A DNA stretch of 64,000 nucleotides from Methanosarcina sp. 2.H.T.1A.6 (lineage in GTDB: Archaea; Halobacteriota; Methanosarcinia; Methanosarcinales; Methanosarcinaceae), in contig NZ_JJOY01000024.1 of assembly GCF_000979455.1 (NCBI RefSeq), forward strand, positions 1 to 64,000, written 5' to 3'. The first letter of the stretch is position 1. Each line of letters begins with the position of its first letter. Shown here piece by piece: positions 1-64,000 of this stretch. The notes below the pieces were generated by a model. That model saw nothing but the letters and a program-made list of their open reading frames with translations, was not told the origin of the DNA and searched no databases. Position numbers and translations under genes: made by a program.

Positions 1-262
1 CCTTCATATCTCTGGCATTTCCAACTATGACAGGCAAATGATCTATCAATGCCTCATAAATCGGAACCCAGAAATCACTTGCTGATTCACATGCAACAAT
101 ATCACATTTTTCTGATGTTACCCAATTTTTAAGGTTTAAAATCCCATCATCATCTCTGGCAAAACGCTGTTGCTGTTTTTCACCAGATCTACTGAGGATA
201 GTAGCAATAACAAAACGTTTGTGAATGTCTAAACCACAAGATTTGTTTATTTCTCCTTCCAA
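1..262 (-). CDS. IS110-family transposase, N-terminal part (cut by window edge)
   Basis: The minus strand encodes the first 87 residues of a DEDD-type recombinase that excises and inserts its own element. The N-terminal RuvC-like strand is visible as CGLDIHKRFVIATIL, whose Asp is the first acidic catalytic residue, and ACESASDFW supplies the Glu. I start it at TTG 262 because a GGAG Shine-Dalgarno lies nine bases upstream; the nearby ATG is followed at once by a stop. The remainder lies outside the window, so it cannot be judged whether the element is intact. The family match is by motif and is fairly sure. Confidence 0.8.
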   Translation of the reverse strand, partial: MEGEINKSCGLDIHKRFVIATILSRSGEKQQQRFARDDDGILNLKNWVTSEKCDIVACESASDFWVPIYEALIDHLPVIVGNARDMK

Positions 263-430
263 TTTACATTACTCCATCATTTCCAGGACAGTAGAATTGC
301 CTCAAAGGCAATTTGGCATCCGTGATCAAAGTCACATCTGAGCCTTCGATGGCAATTCAATGGTTAGTTTTTTGACGGTTTCGTAGAACCAAAGTAAAAA
401 CAACCTTCCTGTCCAAGGTAATGATGGAGT
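263..430 (-). other. Non-coding end of the IS110 element, possible bridge-RNA region
   Basis: This stretch lies immediately 5' of the transposase start. It contains several short hairpins, for example TTGCC-tcaaa-GGCAA near 298-313 and GTGA-tcaaag-TCAC near 321-334, plus a repeated GGCAATT. In IS110 elements the non-coding end beside the transposase encodes a structured bridge RNA. The position fits that; the exact RNA and the element's end cannot be defined from one copy. Confidence 0.35.
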
Positions 431-517
431 TCTATTATCAAAAAAGGTAAGGAAAAAGGACTTTCATTCTTTGGGCATGTTATTCGAAGAATATCATGTG
501 CGTTTTTTTCCATTCGT

Positions 518-581
518 TCTTATCAAAGCCAGATCTTATCAAAGCCAGATCTTATCAAAGCCAGATCTTATCGAAGCCAAA
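518..581. repeat. 16-bp tandem repeat, four copies
   Basis: The unit TCTTATCAAAGCCAGA is repeated at 518, 534, 550 and 566; the last copy has a few changes. It lies between the IS110 end and the next tandem array and has no reading frame of its own. Confidence 0.85.
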
Positions 582-1145
582 TATTTCTGATTTTCAGGTG
601 ATCCCTTATTTTTCAGGTGATCTTTCATGTCCAGTACCATTCATGCTAAAAAAATATTCATGCTAGAAAAAATAGTATTTCAGTGAAAAAACGGAAGCTG
701 GCAACACCTATGTCAAAAATTATTGTGAGAACAATAATTGTTCCTGCAAGAATATGGAACATTGTGAATAAAGGTGATAAGTTGGTTAATATTTTCAGTT
801 TCTCTAATTAAATCCGAATCCCTTAACTTCAGAAAAAGATGAAATTCTTGATCAAGGGCTATTTTAGGAAGAGAAGGGTAAGAAAAGGGTTTAATTCAAT
901 TTTCAGAGAATTGAGAGAGTTTTTCTATTTCTGAGTTTCTGTTTATCATAATCTATCAAAATCCATCAAAATCTATCAAATTGATAGAAAATGGCAGGAA
1001 TCGAAAAATATAAAGGAAAAATTCCAGGTCATCTAGCCCATAAAGGAACCTGAGCTTTGGGCTTCAGGCAAGCTAAGATTTAAACCAACATATGAACTAA
1101 TTATATTTCTGATCCCGTCTATTATAAGCATCACAAGGGGACTAT
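582..1145. other. AT-rich spacer without a recognisable gene
   Basis: No convincing coding region was found. There are short direct repeats such as TTTTTCAGGTGATC twice near 591-625 and ATCTATCAAAATC-like repeats near 951-980. Promoter elements for the downstream aminotransferase could lie here but none is clear. Confidence 0.5.
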
Positions 1146-1250
1146 ATTCATCAGGTTAATATTCATCAGGTTAATATTCATCAGGTTAATATTCATCAGG
1201 TTAATATTCATCAGGTTAATATTCATCAGGTTAATATTCATCAGATAATT
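1146..1250. repeat. 15-bp tandem repeat, six perfect copies plus one degenerate
   Basis: The unit ATTCATCAGGTTAAT occurs six times without change from 1146 to 1235, and a seventh altered copy ends at 1250. It ends about 95 bases upstream of the aminotransferase start, so its copy number could affect that gene's promoter or leader. An 82-residue minus-strand frame across it is only the repeat read as LMNIN units and is not a gene. Confidence 0.95.
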
Positions 1251-1345
1251 TGTCAACCTCCTCGTTATCCCATACCTTTTAATATTCCAAATACCGTAAC
1301 TATGAGAACTTACACACTCATAATCATATTCAGGTGACTTTTCCA

Positions 1346-2503
1346 ATGTATTCTGACCGCATAAACGCATTACCACCATACCTTTTTGCAGCGATTGATG
1401 AAGCTAAGGACGAAATGATTGCAAAGGGAGTGGACGTTATCGACCTTGGCGTGGGAGACCCTGACCTTCCGACCCATCCGCATATTGTTGAGGCCATGCG
1501 CGAAGCTGTTTGCGACCCGAAGACACACCAGTACCCTTCTTATGCAGGGATGCCGGAGTTTCGGAAAGCTGCGGCTGAATGGTGTAAGAAATATAAGGGA
1601 ATTGAGCTTGACCCTGCAACTGAAGTCCTTTCCCTGATAGGGTCAAAGGAAGCGGTTGCACATATCCCGCTAGCCTTTGTCAATCCGGGTGATGTCGTGC
1701 TCTATACCGAGCCAGGGTACCCTGTCTACAAGATCGGGACTCTTTTTGCGGGTGGGGAGCCGTATCCACTGCCGCTGAAGGCTGAGAACAACTTCCTGCC
1801 TGACCTGGACTCGATTCCTGCAGATGTCCTGAAAAAGGCTAAGCTCTTCTTCTTTAACTACCCCAACAACCCGACTGCAGCAACCGCGGACATGGCATTC
1901 TTTGAAAAGGTCGTTGAATTCTGCAAGAAAAACGATATCATTGCAGTGCACGACAATGCCTACTGCCAGATGACCTACGATGGGTACGAGGCTCCCTCCT
2001 TCCTTGCAGCAAAAGGCGCAATGGATATCGGTATGGAACTCTATTCCCACTCCAAGACCTACAACATGACCGGCTGGAGGCTCGGGTTTGCAGTAGGAAA
2101 CAAAGCTCTCATAAAGGGGCTCGGGAAAGTTAAGTCCAACGTGGACTCAGGCGTCTTTGATGCGATCCAGATCGCAGGCATTGCAGCGCTTTCCTCTTCC
2201 CAGGCCTGCGTTGACGATGCCAACCTGGTCTACGAAGAAAGACGCAACGCCCTTATTGAAGGGCTCAAAGCCATGGGCCTTGAAGTAAACCCACCAAAAG
2301 CCACCTTCTACGTCTGGGCTCCTGTCCCGAAAGGCTTTACCTCAATCGGGTTTGCAAAGATCCTCCTCGAAGAAGCCGGAATCGTCGCAACACCCGGAGT
2401 CGGCTTCGGAGAAGCCGGTGAAGGCTACATCAGGTTTGCCCTCACCAAGCCCGTTGATAGGATAAAAGAAGCTGTAGAAAGGATGAAAAAACTGCAGTTC
2501 TGA
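1346..2503 (+). CDS. dapL: LL-diaminopimelate aminotransferase
   Basis: PLP-dependent fold-type I aminotransferase of the DapL group, which converts tetrahydrodipicolinate plus glutamate directly to LL-diaminopimelate in lysine synthesis. The protein has 385 residues, a usual length. Visible features are the substrate/cofactor motif [10 protein letters not shown], the Asn-Pro-rich NYPNNPTAA, the cofactor Asp in VHDNAYCQ, and the Schiff-base lysine (about residue 237) in [14 protein letters not shown] chose ATG 1346 because AGGTGA at 1332-1337 sits correctly before it; a GTG at 1334 would lie inside that ribosome site. A related aspartate-type aminotransferase function cannot be excluded. It is followed by a UPF0280 gene after 220 bases. 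Confidence 0.85.
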
Positions 2504-2723
2504 TCCGAAAAATTCCTGAAACCGGGCTCAGAGTCAGACTCAGAGTCGGATTCAGAGTAAATCAAAAAAGGTCAAAAAAGGCGGTATACCTTAAAAAGCC
2601 GCCTAAAATCTTTTTTAAATCGAATTCCTTAAGTCTGCCAGCTTTTCGATTTTGGGTTACATTTCCGGAAGCCCGGACAGAAAAGCATTTCTTTTTTAAG
2701 CAATAAATCCCAAGTGAACCAGC

Positions 2724-3497
2724 ATGCCAGATCCCATAAAAGAACCAACCAAAGAATCGGTCACAGAACCTGCCAGCCACCCGATCAAAGAACACTTCCG
2801 GCTCAAGGAAACCATAGTAACGATCGCAGCCGACGATCAGGCTCATATCGAAGCTGCAAAAACAGCTATCGGTGTACACAGGGTAGCCCTTGAAACTTAC
2901 ATCCATTCCGACCCTTATTTTCAGATAACTCTCGAACCCTACGCCTGCCCGAAAAACGCCCCTGAAGTCGTCCGCAGGATGGTAAAAGCAGGAAACACTA
3001 TGGGAATAGGGCCAATGAGTGCGGTTGCTGGCACAATTTCTGCCCTTGCCGTGGAAGCAATGGTAAAAGCCGGAGCAAAATACGCTATTGTCGATAACGG
3101 TGGGGACATTGCACTTATCAATGACCGGCCGGTGGTGGTCGGGATCTATGCAGGACAATCTCCGATTAAAAACCTGGGATTAATTTTCGAGCCCCGGGAC
3201 TCGATTACAGGAGTCTGCACCTCGGCAGGGACAGTCGGCCCTTCCATCAGCTTCGGAATGGCGGATGCAGCTGCGATTTTCTCAGATGACGTTTCTCTGG
3301 CGGATGCAGCGGCAACGGCATTGGGGAATGAAGTAGGAATCGGAAAGGAATCTATTGAAGCTGCATTTAAAGCCGTAAAAGACGTGCCAGGAATAAAAGG
3401 CGCACTCGTAATTCAGGGAGAGTACATCGGAATGTGGGGAAAAGTGCCGAAAATTACGCGAGCCGATGTAAGGCATGAGTATATCACCAAGGCGTGA
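2724..3497 (+). CDS. UPF0280 family protein (ApbE-like fold)
   Basis: A 257-residue soluble protein matching the archaeal UPF0280 family, which is distantly related to ApbE-type flavin transferases. Characteristic stretches are [20 protein letters not shown], the Gly-rich DNGGDIAL and [12 protein letters not shown]. The first 25 residues are polar and look family-variable. The biochemical role of the family is not established, so no reaction is assigned. It lies between the aminotransferase and the aldehyde oxidoreductase on the same strand, with spacers of more than 200 bases on both sides, so it is probably transcribed separately. Confidence 0.75.
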
Positions 3498-3540
3498 ATA
3501 CTTTTATTAAGGAACTTCGACATAAATAATCAGGTATCTG

Positions 3541-3608
3541 TTCAAATGTATTCAAATATATTCAAATGTATTCAAATATATTCAAATGTATTTTAATGTA
3601 TTTTAATG
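3541..3608. repeat. 10-bp tandem repeat
   Basis: Units TTCAAATGTA and TTCAAATATA alternate five times and then pass into two TTTTAATGTA copies. It lies in the spacer between the UPF0280 gene and the aldehyde ferredoxin oxidoreductase gene. Confidence 0.85.
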
Positions 3609-3768
3609 AAGCTTCGGCCATATAGATGAGATTTTTTTAATGGGCAGCTGGAAAGCGTGGCCGAACAGGAAGCTTTTGACAAAGCAGGCTGAATAAGTGA
3701 ACCGGATAAAGTGAGCCGGAAAGGCTGCTATATCCTTAATGTTAAAAATACCAGATCGGAGGAATCAC

Positions 3769-5592
3769 ATGCCCGGAGGCTATACTGGAAAGATCCTGGA
3801 AGTTGACCTTGACAGCGGCGAGCTTAAAGACTCGCCGCTTGACGAAGAAATGGCAAAGATGTACCTCGGAGGCAAGGGGCTTGGCCTGAAACTCGTGTAC
3901 GATGAGTTCAGATCGGACATGCAGCCCTTTGACCCTGACAACCTGCTTATTTTTGCAACCGGACCTGCTACCGGGCAAAAGTTTCCCACAAGCGGGCGCT
4001 ACCATATCGTCTGCAGCAAGTCCCCCCAGACCGGGACCGTGGGCAGCGGGAATTCCGGAGGAAAATGGGGACCCTTCCTGAAATTTGCAGGGTATGACGC
4101 TGTAATCGTGCGGGGGATCTCAAAGGAGCCGGTCTACCTGAGCATCGTGGATGGAAAAGCCGAGCTTGTGCCGGCCCCGGAACTCTGGGGGATGACGGTC
4201 CACGCGGTTACGGACGAACTGACGGAAAGGAGCGAAAACCTGAAAAAGACCTCGGTTGCATGCATCGGGCCTGCGGGAGAAAACCTGGTCCCCTTTTCCG
4301 GCATCATGAACGACAAGTACCGAACTGCAGGGAGGACGGGGCTAGGGGCTGTGATGGGGAGCAAGAAGTTAAAAGCGGTCGTGGTTTCCGGGAGCCAGAG
4401 GGTTGAACCTGCAAACCGGGAACTTATGGAAGATAGAGCCATAGAGTCCATGAAGCGCATCAGGGAAAACCCGATTACAGGCCCGAAGGGAGGACTTCAC
4501 ACCTACGGAACCGCGGTTCTTGTGAATATCCTCAACGAAAGCGGGGCCTACCCGACCCGGAACTTCCAGGAAGCCTACTTCCCGGATGCCGACGAGCAGA
4601 GCGGGGAGACCCTTGTCAAAAAATATCTGACAGGCCGCGGAGGCTGCTGGGGCTGTCCGATTGTCTGTGGACGGAAGTCCGATGTGCCCGATGGGCCCTA
4701 CAGTGTCCGGGATACCGAAGGCCCGGAGTACGAGACCATCTTTGCCTTTGGTTCCGACTGCGGGATTACGGAACTCGACGCCCTGATAAAGGCCAACCAC
4801 CTCTGCGACGAACTGGGGCTTGACACTATCTCCATGGGAGGCACTATCGCCTGTGCCATGGAACTCGTGGAGAAAGGGAAAATCCCGCCGGAAAAACTTC
4901 ACGGCATGAACCTGCGCTTCGGAGACCCCGGTTCAATGATCGAAGCCATCTGGAGGACCGCCTACCGAGCAGGGATCGGAGCTGACCTTGCCCTGGGTTC
5001 GAGAGCCCTCGCGGAAAAATACGGAGCCCCGGAATGCTCAATCGCTGTCAAGGGCATGGAACTGCCCGCCTACGACCCCCGCCCAATCCAGGGGATAGGC
5101 CTGAACTACGCAACCGCAAACCGCGGCGGTGACCACGTCTACGGCTACACGATCTCCCCTGAAGTTTTGGGCCTGCCAGAAAAGCTCGACCCCTACTCAG
5201 TCGAGGACAAGCCCAGGTGGACAATTCTCCTCCAGGACCTGACCTCAGCCATCAACTCCTCCGTAGTCTGCCTCTTTACCTCGTTTGCCCTGGGTCTGCC
5301 CGAGTATTCGGGGATGCTGGCAGCGGTTACTGGCTTTGACCTTGACGCAGACAAGCTCCTGAAACTCGGGGAGAGGATCACAAACCTCGAGAGGCTGATG
5401 AACAACATGTACGGGCTCGATCGGAATGAAGACGTCCTCCCAAAGCGCCTTACCGAAGAGCCAATCCCGGCCGGTCCCGCCAAAGGTCAGATTTCCCATG
5501 TCCCGGAAATGATCGACGAATACTACAGGCTCAGGGGCTGGGTTGACGGGAAGCCCACGGAAGGGAAGTTGAAGGAACTCGGGATCATCTGA
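3769..5592 (+). CDS. aor: Tungsten-type aldehyde ferredoxin oxidoreductase
   Basis: A 607-residue enzyme of the AOR family, which oxidises aldehydes to carboxylic acids with ferredoxin as acceptor, using a bis-tungstopterin and a [4Fe-4S] cluster. The cluster ligands are visible as C293-x2-C296-x3-C300 (CWGCPIVC) and a distant Cys near 501 (SSVVCLFTS). The N-terminal MPGGYTGKILEVDL and GGKWGPFLKFAGYDAV are typical of the pterin-binding first domain. ATG 3769 is preferred because GGAGG lies seven bases before it; a start 30 bases earlier has no such site. A MoaD/ThiS-like gene 90 bases downstream probably serves cofactor assembly. The physiological substrate cannot be read from sequence. Confidence 0.92.
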   Translation: MPGGYTGKILEVDLDSGELKDSPLDEEMAKMYLGGKGLGLKLVYDEFRSDMQPFDPDNLLIFATGPATGQKFPTSGRYHIVCSKSPQTGTVGSGNSGGKWGPFLKFAGYDAVIVRGISKEPVYLSIVDGKAELVPAPELWGMTVHAVTDELTERSENLKKTSVACIGPAGENLVPFSGIMNDKYRTAGRTGLGAVMGSKKLKAVVVSGSQRVEPANRELMEDRAIESMKRIRENPITGPKGGLHTYGTAVLVNILNESGAYPTRNFQEAYFPDADEQSGETLVKKYLTGRGGCWGCPIVCGRKSDVPDGPYSVRDTEGPEYETIFAFGSDCGITELDALIKANHLCDELGLDTISMGGTIACAMELVEKGKIPPEKLHGMNLRFGDPGSMIEAIWRTAYRAGIGADLALGSRALAEKYGAPECSIAVKGMELPAYDPRPIQGIGLNYATANRGGDHVYGYTISPEVLGLPEKLDPYSVEDKPRWTILLQDLTSAINSSVVCLFTSFALGLPEYSGMLAAVTGFDLDADKLLKLGERITNLERLMNNMYGLDRNEDVLPKRLTEEPIPAGPAKGQISHVPEMIDEYYRLRGWVDGKPTEGKLKELGII

Positions 5593-5682
5593 AGGATCAA
5601 ACGAGGTGCCTGAGAACACCCTTCTCACTTTTTCCATTATTTCATTTCATATCTATTCATTTCTTTTTCCGGAGAGATAGGC

Positions 5683-5967
5683 TTGAAAGTACACATAAAG
5701 TTCCTTGCGACTATCCGTGAAATCACCGGAGAGCCCGAAATCGAGCTTGAGATCCACTCAGGGGACACCGTGGAAGCGGTCATGAGGACTCTGGAACACC
5801 GGTACGGGATAGAATTAAAAGAAGCTACGACAGGCACTACTGCTGGTGGGATCCCGAAAATCAGGATCCTGGTAAACGGGAGAGACATGGAGTTTCTTTC
5901 AGGGCTTGAAACCGAACTGAAAGCCGGGGATGTTATGGTCCTTATCCCTCCGGTTGCCGGAGGGTGA
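5683..5967 (+). CDS. MoaD/ThiS-family ubiquitin-like sulfur carrier
   Basis: A 94-residue beta-grasp protein that ends in Gly-Gly (PPVAGG), the residues that are adenylated and thiocarboxylated in MoaD and ThiS. It starts at TTG 5683 after a GGAGAG ribosome site; no ATG fits. MoaD-like genes next to AOR genes are common in archaea and are thought to help make the tungstopterin cofactor, so this is the likely role. A function as a small archaeal protein modifier (SAMP) is an alternative, since the same fold and tail are used. Confidence 0.85.
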   Translation: MKVHIKFLATIREITGEPEIELEIHSGDTVEAVMRTLEHRYGIELKEATTGTTAGGIPKIRILVNGRDMEFLSGLETELKAGDVMVLIPPVAGG

Positions 5968-6052
5968 AAACGGAATATTGAGAAATTGTTATCCCCTCAC
6001 TGAGGGCTGAAGCCAGCTCTCCAGCCATGCAAGAAAAATAGCAGGTGAATTC

Positions 6053-6106
6053 ATGCTGGTATTAAAAGAAACTGAAATCAACAATGTCACCTACCCCGGC
6101 AAATAA
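6053..6106 (+). other. 17-codon reading frame with good ribosome site, possible gene stump
   Basis: AGGTGA lies five bases before ATG 6053, and the frame encodes MLVLKETEINNVTYPGK before a stop, right where the composite repeat begins. It may be the surviving start of a gene interrupted by that repeat or a chance short frame. Confidence 0.2.
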
Positions 6107-6114
6107 TTCTCTTG

Positions 6115-6800
6115 AACCTCGGAGACCGTTTTCAACCCACAGGTAAATATCGGACGCCTCCGCCAGCTTGTCTGGCGGCCCTGCAAAAAAAGGAAGAAAG
6201 AGGAAAGAAAAAGGAGGTAAAAAGAGAGTCGAAAAAGAGTATTTTTCAGATAGAATTTAATTCTGCTCCGTTTGGTATACTTACAGAGTTTTCGGTTTCT
6301 TTTCCTTGTTGATTTTTTGTTGATTTTTTGTTAGTCTCTTATAGGCTTTCCCGGTCATTTCTACCTGAGAGTTTCTTACAGCGTTCTCAGTAGTTTTTCA
6401 CTTTCATGCTCTTTTTACCTCTTATTTTTTGTCTGAAAGCCGCTCTCCTGCGTCGAGCGTGACAAAAACGACATAATGCGGCTGGTGACGTTGTGTAGGT
6501 TAGAGACATTCATGAATTGGTCCTCTTGAGCGAAGCGAAAAGGACAGCGCACTGCAGAGCCGCAACTCTGCCGGGACAAAAACGACTCAATATAGCGAAT
6601 AAGGTTGTATGGGTCAAAGAAATCGTAATTTAGCCTTCCTGAGTGAAGTTCACTGCTAAAATCCATAAATTAGTCCTCTTGAGCGAAACGAAGTGAAGCG
6701 AAAAGGACCGCGGGCTGTTGCGATTACATAGCAACTCCCAGAAAATCTCCGATTTCCTGTGATCCCGAAGCTCAACTCGGGTGGCCCAACTCGGGCGGCC
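6115..6800. repeat. Composite intergenic repeat, copy 1
   Basis: A roughly 690-base non-coding unit. It begins with a hairpin block around 6160-6182 (CGCCAGCTTGTCTGGCG) and passes through a T-rich stretch. It then contains CTCTCCTGCGTCGAGCGTGAC near 6447, GTCCTCTTGAGCGAAGCGAAAAGGAC-like hairpins near 6521 and 6672, and ends with CAACTCCCAGAAAATCTCCG and a CCCGA...TCGGG hairpin. The same order of blocks recurs at 15635-16225, and parts recur elsewhere. Short frames crossing it are shadows. It sits 3' of a minus-strand gene, as copy 2 does. Confidence 0.8.
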
Positions 6801-6917
6801 CAACTCGAGCGGGACGACATTTATCGAAAAAAAAATCAAAAAAGAAAGTGGAAGGGAAAATGATTTCCCTTCATTATATCAACAGTTCAGGTTTTTTGTC
6901 TTCCTTTTTTATCCTCC

Positions 6918-9900
6918 TTACTTCTTTTTCAACAGGAACAGTACGGAAAGAATTCCCGAAACTGCAAAGACGAGCCCAAAGCCCGGACTTTTCTTTTCTT
7001 CGGAGGTCGTTTCCGGAACTTCGTTACCCGTTATTTTCTGTGCCTCATCTCCGGAGCCTGGAGTTTCTGCCGGCGTTATAGTAACGGCACCTTTCTTTTC
7101 CCCTGTAATCGAGTAGTAGGAAAAGCCAGGGGTTTCTGCTCTGAAGTAGAAGAATTCGGCGTCTTCCCCGGTTTTTTCGGTTGAAAGCTGGACCCAGGCA
7201 TTTTCATGGAAGCGGTTCAGAACGAGGGTTGCTTCATCGATCATATTTTCTTCCATCCAGCTGCGGGGGACCTTAAAGTCAATCACGGCACTCTCAAAAG
7301 TCCCGGATTCCCCAAAGAACTGGCTTCCGATCACTATGTTCATGTACTGGTAAACCGCGCCTTCCGGACCATCCAGAATCGTTTTTGGCAGGCCGTTCAG
7401 GGTCTCCACTTTCCCGGTCACTGTCCCGGCATTTGTCCCTGAAACAAAACTGATGCCCGTAACACTGCATCCGGGGCCACTGAATGTAAACTCCGCCTGC
7501 TGGCCTGCGAGTACCTGCTGCCTGGAAACATCCACTCCCTGAACGTTGACAGAAGGCACTCCCGAGACGCCACTGAAAATGGCTGACCGGCTCCCGCTAC
7601 TCCCCCTGTGTTCTTCTTCTACTTCTTCTCCGCCATCGGCAACTTCGGGAGGGTTGTAGAGGGGAAGGCTGTCAACCTGGCTTCCGGATCCCGGAATCTC
7701 GTAAGGGAGGTCACAGAACCCGTCCCCGTCTGCGTCAGGAGTGGTTTCGGAAAAGCCTGTACCCTTCGGGTTTGCCCAGCAGTTGCCTCCGATATACGGG
7801 TCCCCGAGAACATTAGGCCCTTCGGTCCTGCTGACGTTCCAGGTGTTTCCGGAACATTTCCCCATCAACTCGACGTTCAGAAAGTCGCTTGAGAAGAAAT
7901 TGTTGTAGATGCTGTTATTGCAAGAATCATAAAGGGTGAGCCCTTCATCATTATTACTCACACGGTTTCCGACCAGACTTGAATTCGTCGTATTGTAAAG
8001 ATAAATACCGTATATGTTATGCTCAAGCACCTGGTCTCTGACTGTTATGTTCTCGCAGTCAACAAGATACACTGTCCCTGCATTGGAAGAAGCATCGAGC
8101 ACCCTGTCGGATTCCCCTACAAGGTAGTAAATGGGCTTGCCATCCACAAGGTTGCTGGTATCGATATCCCCGATTACACCTGCTATAAAAGGCAAAGCTC
8201 CGAAGTTGTACTTGTTACCTGAAATAAGATTATTTCTCAGGACGCTGGAATTGGAAACAAGAATGAGCCCAAACTCGTTTTCTGAGATTCTGTTGTTGTT
8301 CAGTTTGTTGTTTTCCCCAGCAGCAGAAAAGATTCCACACACATTATTCTCAACAGTGTTGTTTGAACAGTTGCTGCCGCTGTTGCGTGTATCCCGAATC
8401 CCAAAATAACTACCAGAAATGACATTCCCGCTTAAACTGCAGCCTGATGTATCTTTCATGTAGATCCCTGCCCTGGTTTCCTCCAAAGCTCCTGACACAG
8501 TAAACCCGCTGATGTTTACGGAGTCGGCAGTCACGCTGAAAACGTGTTCATCAGGAGTAGCCGCACGGACAATGGTATCTTCAGGATTTCCTGAGGAGGA
8601 AATGATACTGACCGATTTGTTCACCTTTATGTTTTCCGTATAAGTGCCCGGGCTTACAAGAAGCGTATCCCCTTCCCACGCAGCATCTACAGCTGCCTGG
8701 ATTGAGGAAAAAGCCCCGGCTCCGGAACCCACAGTGAGGGTCAGCGGGATACCCGGTTCCCTGCAGATGGGCAGGTAATCCTGACTTCCGGTCATGGAGT
8801 TGATAACGTAAGGAGTGTCTCCAATCCCATTTCCGTCAGCATCAGAGCCCGCATAATCGCTCCAGTAGTTTCCTGAAGTAGTATTCCATACATTATGTCC
8901 CGTGTCCTTAACGTTCTTTATGTTGTGGAACGAATTTCCGTATATGGTGTTATTTTCGGCTACAGTAAGCCAGATCCCGAGTTCCGAGTTATTTGAAACC
9001 ATGTTAGAGGACAGAACGTTATCCGAAGTGAAAGCTTCCCCGGTCCAGCCCTGAAGAGTGATGCCGCGGAAGTTGTCCAGAGCTCTGTTCCCTGAAAGGG
9101 TATTGTGCTGGCTTATGGTCAGGTCAAATCCGCTTTCACTGTTCGAATTTGCAGTGTTTGCTGTCAGGGTGTTGTAGTCCGAACCCAACAGACAAAGCCC
9201 TAGAGTATTGTTATAAGCACTGTTTTCCAGGAAAGTGTTGCCATTGGAGTAGTCTGCCTGAATTCCTGCATAACTCCCTGAGGCATTGTTTCCGCTTATG
9301 TTGTTACGTCCGGACTCGGAAAGATAGATGCCGCATGCCGAATTTCCGGCCAGGGCGTTGTTTGCCAGGGTGTTTCCTGAAGAGGACGTCAGGTAAATTC
9401 CCCGCGAATTGCCCGAAAATTCATTTTCTTTTACCGTATTGTTCCCGGAGTCCTCGAGGTACACTCCGTACCGGTTGCCGGAGAACGTATTGTTTTCAAT
9501 TGCTGCTCTTTCCGTTCTGGAAAGGTAGACCCCAAACCGTCCGTCCCGGAACACCAGGTCCCGGACTGTTATGTTCAGGCAGTTAAGCAAACAAACAGAA
9601 CCCGCATCAGACCCCGTTTCCAGGACATGGTCGGAGACTCCGGAAAGGATGTACAGGGACTTTCCATCCAGCAGGTTGCTTGACTCCACCTCAGGCACAT
9701 TTTGTGAAGCACAGTCTCCTTCAATTCCAAAGTTGTAAGTGTTCCCTTCCATTCTATTGCCTGAGAGGGATTTCCATTCCGAATCTTCAATGTAAAGCCC
9801 GTAGTAATTTGAACTTGCGCTGTTGTCAGTGAAATTTAATCCGGTAGAACCACTGATGTAGAACCCGTAATTGTTTTTTGGCGAGCTAATGTTCTCAAAG

Positions 9901-12482
9901 TGAGAATCCACCGTATTGTAGAGGTAAAGCCCATAGTAATTTCCGGAGAGGTTCAGGTCCCTAACCGTCACGTTCTGGCAGTCAATACAATAAACTGTAC
10001 CTGCATCCGAACCTGAATCCAGGATAAGGTCGCTTTCGTTTACAAGATAGTAGATAGGTTTGCCATTAACTGTGTTGCTTTTATCAATGTCATTTGCAGT
10101 CGAAGCATCCGGAATTGCAAAATTGTAAGAGTTGTTTTCCATACTATTGTTTCTCAGGTTATTTCCTTCCGACCCAGACAGATAGATTCCGATTTCATTG
10201 GATTCGGCCCTGTTCCCGTTCAGGGTACAGTTCCCTGAACCGATAACATAAATTCCACAGCAATTGTCCGAAAGTAAGTTTCCGCTTATGTTGCAGTCCC
10301 TGGCCTCATAGAGCCAGATGCCGGTGGTAGCGTAGGAGGAAGAAGAATAATATTCAGACCCTCCGCAGATGGAAAAACCTGAAATATTAACTGCATTTGC
10401 CGTTACATAAAACACGGAATCTTTCGGGTTTGCAGCCTTTACTTCCGTATACTCAGGTCCGGACTCGGAAATGATTGTAACAGCCCTGTCAACATCCACG
10501 TTTTCCGTATATGTGCCGTTTCTGACAATGATTGTGGCTCCGGGGGAAGCAGCATCAACTGCAGCCTGGATGGAAGTGAAATCTGCAGGCCCGTCATCGT
10601 CCACATAGATAAGGGAAGCGTCAGTCGCACTGATCCATTCTGTTTTTTCAAGAGTACTGTTTCCGTATTCGTTTTCTACGCGGAGTGTGACATTGTACTT
10701 TCCGGCTCCGGTATAGCTATGGGTCGGGAAACGGTCGGTAGAAGTGTTCCCATCCCCGAAGTCCCAGTGCCAGGCCGTGGGGGAGAGCGTACTTGCATCA
10801 ATAAATTCTACCATGAGGGGAACCGGGCCCGAGGTAACATTGGCCGTGAAGGCAGCTTCTGCCGCTTCGCTCCGGTTTGTGAAGGCTTTAATGCAAACGT
10901 TCATGTTTTCCACAGCAAGGGCAGTGTCCACCCAGTTTTCCCCGTCCGGGCTGAAGAAACTCTCCCCGGAATTTGCCCTGGCTTTGCTGCTGTATCCTTC
11001 CTGTGGGTATTCAACTGCCACAGGGAAGGAATACCCGGGGGTAGTAAATTTTACAACTACTGAAAAGTTCTGTCCTGATTCAAGCGGGACTCCGGAGTCC
11101 AGGGAAACAGTATGGTAGCCTGCAAAGGCAATTGTCCCGTTAGCAGAACTTTCTGCTCCTGCAGGGTTTATGGGGCCGGAAACCGGATCGGTGTAGACGT
11201 AGATTTCGTACCCTGTGCCGGTGGCAGGGGTATAGAAACTCACAGCTTCAAGGGTCTCGGCTTCTTCGGCTGTAAAGACGTTGGCTGCCCAGGCTGTGTT
11301 GCTTCCTGAGGACCCGATACTTTCAACCCATCCCAGGGGGTCGTACTGGTACATATGGGAATAGGAACTGAGGTCTTCGGCAGTATGGACAACATTCTCG
11401 CCTCCTATCACGGTATCGTAATACGAAACATAGAAGAACCCTTCATCTCCCCAGTTGGTACCCCAGGAATTTTTGACAATGAACGCACCGTCTCCCGGAG
11501 CTGCAGGAGTGAATTTGTTTCGGTCAAAAGAATCGTCCCAGCCTACTATGCCTATCATATGGTTTGCAGAGTTCGAGCCTCCGTAATAATGACTGCAGTT
11601 GGCAGCGTCATAAGCATCGGAAGAAAAGTAAATTACAGTGTCAACGGCTCCGTAATTCGTCAGGGCCCATTTGATCAGGTCATTATCTTCGGGACCGCTT
11701 CTTGCCGGGAGGGAAATCACTTCCTGTATACGTTTTAAGGAAGGAAGGTCTGTCGGAGAGACACTGGAGTGAGGGTCGTAGGGGTCATCGGTCTCACTTA
11801 CCGGGCCGCTCCAGCGGGCAAAGTAAGCCGTAGTCATAAGGGCGTTTCCGCCGTCATCAAAAGTGCGGTCAAAACCTTCAGGATACTCCTCCGAAAGCAG
11901 GTTTTTTATGTTGTTCTCGGAAAAGTCCATGTTTTTTCCTTCTGCTCCGAGAATGTAAGATTCAAGGGATGCATAAGCTCCAAATGTCCAGCAGCTTCCT
12001 GCATCCTTCTGGTCCCGGACAGGACTCACACGCCCAAGGGACCTGAGGTCGTAAGAAACAGGATAATTACTCAAACCCTCCGGACTTTCAACAGCTTTCA
12101 GGTGTGAGAGGTCTACTGGGGCGGGAGTATAGCCTGTAGCTAAATTTTCTTCTTCAGAAACCTCACCTGAGGTCAGGAGTATTCTATTCTTGTTTAGCTC
12201 CTCATTTTCAATGTACTCCTCAAAATCGGGATTCAAAGGAGCGAGGGAAAAAAGTCCTGAAGAATCATTTTTAGATGGAATTAATTCATAATTTTCAAAA
12301 GTTTGGGATTCATTATTTTCAAAAGATCCAGTCAAATTAATTTCAAATGTAGACGGTAAATTAGATTCATCTGTTACACATCCATTTTCTATCGAAGTCA
12401 GGTTTTCTGAAATTGCTGATGCTTGCCATGGAAAGAGGCATATTGCAGCAAGCAAAAATAATATAATGATTTTTTTTAGCAT
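6918..12482 (-). CDS. Secreted papain-like (C1A) protease with lectin-like, PKD, two beta-helix regions and PGF-CTERM anchor
   Basis: A 1854-residue cell-surface protein. In order: signal peptide (1-23); a C1A peptidase domain (about 140-365) with oxyanion Gln158, nucleophile Cys164 in DAGSCWTF, His308 in ANHMIGIVGW and Asn338 in VKNSWGTNWGDEGF; a lectin-like beta domain (about 395-535); a PKD domain (about 540-618, WHWDFGDGNTS); two right-handed beta-helix (NosD/pectate-lyase-like) regions, each opened by SIQAAVDAA and full of N-G-I-Y-L turns; a PGF-pre-PGF domain; and a C-terminal SPGFGLVFAVSGIL plus KKK tail, the PGF-CTERM signal processed by archaeosortase. It probably sits in the S-layer as a protease/adhesin; the substrate is unknown. 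It starts with ATG 12482 and is the largest gene in the window. Confidence 0.9.
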   Translation of the reverse strand: MLKKIIILFLLAAICLFPWQASAISENLTSIENGCVTDESNLPSTFEINLTGSFENNESQTFENYELIPSKNDSSGLFSLAPLNPDFEEYIENEELNKNRILLTSGEVSEEENLATGYTPAPVDLSHLKAVESPEGLSNYPVSYDLRSLGRVSPVRDQKDAGSCWTFGAYASLESYILGAEGKNMDFSENNIKNLLSEEYPEGFDRTFDDGGNALMTTAYFARWSGPVSETDDPYDPHSSVSPTDLPSLKRIQEVISLPARSGPEDNDLIKWALTNYGAVDTVIYFSSDAYDAANCSHYYGGSNSANHMIGIVGWDDSFDRNKFTPAAPGDGAFIVKNSWGTNWGDEGFFYVSYYDTVIGGENVVHTAEDLSSYSHMYQYDPLGWVESIGSSGSNTAWAANVFTAEEAETLEAVSFYTPATGTGYEIYVYTDPVSGPINPAGAESSANGTIAFAGYHTVSLDSGVPLESGQNFSVVVKFTTPGYSFPVAVEYPQEGYSSKARANSGESFFSPDGENWVDTALAVENMNVCIKAFTNRSEAAEAAFTANVTSGPVPLMVEFIDASTLSPTAWHWDFGDGNTSTDRFPTHSYTGAGKYNVTLRVENEYGNSTLEKTEWISATDASLIYVDDDGPADFTSIQAAVDAASPGATIIVRNGTYTENVDVDRAVTIISESGPEYTEVKAANPKDSVFYVTANAVNISGFSICGGSEYYSSSSYATTGIWLYEARDCNISGNLLSDNCCGIYVIGSGNCTLNGNRAESNEIGIYLSGSEGNNLRNNSMENNSYNFAIPDASTANDIDKSNTVNGKPIYYLVNESDLILDSGSDAGTVYCIDCQNVTVRDLNLSGNYYGLYLYNTVDSHFENISSPKNNYGFYISGSTGLNFTDNSASSNYYGLYIEDSEWKSLSGNRMEGNTYNFGIEGDCASQNVPEVESSNLLDGKSLYILSGVSDHVLETGSDAGSVCLLNCLNITVRDLVFRDGRFGVYLSRTERAAIENNTFSGNRYGVYLEDSGNNTVKENEFSGNSRGIYLTSSSGNTLANNALAGNSACGIYLSESGRNNISGNNASGSYAGIQADYSNGNTFLENSAYNNTLGLCLLGSDYNTLTANTANSNSESGFDLTISQHNTLSGNRALDNFRGITLQGWTGEAFTSDNVLSSNMVSNNSELGIWLTVAENNTIYGNSFHNIKNVKDTGHNVWNTTSGNYWSDYAGSDADGNGIGDTPYVINSMTGSQDYLPICREPGIPLTLTVGSGAGAFSSIQAAVDAAWEGDTLLVSPGTYTENIKVNKSVSIISSSGNPEDTIVRAATPDEHVFSVTADSVNISGFTVSGALEETRAGIYMKDTSGCSLSGNVISGSYFGIRDTRNSGSNCSNNTVENNVCGIFSAAGENNKLNNNRISENEFGLILVSNSSVLRNNLISGNKYNFGALPFIAGVIGDIDTSNLVDGKPIYYLVGESDRVLDASSNAGTVYLVDCENITVRDQVLEHNIYGIYLYNTTNSSLVGNRVSNNDEGLTLYDSCNNSIYNNFFSSDFLNVELMGKCSGNTWNVSRTEGPNVLGDPYIGGNCWANPKGTGFSETTPDADGDGFCDLPYEIPGSGSQVDSLPLYNPPEVADGGEEVEEEHRGSSGSRSAIFSGVSGVPSVNVQGVDVSRQQVLAGQQAEFTFSGPGCSVTGISFVSGTNAGTVTGKVETLNGLPKTILDGPEGAVYQYMNIVIGSQFFGESGTFESAVIDFKVPRSWMEENMIDEATLVLNRFHENAWVQLSTEKTGEDAEFFYFRAETPGFSYYSITGEKKGAVTITPAETPGSGDEAQKITGNEVPETTSEEKKSPGFGLVFAVSGILSVLFLLKKK

Positions 12483-12799
12483 TTTATCCCTTTATACGTT
12501 TTATTTTGTTTTTTAATTATTTTAAAATTATAACACATATTAAACTTCATAATTGGCTTAAACGCAAAATGATCAGTACATTTTAACAAATTACATTAAA
12601 AATATTTATTTAATAAAAGCACTAAACTATTAAATATTTTATATTTATTATAGGTATTAAGTGTTTTTATATTTTCATGTTAGTCCAGAAAAAGTTGCTT
12701 CAAAGAAAAGGCTTAAGGGGTAAACTTATCGCAAATAACGCAAATAGAAGATCAAAGACGAGATGGATTGAAGGATAACTCTGAGAAAAGGGTGAAAGC
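12483..12799. other. AT-rich divergent promoter region
   Basis: This spacer separates the minus-strand protease gene from the plus-strand hydrolase gene, so it should hold both promoters. Runs such as AAATATTTATTTAATAAAA and TTTTATATTTATTATAGG are TATA-like, but a single best box cannot be chosen. Confidence 0.4.
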
Positions 12800-13381
12800 T
12801 TGAAAGCACTGATTATCATAGACATGACAAACGACTTCGTGTTTGAGAAATACGAACATGAAGGCAGGGAATACGAAGGCAGCCTCGTGGCTCCCCTGGG
12901 CAGGACAATCGTTGATCCGATAGTGGAACTTGTGAAAAAAGCCCTCCGCAGGGGAAATACTGCTGTACTCAGGCTTCCGAAAGACCACTACAACGCTTTC
13001 ACAAACCCGAGACTCGAACTGGAGCTTTCGGAGCTGGGTATTGATGAGGTATTCATGACAGGCCTGGTTGATGAGGTCTGCATCTACCACAATACTCTTG
13101 TCTTTCTTGAGAAGGGCTTTCGGACAAACGTCGTAAAGGGCTGTACGGTCCCCTTTGATGAGGAAAAAGGAAATGAAGCCCTTGGGGAGCTCAAAGCTTG
13201 CGGAGCAAAGATGGTAGATACTGTCCCTGAGGACATAGGGGTTATCCTGCTCCTTGAAGACGAACATGATGATAACTCGGAAGAAATTAAATCCGGCACC
13301 TGGCAGCCTCACAATATGAAAGGAACACCCGGAGCCCTTACAGTTAAGTCAATCAGGGATGCACTTAAGGTCAGAAATTAA
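12800..13381 (+). CDS. Cysteine hydrolase (isochorismatase/nicotinamidase family)
   Basis: A 193-residue protein with the alpha/beta fold of isochorismatase-like hydrolases. The catalytic Asp is Asp8 in IIIDMTNDF. The nucleophilic Cys is Cys94 in TGLVDEVCIYH, which follows the family's usual Gly-Leu-x-x-x-x-C pattern. The loop LPKDHYNAF (about 59-67) should supply the Lys or metal-side residues. TTG 12800 is used because GGTGA precedes it by four bases and no ATG fits. The family includes nicotinamidases, pyrazinamidases and ureido hydrolases; the substrate is not clear here. A hairpin terminator follows directly. Confidence 0.8.
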   Translation: MKALIIIDMTNDFVFEKYEHEGREYEGSLVAPLGRTIVDPIVELVKKALRRGNTAVLRLPKDHYNAFTNPRLELELSELGIDEVFMTGLVDEVCIYHNTLVFLEKGFRTNVVKGCTVPFDEEKGNEALGELKACGAKMVDTVPEDIGVILLLEDEHDDNSEEIKSGTWQPHNMKGTPGALTVKSIRDALKVRN

Positions 13382-13397
13382 AAACGAAGGTCAATTA

Positions 13398-13420
13398 CCC
13401 CTGAGCTAAAGACTCAGGGG
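13398..13420. terminator. Strong hairpin after the hydrolase; also resembles an IS605-type right end
   Basis: CCCCTGAG (13398-13405) and CTCAGGGG (13413-13420) form a perfect eight-pair stem around a seven-base loop, followed by TTTCCTGC. It lies 17 bases after the hydrolase stop and can end its transcript. The flanks (TCAATTA before, TTTCC after) also match the layout of the hairpin at the right end of IS200/IS605 elements read in reverse. Confidence 0.6.
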
Positions 13421-13523
13421 TTTCCTGCTGAGGGTTTATGAAATTCTTCAAATAACAGGCACAAAGAAATGAAAGTACTTTTCAAATCACAGTATTTTCA
13501 TGCCAAAGGAAAGGAGGCACAGG

Positions 13524-13605
13524 GGAGAAAAGGGAAGAAAAATGAATAAAAGGGAAGAAAAATGAATAAAAGGGGAAAATAGGGAAGAAAAGGGAAGAAA
13601 AGGGG
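13524..13605. repeat. Short purine-rich tandem repeat
   Basis: Units of the type GGGAAGAAAAATGAATAAAA occur twice, followed by several GGGAAGAAAA copies. It fills the spacer between the convergent hydrolase and MscS genes. Confidence 0.7.
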
Positions 13606-13680
13606 ATCAGGAAATCTGTACCTTAAAAAGCCTGCTTTTCTTTTCCTTTTGCCACTAAGCTTAATCACCTGTTCAGTTTT

Positions 13681-14607
13681 TCAGTTTAATACCCTTTCTT
13701 CAAAGTTCAACACGCATTCGTTTTCTTCAAACTTATTTTCTTTCAGCTCTTCAATCACCTGCGGCGGTTTTTCCGAATTCGTATTAATATGAAGTACCCG
13801 CTGCGGGAAGGGAATTTCTATGCCGTTTTCTTCAAGAGTTTTTTTGATATTCCACAGGAGCCTCGTTTTCAGCCCGAACCATTCGTTCACAGGAGCCCAG
13901 ATCCTGGCAGTAATGTTTACCGAGCTTTCTCCAAGCTCATTTACAAAAACCGAAGGAGCGGGGCTCAGGAGAGCAAAGGGCTCCTTGTCTATAAGGTCCT
14001 TGATCAGCCATATTGCAGCGCTGGCATCGTCGCTATAGCGGATTCTGATTGTGTATTCAAACCTTCTTACCGGGTGCCCCACAATATTTGTGATGTTTGT
14101 GGTAAAGACCTGCTGATTGGGTAAGCGGACAAGGAGCCCGTCATAGGTGCGGATAAGGGTTGAGATTATGCGGATATCGGTGACATAGCCAGCTGTCCCA
14201 TTGATTTCTACCTGGTCCCCTATTTTTATGGGCCTTTCAAACATAAGGAAACATCCTGCGACCAGATTTCCAACAATGTTCTGGCTCGCAAAACCGATGA
14301 CGATACCTGCGACTCCTCCTGCAAGCAGGAACCCTGAGGGGTCAAACCCTATTAAGGGAAGTATCGAAATGAAAACGACAATAAAAGAGCCATAATAAAG
14401 GAGTTTGAGGACAGGTTCGCCCACGTCCTTACTGACCCGGTCTTTAAGAGACCTCCGCAGGTAAATTGTGAGTACTTTGGAGAGGAGGACCGAAAAAGAA
14501 AGAATGAGAACAAACTTTATCAGGTCCCCCAGGGTAACAATTCCTTTTGAGGTTGGATACAGCTCAAAATCAAAAAAATTAATGTCCGGAAGGATCAAAA
14601 GCCCCAC
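13681..14607 (-). CDS. mscS: MscS-family mechanosensitive ion channel
   Basis: A 308-residue small-conductance mechanosensitive channel that opens when membrane tension rises and so protects against osmotic downshock. An N-terminal hydrophobic helix is followed by two more, the last being the Gly/Ala-rich pore helix GFLLAGGVAGIVIGFASQNIV. The MscS beta domain contains FERPIKIGDQVEINGTAGYV, and RLPNQQVFTTNITN follows. The polar tail (about 270-308) is acidic and variable. Its first 13 bases overlap the end of the upstream DUF432 gene, so the two are cotranscribed and probably translationally coupled. Confidence 0.9.
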   Translation of the reverse strand: MGLLILPDINFFDFELYPTSKGIVTLGDLIKFVLILSFSVLLSKVLTIYLRRSLKDRVSKDVGEPVLKLLYYGSFIVVFISILPLIGFDPSGFLLAGGVAGIVIGFASQNIVGNLVAGCFLMFERPIKIGDQVEINGTAGYVTDIRIISTLIRTYDGLLVRLPNQQVFTTNITNIVGHPVRRFEYTIRIRYSDDASAAIWLIKDLIDKEPFALLSPAPSVFVNELGESSVNITARIWAPVNEWFGLKTRLLWNIKKTLEENGIEIPFPQRVLHINTNSEKPPQVIEELKENKFEENECVLNFEERVLN

Positions 14608-15338
14608 TCCATATAAAACTTAAGAGGTACAAAGCCAAGCTTCCGGAGGCTGTAAACACCAAAAGCCTCTTTCCTGATTTTTTGGTCTTTCACAAGATAA
14701 CCTTTCATCTCTCCGTTAATAGGCTGCATTTCGAAACCAGTTTCAGCCGTGTTCCTGTTGAGGATGTCCATACGGGCTTTCATGAAGACGTCCCCGTCAT
14801 AGTACAGTTTCATCCCGTATGCACTGAAAACAGCTTTTGAGATTGAAGCCCAATCAGAGGAGGTATTTCTAAGAGTAAGCTCCATAACTCCTTCCTGCAG
14901 GGGATTAAGTAAAGGAGAAAACGAGTATAACCTGCTTTTCCAGTGCTTGCAGACAACTCCATTCGAAACCTCTCCGTAAAGGGTAAATTTCTGCCTCACA
15001 AGGCTGAGCACATCCAGGACCTGGGGACTCTTATTTCCGTTTTCCGAGATAAAAACGCCTATTTCAACCGGAAAAGTCAAAAAAATCCGTTTTTTCTCCC
15101 CACCTGCAAGAAGCAGTGTTTTCTCAAATTCGATCAGCAGATTTGGGGTGATTTCTTTCGGAGTATTCAGAGGTTCAACTGGATTTATGATAATGCGCTT
15201 TCCATCTCCAAGGATGAGCTTTTCCACTTCATCTTTTCCAAGCGTCCTCTTATATACCCATCCATCTCCTGTTTTTTTTACGGATATAGAAATTCCTTCC
15301 TGTTCTACTGAAAATGGGGGATCGTAGTAGCCGTACAT
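14595..15338 (-). CDS. DUF432 family protein
   Basis: A 247-residue protein matching the archaeal DUF432 family, usually found next to MscS-type channels. It has no signal peptide or membrane helix. Recognisable parts are the N-terminal MYGYYDPPFSVEQEGISI and the central PVEIGVFISENGNKSPQVLD. The function of the family is unknown. Overlap with the MscS gene by 13 bases suggests a soluble or peripheral partner of the channel; that role is inferred from context alone. Confidence 0.8.
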   Translation of the reverse strand: MYGYYDPPFSVEQEGISISVKKTGDGWVYKRTLGKDEVEKLILGDGKRIIINPVEPLNTPKEITPNLLIEFEKTLLLAGGEKKRIFLTFPVEIGVFISENGNKSPQVLDVLSLVRQKFTLYGEVSNGVVCKHWKSRLYSFSPLLNPLQEGVMELTLRNTSSDWASISKAVFSAYGMKLYYDGDVFMKARMDILNRNTAETGFEMQPINGEMKGYLVKDQKIRKEAFGVYSLRKLGFVPLKFYMEWGF

Positions 15339-15634
15339 AGTATTCCAGCAATTAACATATTTTAGTCAATTTCTAAATTTCTTAATATTACATTCAAACT
15401 ATTATAAAAAAATTACTTCGAATAAATTTTATAGAATTGTAGAAAAAGATGGTCCCTGATTAATTGATCCATTCCGGAACCCTGGAGGGAAGCTTTCAGT
15501 TCTCTCTCCCTGTGCCACCCGGAGCCAGGACCGGCCTGCCAGCCAGGATTAAAAACAAAAGGTGAAACGATACTGCTATTAAGAGAAACTTATCTGTGGA
15601 AAAAATATCCCCTGGGCTGAGAAATACTTTCCTT
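15339..15634. other. Upstream region of the DUF432-MscS operon
   Basis: AT-rich spacer before the start of the minus-strand operon. TTATAAAAAAATTAC at about 15400-15415 is a TATA-like stretch that could serve the operon on the minus strand. Nothing else was recognised. Confidence 0.4.
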
Positions 15635-16225
15635 GACCCCGGAGTTCGGTTTTGAATCCCTGCATTATAGGATATCTCCGCCAGCTTGTCTGACGGTCCT
15701 TCCCAAAAAAGAGGGAAATAAAAAAGAGATTTGACAAAAAGTGTTTTTCAAGTAGAATTTGCTTTGTTTTGCTTTCGTCTGCCTTTTTTTCGGTCACTTT
15801 GACTTGTTTGGTTCTCATTTCTTACTTACAAGCTTCCTCAGTAGCTCTTATTTTTTCGGCTTTTCTTTCTTTCTTTCTTTCTTTCTTTGAAAGACCGCTC
15901 TCCTGCGTCGAGCGTGACAGGAAAGACCCGGTATGGCGAATAAAGTTGTACGGATCAGAAGATCTGTTATTTAGACCTCTTGAGCAAAGTTCAGTATTGA
16001 ACATCCATAAGTTAGAACATCCATAAGTTAGAACACCCATAAGTTAGTCTGCTTGAGCGAGCGAAGCTCACTGCTAAAACCCATCGATTAGCCCTCTTGA
16101 GCGCAGCGAAAAGGGCTGCGTACTGCAAAGTCGCAACTCTGCTGAAACGGACCGCGTACTGTTGCATTTGCAGTGCAACTCCCAGGAAATCTCAGATTTC
16201 CTGTGATCCCGAATCGCAATTCGGG
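15635..16225. repeat. Composite intergenic repeat, copy 2
   Basis: It has the same block order as 6115-6800: a CTCCGCCAGCTTGTCTGACGG hairpin (15675-15695), a T-rich part with a (TTTC)n run near 15865-15886, CTCTCCTGCGTCGAGCGTGAC (15898-15918), GCCCTCTTGAGCGCAGCGAAAAGGGC near 16091, AACTCCCAGGAAATCTC, and an AATCGCAATTCGGG end. ACATCCATAAGTTAGA is repeated near 16005-16030. It ends two bases before the stop of the minus-strand corA gene, so it forms that gene's 3' region. Confidence 0.8.
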
Positions 16226-16227
16226 GT

Positions 16228-17298
16228 TTAGACCCATCTTCTCTTTTTAAAATAAAGAAACATGCTTATTCCCAGTAACGCCATGCTCAGCATGACTGCA
16301 GGGTAACCCCAGCGCCACCGGAGTTCGGGCATATAGTCAAAATTCATGCCATAGACTCCTGCGACAAAGGTAAGGGGGATGAAAATCGTGGCGATGATTG
16401 TCAGGACTTTCATGATATCATTCATCCTGTTGCTCAAGCTGGAAAGGTAGACATCTACCATTGAAGAGAGGATATCCCGGAATGTCTCTATGGAGTCTAT
16501 GACCTGAATGGTATGGTCATAAATGTCCCTCAGATAAATCTGCGTAGTCTCCGTGATAAGCTCGGACTCCACTTTCTGTAGGCCGCTAATCAGTTCCCTG
16601 AGGGGCCATACCGATTTACGCAGAAGGATCATATCTCTTTTATATTTCTGGATAATTTTCAGGGTATCTGGCGCCGGGTTCCTGACGAGTTCATCTTCAA
16701 GATCCTCTATCTTTTCCCCAAAGTGTTCGAGGATCAGAAAATAATTGTCGATTACAGCGTCAATAAGGCCGTAGGCAAGGTAGTCCACCCCGTTCTTTCG
16801 CAGGCGTGAAGCCGGATTTTTGAGCCTTTCCCGGAGAGGATCAAAAACGTCCCCCTCCCTTTCCTGAAAAGACAGGATGTATCTGGGACCGATGATGATG
16901 CTCACCTGGTCAATAACAATTTCTTCCGTTTCTGTATCAAGGAGCATCATTTTTAATACAGTGTAGATGTAGGACTCATAGTCTTCCATCTTGGGCCGTT
17001 GCCCCGTGTTTAGTATGTCTTCGAGAGTCAGAGGGTGGATCTTAAAATATTTCCCGAGCTTTTCTATAACCTCAATCCGGTCTAGACCATCGACATTTAT
17101 CCATAAATTCATTCCAGGCTGATCTTTTAAAGCCTGACATTCCTCCACGGTCTGCAGTTCTTTTTCGATAAGTTTCTCGTTGTTATAGATCCATGCCTGA
17201 ATTACGACCTTCTCTACCTTTTTTTCCCCCACGTGGACAAGAGTTCCGGGGGCAAGCCCGACATTTGATTGTCTTCCTCCCAAAGTTTCCGGTTTCAC
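16228..17298 (-). CDS. corA: CorA-family magnesium/cobalt transporter
   Basis: A 356-residue divalent-cation channel subunit. The large N-terminal cytoplasmic funnel domain includes HPLTLEDILNTGQRPK, and a long helix precedes two C-terminal membrane helices. The signature Gly-Met-Asn lies in the loop between them (AGVYGMNFDYMPEL), and the protein ends with the basic FKKRRWV. The start is GTG 17298 with GAGG eight to twelve bases before it. The protein acts as a pentamer gated by cytoplasmic Mg2+ in characterised members. It is a single-gene unit flanked downstream by the composite repeat. Confidence 0.93.
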   Translation of the reverse strand: MKPETLGGRQSNVGLAPGTLVHVGEKKVEKVVIQAWIYNNEKLIEKELQTVEECQALKDQPGMNLWINVDGLDRIEVIEKLGKYFKIHPLTLEDILNTGQRPKMEDYESYIYTVLKMMLLDTETEEIVIDQVSIIIGPRYILSFQEREGDVFDPLRERLKNPASRLRKNGVDYLAYGLIDAVIDNYFLILEHFGEKIEDLEDELVRNPAPDTLKIIQKYKRDMILLRKSVWPLRELISGLQKVESELITETTQIYLRDIYDHTIQVIDSIETFRDILSSMVDVYLSSLSNRMNDIMKVLTIIATIFIPLTFVAGVYGMNFDYMPELRWRWGYPAVMLSMALLGISMFLYFKKRRWV

Positions 17299-17603
17299 GG
17301 CTTTGCCTCACTTTATAATAAAAATAAGTATATTATTTAATTAAGACTTCACTGATTTAAGCCTATGTATGGTTTTTTTTCTTGGAATATAATTATTAAG
17401 CTATTGAAACCGGTTCTATAATTTTCAGCATAACCCGACTCTCAGCCTGGAAATGAGTTTTTAAGTGTGCAGATAAATTGCAGATAATTTTATGTATTAT
17501 CCATTAAATAGAATATTATAATAAATATAATATTAGGTTTTCCAAAAAATAGGGGAATTTGGAAAGATCGTCAGTTTTGAAACTGGATATAGGGGTGATT
17601 AAT

Positions 17604-18524
17604 ATGGTTCAAACGGAGATTACGAATAGTCTATACGATATGTTTGATCAGTTTATAGCATTTATTCCGACATTAGTGGCCATAATTCTTCTTCTTATTG
17701 TAGGGATAGTATTGGGGAAAGCTCTCGGGAAGATCGGAGCAAAGATACTGGATAAAATCGGACTCGATGATCTGGTCGACAAAACGGTGATAGGGGGAAT
17801 GCTAAGAAGAGCACAGATGAGTACGGTCGGCTTTTTTGATGCAGTCATCCGCTGGTTCGTCTACATCATTTTCGCCATAATCATCCTGGATCTTCTAAAT
17901 ATTGAGGTAGTGAACAGCTTTGTCGATATCATAATATTCTATATTCCGCTTGTGATCTCTGCTCTCATTGTCCTGCTCATAGGTTTGCTGATTGTTGATT
18001 TCATCAGCGACCTACTCCAGAAGGTACTTAGTTCAACCGGAGTGGATGATAAGTTTGAACAGACAGCTCTCGGAGCTTCAATTAGATCCGGAGGACTGAC
18101 AGCTTCAGGCATTATAGCTGGAATAGTTAGAATATTCGGGTACCTGATCTTCCTCACGGCTGCATCGGATATCCTGCAGCAGACCATGATTACTCAACTG
18201 TTGATAGATATAACTCAGTATTTGCCACGTGTAATCATAGCCATCCTGATCCTGATGATAGGAATTCTTTCTATAGATCTGGTAATGGACTACCTGAGTG
18301 TTACTGTAAAAAGCATGGATATAGAAGGGACAGACATCATTCTTCCCCTCCTCAGGGGCTTCCTGCTTCTCATTCTTGTTCTGGTTGCCCTGGATACAAT
18401 GCTGATTGATACCAGTATCCTCTACCTCTTCTTCGGGCCGCTAGCTTGGGGAATTGCGATTGTGGTTGCCTTCAAATACGGGGTCAAGGACGCAATTGTT
18501 GCGTATGCAAAAGAAAGGAAGTAA
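17604..18524 (+). CDS. MscS-like TM-helix repeat membrane protein
   Basis: A 306-residue integral membrane protein built from repeated long hydrophobic helices of the conserved TM helix type seen in MscS relatives. Repeats include FIPTLVAIILLLIVGIVLGK, YIPLVISALIVLLIGLLI and LPRVIIAILILMIGILS, each followed by an amphipathic stretch. The canonical MscS beta-domain signature is absent. ATG 17604 is chosen because AGGGGTGAT lies just upstream; a longer frame from 17559 lacks a ribosome site. A role as a small-conductance channel or osmotic-response protein is inferred from the family, not shown. Confidence 0.75.
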   Translation: MVQTEITNSLYDMFDQFIAFIPTLVAIILLLIVGIVLGKALGKIGAKILDKIGLDDLVDKTVIGGMLRRAQMSTVGFFDAVIRWFVYIIFAIIILDLLNIEVVNSFVDIIIFYIPLVISALIVLLIGLLIVDFISDLLQKVLSSTGVDDKFEQTALGASIRSGGLTASGIIAGIVRIFGYLIFLTAASDILQQTMITQLLIDITQYLPRVIIAILILMIGILSIDLVMDYLSVTVKSMDIEGTDIILPLLRGFLLLILVLVALDTMLIDTSILYLFFGPLAWGIAIVVAFKYGVKDAIVAYAKERK

Positions 18525-18707
18525 TTTCTTCCTTTCATTTTTTGTAGTCAACTCAGCAATTAATTACACTTTAAATACCCGGCTATAGTTTCGAATGTAA
18601 CCATTCTATAGTCAATGTATGGGCTTCTTTACGTCACATCTCAAAAAATGATAATTCTCTTCCTGTAAAAGAGTTCCATTATAATCCCACAATCCTTTAG
18701 TCTTTGA

Positions 18708-19280
18708 TCAAAAGCTGGCCACGGCAGACATAATCGCCTGATGGAGTTCTTTTGGATTCTTAGAGCTGATAACTACTCTTTTCCCGGTTATGAGTTTCAG
18801 GGTTACAAAGAAATTTGCTCTCCCGGAAAGAGTCGTATCTTTGCAATTCTTTCCGGTAAAAAGGTCATATGCCTGAATCTTGCAATCTTCAACCACATAA
18901 ATAGGGATTTTCTTAAATGAGGTATTCAGCGGTATCAAACGGATATAGATTCCGTCCCTTCTAACTTCAGTTATATGTTTTGTACAGTGGAACAAAAGAG
19001 GAAAAAATACCCCGAATACAAACCAGAGAGCTAATATGTAGAGGTCAGGGATATTCTGAACCCCTGCAGGTTTTCCGAAGACCAGGCTGTAGACCCCGAC
19101 GTACCAGAGCAGAAGAGCAGGATAGAGGACCGAAACCAAAAAAACGTTATTGTGCAGATCCTGCACCTCTCTAAAAATTAAACCTGTTTCCGGATGTTCC
19201 GTGACAATCCCTCCCTTATAGTATGAACTAACCAGACACATGCACTGATCAATGCATCCCTTACAGTACTTATCAGGCAA
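18708..19280 (-). CDS. Membrane protein, paralogue of the next minus-strand gene (DUF6141-like)
   Basis: A 190-residue protein with FREVQ, two central hydrophobic helices joined by FGKPAG (VSVLYPALLLWYVGVYSLVF and LYILALWFVFGVFFPLLF), then ITEVRRDGIYIRLIP and a basic C-terminal domain. The same architecture occurs in the gene at 19761-20309. The family resembles DUF6141, whose function I do not know. An extra Cys-rich N-terminus (CKGCIDQCMC) depends on starting at TTG 19280; ATG 19241 (codon 14) is an alternative. The start is uncertain because no good ribosome site precedes either codon. Confidence 0.55.
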   Translation of the reverse strand: MPDKYCKGCIDQCMCLVSSYYKGGIVTEHPETGLIFREVQDLHNNVFLVSVLYPALLLWYVGVYSLVFGKPAGVQNIPDLYILALWFVFGVFFPLLFHCTKHITEVRRDGIYIRLIPLNTSFKKIPIYVVEDCKIQAYDLFTGKNCKDTTLSGRANFFVTLKLITGKRVVISSKNPKELHQAIMSAVASF

Positions 19281-19760
19281 GTACCTTATTATACGAAACA
19301 GGCACCTTACACATACTTTAGTAACCTCACAGAAAATACATTTCGTACCTTAATCCGAAGACGTGTCTTTTAAATAAACTGATTTAATAAGTAAATGCCT
19401 TCAACAGAAAATATTTTTGACTTTAAAAGTTAATTAATTGAAAATCGTTTTATTTTTCTCTACTAAAACAGAGTAAATAAACTTTCCGAAAAAAAATATG
19501 AATTATATATCATATTCAATTTAAAAATACAGTTGATGATCAAAAATTAACTATAGTGATAAAATGCTTAAAGAAAATCTGGGATAAAATGCTAAATGCA
19601 GAAACATCCAGGAAAAATTTATATATAAGTAAATTAAAACTGTTCTTGAGGTACTTTCATCCTCCACCTGTCAGGCTGATGCCCTCCGAGGAAGGGAACT
19701 TCCCACTGTGCCTCCGCGCTCACAGAGTTAAAAGCCTGAAAAAACTGGCAGAATTATCCT
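19281..19760. other. AT-rich spacer with a solo IS605-like end
   Basis: Apart from the structured element at 19645-19740, this region holds TATA-like runs such as AAATATGAATTATATATCATATTC near 19494-19517. A 77-residue plus-strand frame crosses the structured element and is not convincing. Confidence 0.4.
19645..19740 (-). ncRNA. Solo IS200/IS605-type right end, omega-RNA-like (copy A)
   Basis: Read on the minus strand the block runs AACTCTGTGAGCGCGGAGG, then GGGAAGTTCCCTTCC, then GCATCAGCCTGACAGGTGGAGG. This is nearly the same series as at 26596-26680. Palindromic GGGAAGTTCCC and a distal stem give a compact hairpin structure. Right ends of TnpB-encoding elements look like this and give rise to omega RNA. 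No tnpB frame is present, so this is a relic or an independently kept guide-like RNA. Confidence 0.45.
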
Positions 19761-20309
19761 TTAAGTTTGCTTTTTTATTGCCCTGTTAATAGCTTCGGAA
19801 AGTCTTTCCGGGACCTGAGAACCAATCATCAGCTTTTTTACTTTGCTCCCTTCCGCAAATTCAAAAAGCACTCCCCTGTTACCCTTTGCATTGTATGCAG
19901 TCCCTTTTAACCCGTAGCGTATCCCCCAACCTCCGTAATCCCTGATTGGGTTGTAGGTTATGACTTCGTAACTCTGGATAGTCTCGAAAGGAAAGGATCT
20001 GAAAGAAAAATGAAACGGGTAAAAGCGGACGTACAGGCCATCTTTCCTGACTTCGGTGATCATTTTGAGGGAATAGAATAAAAGAGGGAAAAGAACCCCG
20101 AAAACCAGCAATAAGACAAGCATCATCCAGTCAGGAGCAGGATTGTTCCCGAAAGGTTTCCCGAGAAAGAGCTGCTGGTAGGCACCATACCAGGAAAAAA
20201 ATACCGGAATACCAACAACAAGCCTGATCCACACCTGATCCATCTTCTGGACTTCTCTAAAGAGAACTGGATTACGTATCCTGCTCATTCCTTCAGTTGT
20301 GCAGTACAT
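19761..20309 (-). CDS. Membrane protein, paralogue of 18708-19280 (DUF6141-like)
   Basis: A 182-residue protein with LFREVQ, two membrane helices (IRLVVGIPVFFSWYGAYQQL and MMLVLLLVFGVLFPLLFYSL), LGKPFGN between them, and ITEVRKDGLYVRFYPFHFSF after them. The C-terminal part keeps a Gly-rich GGWGIRYGLKGTAYNAKGN segment that the neighbour has lost. That makes this copy the better preserved family member. ATG 20288 is an alternative start. No function is assigned. Both genes lie on the minus strand 480 bases apart, with a structured repeat between them. Confidence 0.65.
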   Translation of the reverse strand: MYCTTEGMSRIRNPVLFREVQKMDQVWIRLVVGIPVFFSWYGAYQQLFLGKPFGNNPAPDWMMLVLLLVFGVLFPLLFYSLKMITEVRKDGLYVRFYPFHFSFRSFPFETIQSYEVITYNPIRDYGGWGIRYGLKGTAYNAKGNRGVLFEFAEGSKVKKLMIGSQVPERLSEAINRAIKKQT

Positions 20310-20529
20310 TTTTTGCCGGTCTCCGAATATGTAATCAATATTTTACGGAATTTAGAGGAGAGGTTTATGAAATTTGAGGGAATATTTATAGGAAGTATTC
20401 TGAGAGTGAAATATTGTATACTCCCATGAGAATAAACCTACATAGGAATTATAATAACTAAAACGACAAACTGATTTAAAAATGATTCTAAAAAAGTAGA
20501 GAAATAAAAAAGTAGAGAAATATGGCTTT

Positions 20530-20889
20530 TTAATAGCCCAGTTTCTCCATTTCCTTCAGTACAGCTGCACTGAAATCCGTGAAATTCTGAATCCCGCCGG
20601 TCCAGGCAGCCATCATCATGGCGTCCGAGATCTCAGCTCTTGTGGCTCCGAATTTATGAAGCCTCTCCAGAATCTTGACTGCGCTTTCCGTGTTGTTGTT
20701 GGAGCAGGCGATAGCAAAGACCATCAGGTGCTTCTGTTTCATGGAAAGCCCGCCTTCCCTTTCAGCCCAGATAGCTTTGTAAAAGCCTGCAAGCCCTTCA
20801 CCAAAATCCTCATTTATCTTTTCAGCATAAACAACAGACCTGGGCAAAAAGCCCTTTACTTCTTTGATTTCGTGGATATTCTTCCCCAT
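20530..20889 (-). CDS. Carboxymuconolactone decarboxylase family protein
   Basis: A 119-residue all-helical protein of the CMD/AhpD-like superfamily. Typical parts are LSMKQKHLMVFAIACSNN, in which only one Cys of the AhpD CxxC redox pair position is present, and GATRAEISDAMMMAAWTGG. Without a CxxC motif an alkylhydroperoxidase activity of the AhpD type is unlikely. Most archaeal members have no defined substrate. It is divergent from the aldo/keto reductase gene, with a piece of the composite repeat in between. Confidence 0.8.
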   Translation of the reverse strand: MGKNIHEIKEVKGFLPRSVVYAEKINEDFGEGLAGFYKAIWAEREGGLSMKQKHLMVFAIACSNNNTESAVKILERLHKFGATRAEISDAMMMAAWTGGIQNFTDFSAAVLKEMEKLGY

Positions 20890-20964
20890 AATTATCGATA
20901 TGTGATAGGCAAGGATCTGATATAACAGTATCTCTTAACAGTGTTTCTTATCAGCTTGAGAAAA

Positions 20965-21092
20965 ACTAACTACTAAAACCCATAAAATAGTCCGCTTGAG
21001 CGAAGCGAAACGGACTGCGGGCTGTTGCGATTACATAGCAACTCCCAGAAAATCTCCGATTTCCTGTGATCCCGAATCGCAATTCGGGCGGC
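20965..21092. repeat. Composite intergenic repeat, partial copy 3
   Basis: It carries ACTACTAAAACCCATAAAATAGTCCGCTTGAGCGAAGCGAAACGGACTGCGGG-type sequence, followed by GTTGCGATTACATAGCAAC, CTCCCAGAAAATCTCCGATTTCC and AATCGCAATTCGGG. These blocks match the distal parts of copies 1 and 2 almost base for base. Hairpins such as GTCCGCTT...GCGAAACGGAC and GTTGC...GCAAC are visible. A reading frame upstream of the aldo/keto reductase runs through it and should not be counted as the gene's N-terminus. Confidence 0.8.
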
Positions 21093-21151
21093 AAAGGTTT
21101 AGAGCCATTATCCACATATTGTCGGGCAGACACGATCACCGGGGCAAAAAG

Positions 21152-22288
21152 ATGTTATACCGCAAATTAGGAAACACAGGCGAAAAGGTCTCGATTCTTG
21201 GCTACGGCTGCATGAGGCTTCCCGTTCTCGAAGGAACGCCCGAGAAAATAGACGAGGAAAAGGCAACTGAACTCCTCCGTTACGCCATTGACCACGGGGT
21301 AAATTACGTTGATTCGGCATACTCCTATCACGGAGGGATGAACGAGGTTTTCCTGGGAAAAGCCCTTGCCGATGGCTACCGGGAAAAAGTCCACCTGGCA
21401 ACCAAGCTTTCCTGCAAGCGCGTGAAGACCAGGGAGGACATGGACCGTTTCTTAAACGAGCAGCTTGAAAAGCTCCGGACGGACTGCATCGACTTCTACC
21501 TCCTGCACGCCGTAAAGAAGAGTTACTGGGAAAAACTAAAGGAACTCGGCATTATCGAATTCCTGGACTCAGCCCTTGCAGCCGGAAAAATCAAATACAC
21601 CGGTTTTTCCTTCCACGACGAGCTGGACGTTTTCAAGGAAGTCGTGGACGCCTACCCCTGGGCGCTCTGCCAGATCCAGTTCAATTTCCTTGATGAGGAC
21701 TACCAGGCAGGAATCGAGGGCCTGAAATATGCGGCTGAAAAGGGGCTTGCCATCGTTATCATGGAACCTCTGAGGGGCGGGAATCTGGCATCAAAAGCCC
21801 CGGAAGCAGCCCGGAAGGTATGGGCCGGAGCCGGGACTATAAGAAGCCCGGCAGAATGGGCTTTTCGCTACCTCTGGAACTATCCCGAAATCAGTGTTGT
21901 CCTGAGCGGGATGTCGGAACCGAAGCACCTGAAAGAAAACCTGAAAATTGCAGAAGAAGGGTATCCCAATTCCCTTTCAGCCGAGGAAAAAAGCCTGATC
22001 GCAGAAGTTAAGGAGATCTACAGAACCCGGACAAAGGTCAACTGCACCGGCTGCAAATACTGCATGCCCTGCCCATCGGGAGTAAATATCCCGCGGAATC
22101 TCAGTTATTTGAATGACGTTTATATGCTTGATGATATGGAAAATGCCAGGTTCCAGTATGGGGTCCTTCTGTCACCTGAGGAAAAGGCAAGGAACTGCGT
22201 TGAGTGTGGGGAATGTGAGGAGGTTTGCCCGCAGAATATTAAGATAAGAGAGATGTTGAAGGAAGTAAAGGAGTTTATGGAGGGGTGA
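21152..22288 (+). CDS. Aldo/keto reductase with C-terminal ferredoxin-like cysteine clusters
   Basis: A 378-residue protein. The N-terminal 280 residues form an aldo/keto reductase TIM barrel with the usual Asp-Tyr-Lys-His set: Asp in NYVDSAYSYHGG, Lys in HLATKLSCK and His in DFYLLHAV. The C-terminus carries two cysteine clusters, CTGCKYCMPCPSGVNIP and CVECGECEEVCPQNIKI, fitting two [4Fe-4S] centres. Such fusions probably exchange electrons with ferredoxin as well as NAD(P)H. ATG 21152 (MLYRKLGNTG) is chosen because the family starts there. A longer frame from 20996 reads through the composite repeat. The substrate is unknown. Confidence 0.88.
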   Translation: MLYRKLGNTGEKVSILGYGCMRLPVLEGTPEKIDEEKATELLRYAIDHGVNYVDSAYSYHGGMNEVFLGKALADGYREKVHLATKLSCKRVKTREDMDRFLNEQLEKLRTDCIDFYLLHAVKKSYWEKLKELGIIEFLDSALAAGKIKYTGFSFHDELDVFKEVVDAYPWALCQIQFNFLDEDYQAGIEGLKYAAEKGLAIVIMEPLRGGNLASKAPEAARKVWAGAGTIRSPAEWAFRYLWNYPEISVVLSGMSEPKHLKENLKIAEEGYPNSLSAEEKSLIAEVKEIYRTRTKVNCTGCKYCMPCPSGVNIPRNLSYLNDVYMLDDMENARFQYGVLLSPEEKARNCVECGECEEVCPQNIKIREMLKEVKEFMEG

Positions 22289-22678
22289 AGAGCAGACCCC
22301 CAATTTTTTGACGTTCTTTCTTTTCACGCGCCGTACAAGGCTTGATCCCGTCTGCGTACAGTAGATATAAACGTGATCAATAGCCGTGCTGAGAGCTCTA
22401 ATGCCAAAATATTAACCATGTAGCAGGGGACGACCGCTGTATTTGAGAGCGTCAGATAATAGTCATCAACTAACAGGATCCTAAAATTCAAACAATTCGA
22501 GTTTTTAATTAAATTTTCAGATATTATCTTTTTGCAAAAAGTGGGAATATTCCATTTAGGAAGTGGATTCCGCTTGCAACGTAAGTGCATGGAGTGGCTA
22601 AGGACCGGACCAAAAAGAAAAAAGAGTTGAAAAAAGGCATCTGATCCCTGAGCCGCTCCCATGGTTTTCATCCTTTTC
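22289..22678. other. Spacer with a possible worn transposase fragment
   Basis: The minus strand between about 22470 and 22325 encodes VDDYYLTLSN and, further on, LLITFISTVRRRDQALYGA, which vaguely recall the middle of an IS4-type transposase. The match is weak and no intact domain is present. The rest is AT-rich with no gene seen. Confidence 0.2.
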
Positions 22679-25288
22679 TCAGGCTATTCCTGCTTTTTTC
22701 TTCTCCCGGCGAGTGTCCATCATCACAATCAGGGGTGGGAAGACCACGAAGGTGACAAAGATTGCCAGGAAAACATCAATGACCGTAACAAGCCCGAAAT
22801 TGCTCAGGATGGGGAAGGGGGAGAAAATAAGGGCTGAAAACCCAAAGACCGTTGTAGCTCCCGAAGCTATCAGAGCTGAGCCGGTGGTTGCCATCGCCTG
22901 GTTGATTGCTTCCACAGGGTCCAGGCCGTTTTCCTTTTCCTCAAAGTAACGTTCCATCATCAGGATAGAATATTCGGACCCCACACCCAGGATCAGGGCT
23001 CCAAGCACCGCGGTCATTGGCGTGTATGAAAGGCCCAGCCCGGACATGACGAGGCCTGACCAGCCCACTACAATAAACATGGGGACGATCGGGGAGAGCG
23101 CTTTTACGTAGTCCCTGTAAACCACAAGCAGCCCAAGTAACACCAGCACGATTCCAAGCATGGTCATAAAGACCCTCCCGCTTGTAAGGGCACTGATAAT
23201 ATCAATCATCGCCACACTTTGACCGGTAATAATGACAGTAACTTCGGGGGGCGGCTGCAGCCACTGTAGGTCTTCCCCTACAATATCCCGCAGTTCTTTA
23301 ATGCCTGTTATCTCGAGGTTCTCCATGGCCTGCCCTATATCAAGGTCAATTGTCAGCAACTGGCTGCCCTGTATGTATCCTTTTTTCTGACTTTCCGGGA
23401 TTTCCCCGTATATTTTCCGTATTTCTTCAGAGGTTTCGGGTATGGTACCGCCGTTTTTTTCCTTTAAAAGGTCTACAATACTCGTAGCCTCGTACACATG
23501 GCCCCGGTTTTTAACTTCATACTGGCTAAACTCATCCATCCACTTCAGAACTTCCGGATCACTGTTATCCTTTACTTTAAGAATAATGTTTAGATGGTCT
23601 CCGGTTCCGGAAATCAGGTCCTGCATTTGTTTATAATTTACAAGGGAAGGCATGTCCTGGGGAATGAAAGTATTTGTGTCGGTCTGGATAGGGACTGACT
23701 GGTCTGCATAAATCCCAGCAAAACATGTAAGCAGGGAAATCACCAGGATGATCCGTGAATGTTCTATGGTAAAGTCGGCGATCTTTATAAGGGCTCTTTC
23801 AAGGGCTTTGGCTTTCTGGACTTCTGCTACTGGAGAATTGGAAGGATCGGTTTCGGGTTCGATTTTTTCGTCTTTCTTATTAAACAACCCTAAGGGGTTC
23901 TTCCTGGAAATCCAGTAGAAGCTGTAAAGGGCTATCAGTCCTAAAAAAATTCCAAACATTATCATAAATACCCTCCCACTTGTAAGGGCACTGATTATGT
24001 CAATCATCGTCACACTTTGATCGGTAATAATGTCGGTCTGGATAGGGATTGCCTGGTCTACATAAATCCCCATAAAACATGTAAGCAGGGAAATCACCAG
24101 GATGACCCGTGAATGTTCTATGGCAAAGTCGGCGACTTTCATAAGGAATCTTTCAAGAGCTTGGGCCTTCTGCACCTTTGCCGCGGAAGAATTGGAAGGA
24201 TCAATTTCGGAATCGAGTTCTTCTTTTTTCTTCTTAAACAACCCAAATGGATTCGTCCTGGAAATCCAGTCGAAGCTGTAAAGGATTACCAGCCCGAAAA
24301 AGAGCGCAGAGATGTAACACATGACAATCCCTATCAGGAGCAATTTCCCAAAATCCTGGATCATGGGTATGGTGGAGGTAAAAAGGGGGATAAAGCCAAG
24401 AGCAGTCATTGCCAGGGCTATCAAGACGGCAGGACCTGTGTGTTTTATGGTGAGGACAAGGGCTTTTCCTGAACTTTTTCCAGCACGGATTTCTTCTTCC
24501 ATCCTGTTATGGAACTGGATAGCATAGTCAATCCCCAATCCTATCAGGACAGGAAAAGCTGCCATAGAGACCATTGTCATGGGCACTCCGGCATATCCCA
24601 TAAGCCCGAAAGTAAAAAGGACTCCCAGCAGCACAACCGGTAAAGGAAGCAGCCCCCACCTTACATGCCTGAAGACCAGGAGGAGCACGACAATCATCAA
24701 GAGGGAAGCTATCCCGAGCAGGATGCCCATGCTCTGGCTGATTTCTTTGTTAATATCAAGCCTCAGGGCGGGAGAACCAGTAACAATGAGGCCGTAGCCA
24801 GGGGGAAAAACGGCTTCTTTCAGGGAAATGTCCAGGGCATTAAGGATGTCTTCCCTCTGCTGGTCAGTTGAACTGCCTGCGACTTTGATCACTAGGACCA
24901 TATGAGTATCGTCAGGCATGAGAGATTCGAACATTCCCGGCTGGATATTAAGTATATCCTGGACTTCCCGATCTGAATCCGGGACTTTTGCCCTCCCGGA
25001 GACTTTGTAATTGATTTGCTTTATCAGGGTAGCAGGGCTTGTGACAGACAGAACTCCCGGGACGGTCAGCATATTATGTTCCAGCCTATCTGCGGCTTTC
25101 ATAACGGCTGAAGATTTGACTTCAGTTCCCTCAACCATCACTATAATGTTCTCGGTCTGGAAGTTTTTCTTGAAAAGGTGATCATAATCTTTATACAGTT
25201 GCGTGCCTTTGGAGACAAAAGTTTCCGTCCCTGACGCCATCTCAATCATCTGTGCCCCTTCAAGGGACAGCAGGATCAGAAGAAACAT
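22679..25288 (-). CDS. RND/MMPL-family exporter with an internal duplication
   Basis: A proton-driven exporter of the archaeal MMPL/HpnN-like RND type; 869 residues from ATG 25288. It has two halves, each with a periplasmic-type domain and a bundle of membrane helices. Sterol-sensing-like segments are MVSMAAFPVLIGLGIDYAIQ and MTAVLGALILGVGSEYSIL. The linker plus helix 7 is present twice (SRVILVISLLTCF and SRIILVISLLTCF), separated by a hybrid helix, which adds about 120 residues. The real start is probably 22 codons upstream at ATA 25354. That codon follows AAGGGGGT and restores the N-terminal KNIFEKLGVFIQSNRPTIIAV and a full first helix. A MarR gene upstream may control it. Confidence 0.85.
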   Translation of the reverse strand: MFLLILLSLEGAQMIEMASGTETFVSKGTQLYKDYDHLFKKNFQTENIIVMVEGTEVKSSAVMKAADRLEHNMLTVPGVLSVTSPATLIKQINYKVSGRAKVPDSDREVQDILNIQPGMFESLMPDDTHMVLVIKVAGSSTDQQREDILNALDISLKEAVFPPGYGLIVTGSPALRLDINKEISQSMGILLGIASLLMIVVLLLVFRHVRWGLLPLPVVLLGVLFTFGLMGYAGVPMTMVSMAAFPVLIGLGIDYAIQFHNRMEEEIRAGKSSGKALVLTIKHTGPAVLIALAMTALGFIPLFTSTIPMIQDFGKLLLIGIVMCYISALFFGLVILYSFDWISRTNPFGLFKKKKEELDSEIDPSNSSAAKVQKAQALERFLMKVADFAIEHSRVILVISLLTCFMGIYVDQAIPIQTDIITDQSVTMIDIISALTSGRVFMIMFGIFLGLIALYSFYWISRKNPLGLFNKKDEKIEPETDPSNSPVAEVQKAKALERALIKIADFTIEHSRIILVISLLTCFAGIYADQSVPIQTDTNTFIPQDMPSLVNYKQMQDLISGTGDHLNIILKVKDNSDPEVLKWMDEFSQYEVKNRGHVYEATSIVDLLKEKNGGTIPETSEEIRKIYGEIPESQKKGYIQGSQLLTIDLDIGQAMENLEITGIKELRDIVGEDLQWLQPPPEVTVIITGQSVAMIDIISALTSGRVFMTMLGIVLVLLGLLVVYRDYVKALSPIVPMFIVVGWSGLVMSGLGLSYTPMTAVLGALILGVGSEYSILMMERYFEEKENGLDPVEAINQAMATTGSALIASGATTVFGFSALIFSPFPILSNFGLVTVIDVFLAIFVTFVVFPPLIVMMDTRREKKKAGIA

Positions 25289-25354
25289 GACGGCAATTAT
25301 AGTTGGGCGATTACTCTGGATGAAAACCCCTAATTTTTCGAATATGTTTTTTAT

Positions 25355-25789
25355 GGCAGTACCCCCTTACAGGCTGCGTTTACTCTTTTTGTTTCTGAAC
25401 AATCTTTATTTTTGACAGATTTTACCTGGACTCTCAGGTCTCACTGGAATTCTCAAATTTTGTAGAATTCAGATTTTACTGGAAGATCATAAGCACCATC
25501 AGCAGTTTTTCAGGAAAAATCCACAGCCACAGCTAGTCAAAACTGATTTCTCCATGAAAATTATTCAAAAAATTTTCCTGGTATCTTGATATCTACTGAG
25601 GAAATCCGGCTTAGATTAGCATTATATTTAATAATCAGGTAAGGATACTTTTCATAGGACCCCCTGAAAAACTGCTTGCTCAGATCCCCGGGTGCAGGGG
25701 ACCGGGTTCTGTAAATGTTTTATCAGGAGAATCCGTCATATAGGACCTAATGCGTGAATCCGTTCTTTCGGGATTTATTCTTTCCAGGA
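25355..25789. other. Spacer between marR and the RND exporter gene
   Basis: It holds the exporter promoter. ATTAT-ATTTA-ATAAT at 25621-25635 is an inverted repeat overlapping a TATA-like stretch. It resembles the palindrome upstream of marR and could bind the regulator. Nothing else was recognised. Confidence 0.35.
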
Positions 25790-26278
25790 TCAATTTCCTG
25801 CCTCCTTTACGGAATCGATTTTCTTCATGATCCGCACCTCTGTTTTAAGGCATTCTTCATAATCTTTGATGTCCTGTTCCTCAAGATGTCCCATTAGAAA
25901 AGTGTCAACTTCTTCCATTTTCTTGTTCAGGATCTCATAGTACCTTTTCCCTTTCTCAGTAAGGGATACCGGAACTCTTCTGCGGTCATTTGGGTCTATT
26001 CTTCTCCTGACAATATCTTTATTCTCCAGGGAATCTATCATCCTTGAGAGGCTGCTCCTGTCCAGATTCATGCACAGGCCGAGGTATGAAGGAATTATTT
26101 CTCCTGCCGTGCCAATTATTATGATGGCAAGAGGCTGTTGTTTGCTGAGTTTTTCGAGTTCGTCCAATCTGGCCTGGGATATTTCTTGATAGACGTTTCT
26201 TTCGAACAATTTGTTGAAAAGTACTGTCCTTTCAAGCATCAACAGCCTTATTTCTCTTATTTTTTGATCATCTAACAT
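25790..26278 (-). CDS. MarR-family transcriptional regulator
   Basis: A 162-residue winged-helix protein. The DNA-recognition helix lies in CMNLDRSSLSRMIDSLE, followed by the wing VRRRIDPNDRRRVPVSLTEKG, a classic MarR signature. N- and C-terminal helices form the dimer. The start at ATG 26278 has GGAGG just before it. It lies upstream of the RND exporter gene on the same strand and probably represses it and itself until a ligand binds. That link rests on gene order and on similar AT-rich palindromes in both upstream regions. Confidence 0.88.
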   Translation of the reverse strand: MLDDQKIREIRLLMLERTVLFNKLFERNVYQEISQARLDELEKLSKQQPLAIIIIGTAGEIIPSYLGLCMNLDRSSLSRMIDSLENKDIVRRRIDPNDRRRVPVSLTEKGKRYYEILNKKMEEVDTFLMGHLEEQDIKDYEECLKTEVRIMKKIDSVKEAGN

Positions 26279-26595
26279 GCTTCCTCCAGGACGCCATACA
26301 TGTAACTGCAGAGTACAGATGCATGGATACCATAGCCAGATTACAGCGTCGGTCTGTAAGCGTCTGATGATCTACTTTAGTTTCATATAATGAAAACATA
26401 CTGTTTGACAGCCACAACTGATGCAATTATAAATAATTGATATTTACAACAAATTAATTAGCTGATATTTAAGTTTATCGAATATTTATAAAAACCTCAT
26501 TAAACATTCAAAAGATGATTATGGTTGGAATATATTCAGGCAGATTTATAAAAAAGTCTCTGCCTGAAATACAGGTTGTTAAGGAATTTTAATTT
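26279..26595. other. Upstream region of marR
   Basis: AT-rich region containing the 26424-26439 palindrome. A second AT-rich stretch near 26450-26500 has TATA-like runs. No gene was found. Confidence 0.4.
26424..26439. promoter_or_regulatory. Perfect 16-bp palindrome, candidate MarR operator
   Basis: CAATTAT-AA-ATAATTG is a perfect inverted repeat about 145 bases upstream of the marR start. It contains a TATA-like core on the minus strand, so a bound dimer would cover the promoter. A looser ATTAT/ATAAT repeat lies upstream of the exporter gene. Confidence 0.4.
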
Positions 26596-26680
26596 CTTAC
26601 ACACATCCGTGAACTACCCCCACCTATTTTCTGATGAAGGCGAGGAAGGGGACTTCCCGCTATGTCTCCGCGCTCCCGGA
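26596..26680 (-). ncRNA. Solo IS200/IS605-type right end, omega-RNA-like (copy B)
   Basis: Read on the minus strand the order is AACTCCGGGAGCGCGGAGAC, then GCGGGAAGTCCCCTTCC, then CTTCATCAGAAAATAGGTGG, and finally GGGTAGTTCAC. The last part is the motif commonly found at the guide-proximal end of TnpB-element omega RNAs. No tnpB gene is nearby. The element begins two bases after the stop of the GDYXXLXY gene. It may be a relic right end or a kept guide-like RNA. Confidence 0.5.
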
Positions 26681-26681
26681 G

Positions 26682-27257
26682 TTAAATTTCAACCTCTTTT
26701 CCGTCAATCAATAAGCTCTTAATTACGGCATTTCCATATTTGTCAACAACAACCTTTACATTGACTCCTTCTTCCCCGGTCCACTGTTGACTTTCGATCT
26801 CTAGCCCCCTGCCTTCGGGGACAAAATAACTCTCAATACCGTACTCAACTCTGAGTTCTTTAATTTGGGGTTCTTCTGTTACAATACCGTCTTCATCTTC
26901 TTCCCAGTCGTAGATCAGTTCTTTTACTGTGCCTTTGATGTAAAGCCCATCCTCTGGCGGATTCCTGTACACTTTTTTGGGCACCCCGTACCCCTCTTCC
27001 AATGCAAGTGCCAGGTATATCCGGTCATTATAGTTAAAATGAGGATCTTCGGCTGGAACCACCTCCAGATCCAGGGTACTGATCTCGTAATTAAGGGTCA
27101 CGTAGTCTCCCCTGAAAAGGTCCCTCGGGTCTACAGGTTCGGTTTTAAGTACGACTTCTGTCCCGGTTCTCAGGGTATATTCTTTGTACAGGATAAAACC
27201 TGAAAAGATCAGGAGCCAGAAGACTATCGTGAGATAAAAGATCTTCTTTTGATTCAT
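26682..27257 (-). CDS. GDYXXLXY domain protein
   Basis: A 191-residue protein with one N-terminal membrane helix (IFYLTIVFWLLIFSGFILY) and an extracellular domain carrying the family signature LFRGDYVTLNYEI. The family is typically encoded beside DUF2157 membrane proteins, as here, where it lies 79 bases downstream of such a gene on the same strand. The pair probably forms a membrane complex. Its role is not known. Confidence 0.85.
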   Translation of the reverse strand: MNQKKIFYLTIVFWLLIFSGFILYKEYTLRTGTEVVLKTEPVDPRDLFRGDYVTLNYEISTLDLEVVPAEDPHFNYNDRIYLALALEEGYGVPKKVYRNPPEDGLYIKGTVKELIYDWEEDEDGIVTEEPQIKELRVEYGIESYFVPEGRGLEIESQQWTGEEGVNVKVVVDKYGNAVIKSLLIDGKEVEI

Positions 27258-27336
27258 CCCCGGATCCCCCCTGCTCCTGAAAGAACCATAGTTTCATAGC
27301 CCTTTAATCTCAAACAGCTGCTTTTCATTGTTCCTG

Positions 27337-28506
27337 TCATTGTTCCCCTCCTGAAAACTGGACCTTCAATTCCCTTCTTTTTCTTTCCAGAACAACACTT
27401 ATGAAAAGCAGGACAAGCCCTCCAAGCATGAAAAATAGTGATCTTGGAAGCAGTTCCCAGAAGAAGTCAAAATATCTCGCAAAAATCAGGAGGACAAACC
27501 AGAACATTGTGGTATTTACGATCCCCATATTTTCGGTGCTGTACCCGGCATACAGGAGCAAGGTCAAAAGTCCGAGGAAGATAATATTGAAAAGAATCAT
27601 GTAAATTTTTTCCGATGCGGGGCTGTATATTGTTGTGAGTGTGATCCCTGCCATTAACAATGCAACTATGGATATGCTCACATCTATCCGAAAACCTGTT
27701 AGCTTTTCCCTGAGTGGTTTTGGGAGCAGGACTGCCAGGAATAGGATTCCTGAGATGGCGTAAATTACAGGAACGATTTTTTCAACCTGGTACTCTCCAA
27801 GCTCGAAGGTGTGTACAAACAACGCAAAGAGCAGCGCCTGCAGCCCCATAAACTTAAACGCAGTTTCAGCATGTTTAATTTTTTCTGCCAGCCCGTGCAA
27901 AACCCCTATAAAATAGATGGAAATGCCTGATATGAGGTAGAGGTCCCAGATGTTAATCAATTTATTAAGGTCAGTCCTTTCCAGGTACAGAAGACTAATC
28001 CAGAGATAAAAGAGCAGGGAACAAAGCCCGGCAATTGGAGCGGACCGGTAGCCGTAGATCAGAGGAAAAACTCCAAGGACCCAGATAAAGACAAGGGTAC
28101 TGTTGTTGGCGTTGATATTATAAATCTGGGCAATTAAAAAGAAGCTGGCTCCAAAGAGCAGGGCTGAGAGTAAAATCAGGGCAGAACCCAGACGGGGGTA
28201 TTTCTGTTTCTCGTATTTTAAAAGATAACCCGCATAATGTATGCCCACCGTACTTCCAACAAGCAGCAAAACCTTGACAGTATCCCCGATTTTTTCCCAG
28301 TTGGAAGCCACAAACAGAATGGCACCGATCCCGATTAAAATCGCCCCTATGGTCGAAAAGGCAATGATTTGTTTTTTTGACCTGCGTTCCCTGTTATACT
28401 CCGCAAGGTCTTCCCTCATCTTTTCTGCCTGGACGTGATCAATGGTGCCTTCATCCAGCCATTTCAGGATAAGGTCTTCACCGAACATATTAAAACATAT
28501 TGACAT
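27337..28506 (-). CDS. DUF2157 family multi-spanning membrane protein
   Basis: A 389-residue protein with a short cytoplasmic N-terminus (LILKWLDEGTIDHVQAEKM), which is the DUF2157 start region, followed by about ten to twelve hydrophobic segments. FSTIGAILIGIGAILFVASN is the first. The C-terminus is basic. It is encoded upstream of the GDYXXLXY gene, its usual partner. ATG 28488 (MFGEDLILKW) is an alternative start. No function is established for the family. Confidence 0.8.
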   Translation of the reverse strand: MSICFNMFGEDLILKWLDEGTIDHVQAEKMREDLAEYNRERRSKKQIIAFSTIGAILIGIGAILFVASNWEKIGDTVKVLLLVGSTVGIHYAGYLLKYEKQKYPRLGSALILLSALLFGASFFLIAQIYNINANNSTLVFIWVLGVFPLIYGYRSAPIAGLCSLLFYLWISLLYLERTDLNKLINIWDLYLISGISIYFIGVLHGLAEKIKHAETAFKFMGLQALLFALFVHTFELGEYQVEKIVPVIYAISGILFLAVLLPKPLREKLTGFRIDVSISIVALLMAGITLTTIYSPASEKIYMILFNIIFLGLLTLLLYAGYSTENMGIVNTTMFWFVLLIFARYFDFFWELLPRSLFFMLGGLVLLFISVVLERKRRELKVQFSGGEQ

Positions 28507-28686
28507 GTCCTATATACATTTTTTTAAACATATTTGTGACAGAATTTACGTCTTTATCTCACCCCCGTCCCTTCGCATTGATTTTTGATTTCAGTTTCAC
28601 AGAATAATCTTCAGAACCATTGTTTCAAAAGCAGTTTGAACCTGAATTACATATTTTTTACATCAAGCAAATTGAGGTGACATGAA

Positions 28687-28848
28687 ATGAACTGCGGCGA
28701 ATTGAAGGAAGGTCAGATTCTTGTTTGTGAAGAGTGCGGGTTCGAACTTAAGGTAGTAAACGAATGCGGAGAATCCTGCTGCACGACCGACACTTGCTGT
28801 ACAGGCAACATAACATGTTGCGGAGAGCCGATGAAAGTAAAAAAATAA
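28687..28848 (+). CDS. Small Cys-rich desulforedoxin-like protein
   Basis: A 53-residue protein preceded by a very good ribosome site, GAGGTGA at 28674-28680. VCEECGFELKVV and ITCCGEPMK match the two metal-binding ends of a desulforedoxin-type site (CxxC ... CC-G-x-PM), which binds one iron or zinc. Between them is an unusual extra stretch ECGESCCTTDTCCTG with five more cysteines. Eleven cysteines in 53 residues suggest more than one metal or a redox-active store. It stands alone between two minus-strand operons. Confidence 0.75.
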   Translation: MNCGELKEGQILVCEECGFELKVVNECGESCCTTDTCCTGNITCCGEPMKVKK

Positions 28849-28933
28849 CTCCTGAAGAGCAACAGGGTGTTATAAAAGGACAAATCAGGAAGGAACGGGT
28901 ACGGGAAATAAGTCGCGAAGAAATGTTTCTAGT

Positions 28934-29362
28934 TCAGGGCTGTTTTCCGGAACTTTCAAGAGGCTGTTTTCCTGCTGGCCGATTCCCTGTCATTCTTTTT
29001 CTTTTTTCCAGAAAGCCCTGCATCAGCATAATTGCTGCATAAGAACTAACAAACCAGACTACAAGGGCGATTGCCAGAGACAAACCCCACAGATTCAGAT
29101 GTTCCATGCAAAAGGCGGCCGTGAGCACGCACATGGTGCAGCCCAGCATCCCTGCACTGGCTCCAAGGGCGATATCGGCAGCCTGTTCGGAGCTTCCGAA
29201 GTGTCCGGCCATGATGACCGCTGCAGCCATTACCGCAGGAAAAGCGGCAAAAATTCCTGCAAAAGATTTTGAAGGAACGAGCTGGAGCACAACATAACAG
29301 GCAGCGACAGCCAGGCCCCCGAAGATGAACCTCAGGCCCAGGTCACGGATATCAACTTTCAT
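28934..29362 (-). CDS. DUF3147 family membrane protein, paralogue 1
   Basis: A 142-residue protein with about four membrane helices. The family pattern FIFGGLAVAACYVVLQL, FAGIFAAFPAVMAAAVIM and GASAGMLGCTMCVL is clear, and the C-terminus is basic (KRKRMTGNRPAGK). A second DUF3147 gene lies directly upstream on the same strand (29522-29884). The two probably make a heteromeric membrane protein. The function is not known. Confidence 0.8.
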   Translation of the reverse strand: MKVDIRDLGLRFIFGGLAVAACYVVLQLVPSKSFAGIFAAFPAVMAAAVIMAGHFGSSEQAADIALGASAGMLGCTMCVLTAAFCMEHLNLWGLSLAIALVVWFVSSYAAIMLMQGFLEKRKRMTGNRPAGKQPLESSGKQP

Positions 29363-29442
29363 GGGCTGCCTCGTGATTCAGGGCTTGTTTTGATTTCCAT
29401 TGGTTTAGTCCTCGATTGATATTTTTCCTTTGAAGATATTTC

Positions 29443-29487
29443 CCTTGATTGTTTTTTCCTTGATTGTTTTTTCCTTGATTGTTTTTC
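29443..29487. repeat. 15-bp tandem repeat between the two DUF3147 genes
   Basis: CCTTGATTGTTTTTT occurs three times in a row, with weaker copies on both sides. It fills most of the spacer between the two genes. Confidence 0.85.
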
Positions 29488-29521
29488 CCTGATATTTTTC
29501 TCTTGATTTGTATTTCCCTTC

Positions 29522-29884
29522 TCAAAACCCAAACCATGCGAGGTAAATCAGCGGAGCAAGCACCGCCCAGAAAAGAAGGGCAAGTCCAAGGCCTGTTTTC
29601 CATCCATACCTGAGAATAAAGTAGCTGGCGGCAAGTGCGCAGCAGATGTCTGCTGCCATTCCCACCAATGCTCCTTTCGAAAGCTGCTCGGTCACAGACA
29701 GCAGTTCGCTGCCCTTATATTCCATGCTCAAGCCCATGACTGCTGCCAGGTACACTGCCGGAAAGGCAGCAAAGATTCCTCCGAGCCTGCCCCCGAAAGT
29801 CCGGGCGATCAGGGTGGAAGCTAAAACCGCGCTTCCTCCGAACAGGAAGCGGAGGAATAAAGAAAACGGATCAATGTTAAACAT
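29522..29884 (-). CDS. DUF3147 family membrane protein, paralogue 2
   Basis: A 120-residue protein with four membrane helices. FLFGGSAVLASTLIARTFGG, LGGIFAAFPAVYLAAVMGL and SKGALVGMAADICCAL align with the same parts of the downstream gene, so the two arose by duplication. It precedes paralogue 1 on the minus strand with a repeat-filled spacer. The function of the family is not established. Confidence 0.8.
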   Translation of the reverse strand: MFNIDPFSLFLRFLFGGSAVLASTLIARTFGGRLGGIFAAFPAVYLAAVMGLSMEYKGSELLSVTEQLSKGALVGMAADICCALAASYFILRYGWKTGLGLALLFWAVLAPLIYLAWFGF

Positions 29885-29964
29885 GATGTTTCTGCCCCGG
29901 ATACCAGAATGACCTTTATGGGTACTGGAATACCCATGGATATTGGGATGCCATGCAATGAACT

Positions 29965-30861
29965 TTATTCTTCCCTGCCGTACTTCTCCCGGATTTCAGA
30001 CTCTTTTAAGACTTTTAACCCGAGTTTTTCCAGAATTTCGGATATCCGTTTTTTGTCTTCACTTTTCATGGATTTCCGGTCAAAGTAAGCAAATTCGGCA
30101 TTTGATTTCTCAACCGCCTGCCGGACAAGAGCCTCGTCCACGAATTCCAGCTGGTATTTGGGGAAATTGTGCCCGAAAGATATATCGGTTTCAAGCAAAA
30201 GCCCTGTCTGGCGCATGGCATAGTGCCCTCCTCCGAAGCCGACGGCTACAGGCACTTTTTCAAGGGAAACTGCAAGAATAGCTTTTGCAGCAACCTCTCC
30301 GGCTTCAGGGTCTGTCCACTGTACTTCGGTGCTGCCGATCTCGGCATAGATGGAGGGTACAGAGAGTTCGGTTGGACCGTGATGGGTAACTTCCAGAGTT
30401 ACGTCGTACTTCAGCCCTTTTTCTCCGACAAGCCGTTTCATTTCGCTCAGGATCGATTTCATAGCAGCCGGGGAAGCGACTGCAAGGGATTTCGGGAGGC
30501 CCCCGAGCCTGGCCTCACCCGAGGAATTTCCAGTACAGTGCACGGTAAGGGAATTGATTTCCTCTTTGCTCCTGTGTTTGGATGCGAAAATTATCAGGGA
30601 AGCTGGCAGCCCTGCAGCTTCGAGTTTTTTATCAAGTCCATCCTGAAAAACATGGATTTCTTCAATATCTACAAGCCTGAATTTTCCATCCGCTGATTCT
30701 CTGGCTGCTGAAAATCCGGATTCGGGCGGGAGTTCAAGGGGTTTCCATTCCCTCAGGCGCAAAAGATGAGTTTTGATGTTCTGGCTGGAAAGGTCAGGGG
30801 CAGAACAAATGATGGTGATTTTTGAATTATTTACATTCTCTGGCTTACTTATATCTGTCAT
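29965..30861 (-). CDS. dtdA: Archaeal D-aminoacyl-tRNA deacylase
   Basis: A 298-residue enzyme of the archaeal/plant DTD2 (GEK1) type, which hydrolyses D-amino acids wrongly attached to tRNA. Typical parts are IFASKHRSKEEINSLTVHCT, LEVTHHGPTELSVPSIYAEIGSTE (given here in two overlapping family motifs, with paired His residues) and VGFGGGHYAMRQTG, whose Gly/His-rich segments form the metal-containing active site. The length is normal. The protein acts in the cytoplasm as part of translation quality control. The 5' region holds a triple 16-bp repeat. Confidence 0.92.
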   Translation of the reverse strand: MTDISKPENVNNSKITIICSAPDLSSQNIKTHLLRLREWKPLELPPESGFSAARESADGKFRLVDIEEIHVFQDGLDKKLEAAGLPASLIIFASKHRSKEEINSLTVHCTGNSSGEARLGGLPKSLAVASPAAMKSILSEMKRLVGEKGLKYDVTLEVTHHGPTELSVPSIYAEIGSTEVQWTDPEAGEVAAKAILAVSLEKVPVAVGFGGGHYAMRQTGLLLETDISFGHNFPKYQLEFVDEALVRQAVEKSNAEFAYFDRKSMKSEDKKRISEILEKLGLKVLKESEIREKYGREE

Positions 30862-31368
30862 TGTCAGATCAGTCCGGTTTTCTTCTGAATTTATCCTGAT
30901 TTATTCTGGACTTTTGTTCAGAAACAATTTTGTTCAGAAACAATTTTGTTCAGAAACAATTGCCTTTAGAATTCGTAAAGATAGATAAAACCAACCCCAA
31001 AATTCCGGCTCTAATCAAAAAAATTGCTGTTTTGTTTTTGACCTCCGGGAAAAAGTCCCGTTTTCCTTTTTGGAGAATGCTAACTGCGATCCAAAGAACC
31101 TTTTTGTCCTGAAAAAAATAAGAAGCCGCCACCTGCTGAGATAAATCATTAATTTATTATAACCCTGCTCAAAGTGATACAAAAACAGTTATAATATATT
31201 AACTATATAATTAAAAAAATAACATAACTTAATTATTTAGATTCAAACGGTGCAGGAGTGAATTTCACGTCCAAGCGCCAACAAACTGCATTGAAATTAG
31301 TAAAGAAATTGCAAATATAAACTGTGTGTATCATAATAGTTAACATTAAATATTTTGGTATGATCCAG
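30862..31368. other. Divergent spacer between dtdA and the beta-helix surface-protein gene
   Basis: It contains the repeat at 30912-30959 and AT-rich promoter-like sequence such as TTATAATATATTAACTATATAAT (31189-31211). No gene was found. Confidence 0.45.
30912..30959. repeat. 16-bp tandem repeat, three perfect copies
   Basis: TTTTGTTCAGAAACAA is repeated at 30912, 30928 and 30944. Each unit is itself an imperfect palindrome (TTGTT ... AACAA), so three hairpins can form in series upstream of dtdA. Confidence 0.9.
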
Positions 31369-34002
31369 ATGAATCTTTCCGAAAGAAACCAGATAAACAT
31401 TCATATAATGTTTTGCCTGGCTGCAGTCGCAGTCCTCCTTTTGATAAGTATCGGCACTGCAGCCGCCAGTGAGATCCATGTTAACCCTGACGGATCTGGG
31501 GATTACCAGACAATTCAGGAAGCCGTAAATAACGCATCCAGTTACGATACGATAATTGTGGCTCAAGGGAAATACATTGAAAACGTCGTTGTCTCTGCGG
31601 ATAAGGATAACATGACTATCCGTTCCGAACGCGGACCCGGACTTACCACGGTTCAGGCTTCTAATTCAGAGGATCATGTTTTCAAAATAATGGCAAATTC
31701 CGTTACGATCAGTGGGTTTAAAGTAACCGGGACGGTCAACTATCCATATAGTGGGATTTATCTTGATTCCGTTGAAGGGTGCAGTATTCTAAATAACACA
31801 GCATCGGACAACTATAACGGCATATACCTTGATTCTTCGAGCAGCAACACGCTTGAAAATAACACAGCATCAAACAACGAAAACGGCATATTTCTTAATT
31901 TTACAAGCAACAGTATTCTTTCTGAAAACCGGATGGAGGACAACAATTACAATTTCTACGCATATGGTAATTCTCTGGACACCAATATTGTCTATGCCAA
32001 TAATAACGTAGACGGAAAGCCAATTTATTACCTTGTTGAAGTTTCGGATCTTGAAATAAACTCATCTTCAAATGCAGGGACTGTTTATCTGATTGACTGC
32101 AAAAATATCACTGTAAAAGACCTGACTATTGAAAAGGAAGGGTTCGGAATACTCCTTTATAATACTACGGACTCGAAACTGGAAAACAATAATCTTACGG
32201 AAAATCTCTACGGTATCTGTCTTTCTTCTTCAAGCAGCAACACATTTACCGGTAACACGGTAAATGAAGGTAATCTAGAGTATTCTAGCGGAATTTACCT
32301 TTACGACTGTTATGATAACACTTTCTACGGAAACGTAATTGGCAAAACTTGGCGCGCCATTTACAGCTATGATTCGAACAACGACTATATGTCCAATCAA
32401 GTTTCCGGCTCTTATATCGGGAACTACTATAGAGACGTTTACCGCAAATACTCTTTGACTGAATCCTCTTATCAATGGATCAACACCACCAGGGACAATG
32501 CAACCTGGTATGACACGTCAGATGAAGATTATTCGGAAAAGGTCCATATAGGCTTTAACCTCACCCTCGACGGGGTTAACTACACCGACATGCAGATCGG
32601 GAGCAACGGGGTGATCCAGCTAATTCCGGCGGGGTCCGGAGAGCTTAATGCTTCTTCCTGGTATGGTCTCAAACACTGGGTTGACACATATCCTGACGAA
32701 ACGTTCATATTTGTCCTCTGTGACGACCTTACCGCAGAAGGATATGAAGAAGAAAATTTTGCATTTACCGACCTTGCAGCCACATCAGAAAAACATGGGG
32801 TTGAAAATACCTCCGCAGTTAATTTTGCTGAACCTGAAACCTTTAGCGAAAAAGCTGTAACAGAAAAGGACAGGGAAAAGAATGTTCAGGTTTCCATGAA
32901 ATCAAATCCAGTTGAAACTGCCCTCATGGGAAGCACTTTCCCGGACGTTCAGTGGTACGGGTACACAAGTTACTCAACTGGAGACACTGATTCCGAGGAC
33001 AACATTATCCCGTGCAATCTGACTGTTATCGATTATCATGTGATTACATATGGGGATTCGTATCATAACCGTGAGTACGGCGAATCCCCCCTCGATTTCC
33101 AGGTTGTGCTGTATGAAAACGGCACCATCAGGTTCAATTTTAAGAGGATTGAATATTCTTACTTTGATACTTCCCTCTACAGCGGTTTGTACCTGGGCAA
33201 CAATTCTTCCATACACGCAAAAGAGCTTGTCCATGTTGCAAGGGCAGGACAGTACGGGAACGAGACCTCATTCAGCACCCCGGTAATCCGCACTCTTTCA
33301 AGCAGTTATGACACTGACGGAGACGGCATTGCCGACAGTGAATACGATATTGCCAGCAGTCATTACAATACCAACCATGGCACGCAAACCGATTACTACC
33401 CGCTCGTCCTTCTTTCCGAGGCAGGCGCCCCGTCCACAGCCAGCGGTTCGGGCACGGCTTCATTTACCGTCAGTACCACGTTTACCAACCCGGCAAGTGT
33501 CGGTGTGGACATGGTTGAGCTTTACTACAAGAAAGATGGAGGGGACTGGAGCAAATACGGAGATAGCAGCACTGGCAGCTTCACATTCTCTACCGCTTCA
33601 GCAGGTGACTACTACTTCTATACTGTCGCAACGGATGTCTACGGAAACATAGAAGGTTTGCCTGATGATTATGATTCATACACTTCGGTGAGCATCAGTA
33701 GCGGAAACGGCGGAAGCGGCGGAAGCGGGACAGGGGAAGCCAGGATAATCTCCGCGGGGACAGATGAAACCGGGGAGGAGTCTGATGAAGAAGAAGACGA
33801 ATCTGACGGGTCAGTTATGCAGGTTCCTTCCTCAGGAGATACGGGTACATCCAAAAACTCCACAGCTTCTGAAGTAACAAAAGATTCCGGGGAAGAAGGA
33901 AACAACGGAGGAAATAACGAAGGAAAAGAGACCCCAGGATTTGAACTTGTATTCGCAGTTACAGGCATGCTGGCGGCTCTCTACTCCACCAGAAAAGAGT
34001 GA
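31369..34002 (+). CDS. Right-handed beta-helix (NosD-like) surface protein with PGF-CTERM anchor
   Basis: An 877-residue secreted protein. A signal peptide (IMFCLAAVAVLLLISIGTAA) is followed by a parallel beta-helix region (about 35-390) opened by YQTIQEAVNNASSYDTIIVA, with the usual repeated Asn/Gly turns. The middle region (about 390-630) has beta-sandwich character and LYENGTIRFNF. After it come an Ig-like segment, a Gly/Ser/acidic linker and the PGF-CTERM tail TPGFELVFAVTGML plus RKE. ATG 31369 follows GGTATGAT at a suitable distance; earlier in-frame starts are less likely. It probably sits at the cell surface, like the 1854-residue protein at 6.9-12.5 kb. The orphan RHS cassettes begin just downstream. 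Confidence 0.85.
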   Translation: MNLSERNQINIHIMFCLAAVAVLLLISIGTAAASEIHVNPDGSGDYQTIQEAVNNASSYDTIIVAQGKYIENVVVSADKDNMTIRSERGPGLTTVQASNSEDHVFKIMANSVTISGFKVTGTVNYPYSGIYLDSVEGCSILNNTASDNYNGIYLDSSSSNTLENNTASNNENGIFLNFTSNSILSENRMEDNNYNFYAYGNSLDTNIVYANNNVDGKPIYYLVEVSDLEINSSSNAGTVYLIDCKNITVKDLTIEKEGFGILLYNTTDSKLENNNLTENLYGICLSSSSSNTFTGNTVNEGNLEYSSGIYLYDCYDNTFYGNVIGKTWRAIYSYDSNNDYMSNQVSGSYIGNYYRDVYRKYSLTESSYQWINTTRDNATWYDTSDEDYSEKVHIGFNLTLDGVNYTDMQIGSNGVIQLIPAGSGELNASSWYGLKHWVDTYPDETFIFVLCDDLTAEGYEEENFAFTDLAATSEKHGVENTSAVNFAEPETFSEKAVTEKDREKNVQVSMKSNPVETALMGSTFPDVQWYGYTSYSTGDTDSEDNIIPCNLTVIDYHVITYGDSYHNREYGESPLDFQVVLYENGTIRFNFKRIEYSYFDTSLYSGLYLGNNSSIHAKELVHVARAGQYGNETSFSTPVIRTLSSSYDTDGDGIADSEYDIASSHYNTNHGTQTDYYPLVLLSEAGAPSTASGSGTASFTVSTTFTNPASVGVDMVELYYKKDGGDWSKYGDSSTGSFTFSTASAGDYYFYTVATDVYGNIEGLPDDYDSYTSVSISSGNGGSGGSGTGEARIISAGTDETGEESDEEEDESDGSVMQVPSSGDTGTSKNSTASEVTKDSGEEGNNGGNNEGKETPGFELVFAVTGMLAALYSTRKE

Positions 34003-34159
34003 AACGAAATTATGATTGAGGGGTTACTTTTCTCTCTTTCCCTTTTTTCTTATTTCCTCTTCCCCTTTTTCTTCGATTTCATTTTTCTTATTCGTGAAGA
34101 TTTTTGCCTTTTCTCGTTTATATGGAAAAAGTCCACTTCGATCAAGGGAACCGTTTTGT

Positions 34160-34205
34160 CTTGAAAAGAATAGAAAGCCTCCTCCAGCTTTTCTGGCGGC
34201 CCTTC
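34160..34205. repeat. Hairpin block of the composite repeat, solo copy
   Basis: CCTCCTCCAGCTTTTCTGGCGGCCCTTC corresponds to the CGCCAGCTTGTCTGGCGG block that begins composite copies 1 and 2. It lies between the surface-protein gene and the first RHS cassette. Confidence 0.6.
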
Positions 34206-34273
34206 TTTAAATGAAATTAAAAATTAAAAAGACTCTAATTTTTTGATACACCCTACAATTTATATGTCGTCTG

Positions 34274-35005
34274 ATGTGGTTTTATACTGCAAAATATAAA
34301 CTCCGGTATAATCCGCAGGCATTGAACAGGTATTCTTATGCGCTGAATAATCCGGTAAAGTATACTGATCCGAGCGGGCATTATGTTGAAACTGCCATTG
34401 ATGTAGCGTTCCTTGCAATGGACATTAACGATATCCGTACCGGGAATGCTGATAAGTGGACATACATAGGTCTTGCTACTGATGTTGTATGTGCTCTGGC
34501 GCCGGGTGTGACAGGTGGAAGGCTTGGAGTTCAGGCTCTGGAGGAAACGGTTACTCATGCGGATAATGTAGGGGATTTGTTCAAGCTGCTGGATAAGACG
34601 GCGGGAGTTACTGCCACAGGGAACAAAGTAGATAATGTAATCGATGGAGAAAAGTCCTTGGAAGGGCTTGCCGATGGCATAACACTTATAGGTGACTCAA
34701 TAGACAGTGGTCAATTCAGAAGAACACTTGGGTATGAAGGGAAGAAAATACAGATTAATAGTGGACATGGATATACTCGTGAACATCCAGCAAGTGGTAG
34801 TCTGGAAGAAGTTGGGACTATGAATGAAATTGAAAGTGCAATTGTTTTAGACGTAAATTCTGCTGTAAATTCTGGACTTGAACTACCAAATATGGGATAT
34901 ATTGAAAGAGTTGTGACTGTCAACAACAATCAAGTAGGATATCGTTTAATGCAAACCCAAGATGGTGTTTATAGAGTAGGAACATACTACCGTAAAGTTG
35001 AATGA
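34274..35005 (+). CDS. Orphan RHS C-terminal tip 1 with unidentified toxin domain
   Basis: A 243-residue fragment of an RHS-repeat polymorphic toxin. Similarity to the other three tips starts at about 34310 with YNPQALNRYSYALNNPV and the core-closing YTDPSGHYVET. The shared pre-toxin block follows (VAFLAMDINDIRTGNADKWT, then hydrophobic TGGRLGVQALEETVTH). Beyond about residue 110 it differs: a polar region with HGYTREHPASGS and VGTYYRKVE at the end. GHxxxxxH-type pairs occur in BECR-fold ribonuclease toxins, but the match is too weak to name it. It has no full RHS core, and its ATG has no ribosome site. A probable immunity gene follows after 10 bases. Confidence 0.75.
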   Translation: MWFYTAKYKLRYNPQALNRYSYALNNPVKYTDPSGHYVETAIDVAFLAMDINDIRTGNADKWTYIGLATDVVCALAPGVTGGRLGVQALEETVTHADNVGDLFKLLDKTAGVTATGNKVDNVIDGEKSLEGLADGITLIGDSIDSGQFRRTLGYEGKKIQINSGHGYTREHPASGSLEEVGTMNEIESAIVLDVNSAVNSGLELPNMGYIERVVTVNNNQVGYRLMQTQDGVYRVGTYYRKVE

Positions 35006-35015
35006 GGTGTTGAAA

Positions 35016-35441
35016 ATGGATATTCTTCAAATGAGAGATGAAATCAATAAAATAAGGAATTACAAAAAATCAGATTTTGATGAAAATGGTTTGATAAAAA
35101 TAAGACAGCGTTTATCAAATCTCAGTGAAGAATTTAAACTTAAATTGAAAGAGACCAATGAACCTGCATTACTAGTTAGTATTATTGAAGAGGATAAAAA
35201 GAACTATGACATGCCGATTGATTTGATGTTTTTGGTTTATCAGAGATTAATAAAAATTCAGCCTCACAAAAACATATTGCTGGATTTTGCAAATTATTTG
35301 GGGTTCATAGGAGGACCAGATTGGGAAGAAGAATTAGAAGAAATAATAAAACTTGCGAACGATGATAGAATAAAAGAAGCTGCAGAGATTGCTCTGAAAG
35401 TTGATTACTTCAAGTACCCATTTAATGAAGGAATTGACTGA
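35016..35441 (+). CDS. Putative immunity protein for RHS tip 1
   Basis: A 141-residue acidic protein, alpha-helical in appearance, starting MDILQMRDEINKIRNYKKSDF. I do not recognise the family. ATG 35016 is preferred over an earlier one because GAGGTG lies seven bases before it. It starts 10 bases after the toxin frame stops, is AT-rich like the toxin end and unlike the RHS block, and has no homologue elsewhere in the window. Position and size are those of an immunity gene that protects against the adjacent toxin; this is inference. Confidence 0.65.
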   Translation: MDILQMRDEINKIRNYKKSDFDENGLIKIRQRLSNLSEEFKLKLKETNEPALLVSIIEEDKKNYDMPIDLMFLVYQRLIKIQPHKNILLDFANYLGFIGGPDWEEELEEIIKLANDDRIKEAAEIALKVDYFKYPFNEGID

Positions 35442-35590
35442 CTTATACTCTGACATGAATAATAAGATAAATTCTGTAATTCATAGCATATTAAATAGCA
35501 AATCATTGAAAACATCCAGAACTACTGGATGTTTAAACCTTCTTTTTGCATTTTTGAGTCGACCTCATATTCGTTTTTCAAAGTAATTAG

Positions 35591-36559
35591 ATCAACAACG
35601 GCACATCCACCAGCTACTTCTTCCGCGATGACGAACGCGTAGCCAAAGAAACATCCGAAAGCATGGAGTGGTACCTCTCCGACCATATAGGCAGCACTTC
35701 CCTGATGGTTGATGAAACCGGGCTTGAAGTCGAACGAACCGATTACTTCCCATACGGCCAGGTTCGGTCAGGCGGTCTGGAGAAATACGGGTTTACAGGG
35801 CAGGAGAACGATGCCGATACAGGGTTGATGTATTACGGTGCAAGGTATTATTCGCCTGAGTACAGGGTTTTCGTTCAGCCGGATACACTGCTTCCTGATC
35901 CGTATAATCCGCAGGCGTTGAACAGGTATTCTTATGCTCTGAATAACCCGGTGAAGTATACCGATCCGAGTGGGCATTATGTTGAGACCGCTCTTGATTT
36001 AGCGTTCCTTGCAATGGACATTAACGATATCCGCACCGGAAACGCTGATAAATGGACTTACATAGGTCTTGGTGCTGATCTGGTATGTGCTGCCCTGCCT
36101 GTAGTTACAGGGGGTAGAGTTGCTGTAGAGGCGGTGGAGGAAACAGTTACTCATGGTGATGAGCTTGCAGACTTCTTTAATCTGATGGATAAGGTGGCGG
36201 ATACAGAGAAAAATCTAGATAATATTGACGACTCAACTGACATTGCAAAAACAATAAAAGAAGCTACTAATGTAAATCAAAATGTTCCAGAAAAAGCACT
36301 TGATATAGCAAAAAAAATTAAAGAAAATAATGGAAAAACCCCAAATGGGTATAAAGGGGGTCGATCCTTTAGAAACGATGGTAGAAATGGTGATCAATTA
36401 TTACCTGGAAATGTAAACTATAAAGAATATGATATTGATCCTTACGTTCGTGGAAATAATAGAGGGTCAGAAAGGATCGTGGTTGGGGATGATGGTTCTG
36501 TATGGTATACTAATGACCATTACAAAACATTTTCACAAATTGAGGATGTGGAGAAATGA
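35591..36559 (+). CDS. Orphan RHS C-terminal tip 2 with barnase/RNase Sa-type ribonuclease
   Basis: RHS-core homology begins at 35591 (SYFFRDDERVAKETSES) right after a TAG. The first ATG is 35663, giving 298 residues. MEWYLSDHIGSTSLMVDETG, YDYFPYGQ-like and YGARYYSPEYRVF segments are the standard end of the RHS shell, closed by KYTDPSGHYVET. After the shared pre-toxin block the last 80 residues form a microbial ribonuclease of the barnase/RNase Sa family. The catalytic set is complete: Glu255 in YKEYDI, Arg271 in RGSERIV and His286 in TNDHYKTF. It would cleave RNA after entry into a target cell or within a sibling lacking immunity. Its stop overlaps the start of the barstar gene. Confidence 0.88.
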   Translation: MNNGTSTSYFFRDDERVAKETSESMEWYLSDHIGSTSLMVDETGLEVERTDYFPYGQVRSGGLEKYGFTGQENDADTGLMYYGARYYSPEYRVFVQPDTLLPDPYNPQALNRYSYALNNPVKYTDPSGHYVETALDLAFLAMDINDIRTGNADKWTYIGLGADLVCAALPVVTGGRVAVEAVEETVTHGDELADFFNLMDKVADTEKNLDNIDDSTDIAKTIKEATNVNQNVPEKALDIAKKIKENNGKTPNGYKGGRSFRNDGRNGDQLLPGNVNYKEYDIDPYVRGNNRGSERIVVGDDGSVWYTNDHYKTFSQIEDVEK

Positions 36560-37023
36560 AACAAAGTGAATATATTCATTTCATTTTTTGTGATACAAGT
36601 CGTTTGGATAAGTTTATTGAAACTTTATCAAAAGGTAAAGATTCATACTTGGCAAAAATAGACGGTAGCAAATGTAAGGATCTTGATAGTTTATTCTCTG
36701 AGTTTAAACAGGCTTTCAAGTTTCCGGATTATTTTGGATACAACTGGGCAGCTTTTGATGAATGTTTAAATGACCTTGACTGGATTGATGCAGAATCATA
36801 TGTGCTGGTCATAAAAAATATGACTGAAATTTTGCCTGATGACAATATAAATTTTGACCGGTTTTTAAAGTATTTATATGAAGCGCTTACTGAATGGACA
36901 GAAGGTAGGGACTGCGATGATTTTCCGACCGAAAAAAAGCCTTTTCACATATATTTTCATAGCTCTGAAGAAAACAAAAAAGTTTTAATTGAAAAAGTAA
37001 GGGGAAATTTTTCTGATGAATAA
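36556..37023 (+). CDS. Barstar-family ribonuclease inhibitor (immunity protein for tip 2)
   Basis: A 155-residue barstar-like protein. FPDYFGYNWAAFDECLNDLD is the barstar signature region, whose acidic helix blocks the ribonuclease active site. ATG 36556 overlaps the toxin stop in an ATGA, so translation is coupled, and GGAG precedes it. Barstar proteins bind barnase-type ribonucleases tightly. Finding one fused by overlap to a domain with the complete Glu-Arg-His set makes this a secure toxin/immunity pair. The AT-rich composition, unlike the RHS block, suggests acquisition together with the toxin end. Confidence 0.92.
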   Translation: MKQSEYIHFIFCDTSRLDKFIETLSKGKDSYLAKIDGSKCKDLDSLFSEFKQAFKFPDYFGYNWAAFDECLNDLDWIDAESYVLVIKNMTEILPDDNINFDRFLKYLYEALTEWTEGRDCDDFPTEKKPFHIYFHSSEENKKVLIEKVRGNFSDE

Positions 37024-37119
37024 TTGTACCTTTAACTCAAAAATTTAAATTTATTTCTTTTTCCCAATTTTTGTAATAATGAAAATCACCCTTACTGAAA
37101 ATTAGAACTTCAACTTTTA

Positions 37120-38007
37120 GACAGCACACTGTCCATAGACAAAAACGGCCTTGAAGTCGAACGCACCGATTACTTCCCATACGGCCAGGTCAGGTCAGGC
37201 GGTCTGGAGAAATACGGGTTTACAGGGCAGGAGAACGATGCCGATACAGGGCTGATGTACTACGGCGCAAGGTATTATTCGCCTGGGTACAGGGTTTTCG
37301 TTCAGCCGGATACACTGCTTCCTGATCCGTATAATCCGCAGGCGTTGAACAGGTATTCTTATGCTCTGAATAACCCGGTGAAGTATACCGATCCAAGCGG
37401 GCATTATGTTGAAACTGCCATTGATATAGCGTTCCTTGCAATGGATATTAATGATATCCGCACCGGGAATGCCGATAAGTGGACATACATAGGTCTTGCT
37501 ACTGATGTTGCATGTGCTGTCGTGCCGGGTGTGACAGGCGGAAGGCTTGGAGTTCAGGCTCTGGAGGAAACAGTTACTCATGGTGATGAGCTTGCAGACT
37601 TCTTTAATCTGATGGATAAGACGGCGGGTGTAGAGAAGAAAGTGGATAATGCGATTGATGCTGAAAAAACTGTTAATCATATTGATGATACACTTCAAGC
37701 AACAGATTATGTTCTAAAAGCAAACACTAAAGCTGAAGCAAAAAAAGCTGTTGATGGATTACCTCTCGAGATCAGAGATAAAATAAAAGATTTTTACAAT
37801 GGAGGATCTAATAAATACACAGAGTTTACATTACAGAAAACTGAAAACGGATACTATGTAGCTACTATGACCAAACCAGGAAATGTTCCTGGTTCTTACG
37901 CTACCTACTATAAGGAGATTTCACCTTCTGGAGAAACTCTCAAGGTATACAAAGAAACGATAGATCCTTCTGGTAATCTTGTACACTCTAAAAATAAAAT
38001 GGGATAA
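37120..38007 (+). CDS. Orphan RHS C-terminal tip 3 with unidentified toxin domain
   Basis: RHS homology runs in frame from about 37120 (NGLEVERTDYFPYGQVRSGG). An in-frame stop shortly upstream leaves ATG 37255 (MYYGARYYSPGY, 250 residues) as the first possible start. The core end and pre-toxin block are nearly identical to tips 1 and 2. From about residue 150 the sequence is unique. The last 90 residues, with DKIKDFYNGGSNKYTEFTLQ, TMTKPGNVPGSYATYYK and DPSGNLVHSKNK, form a compact charged domain resembling C-terminal toxin ends of other polymorphic toxins. I cannot name its activity. A probable immunity gene follows 14 bases later. Confidence 0.72.
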   Translation, partial: DSTLSIDKNGLEVERTDYFPYGQVRSGGLEKYGFTGQENDADTGLMYYGARYYSPGYRVFVQPDTLLPDPYNPQALNRYSYALNNPVKYTDPSGHYVETAIDIAFLAMDINDIRTGNADKWTYIGLATDVACAVVPGVTGGRLGVQALEETVTHGDELADFFNLMDKTAGVEKKVDNAIDAEKTVNHIDDTLQATDYVLKANTKAEAKKAVDGLPLEIRDKIKDFYNGGSNKYTEFTLQKTENGYYVATMTKPGNVPGSYATYYKEISPSGETLKVYKETIDPSGNLVHSKNKMG

Positions 38008-38021
38008 TAGAAGGGAGTAAG

Positions 38022-38408
38022 ATGATCGATCTAAAAAAAATAACAAGTTTTAGGGATTTAATCATCTCAAAAAAAGAACTCTTTGAATCTGTTCCATTTA
38101 ATCCACCTAAAGAATATTGGAACAATCGAGTAGTAGTCTGCAGTGAGCATTTAATACATTTATTGGAAGAATATAAGGCTGGAAAGATTTCAAAGAAAGA
38201 TATATTAGATTGGGTAAACACAATATGGTTCTCTGAATGGTATTATTACTGTGAGGACTATAGTGATTCTATTGCAAGCGTAATGGATGAACTCGAAGAA
38301 ATCGATGAAGAAGGAAAGGAATTAACAGTAGAGAAGACAGAGCTTTATATCTCTGCTCTCCGAAACAACCTTGAGGAGTGGAAACTTAAAGACAAAGATA
38401 ATATTTGA
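38022..38408 (+). CDS. Putative immunity protein for RHS tip 3
   Basis: A 128-residue protein rich in Glu, Lys and aromatic residues (WVNTIWFSEWYYYCEDYSD). The start at ATG 38022 has AGGGAG in place. I do not recognise a named family, but small acidic proteins of this size directly after an RHS or CdiA toxin end are usually its antidote. It is only found here in the window, and its AT-rich composition matches the toxin end. The immunity role is inferred from position. Confidence 0.65.
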   Translation: MIDLKKITSFRDLIISKKELFESVPFNPPKEYWNNRVVVCSEHLIHLLEEYKAGKISKKDILDWVNTIWFSEWYYYCEDYSDSIASVMDELEEIDEEGKELTVEKTELYISALRNNLEEWKLKDKDNI

Positions 38409-38509
38409 TTATTCTTTCTCACAAATGACAGAGATTTGAACTTATCCCTTTATGCTTTTGCCTGATAACAGGCAAATTCACTTTTTTACTTAATTAGCTT
38501 TTTGCACAA

Positions 38510-38875
38510 CCGGACAGTTTACTTCCTTATCCTTATAGTCCGCAGGCGTTGAACAGGTACTCTTATGCGTTGAATAATCCGGTGAAGTATACCGATCCAA
38601 GCGGACATTATGTTGAGACTGCCATTGATGTAGCGTTCCTTGCAATGGACATTAATGATATCCGCACCGGGAATGCTGATAAGTGGACCTACATATGTCT
38701 TGCTACTGATGTTGTATGTGCTCTGGCGCCGGGTGTGACAGGTGGAAGGCTTGGAGTTCAGGCTCTGTAGGAAACAGTTACTCACGCGGATAATGTTGGA
38801 GATTTGTTCAAGCTGCTGGATAAGACGGCGGATGCAGAGAATAAAGTAGATAATGCTCTTCAATCCCACAGGCGG
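38510..38875 (+). pseudogene. Orphan RHS C-terminal tip 4, broken
   Basis: Homology to the shared block starts near 38510 (QPD-LLP-PY-PQALNRYSYALNNPV) and continues through YTDPSGHYVETAIDVAFLAM. A TAG at 38768-38770 replaces a Glu codon in TGGRLGVQAL-ETVTHADNVGD, after which the frame stays recognisable to about 38855. No toxin domain or immunity gene follows. The block ends where the K+ channel gene begins on the other strand. It is a decayed cassette or one cut by a later rearrangement. Confidence 0.85.
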
Positions 38876-38877
38876 TT

Positions 38878-39726
38878 CTATAATTCTGCTCCGCAACGCT
38901 TACAGAATTTAGCATCGCTGTCATGCCCCTCAAAACTGCAATTTTGACACACCTTTCCTTTAAGGTTTCTGCTTGCATAGGTCATCTCGGATGTGACAAT
39001 ACCTGTCGGAACCGCTATGATGCTATAACCTATTATCATGATAAATGACGCCAGTGCCTGTCCGAGATTCGTCTCAGGGACTATGTCCCCGTATCCTACG
39101 GTTGTAAGTGTTATGATTGCCCAGTAGATGCTCCGGGGTATGCTGGTAAACCCGCTCTCTGCCCCTTCAATAACGTACATCAGGGAGCCCAATATCACCA
39201 CCAGAGTCAAAACCGTAAATTGGAACAGGATTATTTTTCGCCGGCTTGCACGTAAAGCTCTTATCAAGAACTCAGCTTCACCAAGATACTGGACAAGTTT
39301 GAGCACCCTGAAAACCCTGAGTAACCGTAGACCCCGGATCACCACCAGATACCGGCCGCCTGGCAGAAGCAGGCTAAGATATGTCGGGAGAATTGCCATC
39401 AAGTCTATGATTCCAAAAAAACTTGTGGCGTATTTGAGGGGCCTCCCAACACAGATCAGGCGCAAAAGATACTCCACTGTAAATAGTATCGTGAAAATCC
39501 ATTCCAGGGAATAGAACAAACCGCCATATAAAGCTGCGAGATTACTTACGCTATCAAGCATAACGACAATAATACTCAGCAGGATTGTAAGAATCAGGAC
39601 TTCATCAAAAATCTTTCCGGCGGGAGTGTCAGCTTCAAATATTATTGTATATAACGTATTTCGCCAATTACTATCAGCCGGCCTATTTTGCGGGTTATTT
39701 TTCACTGAAGCAGCCATTGTTAACAT
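38878..39726 (-). CDS. Voltage-gated-type potassium channel with C-terminal zinc ribbon
   Basis: A 282-residue channel subunit with six membrane helices. The S4 helix carries regularly spaced arginines ([18 protein letters not shown]), and the pore has the K+ selectivity filter [13 protein letters not shown]. The C-terminus is a short zinc ribbon, [19 protein letters not shown], in place of the usual regulatory domain. ATG 39717 is an alternative start three codons in. It would conduct K+ in response to membrane voltage as a tetramer; the zinc ribbon may aid assembly or sensing. Its stop nearly touches the broken RHS tip 4 on the opposite strand. Confidence 0.9.
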
Positions 39727-40194
39727 CCACGCAGCAAGAGTTTGATATGCAATCTAACTTTTTGAAAATTCAGTTATGATGCAACATCTTAAAAAGCAGT
39801 TACATCCCCCTATGTTTCACACCATAATAAATATTTACTTACAGTGGGTTAATATTATAGTTAAATAACAGTTGAATACATCAGGTTTTTGACCTGTTCT
39901 CATAATATTGGAACTTCCAAAATTATGATTGATGTGTTCTCTTTTCCCTTTTCCTCTTTCCTTTTCCCTATCTTCTTTCCCTTTTCATTTGTTTCTCATG
40001 TTTTCGTTTTTGCGAAGTTTTTTCTCTTCTGCCATGATTCTGTAAAGGGAAAGTTGCATTATAGGAAATTTACATAAGATAAAACATGTCTATAAATATA
40101 AAGAAAATGATATAGTATATCCTGTACTTATAGAATTTCTCAAGCAACCTGGGTTTCTGTGGTGATTTCCAATTTTGTTTGAAGAGGTGTTCTT
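39727..40194. other. Divergent promoter region
   Basis: AT-rich spacer with TATA-like runs, for example ATAAATATTTACTTA at 39827-39841 and TATAAATATAAAGAAAATGATATAG at 40091-40115. A 62-codon frame at 39889 is pyrimidine-rich and not convincing. Confidence 0.4.
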
Positions 40195-40416
40195 ATGAAC
40201 AGCAACACAGCAGTTAGAAATCTTGGCATAGGACTGACAGTCACAGGCTTAATCTTGCTGGTGGGATATGCCCTTTATGATATTTTTACCACAGAGTCCA
40301 GCCTCGTACTTAAAATATCTATCACGGCAATTGTAGCAGGTATAGGGCTGGTTTTATTGATCCTGATAAAGGAAAAAATGAGTGTCAAGGATAAGGAGAT
40401 TGAAAGGAGATACTAG
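40195..40416 (+). CDS. Small two-helix membrane protein
   Basis: A 73-residue protein with two hydrophobic helices (LGIGLTVTGLILLVGYALY and ISITAIVAGIGLVLLILI) and a charged tail KEKMSVKDKEIERRY. GAGGTG precedes ATG 40195. It is followed nine bases later by a YbjQ-type gene whose ribosome site, AGGTGA, overlaps its own stop region, so the two form an operon. I do not recognise the family. It may anchor its neighbour at the membrane, but that is a guess from gene order. Confidence 0.75.
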   Translation: MNSNTAVRNLGIGLTVTGLILLVGYALYDIFTTESSLVLKISITAIVAGIGLVLLILIKEKMSVKDKEIERRY

Positions 40417-40424
40417 GTGAGAAC

Positions 40425-40748
40425 ATGATAATCGCAACCACAGATACAATAGCAGGAAAAGAAATCATACGTACCATTGGAATGGCCCGTGGCAGTACCA
40501 TTCAGGCCAAGCATATTGGCAAGGATATCATGTCAGGTCTGCGCAGTGTCGTAGGGGGCGAACTGACAGAATACTCCGAGATGCTTGAAGAGGCAAGGGA
40601 GAAGGCGATCAACCGCATGGTTGAGGATGCCGAAAAGATGGGAGCCGATGCCGTGGTAAATGTCAGGTTCATGACCTCCATGGTAATGGCAGGAGCGGCC
40701 GAGATGCTTGCATACGGAACGGCTGTAAAGATAAGGGATAAGGAATAA
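40425..40748 (+). CDS. YbjQ/UPF0145 family protein
   Basis: A 107-residue soluble protein with the family pattern TTDTIAGKEIIRTIGMARGS and DAEKMGADAVVNVRFMTSMV. YbjQ-type proteins form pentamers and have been called putative heavy-metal-binding proteins; their role is not settled. It is translated from ATG 40425 behind AGGTGA and forms an operon with the preceding small membrane protein. After the stop, AATCAAAGGAATAATCAAAGG is a short duplication. Confidence 0.88.
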   Translation: MIIATTDTIAGKEIIRTIGMARGSTIQAKHIGKDIMSGLRSVVGGELTEYSEMLEEAREKAINRMVEDAEKMGADAVVNVRFMTSMVMAGAAEMLAYGTAVKIRDKE

Positions 40749-40932
40749 TCAAAGGAATAATCAAAGGAATAATCATTGTTCCTCAGGGAATAAGTCTTCA
40801 CTGCGCAGTTAATAAACAACCGGAGAAGGCTATTCCTGTTAATCAGGCTTTAGTTTATGAATATTTTCAATTCGGTGGCTGCTTTCCTTTTCTTAGTAAA
40901 CTATTCAATTAGATCTCTTTAATCCTGTGGGG

Positions 40933-41025
40933 TATATATAGTACCTTCAGGGCACCGAAAAAGTTACAAAAGGAGGAAAATCGTTTTTTACAGGGACCCT
41001 GCCCTCAAGGGGCAGAGCCTCTGCT
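40933..41025 (+). ncRNA. Candidate small RNA: TATA box, leader with GGAGG and hairpin terminator
   Basis: GGGGTATATATAGTACC (TATA core 40933-40940) should start a transcript near 40960. The stretch then contains AAAGGAGGAAAATCG, with a perfect ribosome-site sequence but no start codon, and a hairpin CTGCCC (40999-41004) / GGGCAG (41010-41015) followed by CTCTGCTCTTTTTT. The hairpin also lies 3' of glnA on the minus strand and could be that gene's terminator. A short transcript is plausible, not shown. Confidence 0.35.
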
Positions 41026-41077
41026 CTTTTTTCCGGTAGGAAAAAAGAAAAAAAGGTTGTTTAAAGTCGTTGCGATC

Positions 41078-42598
41078 TCAGGCGACGTGGATGTAAGTGT
41101 CCACAAGTCTCTTGATTTCTTCTGTCTTACCGTAGAGTTTCTCGCTCAGCTGGTAGTCATTGAAGGCTTCAAGGCCACCAATGATTCCATCGAGCATGCC
41201 CTCGGTAAAGACATCGTACTGCATGAAGATATCCTTCTGTTTCTTCAGGGCCTGGGCGGACTCGTAGCAGGAAGCAGGGAGGTGCTCAAGTTCGGCAAGC
41301 CTGTCCTTGTGCTCATCCTTGAAGATGTTTACACTGATGTACAGCTTCTTGGAAAGTTCAAGGGCATTGTCCATCTGGAGACCGTGACGGGTACCGACAC
41401 AGAGCCCTGCGAGGAGGAGATAGACGTCAGCAGAACCGTCAGCTGCACGGAACTCGTAGGTCTGCTTGCTGGAGTGGTCCTTGAGTTCTTCGCTGTAGTT
41501 CGGGTTTGCGATGGTGATCATCTTGCTTGCTTCCCCGGACCAGCCGAGAGGCACACGGATAAGGGCAGAGCGGTTCCTGTCTCCCCAGCAGATATTGGTT
41601 GGAGCTTCCTGGTGAGGTACAAGACGCAGGTAGGATGTCGGGATCCTGTTTCCGAAAGCAGTGATTGATCCGGCAATATCCAGGCAGCCAACGATTGCTT
41701 TCTTTGCGGCATCGGTAAGCTGTCCTCCGTTCTCGACGGTTGCGGTCTTGCCATCTTTCATGAGTTTCATGTGGATGTGTAGTCCACTGCCTGCCTTTCC
41801 AACGGTGATCTTCGGGGCATAGCTGACTGAAACACCATACTGGGCTGCAAGCATCCTGAGCACCCATTTTCCGATGATCAGGCGGTCAGCAGCATCCTCG
41901 AGGCTTGTGGTCTCGAACTCGATTTCGTTCTGCTCGTAGTAGTACTTTTCATCGGTAAAGTTTCCGACTTCAGAGTGTCCGTATTTGATTGATCCGCCAG
42001 CTTCGGCGATTGCGAGCATGGCATCTTTCCTGAGCTGGTCGAACTTGGTGAAGGGGCCTGCTTCGTGGTAGCCTCTCTGGTCAACAGCCGGGAAGTCAGT
42101 ATCAATCTGTTCTTTGTCGCTGATGATGTAATACTCGAGTTCAGCCATTGCATTTAACTCGTACCCGGTTTCATCCTTCAGAACAGCATGAGCCTTCTTC
42201 ATGATGTTTTCAGCAGAGCTTGCAAGGGGATTTCCATCCTTGTCGAAGTAAGAACAGAGTAAATCAAGAGTCGGGATTTCCTCAAACGGATTTACAAAAG
42301 CAGTTCGGTATTTCGGGACGACGTAAAGGTCGCTTGAATCGGCTTCTATGTATTTGAAAAGACTGGATCCATCCACTCTTTCTCCGGTAGAAAGCACGGT
42401 ATCAAGGTGTTCTTCATTTCTGATAACGAAGCTGAGGGCTTTGAGCCTGCCATCTCCACCAACATAGCGGAAGGTCAGCATCTTAATGCCGTTTTCTTTG
42501 ATGAACTTTATGATGTCGTCTTTGGTGAATTCGTTTGCTGGCTTCTTAAGATACTGTACCAGGCTGTTCGGATTCAGTTCTACAGATGATGTTTTCAT
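41078..42598 (-). CDS. glnA: Divergent type I-like glutamine synthetase
   Basis: A 506-residue glutamine synthetase family protein, longer than the usual 440-470. Ligand residues are largely kept: Glu in NAMAELEYYI, Glu residues in GHSEVGNF and EQNEIEF, His in GSGLHIHMKL, the Glu/Arg region RLVPHQEAPTNI, NRSALIRVP and YEFRAADGSADVY. Between the two metal-binding Glu motifs, where most enzymes have a three-residue link (GQHE type), there is an insert NFTDEKYYY. It may make glutamine from glutamate and ammonia, or act on a related gamma-glutamyl substrate. A TATA-like TTTATATAG at about 42756-42764 on the minus strand could be its promoter. No clear NrpR site was seen. Confidence 0.82.
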   Translation of the reverse strand: MKTSSVELNPNSLVQYLKKPANEFTKDDIIKFIKENGIKMLTFRYVGGDGRLKALSFVIRNEEHLDTVLSTGERVDGSSLFKYIEADSSDLYVVPKYRTAFVNPFEEIPTLDLLCSYFDKDGNPLASSAENIMKKAHAVLKDETGYELNAMAELEYYIISDKEQIDTDFPAVDQRGYHEAGPFTKFDQLRKDAMLAIAEAGGSIKYGHSEVGNFTDEKYYYEQNEIEFETTSLEDAADRLIIGKWVLRMLAAQYGVSVSYAPKITVGKAGSGLHIHMKLMKDGKTATVENGGQLTDAAKKAIVGCLDIAGSITAFGNRIPTSYLRLVPHQEAPTNICWGDRNRSALIRVPLGWSGEASKMITIANPNYSEELKDHSSKQTYEFRAADGSADVYLLLAGLCVGTRHGLQMDNALELSKKLYISVNIFKDEHKDRLAELEHLPASCYESAQALKKQKDIFMQYDVFTEGMLDGIIGGLEAFNDYQLSEKLYGKTEEIKRLVDTYIHVA

Positions 42599-42788
42599 TG
42601 TTATCCCTTCTTATTGATTGAAATATGTTTGATTGGAATATTCGAGTATTCAAAGCCTCATTTCAATAATAATATTGTTCAGGCTTAATGATTACCGTAT
42701 TAATCGTAATTTAGTAAATTTCTGCCTGACTAGGAAAGAGATAACTTACTGCGGTCTATATAAAGTTTTCTATTTTTTATTTTTTCGG

Positions 42789-42869
42789 ATGAAATATAAA
42801 CAGCGAATGATCATCATGGGCTTGTTCTGCATAATTCTGTTTTTCGGACAGACGGACAGGAGAAAATAG
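42789..42869 (+). CDS. Possible leaderless 26-residue hydrophobic peptide
   Basis: The frame encodes a basic start MKYKQRM, a hydrophobic core IIMGLFCIILFF and a polar end GQTDRRK. TATATAAA at 42757-42764 is centred 29 bases before the ATG, the spacing of an archaeal leaderless gene, and there is no ribosome site. A chance frame is possible. Confidence 0.3.
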   Translation: MKYKQRMIIMGLFCIILFFGQTDRRK

Positions 42870-42949
42870 GGTTTTTGCCCAATAAATATATTGGACAAAT
42901 GCGACATAGATATTTAATAAATATAACCATAACAAATTATAAGATTGGT

Positions 42950-43026
42950 GGGGACAGCCAGAGATTTCAATATGTTTTCTATGGCAATTTTTCTATGGCA
43001 GATTTTTCTATGGCAGATTTTTGATT
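42950..43026. repeat. Short tandem repeat upstream of the flavoprotein gene
   Basis: TTTCTATGGCA followed by GATTTT or ATTTT is repeated three times between about 42970 and 43020, directly before the flavoprotein ribosome site. The rest of the 42599-43054 spacer is AT-rich, with a TATA-like AATAAATATATTGG at 42881-42894. Confidence 0.7.
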
Positions 43027-43054
43027 ATTCCATAAGGAAGAATGGAGGAAAAGT

Positions 43055-44236
43055 ATGGAAACTTATAATATTCCAGAGATTGCGAGGAATGTTTTCGGTG
43101 TCGGGTCAAAAGACTGGAACCGCAGGATGTTCGATTCATTAATTCCTCTTCCAGAGGGTACCAGCTACAATTCTTATCTCGTAAAAGGCGAGAAGAAAAC
43201 AGCCCTCATAGATACCGTGAATCCGGGTTTTGAAGAGGAATTAGAGGTAAAAATCAATATGGTCTCGGACCTGGAAAAACTTGATTACCTGATAATGAAC
43301 CATGCCGAACCGGATCATGCCAATGCAATTCGATTTATCCTTGAAAAAGCTCCTGATGCCCTTTTTGTAACAACTGAGAAAGGAGTAAAGATGGCCAGGC
43401 TCTACCATGAGCTGCCTGAAGCCCGGATCAAAATCGTTGCTGAAGGAGACAGTCTTGATCTGGGAGGAAAGACCCTTCGTTTCATAGAAGCACCCTGGCT
43501 CCACTGGCCTGAAACTATGTTCACATACCTGCCTGAAGACAAAATCCTTTTCCCATGCGACTTTTTTGGAGCCCATACAGCCCAAGGAGTTTATGATGAA
43601 GATATAGAGGACCTCATTCCTTTTGCAAAACGCTACTACGGCGAAATTATGATGCCTTTCGGGAAAATGGGGGCAAAGGCTCTTGAAAAAATAAAGGATC
43701 TGGATATCGAGATTATTGCCCCCAGCCACGGACCTATTTACAAAAACCCGAAGAGAATTATGGATCCATATGCGAAATGGACTGCAGGAAAAACCGAGAA
43801 TAAAGCCCTTATTGTTTATGTGAGCATGTGGGGCTCAACTAGAGAGATGATCCGGACAATTGCAGAAACCCTGCTAAAAGAAGGAGTGGATGTCAGGATG
43901 TATGATCTTGCAGTCTCGGATATAGGAGATGTTGCAAGAGAACTGGTTGATTCCCGTGCTCTTATCCTTGGAGCGCCGACAGTTCTTGGAGGTATGCACC
44001 CGATTGCCCTTTACGGCACGTCTCTGGTAAAAGCTCTCAACCCACCGGCAAAGTATGGGGTTGTACTCGGGTCCTTTGGCTGGGGTGGAGGGGCGCTGAA
44101 GCAGGCAGGAGAAATTCTGGCTCCTTTGAAAATGGAGATTGTAGGAACCCTTCAGGTGAAAGGCAAAGCTAGCGAAGAAGACTTAAAAAAAGTAGAGGAA
44201 ATAGGCAGAGAACTGGCTCACAAAATGAAAGCATGA
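43055..44236 (+). CDS. fprA: FprA-type A flavoprotein (F420H2 oxidase-like)
   Basis: A 393-residue diiron flavoprotein. The N-terminal metallo-beta-lactamase-like domain has the iron ligands in MNHAEPDHANAI, His in WLHWPETMFTY, Asp in CDFFGAHTA and His in APSHGPIY. The C-terminal 145 residues are a flavodoxin (IVYVSMWGSTREMI and GSFGWGGGALKQ) that binds FMN. In methanogens such proteins reduce O2 to water with F420H2 and protect against oxygen. The start is ATG 43055 behind GGAGG. It stands alone, with no rubredoxin gene beside it. Confidence 0.92.
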   Translation: METYNIPEIARNVFGVGSKDWNRRMFDSLIPLPEGTSYNSYLVKGEKKTALIDTVNPGFEEELEVKINMVSDLEKLDYLIMNHAEPDHANAIRFILEKAPDALFVTTEKGVKMARLYHELPEARIKIVAEGDSLDLGGKTLRFIEAPWLHWPETMFTYLPEDKILFPCDFFGAHTAQGVYDEDIEDLIPFAKRYYGEIMMPFGKMGAKALEKIKDLDIEIIAPSHGPIYKNPKRIMDPYAKWTAGKTENKALIVYVSMWGSTREMIRTIAETLLKEGVDVRMYDLAVSDIGDVARELVDSRALILGAPTVLGGMHPIALYGTSLVKALNPPAKYGVVLGSFGWGGGALKQAGEILAPLKMEIVGTLQVKGKASEEDLKKVEEIGRELAHKMKA

Positions 44237-44314
44237 CTCCGTGAATTTCAGGAGGAAGAGTTCTGCCTGAAGAATCCTCTCAGGCCTATTATCAGGCTGC
44301 TCCACGTCAAACAT

Positions 44315-44362
44315 ATACGGTTAATCTGGCTGATAGGTTAATCTGGCTGATAGGTTAATCCG
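44315..44362. repeat. Short tandem repeat after the flavoprotein gene
   Basis: GGTTAATCTGGCTGATA occurs twice and a third, partial GGTTAATCCGG follows. It lies between the convergent flavoprotein and membrane-protein genes. Confidence 0.75.
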
Positions 44363-45230
44363 GTTGAGAATCCTTATGTAATTTTTTCAGTAGCATGTGC
44401 AAATATCCATAAAGGGAAACGCCTAAAATTGCTCCCCATAAAGGCATGAGGCTTTCGGCTCCTGCCCATCCTCTTAGAGCTGTCAACAAACCTGCACTCA
44501 GCAGAGCTGTCAGCTGAGCTGCCTGCATCCGAAGAGGATCTAAAGGAATTCCTGTCATGTCCCCTCCGGATTTTATTTTTCTGGAGCTAAGGACAATGGG
44601 AATAAAAAGGAGAGAAACTGTTAGCATGAATAAGCCTGATTGAATAGCCGGAAAAGTGCTTTCTATATTCAGAGAAGTGTTTTCTTGTCCTGCAGCCTTT
44701 AAGAAAGCAATTACTGAAACTATAAAGGCCGCTCCTCCAAAGATACGGTTGTGACGATTGGGTGCAGGAAGGAAAGAGTCCAGTAAAAATGCAAGTGAAG
44801 TAAATAAACCAAAAATCCAGTTTCCTTGCAGCAAAATCCAGCCTGAAAGCAAAAGTACCGCAAGAGAATCGGAAGTTTTTGAAGGCATCCCGGTACTTCT
44901 GTTAACCATACGAATAAGCAGGAGTTCCAGGAAGAGACCAAGCAAAAAAGGAGAAGGGAAAAATAGAAAGCCTGTGCAGCCTAAAAAAGCTGCAAATAAA
45001 GCAGAGAGTTCGTTGTCCGGGTCCAGTTCCCTTGCAAACGCCCAGGCAAGAAATACCGCAGCTCCTGCCCTTAAGCCTGAGTACAAAGCTGCAGAAATAT
45101 CTCTCCCCAGGAAAAATTGAAAACCTGAGATTCCAAAGAGGAAAAGCAGGGTAATTATCACAATCGCCCTGTTTGTGGGATAATCAAGGTCTATTGAGCG
45201 AGTAAGTGAACTTAGCCTTTCAACCTTCAT
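44355..45230 (-). CDS. Hypothetical multi-spanning membrane protein
   Basis: A 291-residue protein with seven to eight hydrophobic segments, such as AIVIITLLFLFGISGFQFFL, ELSALFAAFLGCTGFLFF and FPAIQSGLFMLTVSLLFIPI. The start is basic-polar (MKVERLSSLTRSIDLDYPTN) and the end is basic. I recognise no family signature. It lies between the convergent flavoprotein gene and the divergent amino-acid permease gene, and nothing nearby explains its role. The codon use looks native. Confidence 0.7.
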   Translation of the reverse strand: MKVERLSSLTRSIDLDYPTNRAIVIITLLFLFGISGFQFFLGRDISAALYSGLRAGAAVFLAWAFARELDPDNELSALFAAFLGCTGFLFFPSPFLLGLFLELLLIRMVNRSTGMPSKTSDSLAVLLLSGWILLQGNWIFGLFTSLAFLLDSFLPAPNRHNRIFGGAAFIVSVIAFLKAAGQENTSLNIESTFPAIQSGLFMLTVSLLFIPIVLSSRKIKSGGDMTGIPLDPLRMQAAQLTALLSAGLLTALRGWAGAESLMPLWGAILGVSLYGYLHMLLKKLHKDSQPD

Positions 45231-45613
45231 TCTTACCTCTGCGAGCTGAACATTTATAACTTTTGAGAAAAGATTTAACTTTTGAGAAAATATATAACTT
45301 TTGAGAAAATGTTTAACTTTTGTGTTTATTACCCGAAATTCTGAAATCGAATGTCATCTGTGATATAATTTATGAAGTTAAATATAATTGGGAAAATTAT
45401 GATTTATGGAAAATAAGGCTTTATATCAAAAATAATTTTCGAGAACATAGCGCATAGAACATAGTGCATAATAGATCTGTTTAGTAGGTCTGGTTATAGG
45501 CTTTTCCGGACCTGGTCTTTTCAGCAGGCCCGAGGTTCAATTATTAAGATTACCTTCAGGTCCTGATTTAAAGTTTCAGATAAGGAGTTTTCTTACGAAA
45601 AAGGGGTTTTCTT
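45231..45613. other. Divergent spacer with tandem AACTTTTGAGAAAA repeats
   Basis: AACTTTTGAGAAAA followed by a few bases is repeated about four times from 45257 to 45320, ending just upstream of the minus-strand gene. Nearer the permease gene, AAGGAGTTTTCTTACG and AAGGGGTTTTCTTATG form a direct repeat; only the second ends in a start codon, that of the permease. Confidence 0.75.
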
Positions 45614-46909
45614 ATGGAAAGGGAATCTGAACTAAAAAGGGACCTGAGTTTACCGGAAATTACTCTGGTAGGAATTGGCAATATTCTTGGAGCCGGGATC
45701 TATGTGCTGATGGGAAAAGCTGCAGGACTTGCAGGCAATATGGTGTGGTTTTCCTTTCTGTTTGCAGGATTTACTGCTGCACTTTCCGCCCTTAGTTATA
45801 TGGAGCTTTCTTCAATGTATCCCCGAGCAGGGGCGGAGTATGAATTTGCACGGAGAGCTTTTGGGGAACGTACGGGCCTATTTGTAGGGCTGCTCGTTAT
45901 CTATTATGTAGCAATTACAGGCTCTGCGGTTGCTCTTGGCTTCGGAAGGTACTTCAGTAACCTTTTCGGGGGTGGAATTATAATAGCGGCAGTAAGCCTG
46001 TTTATTGTCCTGAGCTTTATCATGGTTTACGGCATCAAGGAGTCCGCACGGCTGGCTATTCTCATGACTTTTATAGAACTTTCGGGACTTCTAATTATTA
46101 TTTACGTGGGAATTCCTTATCTTGGTACGGTAAATTATTTTGAGACTCCGAACCTCTCAGGAGTCTTTGAGGCTTCTGCCCTGATTATTTTTGCATTTCT
46201 GGGTTTTGAGGATATTGTGAGATTATCCCAGGAAACAATAGATGCAGAGAAAACAACTCCCAAAGCTTTGCTTATTGCCATCTTCGTCACTGTTTTCCTC
46301 TATATTTGTGTGGCAGTAGCTACTGTAAGTGTGCTTGATTTTCGGGTTCTCGGAATTTCAGATATTCCGCTTGCTGATGTTGCGGCGGTCTCTCTTGGGA
46401 ATAAGGCTTTTATCCTTCTTTCCTGGATCGCGCTTTTTTCCACAACGAACACCGTACTTGTGGTTATGCTTGGAGGATCAAGGATTGTCTACGGCATGGC
46501 AGACGCAGGTTCACTTCCTAAAATCTTCGCACGTGTACACCACTTCTTCAAGACTCCCTGGACTGCAATTTTCGGAATTGCATGCTTTTCGAGTCTGTTC
46601 ATCCTCCTCGGAGACATAACAACGGTAGCAAATATTGCGAATTTCATGATTTTTATTGTCTTTTTTATAGTCAATATTTCCCTCATAAGGCTTCGATACA
46701 CCGATCCGGAAAGAAAACGCCCTTTTAGAGTGCCGTTCAGCATCGGCCGTTTGCCCCTGTTTCCGGCTCTTGGTGCTCTATCTGCTGTTTTTCTTTTTTC
46801 CCAGATCAGTAAAGAAGTCATGGTTTACGGGTTTTTCCTTGCAGGAATAAGCGTACTTATAGTGCTGCTTAAAACCAGAAAAGAATTGGCTGAGATTCCG
46901 GCTGGCTGA
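45614..46909 (+). CDS. APC-family amino acid permease
   Basis: A 431-residue transporter with about 12 membrane helices. The first helix carries the substrate-site motif of APC transporters, LVGIGNILGAGIYVLMGKAA. SSMYPRAGAEYEFARRAFG follows helix 2, and FLGFEDIVRLSQETIDAEKT marks helix 6 and the next loop. These are typical of the amino acid/polyamine/organocation family, which imports amino acids with protons or by exchange. AAGGGG lies before ATG 45614. The substrate is not clear. A PLP decarboxylase gene follows 650 bases later, so an amino acid precursor of a polyamine is one possibility. Confidence 0.88.
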   Translation: MERESELKRDLSLPEITLVGIGNILGAGIYVLMGKAAGLAGNMVWFSFLFAGFTAALSALSYMELSSMYPRAGAEYEFARRAFGERTGLFVGLLVIYYVAITGSAVALGFGRYFSNLFGGGIIIAAVSLFIVLSFIMVYGIKESARLAILMTFIELSGLLIIIYVGIPYLGTVNYFETPNLSGVFEASALIIFAFLGFEDIVRLSQETIDAEKTTPKALLIAIFVTVFLYICVAVATVSVLDFRVLGISDIPLADVAAVSLGNKAFILLSWIALFSTTNTVLVVMLGGSRIVYGMADAGSLPKIFARVHHFFKTPWTAIFGIACFSSLFILLGDITTVANIANFMIFIVFFIVNISLIRLRYTDPERKRPFRVPFSIGRLPLFPALGALSAVFLFSQISKEVMVYGFFLAGISVLIVLLKTRKELAEIPAG

Positions 46910-47560
46910 TTTTCTTTAATTCCAGTTATCTTATAGTAAATCTCACAAAAACATAAATATTATTTATACAGTTGATTCAAACAAAGGCATTTGAGCTAAT
47001 TATAAAAAACCAAAGTAAAAGATATTTATCTTAATAATGGATTAAAAAAGCCTTAATTTCAATTTAGTCCCCAAAAAAATGTTTTTTTGCTATATTATAG
47101 ATTAAAATCCGTTCTTCAGGTTTAAACGGCACCTTTATATTTCCGGAACATACAGGTGTTTCTGGAATGTTCTATAAATAGAAATGGGCTTTTAATGCTT
47201 TTAATAAGCAAAAAAAACATATATATAGATTTAATTGATTAAAAAAGATTAATTAGGCTTTTTTCCAAGATCTGACGATTTATATTGAATATTTTTTGAT
47301 TTTAGTTATTATTGGGTCTTTATATTCAACAAGAATTAGTTTTATATACATAAAATCCAATTTGATTCGTTTTATTTCAGGGATTATCTATATTATAAAT
47401 TATAAGTTTCAAAACTGAAATAAATCCGAAGTATACTAAAAATTTATAAACAGAACTGCCTAAATATAACTAAATAGTTTTTAAACGGATTTGTCACTCA
47501 GACCATAATAAAGTTTCAGTTCTGCTTACAAATAATTTCAGGTTAAAAAAGGGAGTAGAT
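46910..47560. other. Very AT-rich 650-base spacer
   Basis: No gene was found. Many TATA-like runs occur, such as TCTATAAATAGAAATGGG (47169-47186) followed by CTTTTAATGCTTTTAATAAG and AAAAACATATATATAGATT. The decarboxylase probably has a long leader; its ribosome site AAAGGGAG lies just before ATG 47561. Confidence 0.5.
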
Positions 47561-48733
47561 ATGAGAAAAGAGCCTTATGAGTTCCCGCTGGAGGATTTCA
47601 TTCCAAGAGAAGACTTTAACAAAATTAAAAAGTTCTCCCGGGATAAAGAAACACCATTTCTGATCATCGATCTTCAGAGAATAGAGCGAAGTTATGACGA
47701 TCTTGTAGAGCACATGCCTTTTGCAAAAATTCACTATGCTGTAAAGGCCAATCCTATGGATAAGGTAGTGCTCGCTCTGAAGAACAAAGGTTCCAACTTT
47801 GATGTTGCAACTGTTTACGAACTTGATCAGTTGCTAAGGCTCGGGGTAGAGCCCGAGAGGATAAGTTATGGAAACACGATCAAAAAAGAAAAGGACATAG
47901 GTTATGCCTATGAGAAAGGAGTAAGGCTCTTTGTTACTGATTCAGAAAGTGATTTGAAAAAGTTAGCCCGAAAAGCTCCCGGCTCAAGGGTTTTTTTCAG
48001 GATCCTTACAGAAAGTGATGGTGCAGACTGGCCACTTTCTAGAAAATTCGGCTCCCATCCGGACCTGATATACAAACTGATTCTGAAAGCCGAAAAGCTC
48101 GGGCTTGAACCTTATGGGCTTTCTTTCCATGTTGGTTCCCAGCAAAGGGATATCGGGCAGTGGGACAATGCAATCTCCAAGTGCAAATACCTTTTTGAAG
48201 CAGTGGCCGAAAAAGGAATTCAGCTGAAAATGATTAACCTCGGTGGAGGCTTCCCCGCAAAATATCAGGCTCAGGCCCACGACCTTGAGACTTATGCCAG
48301 TGAAATCCGCCGCTTTTTGCATGACGACTTCGGAGAAGAGCTTCCTGAAATAATTATCGAGCCAGGGCGTTCTCTGGTTGCCGATGCTGGCATAATCGTA
48401 AGTGAAGTCGTTATGATCTCCCTGAAAGCCAGGTTCAACCAGTACAAGTGGGTTTATCTTGATATCGGAAAGTTCGGCGGCCTTATTGAGACCCTTGACG
48501 AATGCATCAAATACCCCATTTTCTGTGATAAAAAAGGATGTGCAGAAGAGGTCATCCTTGCAGGCCCCACCTGCGACAGCATGGATATCCTCTATGAGCA
48601 CCATAAGTATTCATTCCCTCACACTATGAGAGAAGGTAACCGTGTATATATCTTCACTACCGGAGCTTACACCCAGAGTTACTGTTCCGTGAATTTCAAC
48701 GGCTTTCCACCTCTCAAAGCCTACATTATTTAA
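47561..48733 (+). CDS. Type III PLP-dependent decarboxylase (ornithine/diaminopimelate decarboxylase family)
   Basis: A 390-residue enzyme of the alanine-racemase-fold group. The cofactor lysine is in KIHYAVKANPMDKVV (about residue 63), the Gly-rich phosphate loop is MINLGGGFPAKY, the Arg/Glu region is EIIIEPGRSLVADAG, and the C-terminal Cys motif is LAGPTCDSMDILYE. The last residues FNGFPPLKAYII fit the ornithine decarboxylase-like branch. It would release CO2 from ornithine, lysine or a related amino acid to make a polyamine. Diaminopimelate as substrate is less likely, since the usual LysA residues are not evident. Confidence 0.85.
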   Translation: MRKEPYEFPLEDFIPREDFNKIKKFSRDKETPFLIIDLQRIERSYDDLVEHMPFAKIHYAVKANPMDKVVLALKNKGSNFDVATVYELDQLLRLGVEPERISYGNTIKKEKDIGYAYEKGVRLFVTDSESDLKKLARKAPGSRVFFRILTESDGADWPLSRKFGSHPDLIYKLILKAEKLGLEPYGLSFHVGSQQRDIGQWDNAISKCKYLFEAVAEKGIQLKMINLGGGFPAKYQAQAHDLETYASEIRRFLHDDFGEELPEIIIEPGRSLVADAGIIVSEVVMISLKARFNQYKWVYLDIGKFGGLIETLDECIKYPIFCDKKGCAEEVILAGPTCDSMDILYEHHKYSFPHTMREGNRVYIFTTGAYTQSYCSVNFNGFPPLKAYII

Positions 48734-49130
48734 AGGGCAGATGCCCTTACTATTTTTTGTTTTTCGACTGACCGCCAGGTAAGTTAGCGGAGGCGCTTAT
48801 ATTTACCTGTGGGTTAAGATGTGGTTCAGGAGTCTAAAAATAGGTACTCAGGCCACCTGGGGACGTTTCCGGCATTAAGTTTCTTTTAATAGCATAAAGG
48901 AAGTGGGAAACTGATATTATGTGGAATAACAGATTGTTGGATTGATGTTTTATCAAACAAACTACAATCTGGTTATCAGATGACGTAAGTGCTGTAAATG
49001 ATATCTATATAAATACTTTTTTATTATATTTAGGTTAAAATATTCAACACCGTTGAAAGTTTAATCGCAAAGAAAATATATGGTCAATTTGAAAATTTGA
49101 ACTAAAAAAGGTTTTTCGGGTCGGTGATGA
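48734..49130. other. Spacer with an inverted copy of the repeat hairpin block
   Basis: GACCGCCAGGTAAGTTAGCGGAGGCG near 48769-48794, followed by TATTTACCTGTGGGTTAAG, is the reverse complement of the opening of composite copy 1 (CAACCCACAGGTAAATAT...CGCCTCCGCCAGC). The rest is AT-rich, without a gene. Confidence 0.6.
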
Positions 49131-49138
49131 TATATATT
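49131..49138 (+). promoter_or_regulatory. TATA box of the candidate RNA gene
   Basis: TATATATT is centred about 27 bases before the first hairpin of the candidate RNA, the normal archaeal spacing to the start of transcription. Confidence 0.5.
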
Positions 49139-49159
49139 ACCGCATCGTTATAAAAGATA

Positions 49160-49255
49160 ATAGATTGAGAGTAATAGGGTTTCTTCTCAATCTAGGGTTG
49201 GATCGCAGGTAGGGATCTCGAGAATAGGGACTCGAACCCTACCGTCTACTTCTAA
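49160..49255 (+). ncRNA. Candidate structured small RNA
   Basis: Downstream of the TATA box two stems follow each other. AGATTGAGA (49162-49170) pairs with TCTCAATCT (49185-49193). GGTAGGG (49208-49214) pairs with CCCTACC (49237-49243). TAGGG recurs four times, and a T/A-rich stretch follows. The region is GC-richer than its surroundings and has no reading frame. On the minus strand TAGGG-TTCGAGT-CCCTA imitates a tRNA T arm, but no complete tRNA can be folded. It is probably a small RNA gene of unknown role. Confidence 0.5.
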
Positions 49256-49704
49256 ACAAATAATTAATTTTAAACAAAATTCTCAAAAGACCTTTACTTC
49301 CGAATTAATTTTCAGTAAGACTTGCTCTTTTTTATAATGTATTTATTTTAAATAAACCTTATGACCGTTCCTAAATGTCTAAATTTCTAAATTTATTATA
49401 TATTGTGCTCATCAGGTATGCGCGATAACACATATGCGTGGTCTTTTGCCAGGTTTTAAAATTGCCTTTTCTTGTTGAAACAATAAGTCCAGAACTCTTG
49501 CGAGAAAAAGACCGCAAAATAGTGAGTTTGCCCGAAAGAAGGAAAAGGCAGGTAGTTCCGGGCAAAGAAAATAAAGATTCGGTAAAGGTTTTTTTAGTTA
49601 AAAGACCATTGAATTTTTTGAACTTTAATCTCCTGCATATTTCCTTTTCCATATGCTCTGTTTATTATTCTACTTTAACGGTTTCTACTTTAACAGTAGT
49701 GTTG
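49256..49704. other. Spacer 3' of the carbonic anhydrase gene
   Basis: No gene was recognised. TTTCTACTTTAACG and TTTCTACTTTAACAG are repeated near 49670-49696, just after the carbonic anhydrase stop. Frames on both strands here look like chance. Confidence 0.4.
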
Positions 49705-50448
49705 TTATGCGTTGTATCCCTCAGCCAGGTTGACATTTACATATACTACGGCTTCATTAGTGTGCCTGTAGGCATAGTCATCCGTAATTTCGGGCAGCCG
49801 GTCTGCTTCAGCCTGAGAGGTTACTACAGTACCTGCAGAGATGTATCTGCCATCAGGGATAGTTACACCAATTGCTACTGATGTCGGTTCAAGCACACAG
49901 TTGTTTCCTACCTTAGCCTTGAAAACGAAGGCCTGCATGCCAATGAATGTGTCGTTTCCAACATAGGCAGGGCCGTGGATCTGGGACTGGTGGGCAAGAG
50001 AAACCCTTTCCCCAACGTAAACTGCGTATTTTTTACCGTCAACCTCAACCAGATTCTTTTCCACAGGCTCGCCTTCCTCATCAATCGTCTCAAGGGCATG
50101 GAGCACAACTCCGTCCTGGATATTGGTCTCGTCTCCAACAAAAATCGGCATGCCTTCATCGCTCCGGACTGAAGCCATCGGGGAAACCATTACACTGGCA
50201 CCTATTGTTACATCACCTATTACTGCTGCCTGGGGGTAGATGTAGGCAGTCGGATCAATAATTGGTTCGGTTGGTTCGGGATTCCAGGGAGTCACAGGAT
50301 TTGCCTGGATGTTCGAAACCTCGCTCTCAACCTCTGCTTCCACACTTTCGCCTTCTTCTATTTCTCCGCCCTGCGAGACACACCCGCTTACAGCGAGGGT
50401 GAGTGCCAGGGATAGAAGAAGAGCCATAAAGATCCTGTTAAGTTTCAT
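49705..50448 (-). CDS. cam: Gamma-class carbonic anhydrase, exported
   Basis: A 247-residue enzyme very like the prototype Cam of Methanosarcina thermophila; it interconverts CO2 and bicarbonate. A signal peptide with a lipobox (LAVSGC, Cys23) precedes a left-handed beta-helix of hexapeptide turns. The metal ligands are His117 (GVVLHALE), His153 and His158 (SLAHQSQIHGPA), equal to His81, 117 and 122 of the mature enzyme. The acidic loop with SDEGMPIF and the catalytic Glu after GVVLHAL are kept. It is active as a trimer outside the cell, where it may aid acetate uptake and CO2 removal. GGAGG precedes the ATG. Confidence 0.95.
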   Translation of the reverse strand: MKLNRIFMALLLSLALTLAVSGCVSQGGEIEEGESVEAEVESEVSNIQANPVTPWNPEPTEPIIDPTAYIYPQAAVIGDVTIGASVMVSPMASVRSDEGMPIFVGDETNIQDGVVLHALETIDEEGEPVEKNLVEVDGKKYAVYVGERVSLAHQSQIHGPAYVGNDTFIGMQAFVFKAKVGNNCVLEPTSVAIGVTIPDGRYISAGTVVTSQAEADRLPEITDDYAYRHTNEAVVYVNVNLAEGYNA

Positions 50449-50655
50449 AGAAGTCCTCCAATAACAGCGTGAAGATTGTAAATTATTTAGGCATTTCTAT
50501 TTTTATTTAAAAAAAGTTAAAAAATAAAAGTAAAAATATTTTACTATGGAAACCGGATGTGCAAATATTTTCAAAATGAGTTATCAGTAAGCTCAATTTA
50601 TCAGGGTCTTTATCAAATCCAAAAAACCTTATATTTAAAAGATATAGAGGATGTT

Positions 50656-51354
50656 ATGGAGGCTGTGCTTCAAGTTCCCTGGAAATTAATAGTTTCCGAC
50701 CTGCCTGTATTTTCGGTGCTTGCAGTCTGGAATTTGTTTGTTCTCCTTGTTCTCTCAAAAAAAGTGTACGAATATTCTCTAAAAAAGGGAAGGTCAATCA
50801 ATTCTTCAATATACTTTTCCAGAAAAGCAATCCATTTTCTAGCAGGCGGGTCGACGGCAATGCTGCTCCCCTTTGTTGCTCACGAACCTATCCTGCCGGC
50901 AGTGATGGCTTTAGGGCTTGCTCTTGCGACATATGTGCCGCATAAACTTAACAGGCGGATGTACTGGTTCCAGGACCCGGAAAACATTTATGATGTGGAT
51001 TTCACATTGAGCTGGGGATTGATAGTGTTTTTTATCTGGTATATTGACAGGACTTTCTGGCTTGGAGTGATTCCGGTGCTTTTCATGGCATACGGAGACG
51101 GGATTACTGGAATAATAAGGAACCTGAAATATAATAAAAGAACAAAAGCCTGGGAAGGGACTGCAGGTATGATCGTGCTGTGCGTAATTATCGGCGCAAA
51201 AATGGGGGCGGCAGGAGTTCTTGCAGGAATAGTATGCTCATTCGTGGAAAGAATAGAAAATATGGACGACAATATCACAGTACCTGCAGTTAGCTTATTT
51301 ATTCTACTCGGAGCTTACTATTATTTTCCTTCATTCACCATTTCTCTCTATTGA
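50656..51354 (+). CDS. Polyprenol/phytol kinase-like membrane protein (CTP-dependent lipid kinase family)
   Basis: A 232-residue protein with six to seven membrane helices. SSIYFSRKAIHFLAGGSTAM, AYGDGITGIIRN and KAWEGTAGM are the typical pieces of the dolichol kinase/phytol kinase/diacylglycerol kinase (DGK1) group, in which GDG and the E-G-T motif bind CTP or the lipid. It may phosphorylate an isoprenoid alcohol used in glycan or ether-lipid metabolism. ATG 50656 follows GAGGAT well; the frame from 50557 extends into a polar region without a good ribosome site. Confidence 0.78.
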   Translation: MEAVLQVPWKLIVSDLPVFSVLAVWNLFVLLVLSKKVYEYSLKKGRSINSSIYFSRKAIHFLAGGSTAMLLPFVAHEPILPAVMALGLALATYVPHKLNRRMYWFQDPENIYDVDFTLSWGLIVFFIWYIDRTFWLGVIPVLFMAYGDGITGIIRNLKYNKRTKAWEGTAGMIVLCVIIGAKMGAAGVLAGIVCSFVERIENMDDNITVPAVSLFILLGAYYYFPSFTISLY

Positions 51355-51772
51355 TGTTTTCAGTATTCTTTACTGAAAGAATCTCCTAAATAATCGTTCC
51401 TTATTATCTTTCAATATTATCTTTCCTTATTATCTTTCCTTTCTTGAAAGCCTGATTTGAAAGCCTGTATGTTTTTAAATTATTCAGAATCAACAATCTA
51501 AAAGTTCTTATATCTTTGAGTGTAATATATTAAAAAATAGAGTGTGTAAGGGAATAAGCCATATAAAATATTAATAGGGGAATTTGCAGATTTTCATGCT
51601 TAAATTAAATGTTCACATAATAGAACTTCAACTTACTAAAGCACTAACTTTATAATAATAACATTGCATAAATAATTATTTTTTTAACGGCTTACAATAT
51701 ATATATTAAAAATAGCCTGAAATTTTTCAAGATTTATAGATGGGTCTTTACATTTATTGGGGATGGAAAGAA
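51355..51772. other. AT-rich spacer
   Basis: TTATCTTTC-type repeats occur near 51401-51435 (TTCCTTATTATCTTTC several times). TATA-like runs at 51645-51715, such as AATATATATATTAAAAATAG, probably serve the HEAT-repeat gene. No gene was found. Confidence 0.5.
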
Positions 51773-53146
51773 ATGGATGAGAATACTAAGAATTTGAAAA
51801 AGAAGGTAGAACGCTCTGTTTTCGCGGGGAACAGGGCAGCCGCTGCGAAAGAGCTGGGGGAAACCGGAGACCCTGATGCAGTTCCCATTCTACTTAAAGC
51901 ACTTGAAGACTCCAGCCCGAAGGTAAAAACTGCTGCTGCAGAAGCTCTGGGAACAATTAATGACCCTGATGCGGTACCGGAGCTGACAAAAATGCTTGAC
52001 GATCCTGAAAGTTCTGTAAAAAAGACTGCAATAATTGCTCTCGGAAAAATAGGCACGCCAGAGGCAGTTTCCGGAATTGTTAAAGGGTTCAGTGATTCGG
52101 ACAAGTTCGTACAGAAAGAATCGGTAAAAGCTCTGATGAGAATTGGGTCTCCAGAAGCTGTTTCAGGGCTTACGAAAACTTTTGGTTGTTCAGATAGCCC
52201 CCTGAAAAAAATCTCAATAATGGCCCTTGGGAAAATAAATACTTATGAAGCAGCCTGCGGGCTTATAAAAGCGCTTGAAGACCCGGATAACAGGGTAAGG
52301 CAGCAAGCTGTAGAAACCCTTGGAAAAAGAGGCAATCCGGATGTCCTTACAAATCTAATGGAAACACTGAAGGATTCAAGACAGCCAGTACAGGAGGCGG
52401 CATCAGAAGCCCTCCGCAAAATAATAGGTGCATCAGAATCAGTACCCGTTCTTGTAAAGGCACTGGATTCTTCTGACAGAAACGTAAGAAAGGCTTCAAT
52501 AGAAGCTCTCTGGAAAGTAGGCACACCTGAAGCCGTTTCCGCCCTTTTGAGGGAGATTGATGATTCAGATTGGTATCTGAGAAGCCGGGCTGCGGATGCC
52601 CTTGTGGATATCGCTTCCCCTGAAGCCGCTCTGGGCCTTGTTAAAGCCCTTGATATCTATGATGGTCCTGTAAGGAAAATAATAGTAAGTGCCCTTGGGA
52701 AAATCGGGACGATTGAAACCGTTAAAGGTCTGGTTAAGGCCCTTGATGACACTGACAACTCGGTCCGGGAGGCTGCAGCTCTGGGACTTGGAAAAACAGG
52801 AAAAACAGAAGCTATTCCAGGGCTTTTGAAAGCTCTCCATGATACAAAAAGTACTGTGCAGGAGGCGGCGGCAGCATCACTTGGAGACCTGAAGGCAAAA
52901 GAAGCTGTTCCTGAACTGATTAAAGTCCTTGAAGACCCTGAGGCTTTGATACATAAAGCGGTAATCTCTGCACTCGAAAAAATAGGCACGCCTGAAGCAA
53001 TTTCAGGTCTTGCAAGAGCACTTGAGAATCCTGACACTGCCGTAAGAAAAGCTGCATCAAAGGCTCTCGAAAAAGTTGAGAAATCAGGCATTGCACTGGA
53101 AAAAGTAAAAAGCATCGGAAATTCAAGCTTCGAGGTTTCGGAATAA
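51773..53146 (+). CDS. HEAT-repeat (PBS-lyase-like) scaffold protein
   Basis: A 457-residue protein made almost entirely of 13 units of 31 residues with the pattern TPEAVSGLVKAL-DS-VRKAA-EALGKIG. The first begins at about residue 25 and the last ends about 20 residues before the end. Each unit forms two short helices, so the protein is a curved alpha-solenoid for binding a partner protein. In bacteria related units occur in phycobilin lyases; here no enzymatic residues are seen. ATG 51773 is chosen over 51740 because GGGGATGG lies nearer. Neighbours give no hint of its partner. Confidence 0.88.
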   Translation: MDENTKNLKKKVERSVFAGNRAAAAKELGETGDPDAVPILLKALEDSSPKVKTAAAEALGTINDPDAVPELTKMLDDPESSVKKTAIIALGKIGTPEAVSGIVKGFSDSDKFVQKESVKALMRIGSPEAVSGLTKTFGCSDSPLKKISIMALGKINTYEAACGLIKALEDPDNRVRQQAVETLGKRGNPDVLTNLMETLKDSRQPVQEAASEALRKIIGASESVPVLVKALDSSDRNVRKASIEALWKVGTPEAVSALLREIDDSDWYLRSRAADALVDIASPEAALGLVKALDIYDGPVRKIIVSALGKIGTIETVKGLVKALDDTDNSVREAAALGLGKTGKTEAIPGLLKALHDTKSTVQEAAAASLGDLKAKEAVPELIKVLEDPEALIHKAVISALEKIGTPEAISGLARALENPDTAVRKAASKALEKVEKSGIALEKVKSIGNSSFEVSE

Positions 53147-53399
53147 GGCACCTGAACAGATTACAATATGGAAATATTTTTCAGGTTAAAGATTTTTAAT
53201 CAAAGTTGCGCTGGCGCACCCCGCAGCAAGCAACGGGGTATTCGACGGAAAATAAACATAAAAATTTGAAAATTCTCATAGATCTCGCCTATCCCTCTTT
53301 TAATTAATTACATAATTTGAGATAGCCGCAAACCTATAAGCAATTTAGCCGGAAAATAAGTCAAAACTATGAAATAATATATATAAGTGTCAGAGGGAT

Positions 53400-55547
53400 T
53401 TAGAGCTTACAAATCAGCTTTTCCCCGTTCAGGGGAATCGAAAAACCGAAGGTACTCCCTTTTCCGGCTTCACTTTCAAACCAGACACTGCCGCCGTGGA
53501 GCTGCACAATTTCTTTTATAAGGGCAAGACCAAGTCCGGTTCCCTGATATTTTTTAGATGAGGAAGAGTCTATCTGGCTAAAAGGCTTGAAAAGTTTGTC
53601 GTGGTCAGCTGCCGCAATACCTATTCCTTCATCAGATACGGCTATCTGTATAAAGTCGTTGCTTTGTGTTGCTTTAACTCTTATACACCCGTTTTCATTT
53701 GAAAATTTGACTGCATTCGTCATCAGGTTGCTGAGAACCTGCATGATTCTCTCCCTATCTGCAGAAATTCTGGGCAGGTTATTTTCAAGCTCAAATTCTA
53801 TATTTATTCCTTTGCTGGTGGCAAATGGAAATAGCATATCCCGAACTTCAGCAAGTGCTTCAGCCAGCCAGAAAGTGCTGTAATGCAGTTCAAAGCTCCC
53901 TGCTTCTACTTTTGAAAGGTCAAGGATCTCATTAATCAGGCTCAGAAGGTTTTTTCCGCTACTGGAGACATTTCCGACAGCCTTAATCTGTCTTGCATTA
54001 AGGTTCCCGTAAACCTTTTCATATAAAAGGTCGGAGAAGCCTATTATTGAATTAAGCGGGGTCCTCAGTTCGTGGCTCATGTTTGCAAGGAACTCGCTCT
54101 TGGTATGGTTTGCGACTTCTGCATCCTGTTTTGCACGGAAGAGTTCAAGTTCATATTTCTTCCGTTCCGTAATTTCCACCCCGGTTTCAAGAATTGCAAT
54201 GGTATCTCCGGTTTCGTTACACACGAGTTTTGACCTGAGAAGCCAGGTCTTTCCCTCAGAAGAGGTAAACTCCTGATCCGTCCAGCCGGGAGCCTGGGGA
54301 TACCGGGATTTCTGGATAATGTCCTTATCCGCAGCCTGCGGGCTATCAGAGGTCAATTCTTTAGTCTCAACCATTAGCAGATCCTTATTTTTGAGAGCAG
54401 CCTCGTTTGCCCAGCGAATATTAAAGTTGGGGTCCCTGAGCACCACTATTTCTTCAAGGGAATCGAGAATAAACTTTTTTTCATACTCCCTGGACTTAAG
54501 CTCCTGCTCAGCAAGTCTGATGCTGGAAAGCATTTCGTTGATACCTTTTGAAAGCCTGTGAATCTCATCTTCTCCTTCCATTTCCAGCCGCTTTGATGTG
54601 TCTTTTTCTCTTTTTACTTTGTCAAGAAAACTGTCAATAGCAATTAGCCTTGATACAAGGAGACGATCCAGGCTGAACCTGGTCGCAGTTCCCATAACTA
54701 TCCCGCTGAGCAGCAGTAAACCATAAATATAATTCAGGGTCTTTTTACCCTGTGCGTAGAGTTCACGGGGATAATCAGCTCTCATAATGGCTGCAGGCTC
54801 CCCGGTAATATCTCTCAGTATGAAATACCCGGCTACCCTCTCATCTCCAAGAATATTAACAGCATTTCCATTTCCTCTGACAGCCTCATCAAATGCATCC
54901 TGAAAGTCCGGGGGCATTTCCTCATTTAAAGTATAGAGAGATAAGGAAGACTGGGTACGCTCTTCAAGAGAGGCGATGTAAGAGTTGTCAATATATTTTC
55001 CAAAAATTAGAGTTCCCGCAGAAGGCCCTTCTTCAAGGCTTGCCAGAATGGGGCGGCCAACAATAAGCATCGGTCCCTCTTCAAGCAGTATGACTCCCTG
55101 TATATAATCCGTATTTCCCTGGGTCGTGAGAAGCCCACTGTCAATCCCCTCCAGAAGCTCTTTTGGAACCGAAACACTTGTCCTGTTTACCAGGTCTACA
55201 GACATTGGATAGACCAGATCTCCAGATTTGTTTACAAACAATATAATATTGAGGTCCAGGTCAAAAAGAGTGACTTCGGGCAGGTTCGACTGTATGTATT
55301 CGGGGTTTGAGGTATTAATGAATTCATATGTATCGTCCCAGTAAGCCCAATCCCTTGCGATTCTGTCGATATACAAAGCTTCCCAGGCAATTGTCTGTTC
55401 GATTTTCTCCGTATTCTTGATGGTATCCCGGGCTTCAAGATTAGAGAAACTCGATAAAAGGATGGTATGAGATGCAGCTATTAAAAGTACAGTTAACAAA
55501 GCAAACATTGTGAATGTAACTATAAACAATTTTTTACTAACATTCAT
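53400..55547 (-). CDS. CHASE4-HAMP-PAS sensor histidine kinase, paralogue 1
   Basis: A 715-residue membrane sensor kinase starting at MNVSKKLFIVTF. In order: first membrane helix, an extracellular CHASE4 domain (IARDWAYWDDTYEFINTS), second membrane helix (about 270-290), HAMP, a PAS domain (about 370-480), HisKA with NMSHELRTPLNSIIGF, and an ATPase domain with LMTNAVKFSNENG and GTGLGLALIKEI. ATG 55547 follows GGTGAT, and earlier in-frame starts lack such a site. The ligand of CHASE4 is not known. No response regulator is adjacent. It shares architecture and long identical stretches with the kinase at 57.2-59.5 kb. Confidence 0.92.
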   Translation of the reverse strand: MNVSKKLFIVTFTMFALLTVLLIAASHTILLSSFSNLEARDTIKNTEKIEQTIAWEALYIDRIARDWAYWDDTYEFINTSNPEYIQSNLPEVTLFDLDLNIILFVNKSGDLVYPMSVDLVNRTSVSVPKELLEGIDSGLLTTQGNTDYIQGVILLEEGPMLIVGRPILASLEEGPSAGTLIFGKYIDNSYIASLEERTQSSLSLYTLNEEMPPDFQDAFDEAVRGNGNAVNILGDERVAGYFILRDITGEPAAIMRADYPRELYAQGKKTLNYIYGLLLLSGIVMGTATRFSLDRLLVSRLIAIDSFLDKVKREKDTSKRLEMEGEDEIHRLSKGINEMLSSIRLAEQELKSREYEKKFILDSLEEIVVLRDPNFNIRWANEAALKNKDLLMVETKELTSDSPQAADKDIIQKSRYPQAPGWTDQEFTSSEGKTWLLRSKLVCNETGDTIAILETGVEITERKKYELELFRAKQDAEVANHTKSEFLANMSHELRTPLNSIIGFSDLLYEKVYGNLNARQIKAVGNVSSSGKNLLSLINEILDLSKVEAGSFELHYSTFWLAEALAEVRDMLFPFATSKGINIEFELENNLPRISADRERIMQVLSNLMTNAVKFSNENGCIRVKATQSNDFIQIAVSDEGIGIAAADHDKLFKPFSQIDSSSSKKYQGTGLGLALIKEIVQLHGGSVWFESEAGKGSTFGFSIPLNGEKLICKL

Positions 55548-56322
55548 ACACATCACCAACAGGCTGCAGGAAGTGAAACCACATACCTGCAACTGGGTAG
55601 CATAAAGCTTTGTCCATGACAAAAGTTAAAGTGCAGATATCTGATATAAATATCAACTAAAATTATATATAAATGTTGCTAAGTAGGCCGAAATTTCGGT
55701 ATAATTCAGGTAGATACTCAAGACCAGTACAGTTATTGGTATCATTTTTATGTTTCAAGAAGAAGAAGAAGTGTGTTTAGACCCTGGAGCTTATGGATAA
55801 ATACACACATTTAAACTAAATTATGAATTAAGTAAAACTCACCGCCCTGAAAGCATGATTATCTGAAAATCGACAAAAGTCAATATTAAACCATTATATT
55901 TTGAGTAAAAATTAGGATGCAGGGCAGAATCCTTAAACTCATATTTTTCCCGAGCATTTATCGAAACTGTAAACTGCATACCTATGCGTATAAAGTCAGA
56001 TAAAACAAAAGTAATAAACTGCTTTGAAGCTATCCACAATAATTTATTGAGTGCCCTCCTGCCCACAGCCACAGGTATCCTGTATATACCATTTTTGCGA
56101 CTTGCAGCTTAAACCATAAAAAATTTAGGTTAGCCGGGTAAATTTTTTATACCCAATTTCACATTCATAAATTATAAATCTGTTAATATTTTTAGATGCA
56201 AGTTAAACTCGTTATTTCATTTTTTAAGCCTGACGAAAAAAGCTTCCTGAGGCATAGGTGTAAATATGACTTAATAAAAATATGCCCAATATACTCAGTT
56301 TTACATGGTCGAGGTTTTTAGA
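55548..56322. other. Spacer of about 770 bases without a recognised gene
   Basis: AT-rich sequence with GAAGAAGAAGAAG near 55758-55771. A 77-codon minus-strand frame at 55839-56072 has no family features. TATA-like runs occur near 55655-55670 (for the kinase on the minus strand) and 56135-56215. Confidence 0.45.
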
Positions 56323-57027
56323 TTGAGATTTAAAAAGATACCCATGCATATGTATGAGAACTTTCATAAGATATTTAGTGGGGGTAACCAGAATACTTTT
56401 AATATCTGCAGGGAATGCGGAGGAGCTTGCGAGCACAACAAAATAGGAACTCTGCTGCCTGGAGAAAAAGAATATATGGCAAAAAAAATGGGTATCAGTG
56501 TTTCCGAATTCAAACTAAGGTATCTGGATATTTTGAAAATGAATGATGGGACTCTTGTTCATGTATTAAAGCTTGGGGAATTATGTCCTTTTTTGAACAA
56601 AGAGACAGAAGCATGCGAATGTCGTGATTTCAAACCTGTAATCTGTAAAATATATCCTGTTGTTTTTACGGTTGACGATGGAAAGGTAAATTTCACAATA
56701 GATAACTGGTGCCAGTTATCAAGAAAAAAAGTTTGCAGGAACTATTTCAAATCTGCAATCCCCCTTTTGTCCCGTTTTCCTATCCCGGTTGAATGGTTCA
56801 ACCATGTGGTAAGCTACGATGACCTTTATTTTGATTATGACCAGTTAAGAAAATGCAGAAAAGGAAAAGATCAGTACGCAGTTTTTACTCTGGAAGAACT
56901 TTTAAGCCTTCAGAGAGATAGTGTAGAAGCATATAAGGTAGAAGCACGTAAGGTAGAAATGTATAAGATAAAAACAGCAGTTTCAGGTATTGATTTCGGT
57001 CAGGAAATTGATGAGCCTACCTTTTAA
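56323..57027 (+). CDS. YkgJ-type cysteine cluster protein
   Basis: A 234-residue protein with the conserved cysteines of the YkgJ (UPF0153) family: CRECGGACEHN near the N-terminus, then LCPFLNKETEACECRDFKPVIC-type spacing and IYPVVF, and a later NWCQLSRKKVC. The cluster binds zinc or an Fe-S centre in this family; some members are annotated as Fe-S oxidoreductases without proof. TTG 56323 is preferred to ATG 56305 because GAGGT is placed correctly before the TTG. The end contains a small internal repeat (VEAYKVEARKVEMYKI). It lies between two paralogous kinases on the other strand. Confidence 0.75.
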   Translation: MRFKKIPMHMYENFHKIFSGGNQNTFNICRECGGACEHNKIGTLLPGEKEYMAKKMGISVSEFKLRYLDILKMNDGTLVHVLKLGELCPFLNKETEACECRDFKPVICKIYPVVFTVDDGKVNFTIDNWCQLSRKKVCRNYFKSAIPLLSRFPIPVEWFNHVVSYDDLYFDYDQLRKCRKGKDQYAVFTLEELLSLQRDSVEAYKVEARKVEMYKIKTAVSGIDFGQEIDEPTF

Positions 57028-57094
57028 ATAAGAGACTGAAATACTTATGGTTAAGGGCGAAATGGTATATTGAAACGATTTTCAGTCAATTTGG

Positions 57095-57225
57095 CTTCTA
57101 TTATATTTTATTCAATTTTACTCAGTTTTACTCAATTTTATTCAATTTTATTCAATTTTATTCAATTTTACTCAATTTTACTCAATTTTATTCAATTTTA
57201 TTCAATTTTATTCAATTTTATTATT
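57095..57225. repeat. 11-bp tandem repeat, about twelve copies
   Basis: TTCAATTTTAT and TTCAATTTTAC alternate through the whole spacer between the convergent YkgJ-type and kinase genes. It probably varies in copy number between strains, and it lies where both transcripts end. Confidence 0.92.
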
Positions 57226-57238
57226 TTTCGGGCTCCTC

Positions 57239-59452
57239 TTAAAAGTCCTGGTTTTCAGCCGTTTCTGCGCGGGTAAGGGGTTTTATTTCGCCGTTGTCCC
57301 CATTTATTTTGTCTCTGTTTATCGGAAGTGTGAAGGCAAAGGTACTTCCTTCCTCGGTCTTGCTGCTGAACCAGACATATCCCCCATGCAGGTTAACAAG
57401 CTGTTTAACCAGTGCAAGTCCGAGCCCTGTTCCCTGGAACTTTTTTGAGGAAAAAGTATCTACCTGACTGAAAGGTTTGAAAAGCTTGTTCTGATCCTCA
57501 ACTTTGATCCCTATTCCATTGTCCTTAACCGTTACTTCTACCAGGTCCCCTTTCTTTTTTGCCTCTATCTTCACAAGTCCATTTTCGTGCGAGAACTTTA
57601 TAGCATTATCCAGCAGGTTGTACAGGATCTGAACAAAGCGAGCTTCGTCAGCACGGATTGTGGCAAGGTTTTCATCCACCTGGATTTCAACCTCAATCAT
57701 TTTTTTGTCTGCAATAGGAGATAGCAGATTTTTTATTGAATTAAGTTTACTGGCAAGTTCAAACTCTTTATAATCGAGTTCAAGCTTTCCGGCTTCCACT
57801 TTAGAAAGATCAAGGATATCGTTAATAAGATTCAAAAGATGTTTTCCGCTCCTTGAAATATTCCCTACGGCCTTGATCTGTTTTACATTAAGTTCCCCGT
57901 AAACCTTTTCGTACAGAAGGTCGGAGAATCCTATGATTGAGTTAAGCGGGGTCCTCAGTTCATGACTCATGTTTGCCAGAAATTCGCTCTTCGTACGGTT
58001 TGCGACCTCTGCGATCTGTTTATCCCGGAGGAGCTGCTCGGCTTTCTTGCTTTCCGTAACGTCTCTGCGGGTTTCCATAACCCCTATAATATTTCCATTT
58101 TCATCCTCAACGGGAATTGCCTGGAAAAACCAGATCCTTCCGTCTTTTGAAGTAAACTCTCCTGACTTTTTCTCACCTGTCACGAAGACCTGTTCAAGTT
58201 GAGGATACTCAACTAACTGGCCGCTTATGTCCGGAGCAGCTTTTAGAAAACTTCCGACTGCCTTTTCCAGGTCCATTTGCATATATTTGAGGGCAGCCTT
58301 GTTTGCCCAGATGATTTTCATTTCAGGGTTCACAAAAACGACAAGTTCGTTGAGTGAATCAAGCAGGACTTTCTTTTCACGTTCCTGGGCCTTTACCCCC
58401 TGCTCCGCCAGACCGATTTCGTTTAACATCCCGTTTATTTCCCTTGACAGGCGGTAGAGTTCATCGTTGTCTTTGAGAGACAAACGTTTGGATAGGTCTT
58501 TTTCCGACCGGACTTTTGTAACGAAATCATCGATTTCTACCAACCTTGAGATAAACAGCCTGTCAAGAGCAAACTTGACCCAGATGCCGGTTAAGAGTCC
58601 GGTGAATAGCAAAAATAAATACATATAGTTGAGGGTTCTCTCACCATGCAAATAGAGTTCTCTTGGAAAATCGGCTCTGATGATAAGGGCAGGCTGGCCT
58701 GAGATGTCCCTCAACTCAAAATAACCTGCTACCCTCTCTTCACTGAGAGGTTCCACAAGGATCGTGTCAGGAGTTTCCGAAAACTTTTGAAATTCCTCCT
58801 GAAAATCGGAAGGCATTTCCTGATCGGTCCTGTACATAGACAGGGAAGAACGGGTAGTGTCTTTGAATGATTCAAGGAGGTAATTGTCAAAAAACCTCCC
58901 GAAAATGAGAGTACCCTTCGAAGGCCCTTCGTATTTTGTCGTAAGAATAGGATGGCACGCAATAAACATGGGACCTTCATCTAGCAAAACAATACCGCTT
59001 ATGGTATCGTTTTCTCCTGTTGTCAGAAGAGTTCCGTTTTCGATCATTTTCAGAAGCCCTGCTGGAACCGGTCTTTCTTCCATAGAATCAATATCCACCG
59101 ATTTTGTATAGACCACGCTCCCGGACTCATTGATAAAAAGCATTACATTAACTCTAATCCCCGCTAGTGTCTCATTCTGAAGGTCCACATCGATGTACTG
59201 CTGGTTCCCGTCTTCGATAAACTGATAGGTATCATCCCAGCAAGCCCAGTCCTGGACGATGTAATCAATATACCCCTGTCGGGTGGAGACTGCATTTTGC
59301 ACACGCTCTACATTCTCCAAGGTATCAGCCTGCTCAAGCTCTAAAAAGTTTGACAGCTGCATATTATGGGTGAACGTAAACGCAGCCGTAAGGACAGCAA
59401 AAATCAAGAGGGTTATTATGAGAACCTTTTTACTGATATCTATTGTTGACAC
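57239..59452 (-). CDS. CHASE4-HAMP-PAS sensor histidine kinase, paralogue 2
   Basis: A 737-residue membrane kinase with the same order as paralogue 1: membrane helix, CHASE4 (VQDWACWDDTYQFIEDG), membrane helix, HAMP, PAS, HisKA (NMSHELRTPLNSIIGF) and ATPase (LLDNAIKFSHENG, GTGLGLALVKQLVNLHGG). A duplication of one ancestor is likely; the kinase parts are the most alike. The start is unclear. GTG 59452 lies inside the ribosome site AGAGGTG. The codon aligned with the paralogue's ATG is ATA 59443, correctly spaced from that site. No response regulator gene is adjacent. Confidence 0.92.
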   Translation of the reverse strand: MSTIDISKKVLIITLLIFAVLTAAFTFTHNMQLSNFLELEQADTLENVERVQNAVSTRQGYIDYIVQDWACWDDTYQFIEDGNQQYIDVDLQNETLAGIRVNVMLFINESGSVVYTKSVDIDSMEERPVPAGLLKMIENGTLLTTGENDTISGIVLLDEGPMFIACHPILTTKYEGPSKGTLIFGRFFDNYLLESFKDTTRSSLSMYRTDQEMPSDFQEEFQKFSETPDTILVEPLSEERVAGYFELRDISGQPALIIRADFPRELYLHGERTLNYMYLFLLFTGLLTGIWVKFALDRLFISRLVEIDDFVTKVRSEKDLSKRLSLKDNDELYRLSREINGMLNEIGLAEQGVKAQEREKKVLLDSLNELVVFVNPEMKIIWANKAALKYMQMDLEKAVGSFLKAAPDISGQLVEYPQLEQVFVTGEKKSGEFTSKDGRIWFFQAIPVEDENGNIIGVMETRRDVTESKKAEQLLRDKQIAEVANRTKSEFLANMSHELRTPLNSIIGFSDLLYEKVYGELNVKQIKAVGNISRSGKHLLNLINDILDLSKVEAGKLELDYKEFELASKLNSIKNLLSPIADKKMIEVEIQVDENLATIRADEARFVQILYNLLDNAIKFSHENGLVKIEAKKKGDLVEVTVKDNGIGIKVEDQNKLFKPFSQVDTFSSKKFQGTGLGLALVKQLVNLHGGYVWFSSKTEEGSTFAFTLPINRDKINGDNGEIKPLTRAETAENQDF

Positions 59453-59718
59453 CTCTAGAGACTTGAGATTAAAAAGTAGCTTAAAATTAAAGATATTATA
59501 AATATTAAAAAGAGAAGAAAGTATATAAAATTGAGCAAAGTTATTAAATAATTTTAATAAGAAATATATTACTGATATTTATATTTATAAGTATAATGCC
59601 ACGGAAAAATTAGAAAGAACTTCATTGGTCATCGGTTAAGACACAAAATGCCAGGAATGTGTTATATTCATGAAATTTATGAAAGCCTAAATATGGAAAA
59701 TCGATCTGCATTATTGTT

Positions 59719-60180
59719 TTGAGTATCCATTTCGGGCAACCAAACTCCTTAATCGAATATAAATGGAATTTCAGTTTCCCGAAAAAGACAAAACTGTACG
59801 GGAACTGGGGAAGAAGTGAAGGGAAAAATGTGCCCGCGGGTTCTTTCATAGTCTACGGGGACTACAACATAGAAACAACATTATCTTATGAATGCAAAAA
59901 TTACTGCGATGAATACAAAAATTACTGCGACGAATGCAAAAATTACTGCGACAAAAAGACAAGCCCATTAATAATACACTACCAGTCCGCTGAGCCCATA
60001 ATTCCGGACACGATAAATAACGGAATAACCTTCCGCTGCACGACGATAGCTCCATGGGGTGAAGGGATAACACAGGGAATATCTTACACCCAGACGCTTG
60101 AAAACGGAAATGTCCAGGCAAATATCCGAAATGTGCACACTTACCCCGCTTTCGTGCCATCTGTCGTGCATGATATGTAA
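59719..60180 (+). CDS. Hypothetical protein with ECKNYCD triplet repeat
   Basis: A 153-codon frame of uncertain reality. It contains three 21-base units at about 59890-59952 encoding ECKNYCD, EYKNYCD and ECKNYCD, keeping the frame. They are followed by IIHYQSAEPIIPDTINNGIT and IAPWGEGITQGISYTQTLEN, which look like normal soluble protein. No signal peptide, family signature or ribosome site was found. It could be a worn fragment of a longer gene. The minus-strand frames over it are shadows. Confidence 0.35.
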   Translation: MSIHFGQPNSLIEYKWNFSFPKKTKLYGNWGRSEGKNVPAGSFIVYGDYNIETTLSYECKNYCDEYKNYCDECKNYCDKKTSPLIIHYQSAEPIIPDTINNGITFRCTTIAPWGEGITQGISYTQTLENGNVQANIRNVHTYPAFVPSVVHDM

Positions 60181-60211
60181 CAACAGTTTCCAGAAGGCCG
60201 TGGTTTTCGAA

Positions 60212-60325
60212 AAGAAAGTGAAGTAAAAAAAAGGAAAAGTGAAGTAAAAAGGAAAAGTGAAGTAAAAAAGGAAAAGTGAAGTAAAAAAGGAAAAGTGAAG
60301 TAAAAAAGGAAAAGTGAAGTAGGAT
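60212..60325. repeat. 19-bp tandem repeat, about five copies
   Basis: GTGAAGTAAAAAAGGAAAA recurs with small length changes in the spacer between the hypothetical frame and the BASS transporter gene. Confidence 0.9.
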
Positions 60326-60430
60326 AAGATTCCAGGAAATTATTTTGTGGACCCTGGAATCTTTTCTTTGATTTCCAACCTTTGTTCGTTTCTACTTTTG
60401 CAAAACCCATTTAGGTTTTACCCCAATTTC

Positions 60431-61387
60431 TTAATGTATATGCCCGCTAATTCTGGGCATCTCACTTTTATCGGCATCAGGCACACTGGTTTTTGACCAG
60501 TGTCCTGCAAGGAAAGCTCCGGACAGGTTGTGCCAGATGCTGAATATTGCACCCGGAAGCGCTGCCGCAGCAGTGAAATGTTTTATCGCAAGAGCAACAC
60601 TTAGGCCCGAGTTCTGCATTCCGACCTCAATTGCCAGGGTCCTTGCTTCTTTTTCGCTGAGCTTGAAAGCCTTTGCGACCCCGTAGCCGCCTGCAAGGCC
60701 CAGCCCATTATGCAGGACCACTGCAACAAGGACCAGAAGGCCGCTTTGTTCAAGGTTTTCGCTGTTTGTCCCTATGATTATGGCAATGATAACAACGATT
60801 GCGAGAGCTGAAACTGCCGGAAAGACATCCCTGACTGCTGTTATCCTTTTTTCAAAGAAATAATTGATTGAAAGTCCGAGCACTACAGGCACAATAACAA
60901 TATTTACAACGCTTACAAGCATGCCCATGACATCCACATCCACAGACTGCCCGATAAAGAGCCAGGTAAGGAAGGGAGTTGCGAGAAAGGCAACCATTGT
61001 AGAGACAGATGTGAGTACTATAGAGAGTGCAACATCCCCTTTTGCAAGGTAGCAGATCACATTTGAAGCCGTACCGCCGGGACAGCAGCCAAGCAGGATT
61101 ACACCCGCCATAAGATCGGCAGGAAGCTTTAAAGCCAGGCAGACTATCCACGCTGCCAGAGGCATAAGGGTGTACTGCATCAGGGTACCCAGCAAGACCA
61201 CATAAGGCCTTTTCAGGACTGCAAGGAAACTGTCCACTGACAGTGTGACTCCCATTCCGAGCATGATAAGGCTCAAAAGGGGTACAATGAAGCCTTTATA
61301 GGGGACAAAATATTCCGGGTATACATAGGCTACTGCGGATAAAAGAACCGCCCAGATAGGAAATAAGGATGTGAACTTTTTAAACAT
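60431..61387 (-). CDS. Bile acid:sodium symporter (BASS) family transporter
   Basis: A 318-residue protein with nine to ten membrane helices. LLGCCPGGTASNVICYLAKG is the family hallmark at the broken helix that binds sodium. GMQNSGLSVALAIKHF is the second one, and MLGMGVTLSVDSFLAVL is the first conserved region. BASS members in prokaryotes import small organic acids such as pyruvate or pantoate with Na+; the substrate here is not known. It forms a single-gene unit and is divergent from the methyltransferase gene. Confidence 0.9.
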   Translation of the reverse strand: MFKKFTSLFPIWAVLLSAVAYVYPEYFVPYKGFIVPLLSLIMLGMGVTLSVDSFLAVLKRPYVVLLGTLMQYTLMPLAAWIVCLALKLPADLMAGVILLGCCPGGTASNVICYLAKGDVALSIVLTSVSTMVAFLATPFLTWLFIGQSVDVDVMGMLVSVVNIVIVPVVLGLSINYFFEKRITAVRDVFPAVSALAIVVIIAIIIGTNSENLEQSGLLVLVAVVLHNGLGLAGGYGVAKAFKLSEKEARTLAIEVGMQNSGLSVALAIKHFTAAAALPGAIFSIWHNLSGAFLAGHWSKTSVPDADKSEMPRISGHIH

Positions 61388-61638
61388 TTTTTAGTACACC
61401 AGCTCTTCAAATTGACACTTTAGTCATTAAATAAACTGAGATTGTCATTTAAATATATGTCTATTTATTCCCAATAAATAATAAAGCTGTAATTAATTTT
61501 GAAATAGTAACAACGATACACAATGTATATTTTTGGCAGACCTGAAAATAGAAGCTTCACTCATTTCAACTGCCACCAGTTAACTTTCATCCTGTTAAAA
61601 GCTCAGGGTACCAAGAATTTCTCGAATGCCCACTTGCT

Positions 61639-61650
61639 ACTTATATATAC
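61639..61650 (+). promoter_or_regulatory. TATA box for a leaderless methyltransferase transcript
   Basis: ACTTATATATAC lies about 29 bases before ATG 61674. There is no ribosome site in between, which fits a leaderless mRNA. Confidence 0.5.
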
Positions 61651-61673
61651 AGGCTCTGCCGATACAATCCCCC

Positions 61674-62375
61674 ATGAGACTGGATTCATACCTTGTAGAT
61701 ATGGGACATTTCAAATCAAGGGGACGAGCCAAGACTGCCATTCATGAAGGAAACGTTAAAGTTAACGGCACTGTGGTAACAAAAGTTTCCAGGGATGTCT
61801 CAATTGATGATGTAATAGAAGTTGCCGAAGGCCTGGACCAGCCACAGGGCTACTTCAAACTCCGGTTTATTCAGGAAGAAAGCGGAGTCCTTAAACCCGA
61901 GGACAGAGTTCTTGACCTGGGATCGAGTGCAGGCGGTTTTCTCCTTTTTGCGTCAGAGATTGTAGACCATATAAAAGGCATAGAGTTCAGCCGGGATTTC
62001 AGAAGCGAGCTTGGAAAAATTGCATATGAGCGGGAAAACGTTGAGGTAATATTCGGGGATGTTTTCACCATACCTCTTAAAGAGCTCTCTGAGGAGCCTG
62101 TGGATGTTATTCTCTCAGACATGACTCTTGAGCCTGAAAACTCAATCAAAGCTCTTGCCAGAGTGCTCCCTCTCCTGAAAGAAGGGGGAAGGCTGCTCCA
62201 GGTAATAAAAACCGGAAAGAAGAAAAATCCGAGGCCAGTCCTGAGCAAGATTGAGAACCTAGGGCTTGAAATCCAGCAGGTCATCAATTCCGAAAAGCAG
62301 GAGGTTTACGTGGTTGCAAGAAAACTTCTGCCTGAAGAAAAAGAGTCCAGAGGAATTCAAACGGATGAAAGCTGA
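61674..62375 (+). CDS. TlyA-like S4-domain RNA methyltransferase
   Basis: A 233-residue protein. The N-terminal S4 RNA-binding domain (MRLDSYLVDMGHFKSRGRAK to about residue 60) precedes a Rossmann methyltransferase with the SAM loop VLDLGSSAGGFLLFA and VDVILSDMTLEP. The order is that of TlyA and the FtsJ-like group, which methylate rRNA, but the target is not clear. ATG 61674 is chosen because S4 proteins begin with the RLD motif and a TATA box is spaced for a leaderless transcript. The frame from 61626 adds an unconserved piece. It overlaps the next gene by 11 bases. Confidence 0.85.
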   Translation: MRLDSYLVDMGHFKSRGRAKTAIHEGNVKVNGTVVTKVSRDVSIDDVIEVAEGLDQPQGYFKLRFIQEESGVLKPEDRVLDLGSSAGGFLLFASEIVDHIKGIEFSRDFRSELGKIAYERENVEVIFGDVFTIPLKELSEEPVDVILSDMTLEPENSIKALARVLPLLKEGGRLLQVIKTGKKKNPRPVLSKIENLGLEIQQVINSEKQEVYVVARKLLPEEKESRGIQTDES

Positions 62376-63018
62376 TGAAAAAGCAGGCTTCTCTCCGAAT
62401 AAGCACAACTGTACGGACAAGTACGCTAACGAGACCGGACTAAGGGTCTATGGGCATGGAAAACCTGTTCGCCTCTTTGCTGCAGGGCTGCATGGAGATG
62501 AATGGAGGGACACAACGGAAATCCTGATGAAAATAGAGCCTCCTGAAAAAGGCACCCTTGCGTTGATCCCTCTTGTCAAAAGGGGAGAATATACTTCAAC
62601 TCTGGACCCGGCTTACTATCAGGTAATGGGGCTAAGTATACTCGAAGCCATTGAAGACCTGAACCCTGAAATTTACATTGAGCTCCATTCCTATTCCAGA
62701 GAAAACCTTGAAAAACTTGCAGGCAGGGACAGGCTGGAAAGGACCGGAGTACCTGCCTACAGCGTCCTGAAAGCTGGGGTATTATTGGGTTCGGTTTCTC
62801 CCTGGATTCGAAGAAAGTATTTTCCAAAAGAAGCCCTATGCCTCTCTTTTGAGGTCCAGAAAGGAAACCCCGGGTCAAGGGAGTTTGTTGCCAGCATGCT
62901 TGAAGTCCTCAAAGAAACTGAGTCAAGGGATGAGTTCGTTGAATACCTGAGAAAAGAATTTCCTGAACAGGCAAGAAAAGCTATCGAAGATTACCGGCGC
63001 TTTTATGGGGAAATCTGA
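62365..63018 (+). CDS. DUF2119 family protein
   Basis: A 217-residue protein of the methanogen DUF2119 family, with LFAAGLHGDEWRDTTEILMK and EIYIELHSYSRENLEKL. The HGDE stretch and a later His in ELHSYS recall the zinc-binding motif of succinylglutamate desuccinylase/aspartoacylase-type peptidases, so a metal-dependent hydrolase is possible. The start at ATG 62365 lies inside the end of the methyltransferase gene with GAGGAA upstream, so the two genes are coupled. An earlier ATG at 62266 in the same frame would add a shadow of the methyltransferase. Confidence 0.78.
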   Translation: MKADEKAGFSPNKHNCTDKYANETGLRVYGHGKPVRLFAAGLHGDEWRDTTEILMKIEPPEKGTLALIPLVKRGEYTSTLDPAYYQVMGLSILEAIEDLNPEIYIELHSYSRENLEKLAGRDRLERTGVPAYSVLKAGVLLGSVSPWIRRKYFPKEALCLSFEVQKGNPGSREFVASMLEVLKETESRDEFVEYLRKEFPEQARKAIEDYRRFYGEI

Positions 63019-63095
63019 GAGCTTGCCTGCTGAGATATAGATAAAAAAGGAGACTTCCCTCCTGAAAAGGGAGTCTTAAAGCATGGGAAGTGCAT

Positions 63096-64000: not shown

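What the first reader, a model, noticed from the sequence alone, without database searches (positions are those of the whole stretch)
36421..37023. Barnase-type ribonuclease and barstar pair inside an archaeal RHS cassette
The tip keeps the complete Glu-Arg-His catalytic set of barnase/RNase Sa, and the next frame, coupled through ATGA, is a clear barstar. Barnase and barstar are classic bacterial proteins. Their presence as an RHS tip and antidote in a methanogen suggests transfer across domains.
Basis: partly seen in the sequence, partly recalled or inferred. Interest (0 to 1): 0.75.

Follow-up and report, generated by a model that had tools for sequence, protein, structure and literature searches.

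The report
Bacterial barnase–barstar cassette in a methanogen
A methanogen carries a bacterial-type RNA-cutting toxin and its matching antidote, spliced onto the tail end of an archaeal toxin-delivery protein whose main body is missing from this genome; it is a real and rare cross-domain transfer, but of a kind already described.

Summary
Confirmed. The C-terminus of ORF 35663-36559 is a barnase/RNase Sa-family domain (PF00545, E 2.6e-11; about 36257-36541). The next gene, overlapping at ATGA (36556-37023), is a barstar (PF01337, E 2e-22). AlphaFold models match solved barnase/RNase Sa and barstar. Glu, both Arg and His are kept.

The tip is 68-69% identical to Bacillaceae tips. All 80 best database loci are bacterial, against 1 of 393 genomes sampled in the archaeal phylum. 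The closest full match carries the same N-extended barstar next door, so the pair probably moved together from Bacillota.

This genome has no carrier, so the toxin has no evident export route. Cassettes 1 and 3 have relatives on full carriers in other Methanosarcinaceae. The barstar has a 59% homologue in another archaeal genus, in an immunity-only island. Best reading: a displaced cassette kept as immunity and as recombination stock, not a deployed weapon.

Archaeal RHS toxins, Tox-Barnase in Euryarchaeota and methanogen barnase-barstar pairs were reported in 2012. Hence a new member of a known kind.

The parts
34272..35005 (+). Cassette 1: truncated RHS core end, linker and tip 1 (no family hit)
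   Evidence: Tip is 78% identical to an orphan tip in G075 and 59% to the live tip of a 2484-aa carrier in G061.
34998..35441 (+). Immunity gene 1
   Evidence: 71% identical to the gene behind the G075 tip and 61% to that in G061. A fragment lies beside the barstar homologue in G053.
35591..36213 (+). Cassette 2: archaeal RHS core end (TIGR03696 at 35744-35977, ending NNPVKYTDPSGH) and pre-tip linker
   Evidence: E 6.5e-22. 84-92% DNA identity to the G075 carrier and cassettes.
36257..36541 (+). Barnase/RNase Sa-type toxin tip (C-terminus of ORF 35663-36559)
   Evidence: PF00545 E 2.6e-11. PDB phmmer best hit RNase Sa2, E 2.1e-5. AlphaFold pLDDT 86, Foldseek barnase/RNase Sa2.
36556..37023 (+). 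Barstar with an N-terminal extension of about 30 residues (antidote)
   Evidence: PF01337 E 2e-22. AlphaFold pLDDT 93; TM 0.8 over barstar length.
37123..38007 (+). Cassette 3: RHS core end, linker and tip 3 (no family hit)
   Evidence: Tip is 49% identical to the tip of a 1611-aa carrier ORF in G094.
38022..38408 (+). Immunity gene 3
   Evidence: 51% identical to the gene behind the G094 carrier tip.
38499..38887 (+). Cassette 4: decayed RHS core end and linker with an in-frame TAG; no tip or antidote
31324..34002 (+). NosD-like beta-helix protein with PGF-CTERM, at the place where G075 has its RHS carrier

Best explanation
A guanyl-type ribonuclease toxin module (barnase/RNase Sa family) and its barstar antidote, acquired as one unit from Bacillota and joined to the C-terminal end of an archaeal RHS polymorphic-toxin gene. 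In a complete system an exported SpvB/TcdB/RHS carrier would deliver the released tip to a competitor, where it would cut RNA, while barstar blocks it in the producer. In this genome the carrier is gone and the pair is a displaced (orphan) cassette. Its most likely present roles are cytoplasmic immunity from the barstar against neighbours that carry the same tip, and a source of sequence for recombination back onto a carrier through the shared core end of about 300 bp. Shown: both families, catalytic residues, folds, gene order, absence of the carrier, shared core ends, bacterial relatives with the same pair. Inferred: RNase activity, inhibition by the partner, delivery, present role.
For: Families and folds. 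Catalytic residues invariant in 37 tips. Tip sits in a supported group of 20 rows, 16 of them labelled Bacillota (99/93); the nearest rows are Aquisalibacillus and Bacillus at 68-69% identity. Barstar pairs with an archaeal homologue (100/99) inside a set otherwise of Bacillota and Priestia plasmid rows (100/99). The closest tip with an intact neighbour (L049), and L057 further out, are followed at once by the same N-extended barstar; in L050, the second-closest tip, that gene is split over two frames. Synteny with G075 on both flanks, carrier absent; no RHS repeats in the genome. Cassettes 1 and 3 have homologues on full carriers in G061 and G094. The 59% identical barstar in G053 stands without any barnase, next to an immunity-1 homologue. 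Foreign stretch has GC3 0.18-0.27 against 0.49 in the core. Orphan Rhs toxins that lack start and export signals become active only after recombination with the main gene: PMC3967940; orphan modules as a reservoir with expressed immunity: PMC3150448.
Against: No test of activity, expression or binding. The orphan ORF could still be translated from ATG 35663. Barstar hotspot Asp35 is Ala65 and Asp39 is Glu69, so inhibition may use other contacts. The assembly is in 54 contigs, so a carrier could lie in a gap, though the locus itself is uninterrupted. Low GC is shared by all cassettes here, also by those with only archaeal relatives, so it does not by itself mark bacterial origin.
Confidence: 0.72

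Rival explanations
1. Dead relic: the array is decaying since the carrier was lost, and neither toxin nor antidote does anything now.
For: No carrier in the genome; cassette 4 is decayed with an in-frame stop; no evident start signals for the orphan toxin frame.
Against: Both barnase and barstar frames are intact with catalytic residues kept. The barstar shows dN/dS about 0.15 against its G053 homologue, which has no barnase beside it (dS 1.7 is near saturation and much of that history may predate carrier loss).
Confidence: 0.17
2. Stand-alone toxin-antitoxin pair: the 298-aa orphan protein is made from ATG 35663 and works inside the cell, with barstar as antidote.
For: Overlapping ATGA gene order; the frame opens with a Met that is also the first Met of an orphan ORF in G075.
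Against: No clear ribosome site at 35663; the same core piece sits before every cassette, so it is a remnant and not a domain of a TA toxin; toxin-first order and tip relatives fit polymorphic toxins.
Confidence: 0.06
3. Active secreted toxin: a carrier exists in an assembly gap or is supplied in trans, and the cassette is loaded onto it.
For: Relatives carry full RHS genes with tips at their ends; shared core ends allow loading.
Against: The genome is 99.9% complete and has no RHS repeat or carrier hit; the carrier's place is filled by a NosD-like gene on an unbroken contig.
Confidence: 0.05

Closest known systems
Tox-Barnase / Imm-Barstar of polymorphic toxin systems (Zhang et al. 2012, PMC3482391)
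   Same: Barnase-type tip after an RHS core, barstar gene at once downstream; listed there for Bacteria and Euryarchaeota.
   Different: Here the carrier is missing from the genome; antidote is of an N-extended subtype; barstar Asp35 is Ala.
   Same: Same genomic place, same core end and linker, a row of orphan tip/immunity cassettes.
   Different: G075 keeps a 2217-aa SpvB/TcdB-mid/RHS carrier with a colicin D tip and has no barnase; the window has no carrier.
Orphan CdiA-CT/CdiI and Rhs modules (PMC3150448, PMC3967940)
   Same: Displaced toxin ends with a remnant of the carrier and their immunity genes, in series.
   Different: In those bacteria the main gene is next door; here it is gone. 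Archaeal host.
Aquisalibacillus elongatus and Bacillus sp. JCM 19034 tips (L049, L050)
   Same: 68-69% identical tip; N-extended barstar next (split over two frames in L050).
   Different: Different N-terminal carrier without a Pfam hit; Bacillota.

Membership tests
Barnase/RNase Sa family (PF00545) | Profile match above curated cut-off | tested here: met
   44.3 bits against 24
Barnase/RNase Sa family (PF00545) | Catalytic Glu73, Arg83, Arg87, His102 equivalents | tested here: met
   All present and invariant in 37 rows
Barnase/RNase Sa family (PF00545) | Microbial ribonuclease fold | tested here: met
   Foldseek probability 1.00 to barnase, TM 0.53-0.59; RNase Sa2 TMt 0.63
Barnase/RNase Sa family (PF00545) | Guanyl-specific RNA cleavage | not testable with these tools
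   Needs an RNase assay
Barstar (PF01337) | Profile match above cut-off and fold | tested here: met
   79.4 bits; TMt about 0.80-0.84 to most barstar entries
Barstar (PF01337) | Acidic interface pair DxxxD (Asp35, Asp39) | tested here: not met
   Ala65 and Glu69. Position 35 varies widely in the toxin-linked barstars of that alignment, so this lowers certainty on the interface, not on the fold or family
Barstar (PF01337) | Binds and blocks the partner RNase | not testable with these tools
   No complex could be modelled; needs a binding assay
RHS polymorphic toxin | RHS-associated core end (TIGR03696) directly before the tip | tested here: met
   E 6.5e-22 at 35744-35977
RHS polymorphic toxin | YD/RHS repeats and export/delivery domains in the same protein | tested here: not met
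   No PF05593 hit in the genome and no carrier: orphan cassette only
RHS polymorphic toxin | Immunity gene immediately downstream | tested here: met
   ATGA overlap with barstar

The most novel reading that the evidence does not exclude
Methanosarcinaceae keep a shared, mobile pool of toxin-tip/immunity cassettes that takes in modules from Bacillota and is kept by carrier-less genomes for immunity alone, so that archaea in mixed anaerobic communities are protected against toxins that circulate in both domains.
Probability: 0.25. Interest if true: 0.6.

Novelty: new member of a known kind. Interest (0 to 1): 0.4.

Why it matters
It gives a well-bounded case of a toxin-antidote pair passing from Bacillota into a methanogen, with the join to archaeal RHS sequence visible in the DNA, and it is the only barnase-type domain among 393 genomes sampled from the phylum. 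It also shows a toxin-cassette array in a genome without its delivery gene, which makes the question 'immunity store or relic' testable in genetically tractable Methanosarcina.

Tried and rejected
Contamination or misassembly: rejected, since the cassette is inside a contig, fused to core and linker 84-92% identical to those of a relative, with flanks 81-82% identical to the same locus there. Chance match: rejected by two profile hits and two fold matches. Phage origin of the barstar: no match among 50,697 phage records. Exact branching: AU tests do not decide whether the archaeal tip or barstar lies inside or beside its bacterial set (p 0.39 and 0.37), so only 'with Bacillota' is claimed; the window tip with the two Bacillaceae tips as one clade is not rejected (p 0.53). 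Low GC as proof of bacterial origin: rejected, because all cassettes are AT-rich. In the junction alignment the row g075_carrier_end was translated in a wrong frame and was ignored. The archaeal toxin survey of 2019 (mBio) was not held, so whether it lists this case is unknown.

Full report
Observation. ORF 35663-36559 and ORF 36556-37023 overlap by ATGA. Pfam finds Ribonuclease PF00545 at residues 198-293 of the first (E 2.6e-11) and Barstar PF01337 in the second (E 2e-22), both above curated cut-offs. Against solved structures the tip's best sequence match is RNase Sa2 (E 2.1e-5), then barnase. Foldseek returns barnase/RNase Sa2 for the tip and barstar for the partner (TM about 0.83 over barstar's length). 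Glu (36425), Arg (36461), Arg (36473) and His (36518) correspond to barnase Glu73, Arg83, Arg87 and His102 and are invariant in 37 rows (the assignment to barnase numbers rests on known barnase residues and the alignment). The given start 36421 lies inside the domain, which begins near 36257.

Anatomy. The tip follows an RHS-associated core end (TIGR03696, 35744-35977, ending DPSGH) and a linker to about 36213 that other archaeal cassettes share. Four such core ends stand in series at 34272, 35591, 37123 and 38499. The first three have a different tip and downstream gene each; the fourth is decayed (in-frame stop, no tip). These are the only RHS cores in the 4.07-Mb genome, which has no RHS repeats.

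The missing carrier. A 5.75-Mb relative (G075) has the same flanks at 81-82% DNA identity, the same kind of cassettes, and a 2217-aa carrier with SpvB, TcdB-mid, FG-GAP and RHS domains and a colicin D tip. A tblastn of that carrier against the window finds only its last part (residues 1886-2142), in the four cassettes; a NosD-like gene stands in the carrier's place. Searching its first 1847 residues in the whole genome finds only one stretch, which matches its DUF2341 part in an unrelated place. The barnase cassette is therefore an orphan here. Tip 1/immunity 1 and tip 3/immunity 3 have homologues at the end of full carriers in G061 (2484 aa) and G094 (1611 aa), so this pool does supply carrier tips in relatives. 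Whether the window's lineage lost the carrier or never had it at this place is not shown; loss is the simpler reading, because core remnants remain.

Origin. PF00545 occurs in 1 of 112 family genomes and 1 of 393 genomes sampled from the phylum, this one only. A scan of 84,980 species gave 342 relatives; the best 80 were all bacterial, led by Aquisalibacillus elongatus (69%) and Bacillus sp. JCM 19034 (68%). The tree puts the window tip in a supported set (99/93) of 20 rows, 16 of them labelled Bacillota. The barstar of L049, and that of the more distant Bacillales tip L057, has the window barstar's N-terminal extension and follows the tip at once; L050's is of the same kind but is split over two frames. 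The window barstar pairs with a 59% identical barstar of another archaeal genus (G053) at 100/99, inside a set otherwise of Bacillota and Priestia plasmid barstars at 100/99. AU tests do not decide inside versus beside. Direction from Bacteria to Archaea is inferred from distribution. Many Clostridia relatives of the tip showed no barstar behind them, and in one Streptococcus plasmid the gene there is not a barstar.

Antidote pool. In G053 the barstar stands without barnase, on a contig that begins with a fragment of the immunity-1 homologue and another small gene. Two immunity types of the window's array thus recur together, without tips, in another genus. Barstar W/G053 has dN 0.25 and dS 1.7, which suggests selection on the protein, although dS is near saturation.

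Mechanism. Shown: an intact catalytic set, folds, pairing and absence of the carrier. Inferred: the tip cuts RNA at G, barstar blocks it, and a carrier once delivered or could deliver it. Bacterial orphan Rhs tips are silent until recombined onto the main gene (PMC3967940), and orphan modules are proposed as a reservoir, with orphan immunity expressed in E. coli EC93 (PMC3150448). Retained immunity genes after effector displacement are known in Vibrio (PMC5361080). The same logic fits here best: immunity store and recombination stock.

Known or new. Zhang et al. 2012 list Tox-Barnase in Euryarchaeota with Imm-Barstar, describe RHS toxins with cassettes in M. acetivorans and mention barnase-barstar-like systems in a few methanogens; they say that the relationship of archaeal barnases was hard to settle (PMC3482391). 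This case adds an affinity to Bacillota, the join to archaeal RHS sequence and the carrier-less state. It is a new member of a known kind.

Noticed in passing
window 34272-35441: Tip 1 and immunity 1 match no Pfam family above cut-off yet recur as a pair in G075 (orphan) and on a full 2484-aa carrier in G061: a toxin/immunity pair without a named family here.
   Followed up: partly
window 37680-38408: Tip 3 and immunity 3 match no Pfam family above cut-off and recur at the end of a 1611-aa carrier ORF in G094: a second such pair.
   Followed up: partly
window 31324-34002: NosD-like beta-helix protein with PGF-CTERM occupies the place of the RHS carrier of the relative G075; insertion or replacement not dated.
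   Followed up: partly
L131 1-1167 (G053): Immunity-only island: fragment of immunity 1, an unknown small gene and a barstar, followed by transposase-like fragments.
   Followed up: partly
L038 3001-3769: A Streptococcus plasmid RHS protein ends in a barnase-type tip but is followed by a gene that is not a barstar (SUKH-like by eye).
   Followed up: no
L007 1417-1776 (G051): A further archaeal barstar, with an internally repeated N-terminus, in a genome without PF00545; its long branch falls among Bacteroidota rows.
   Followed up: no
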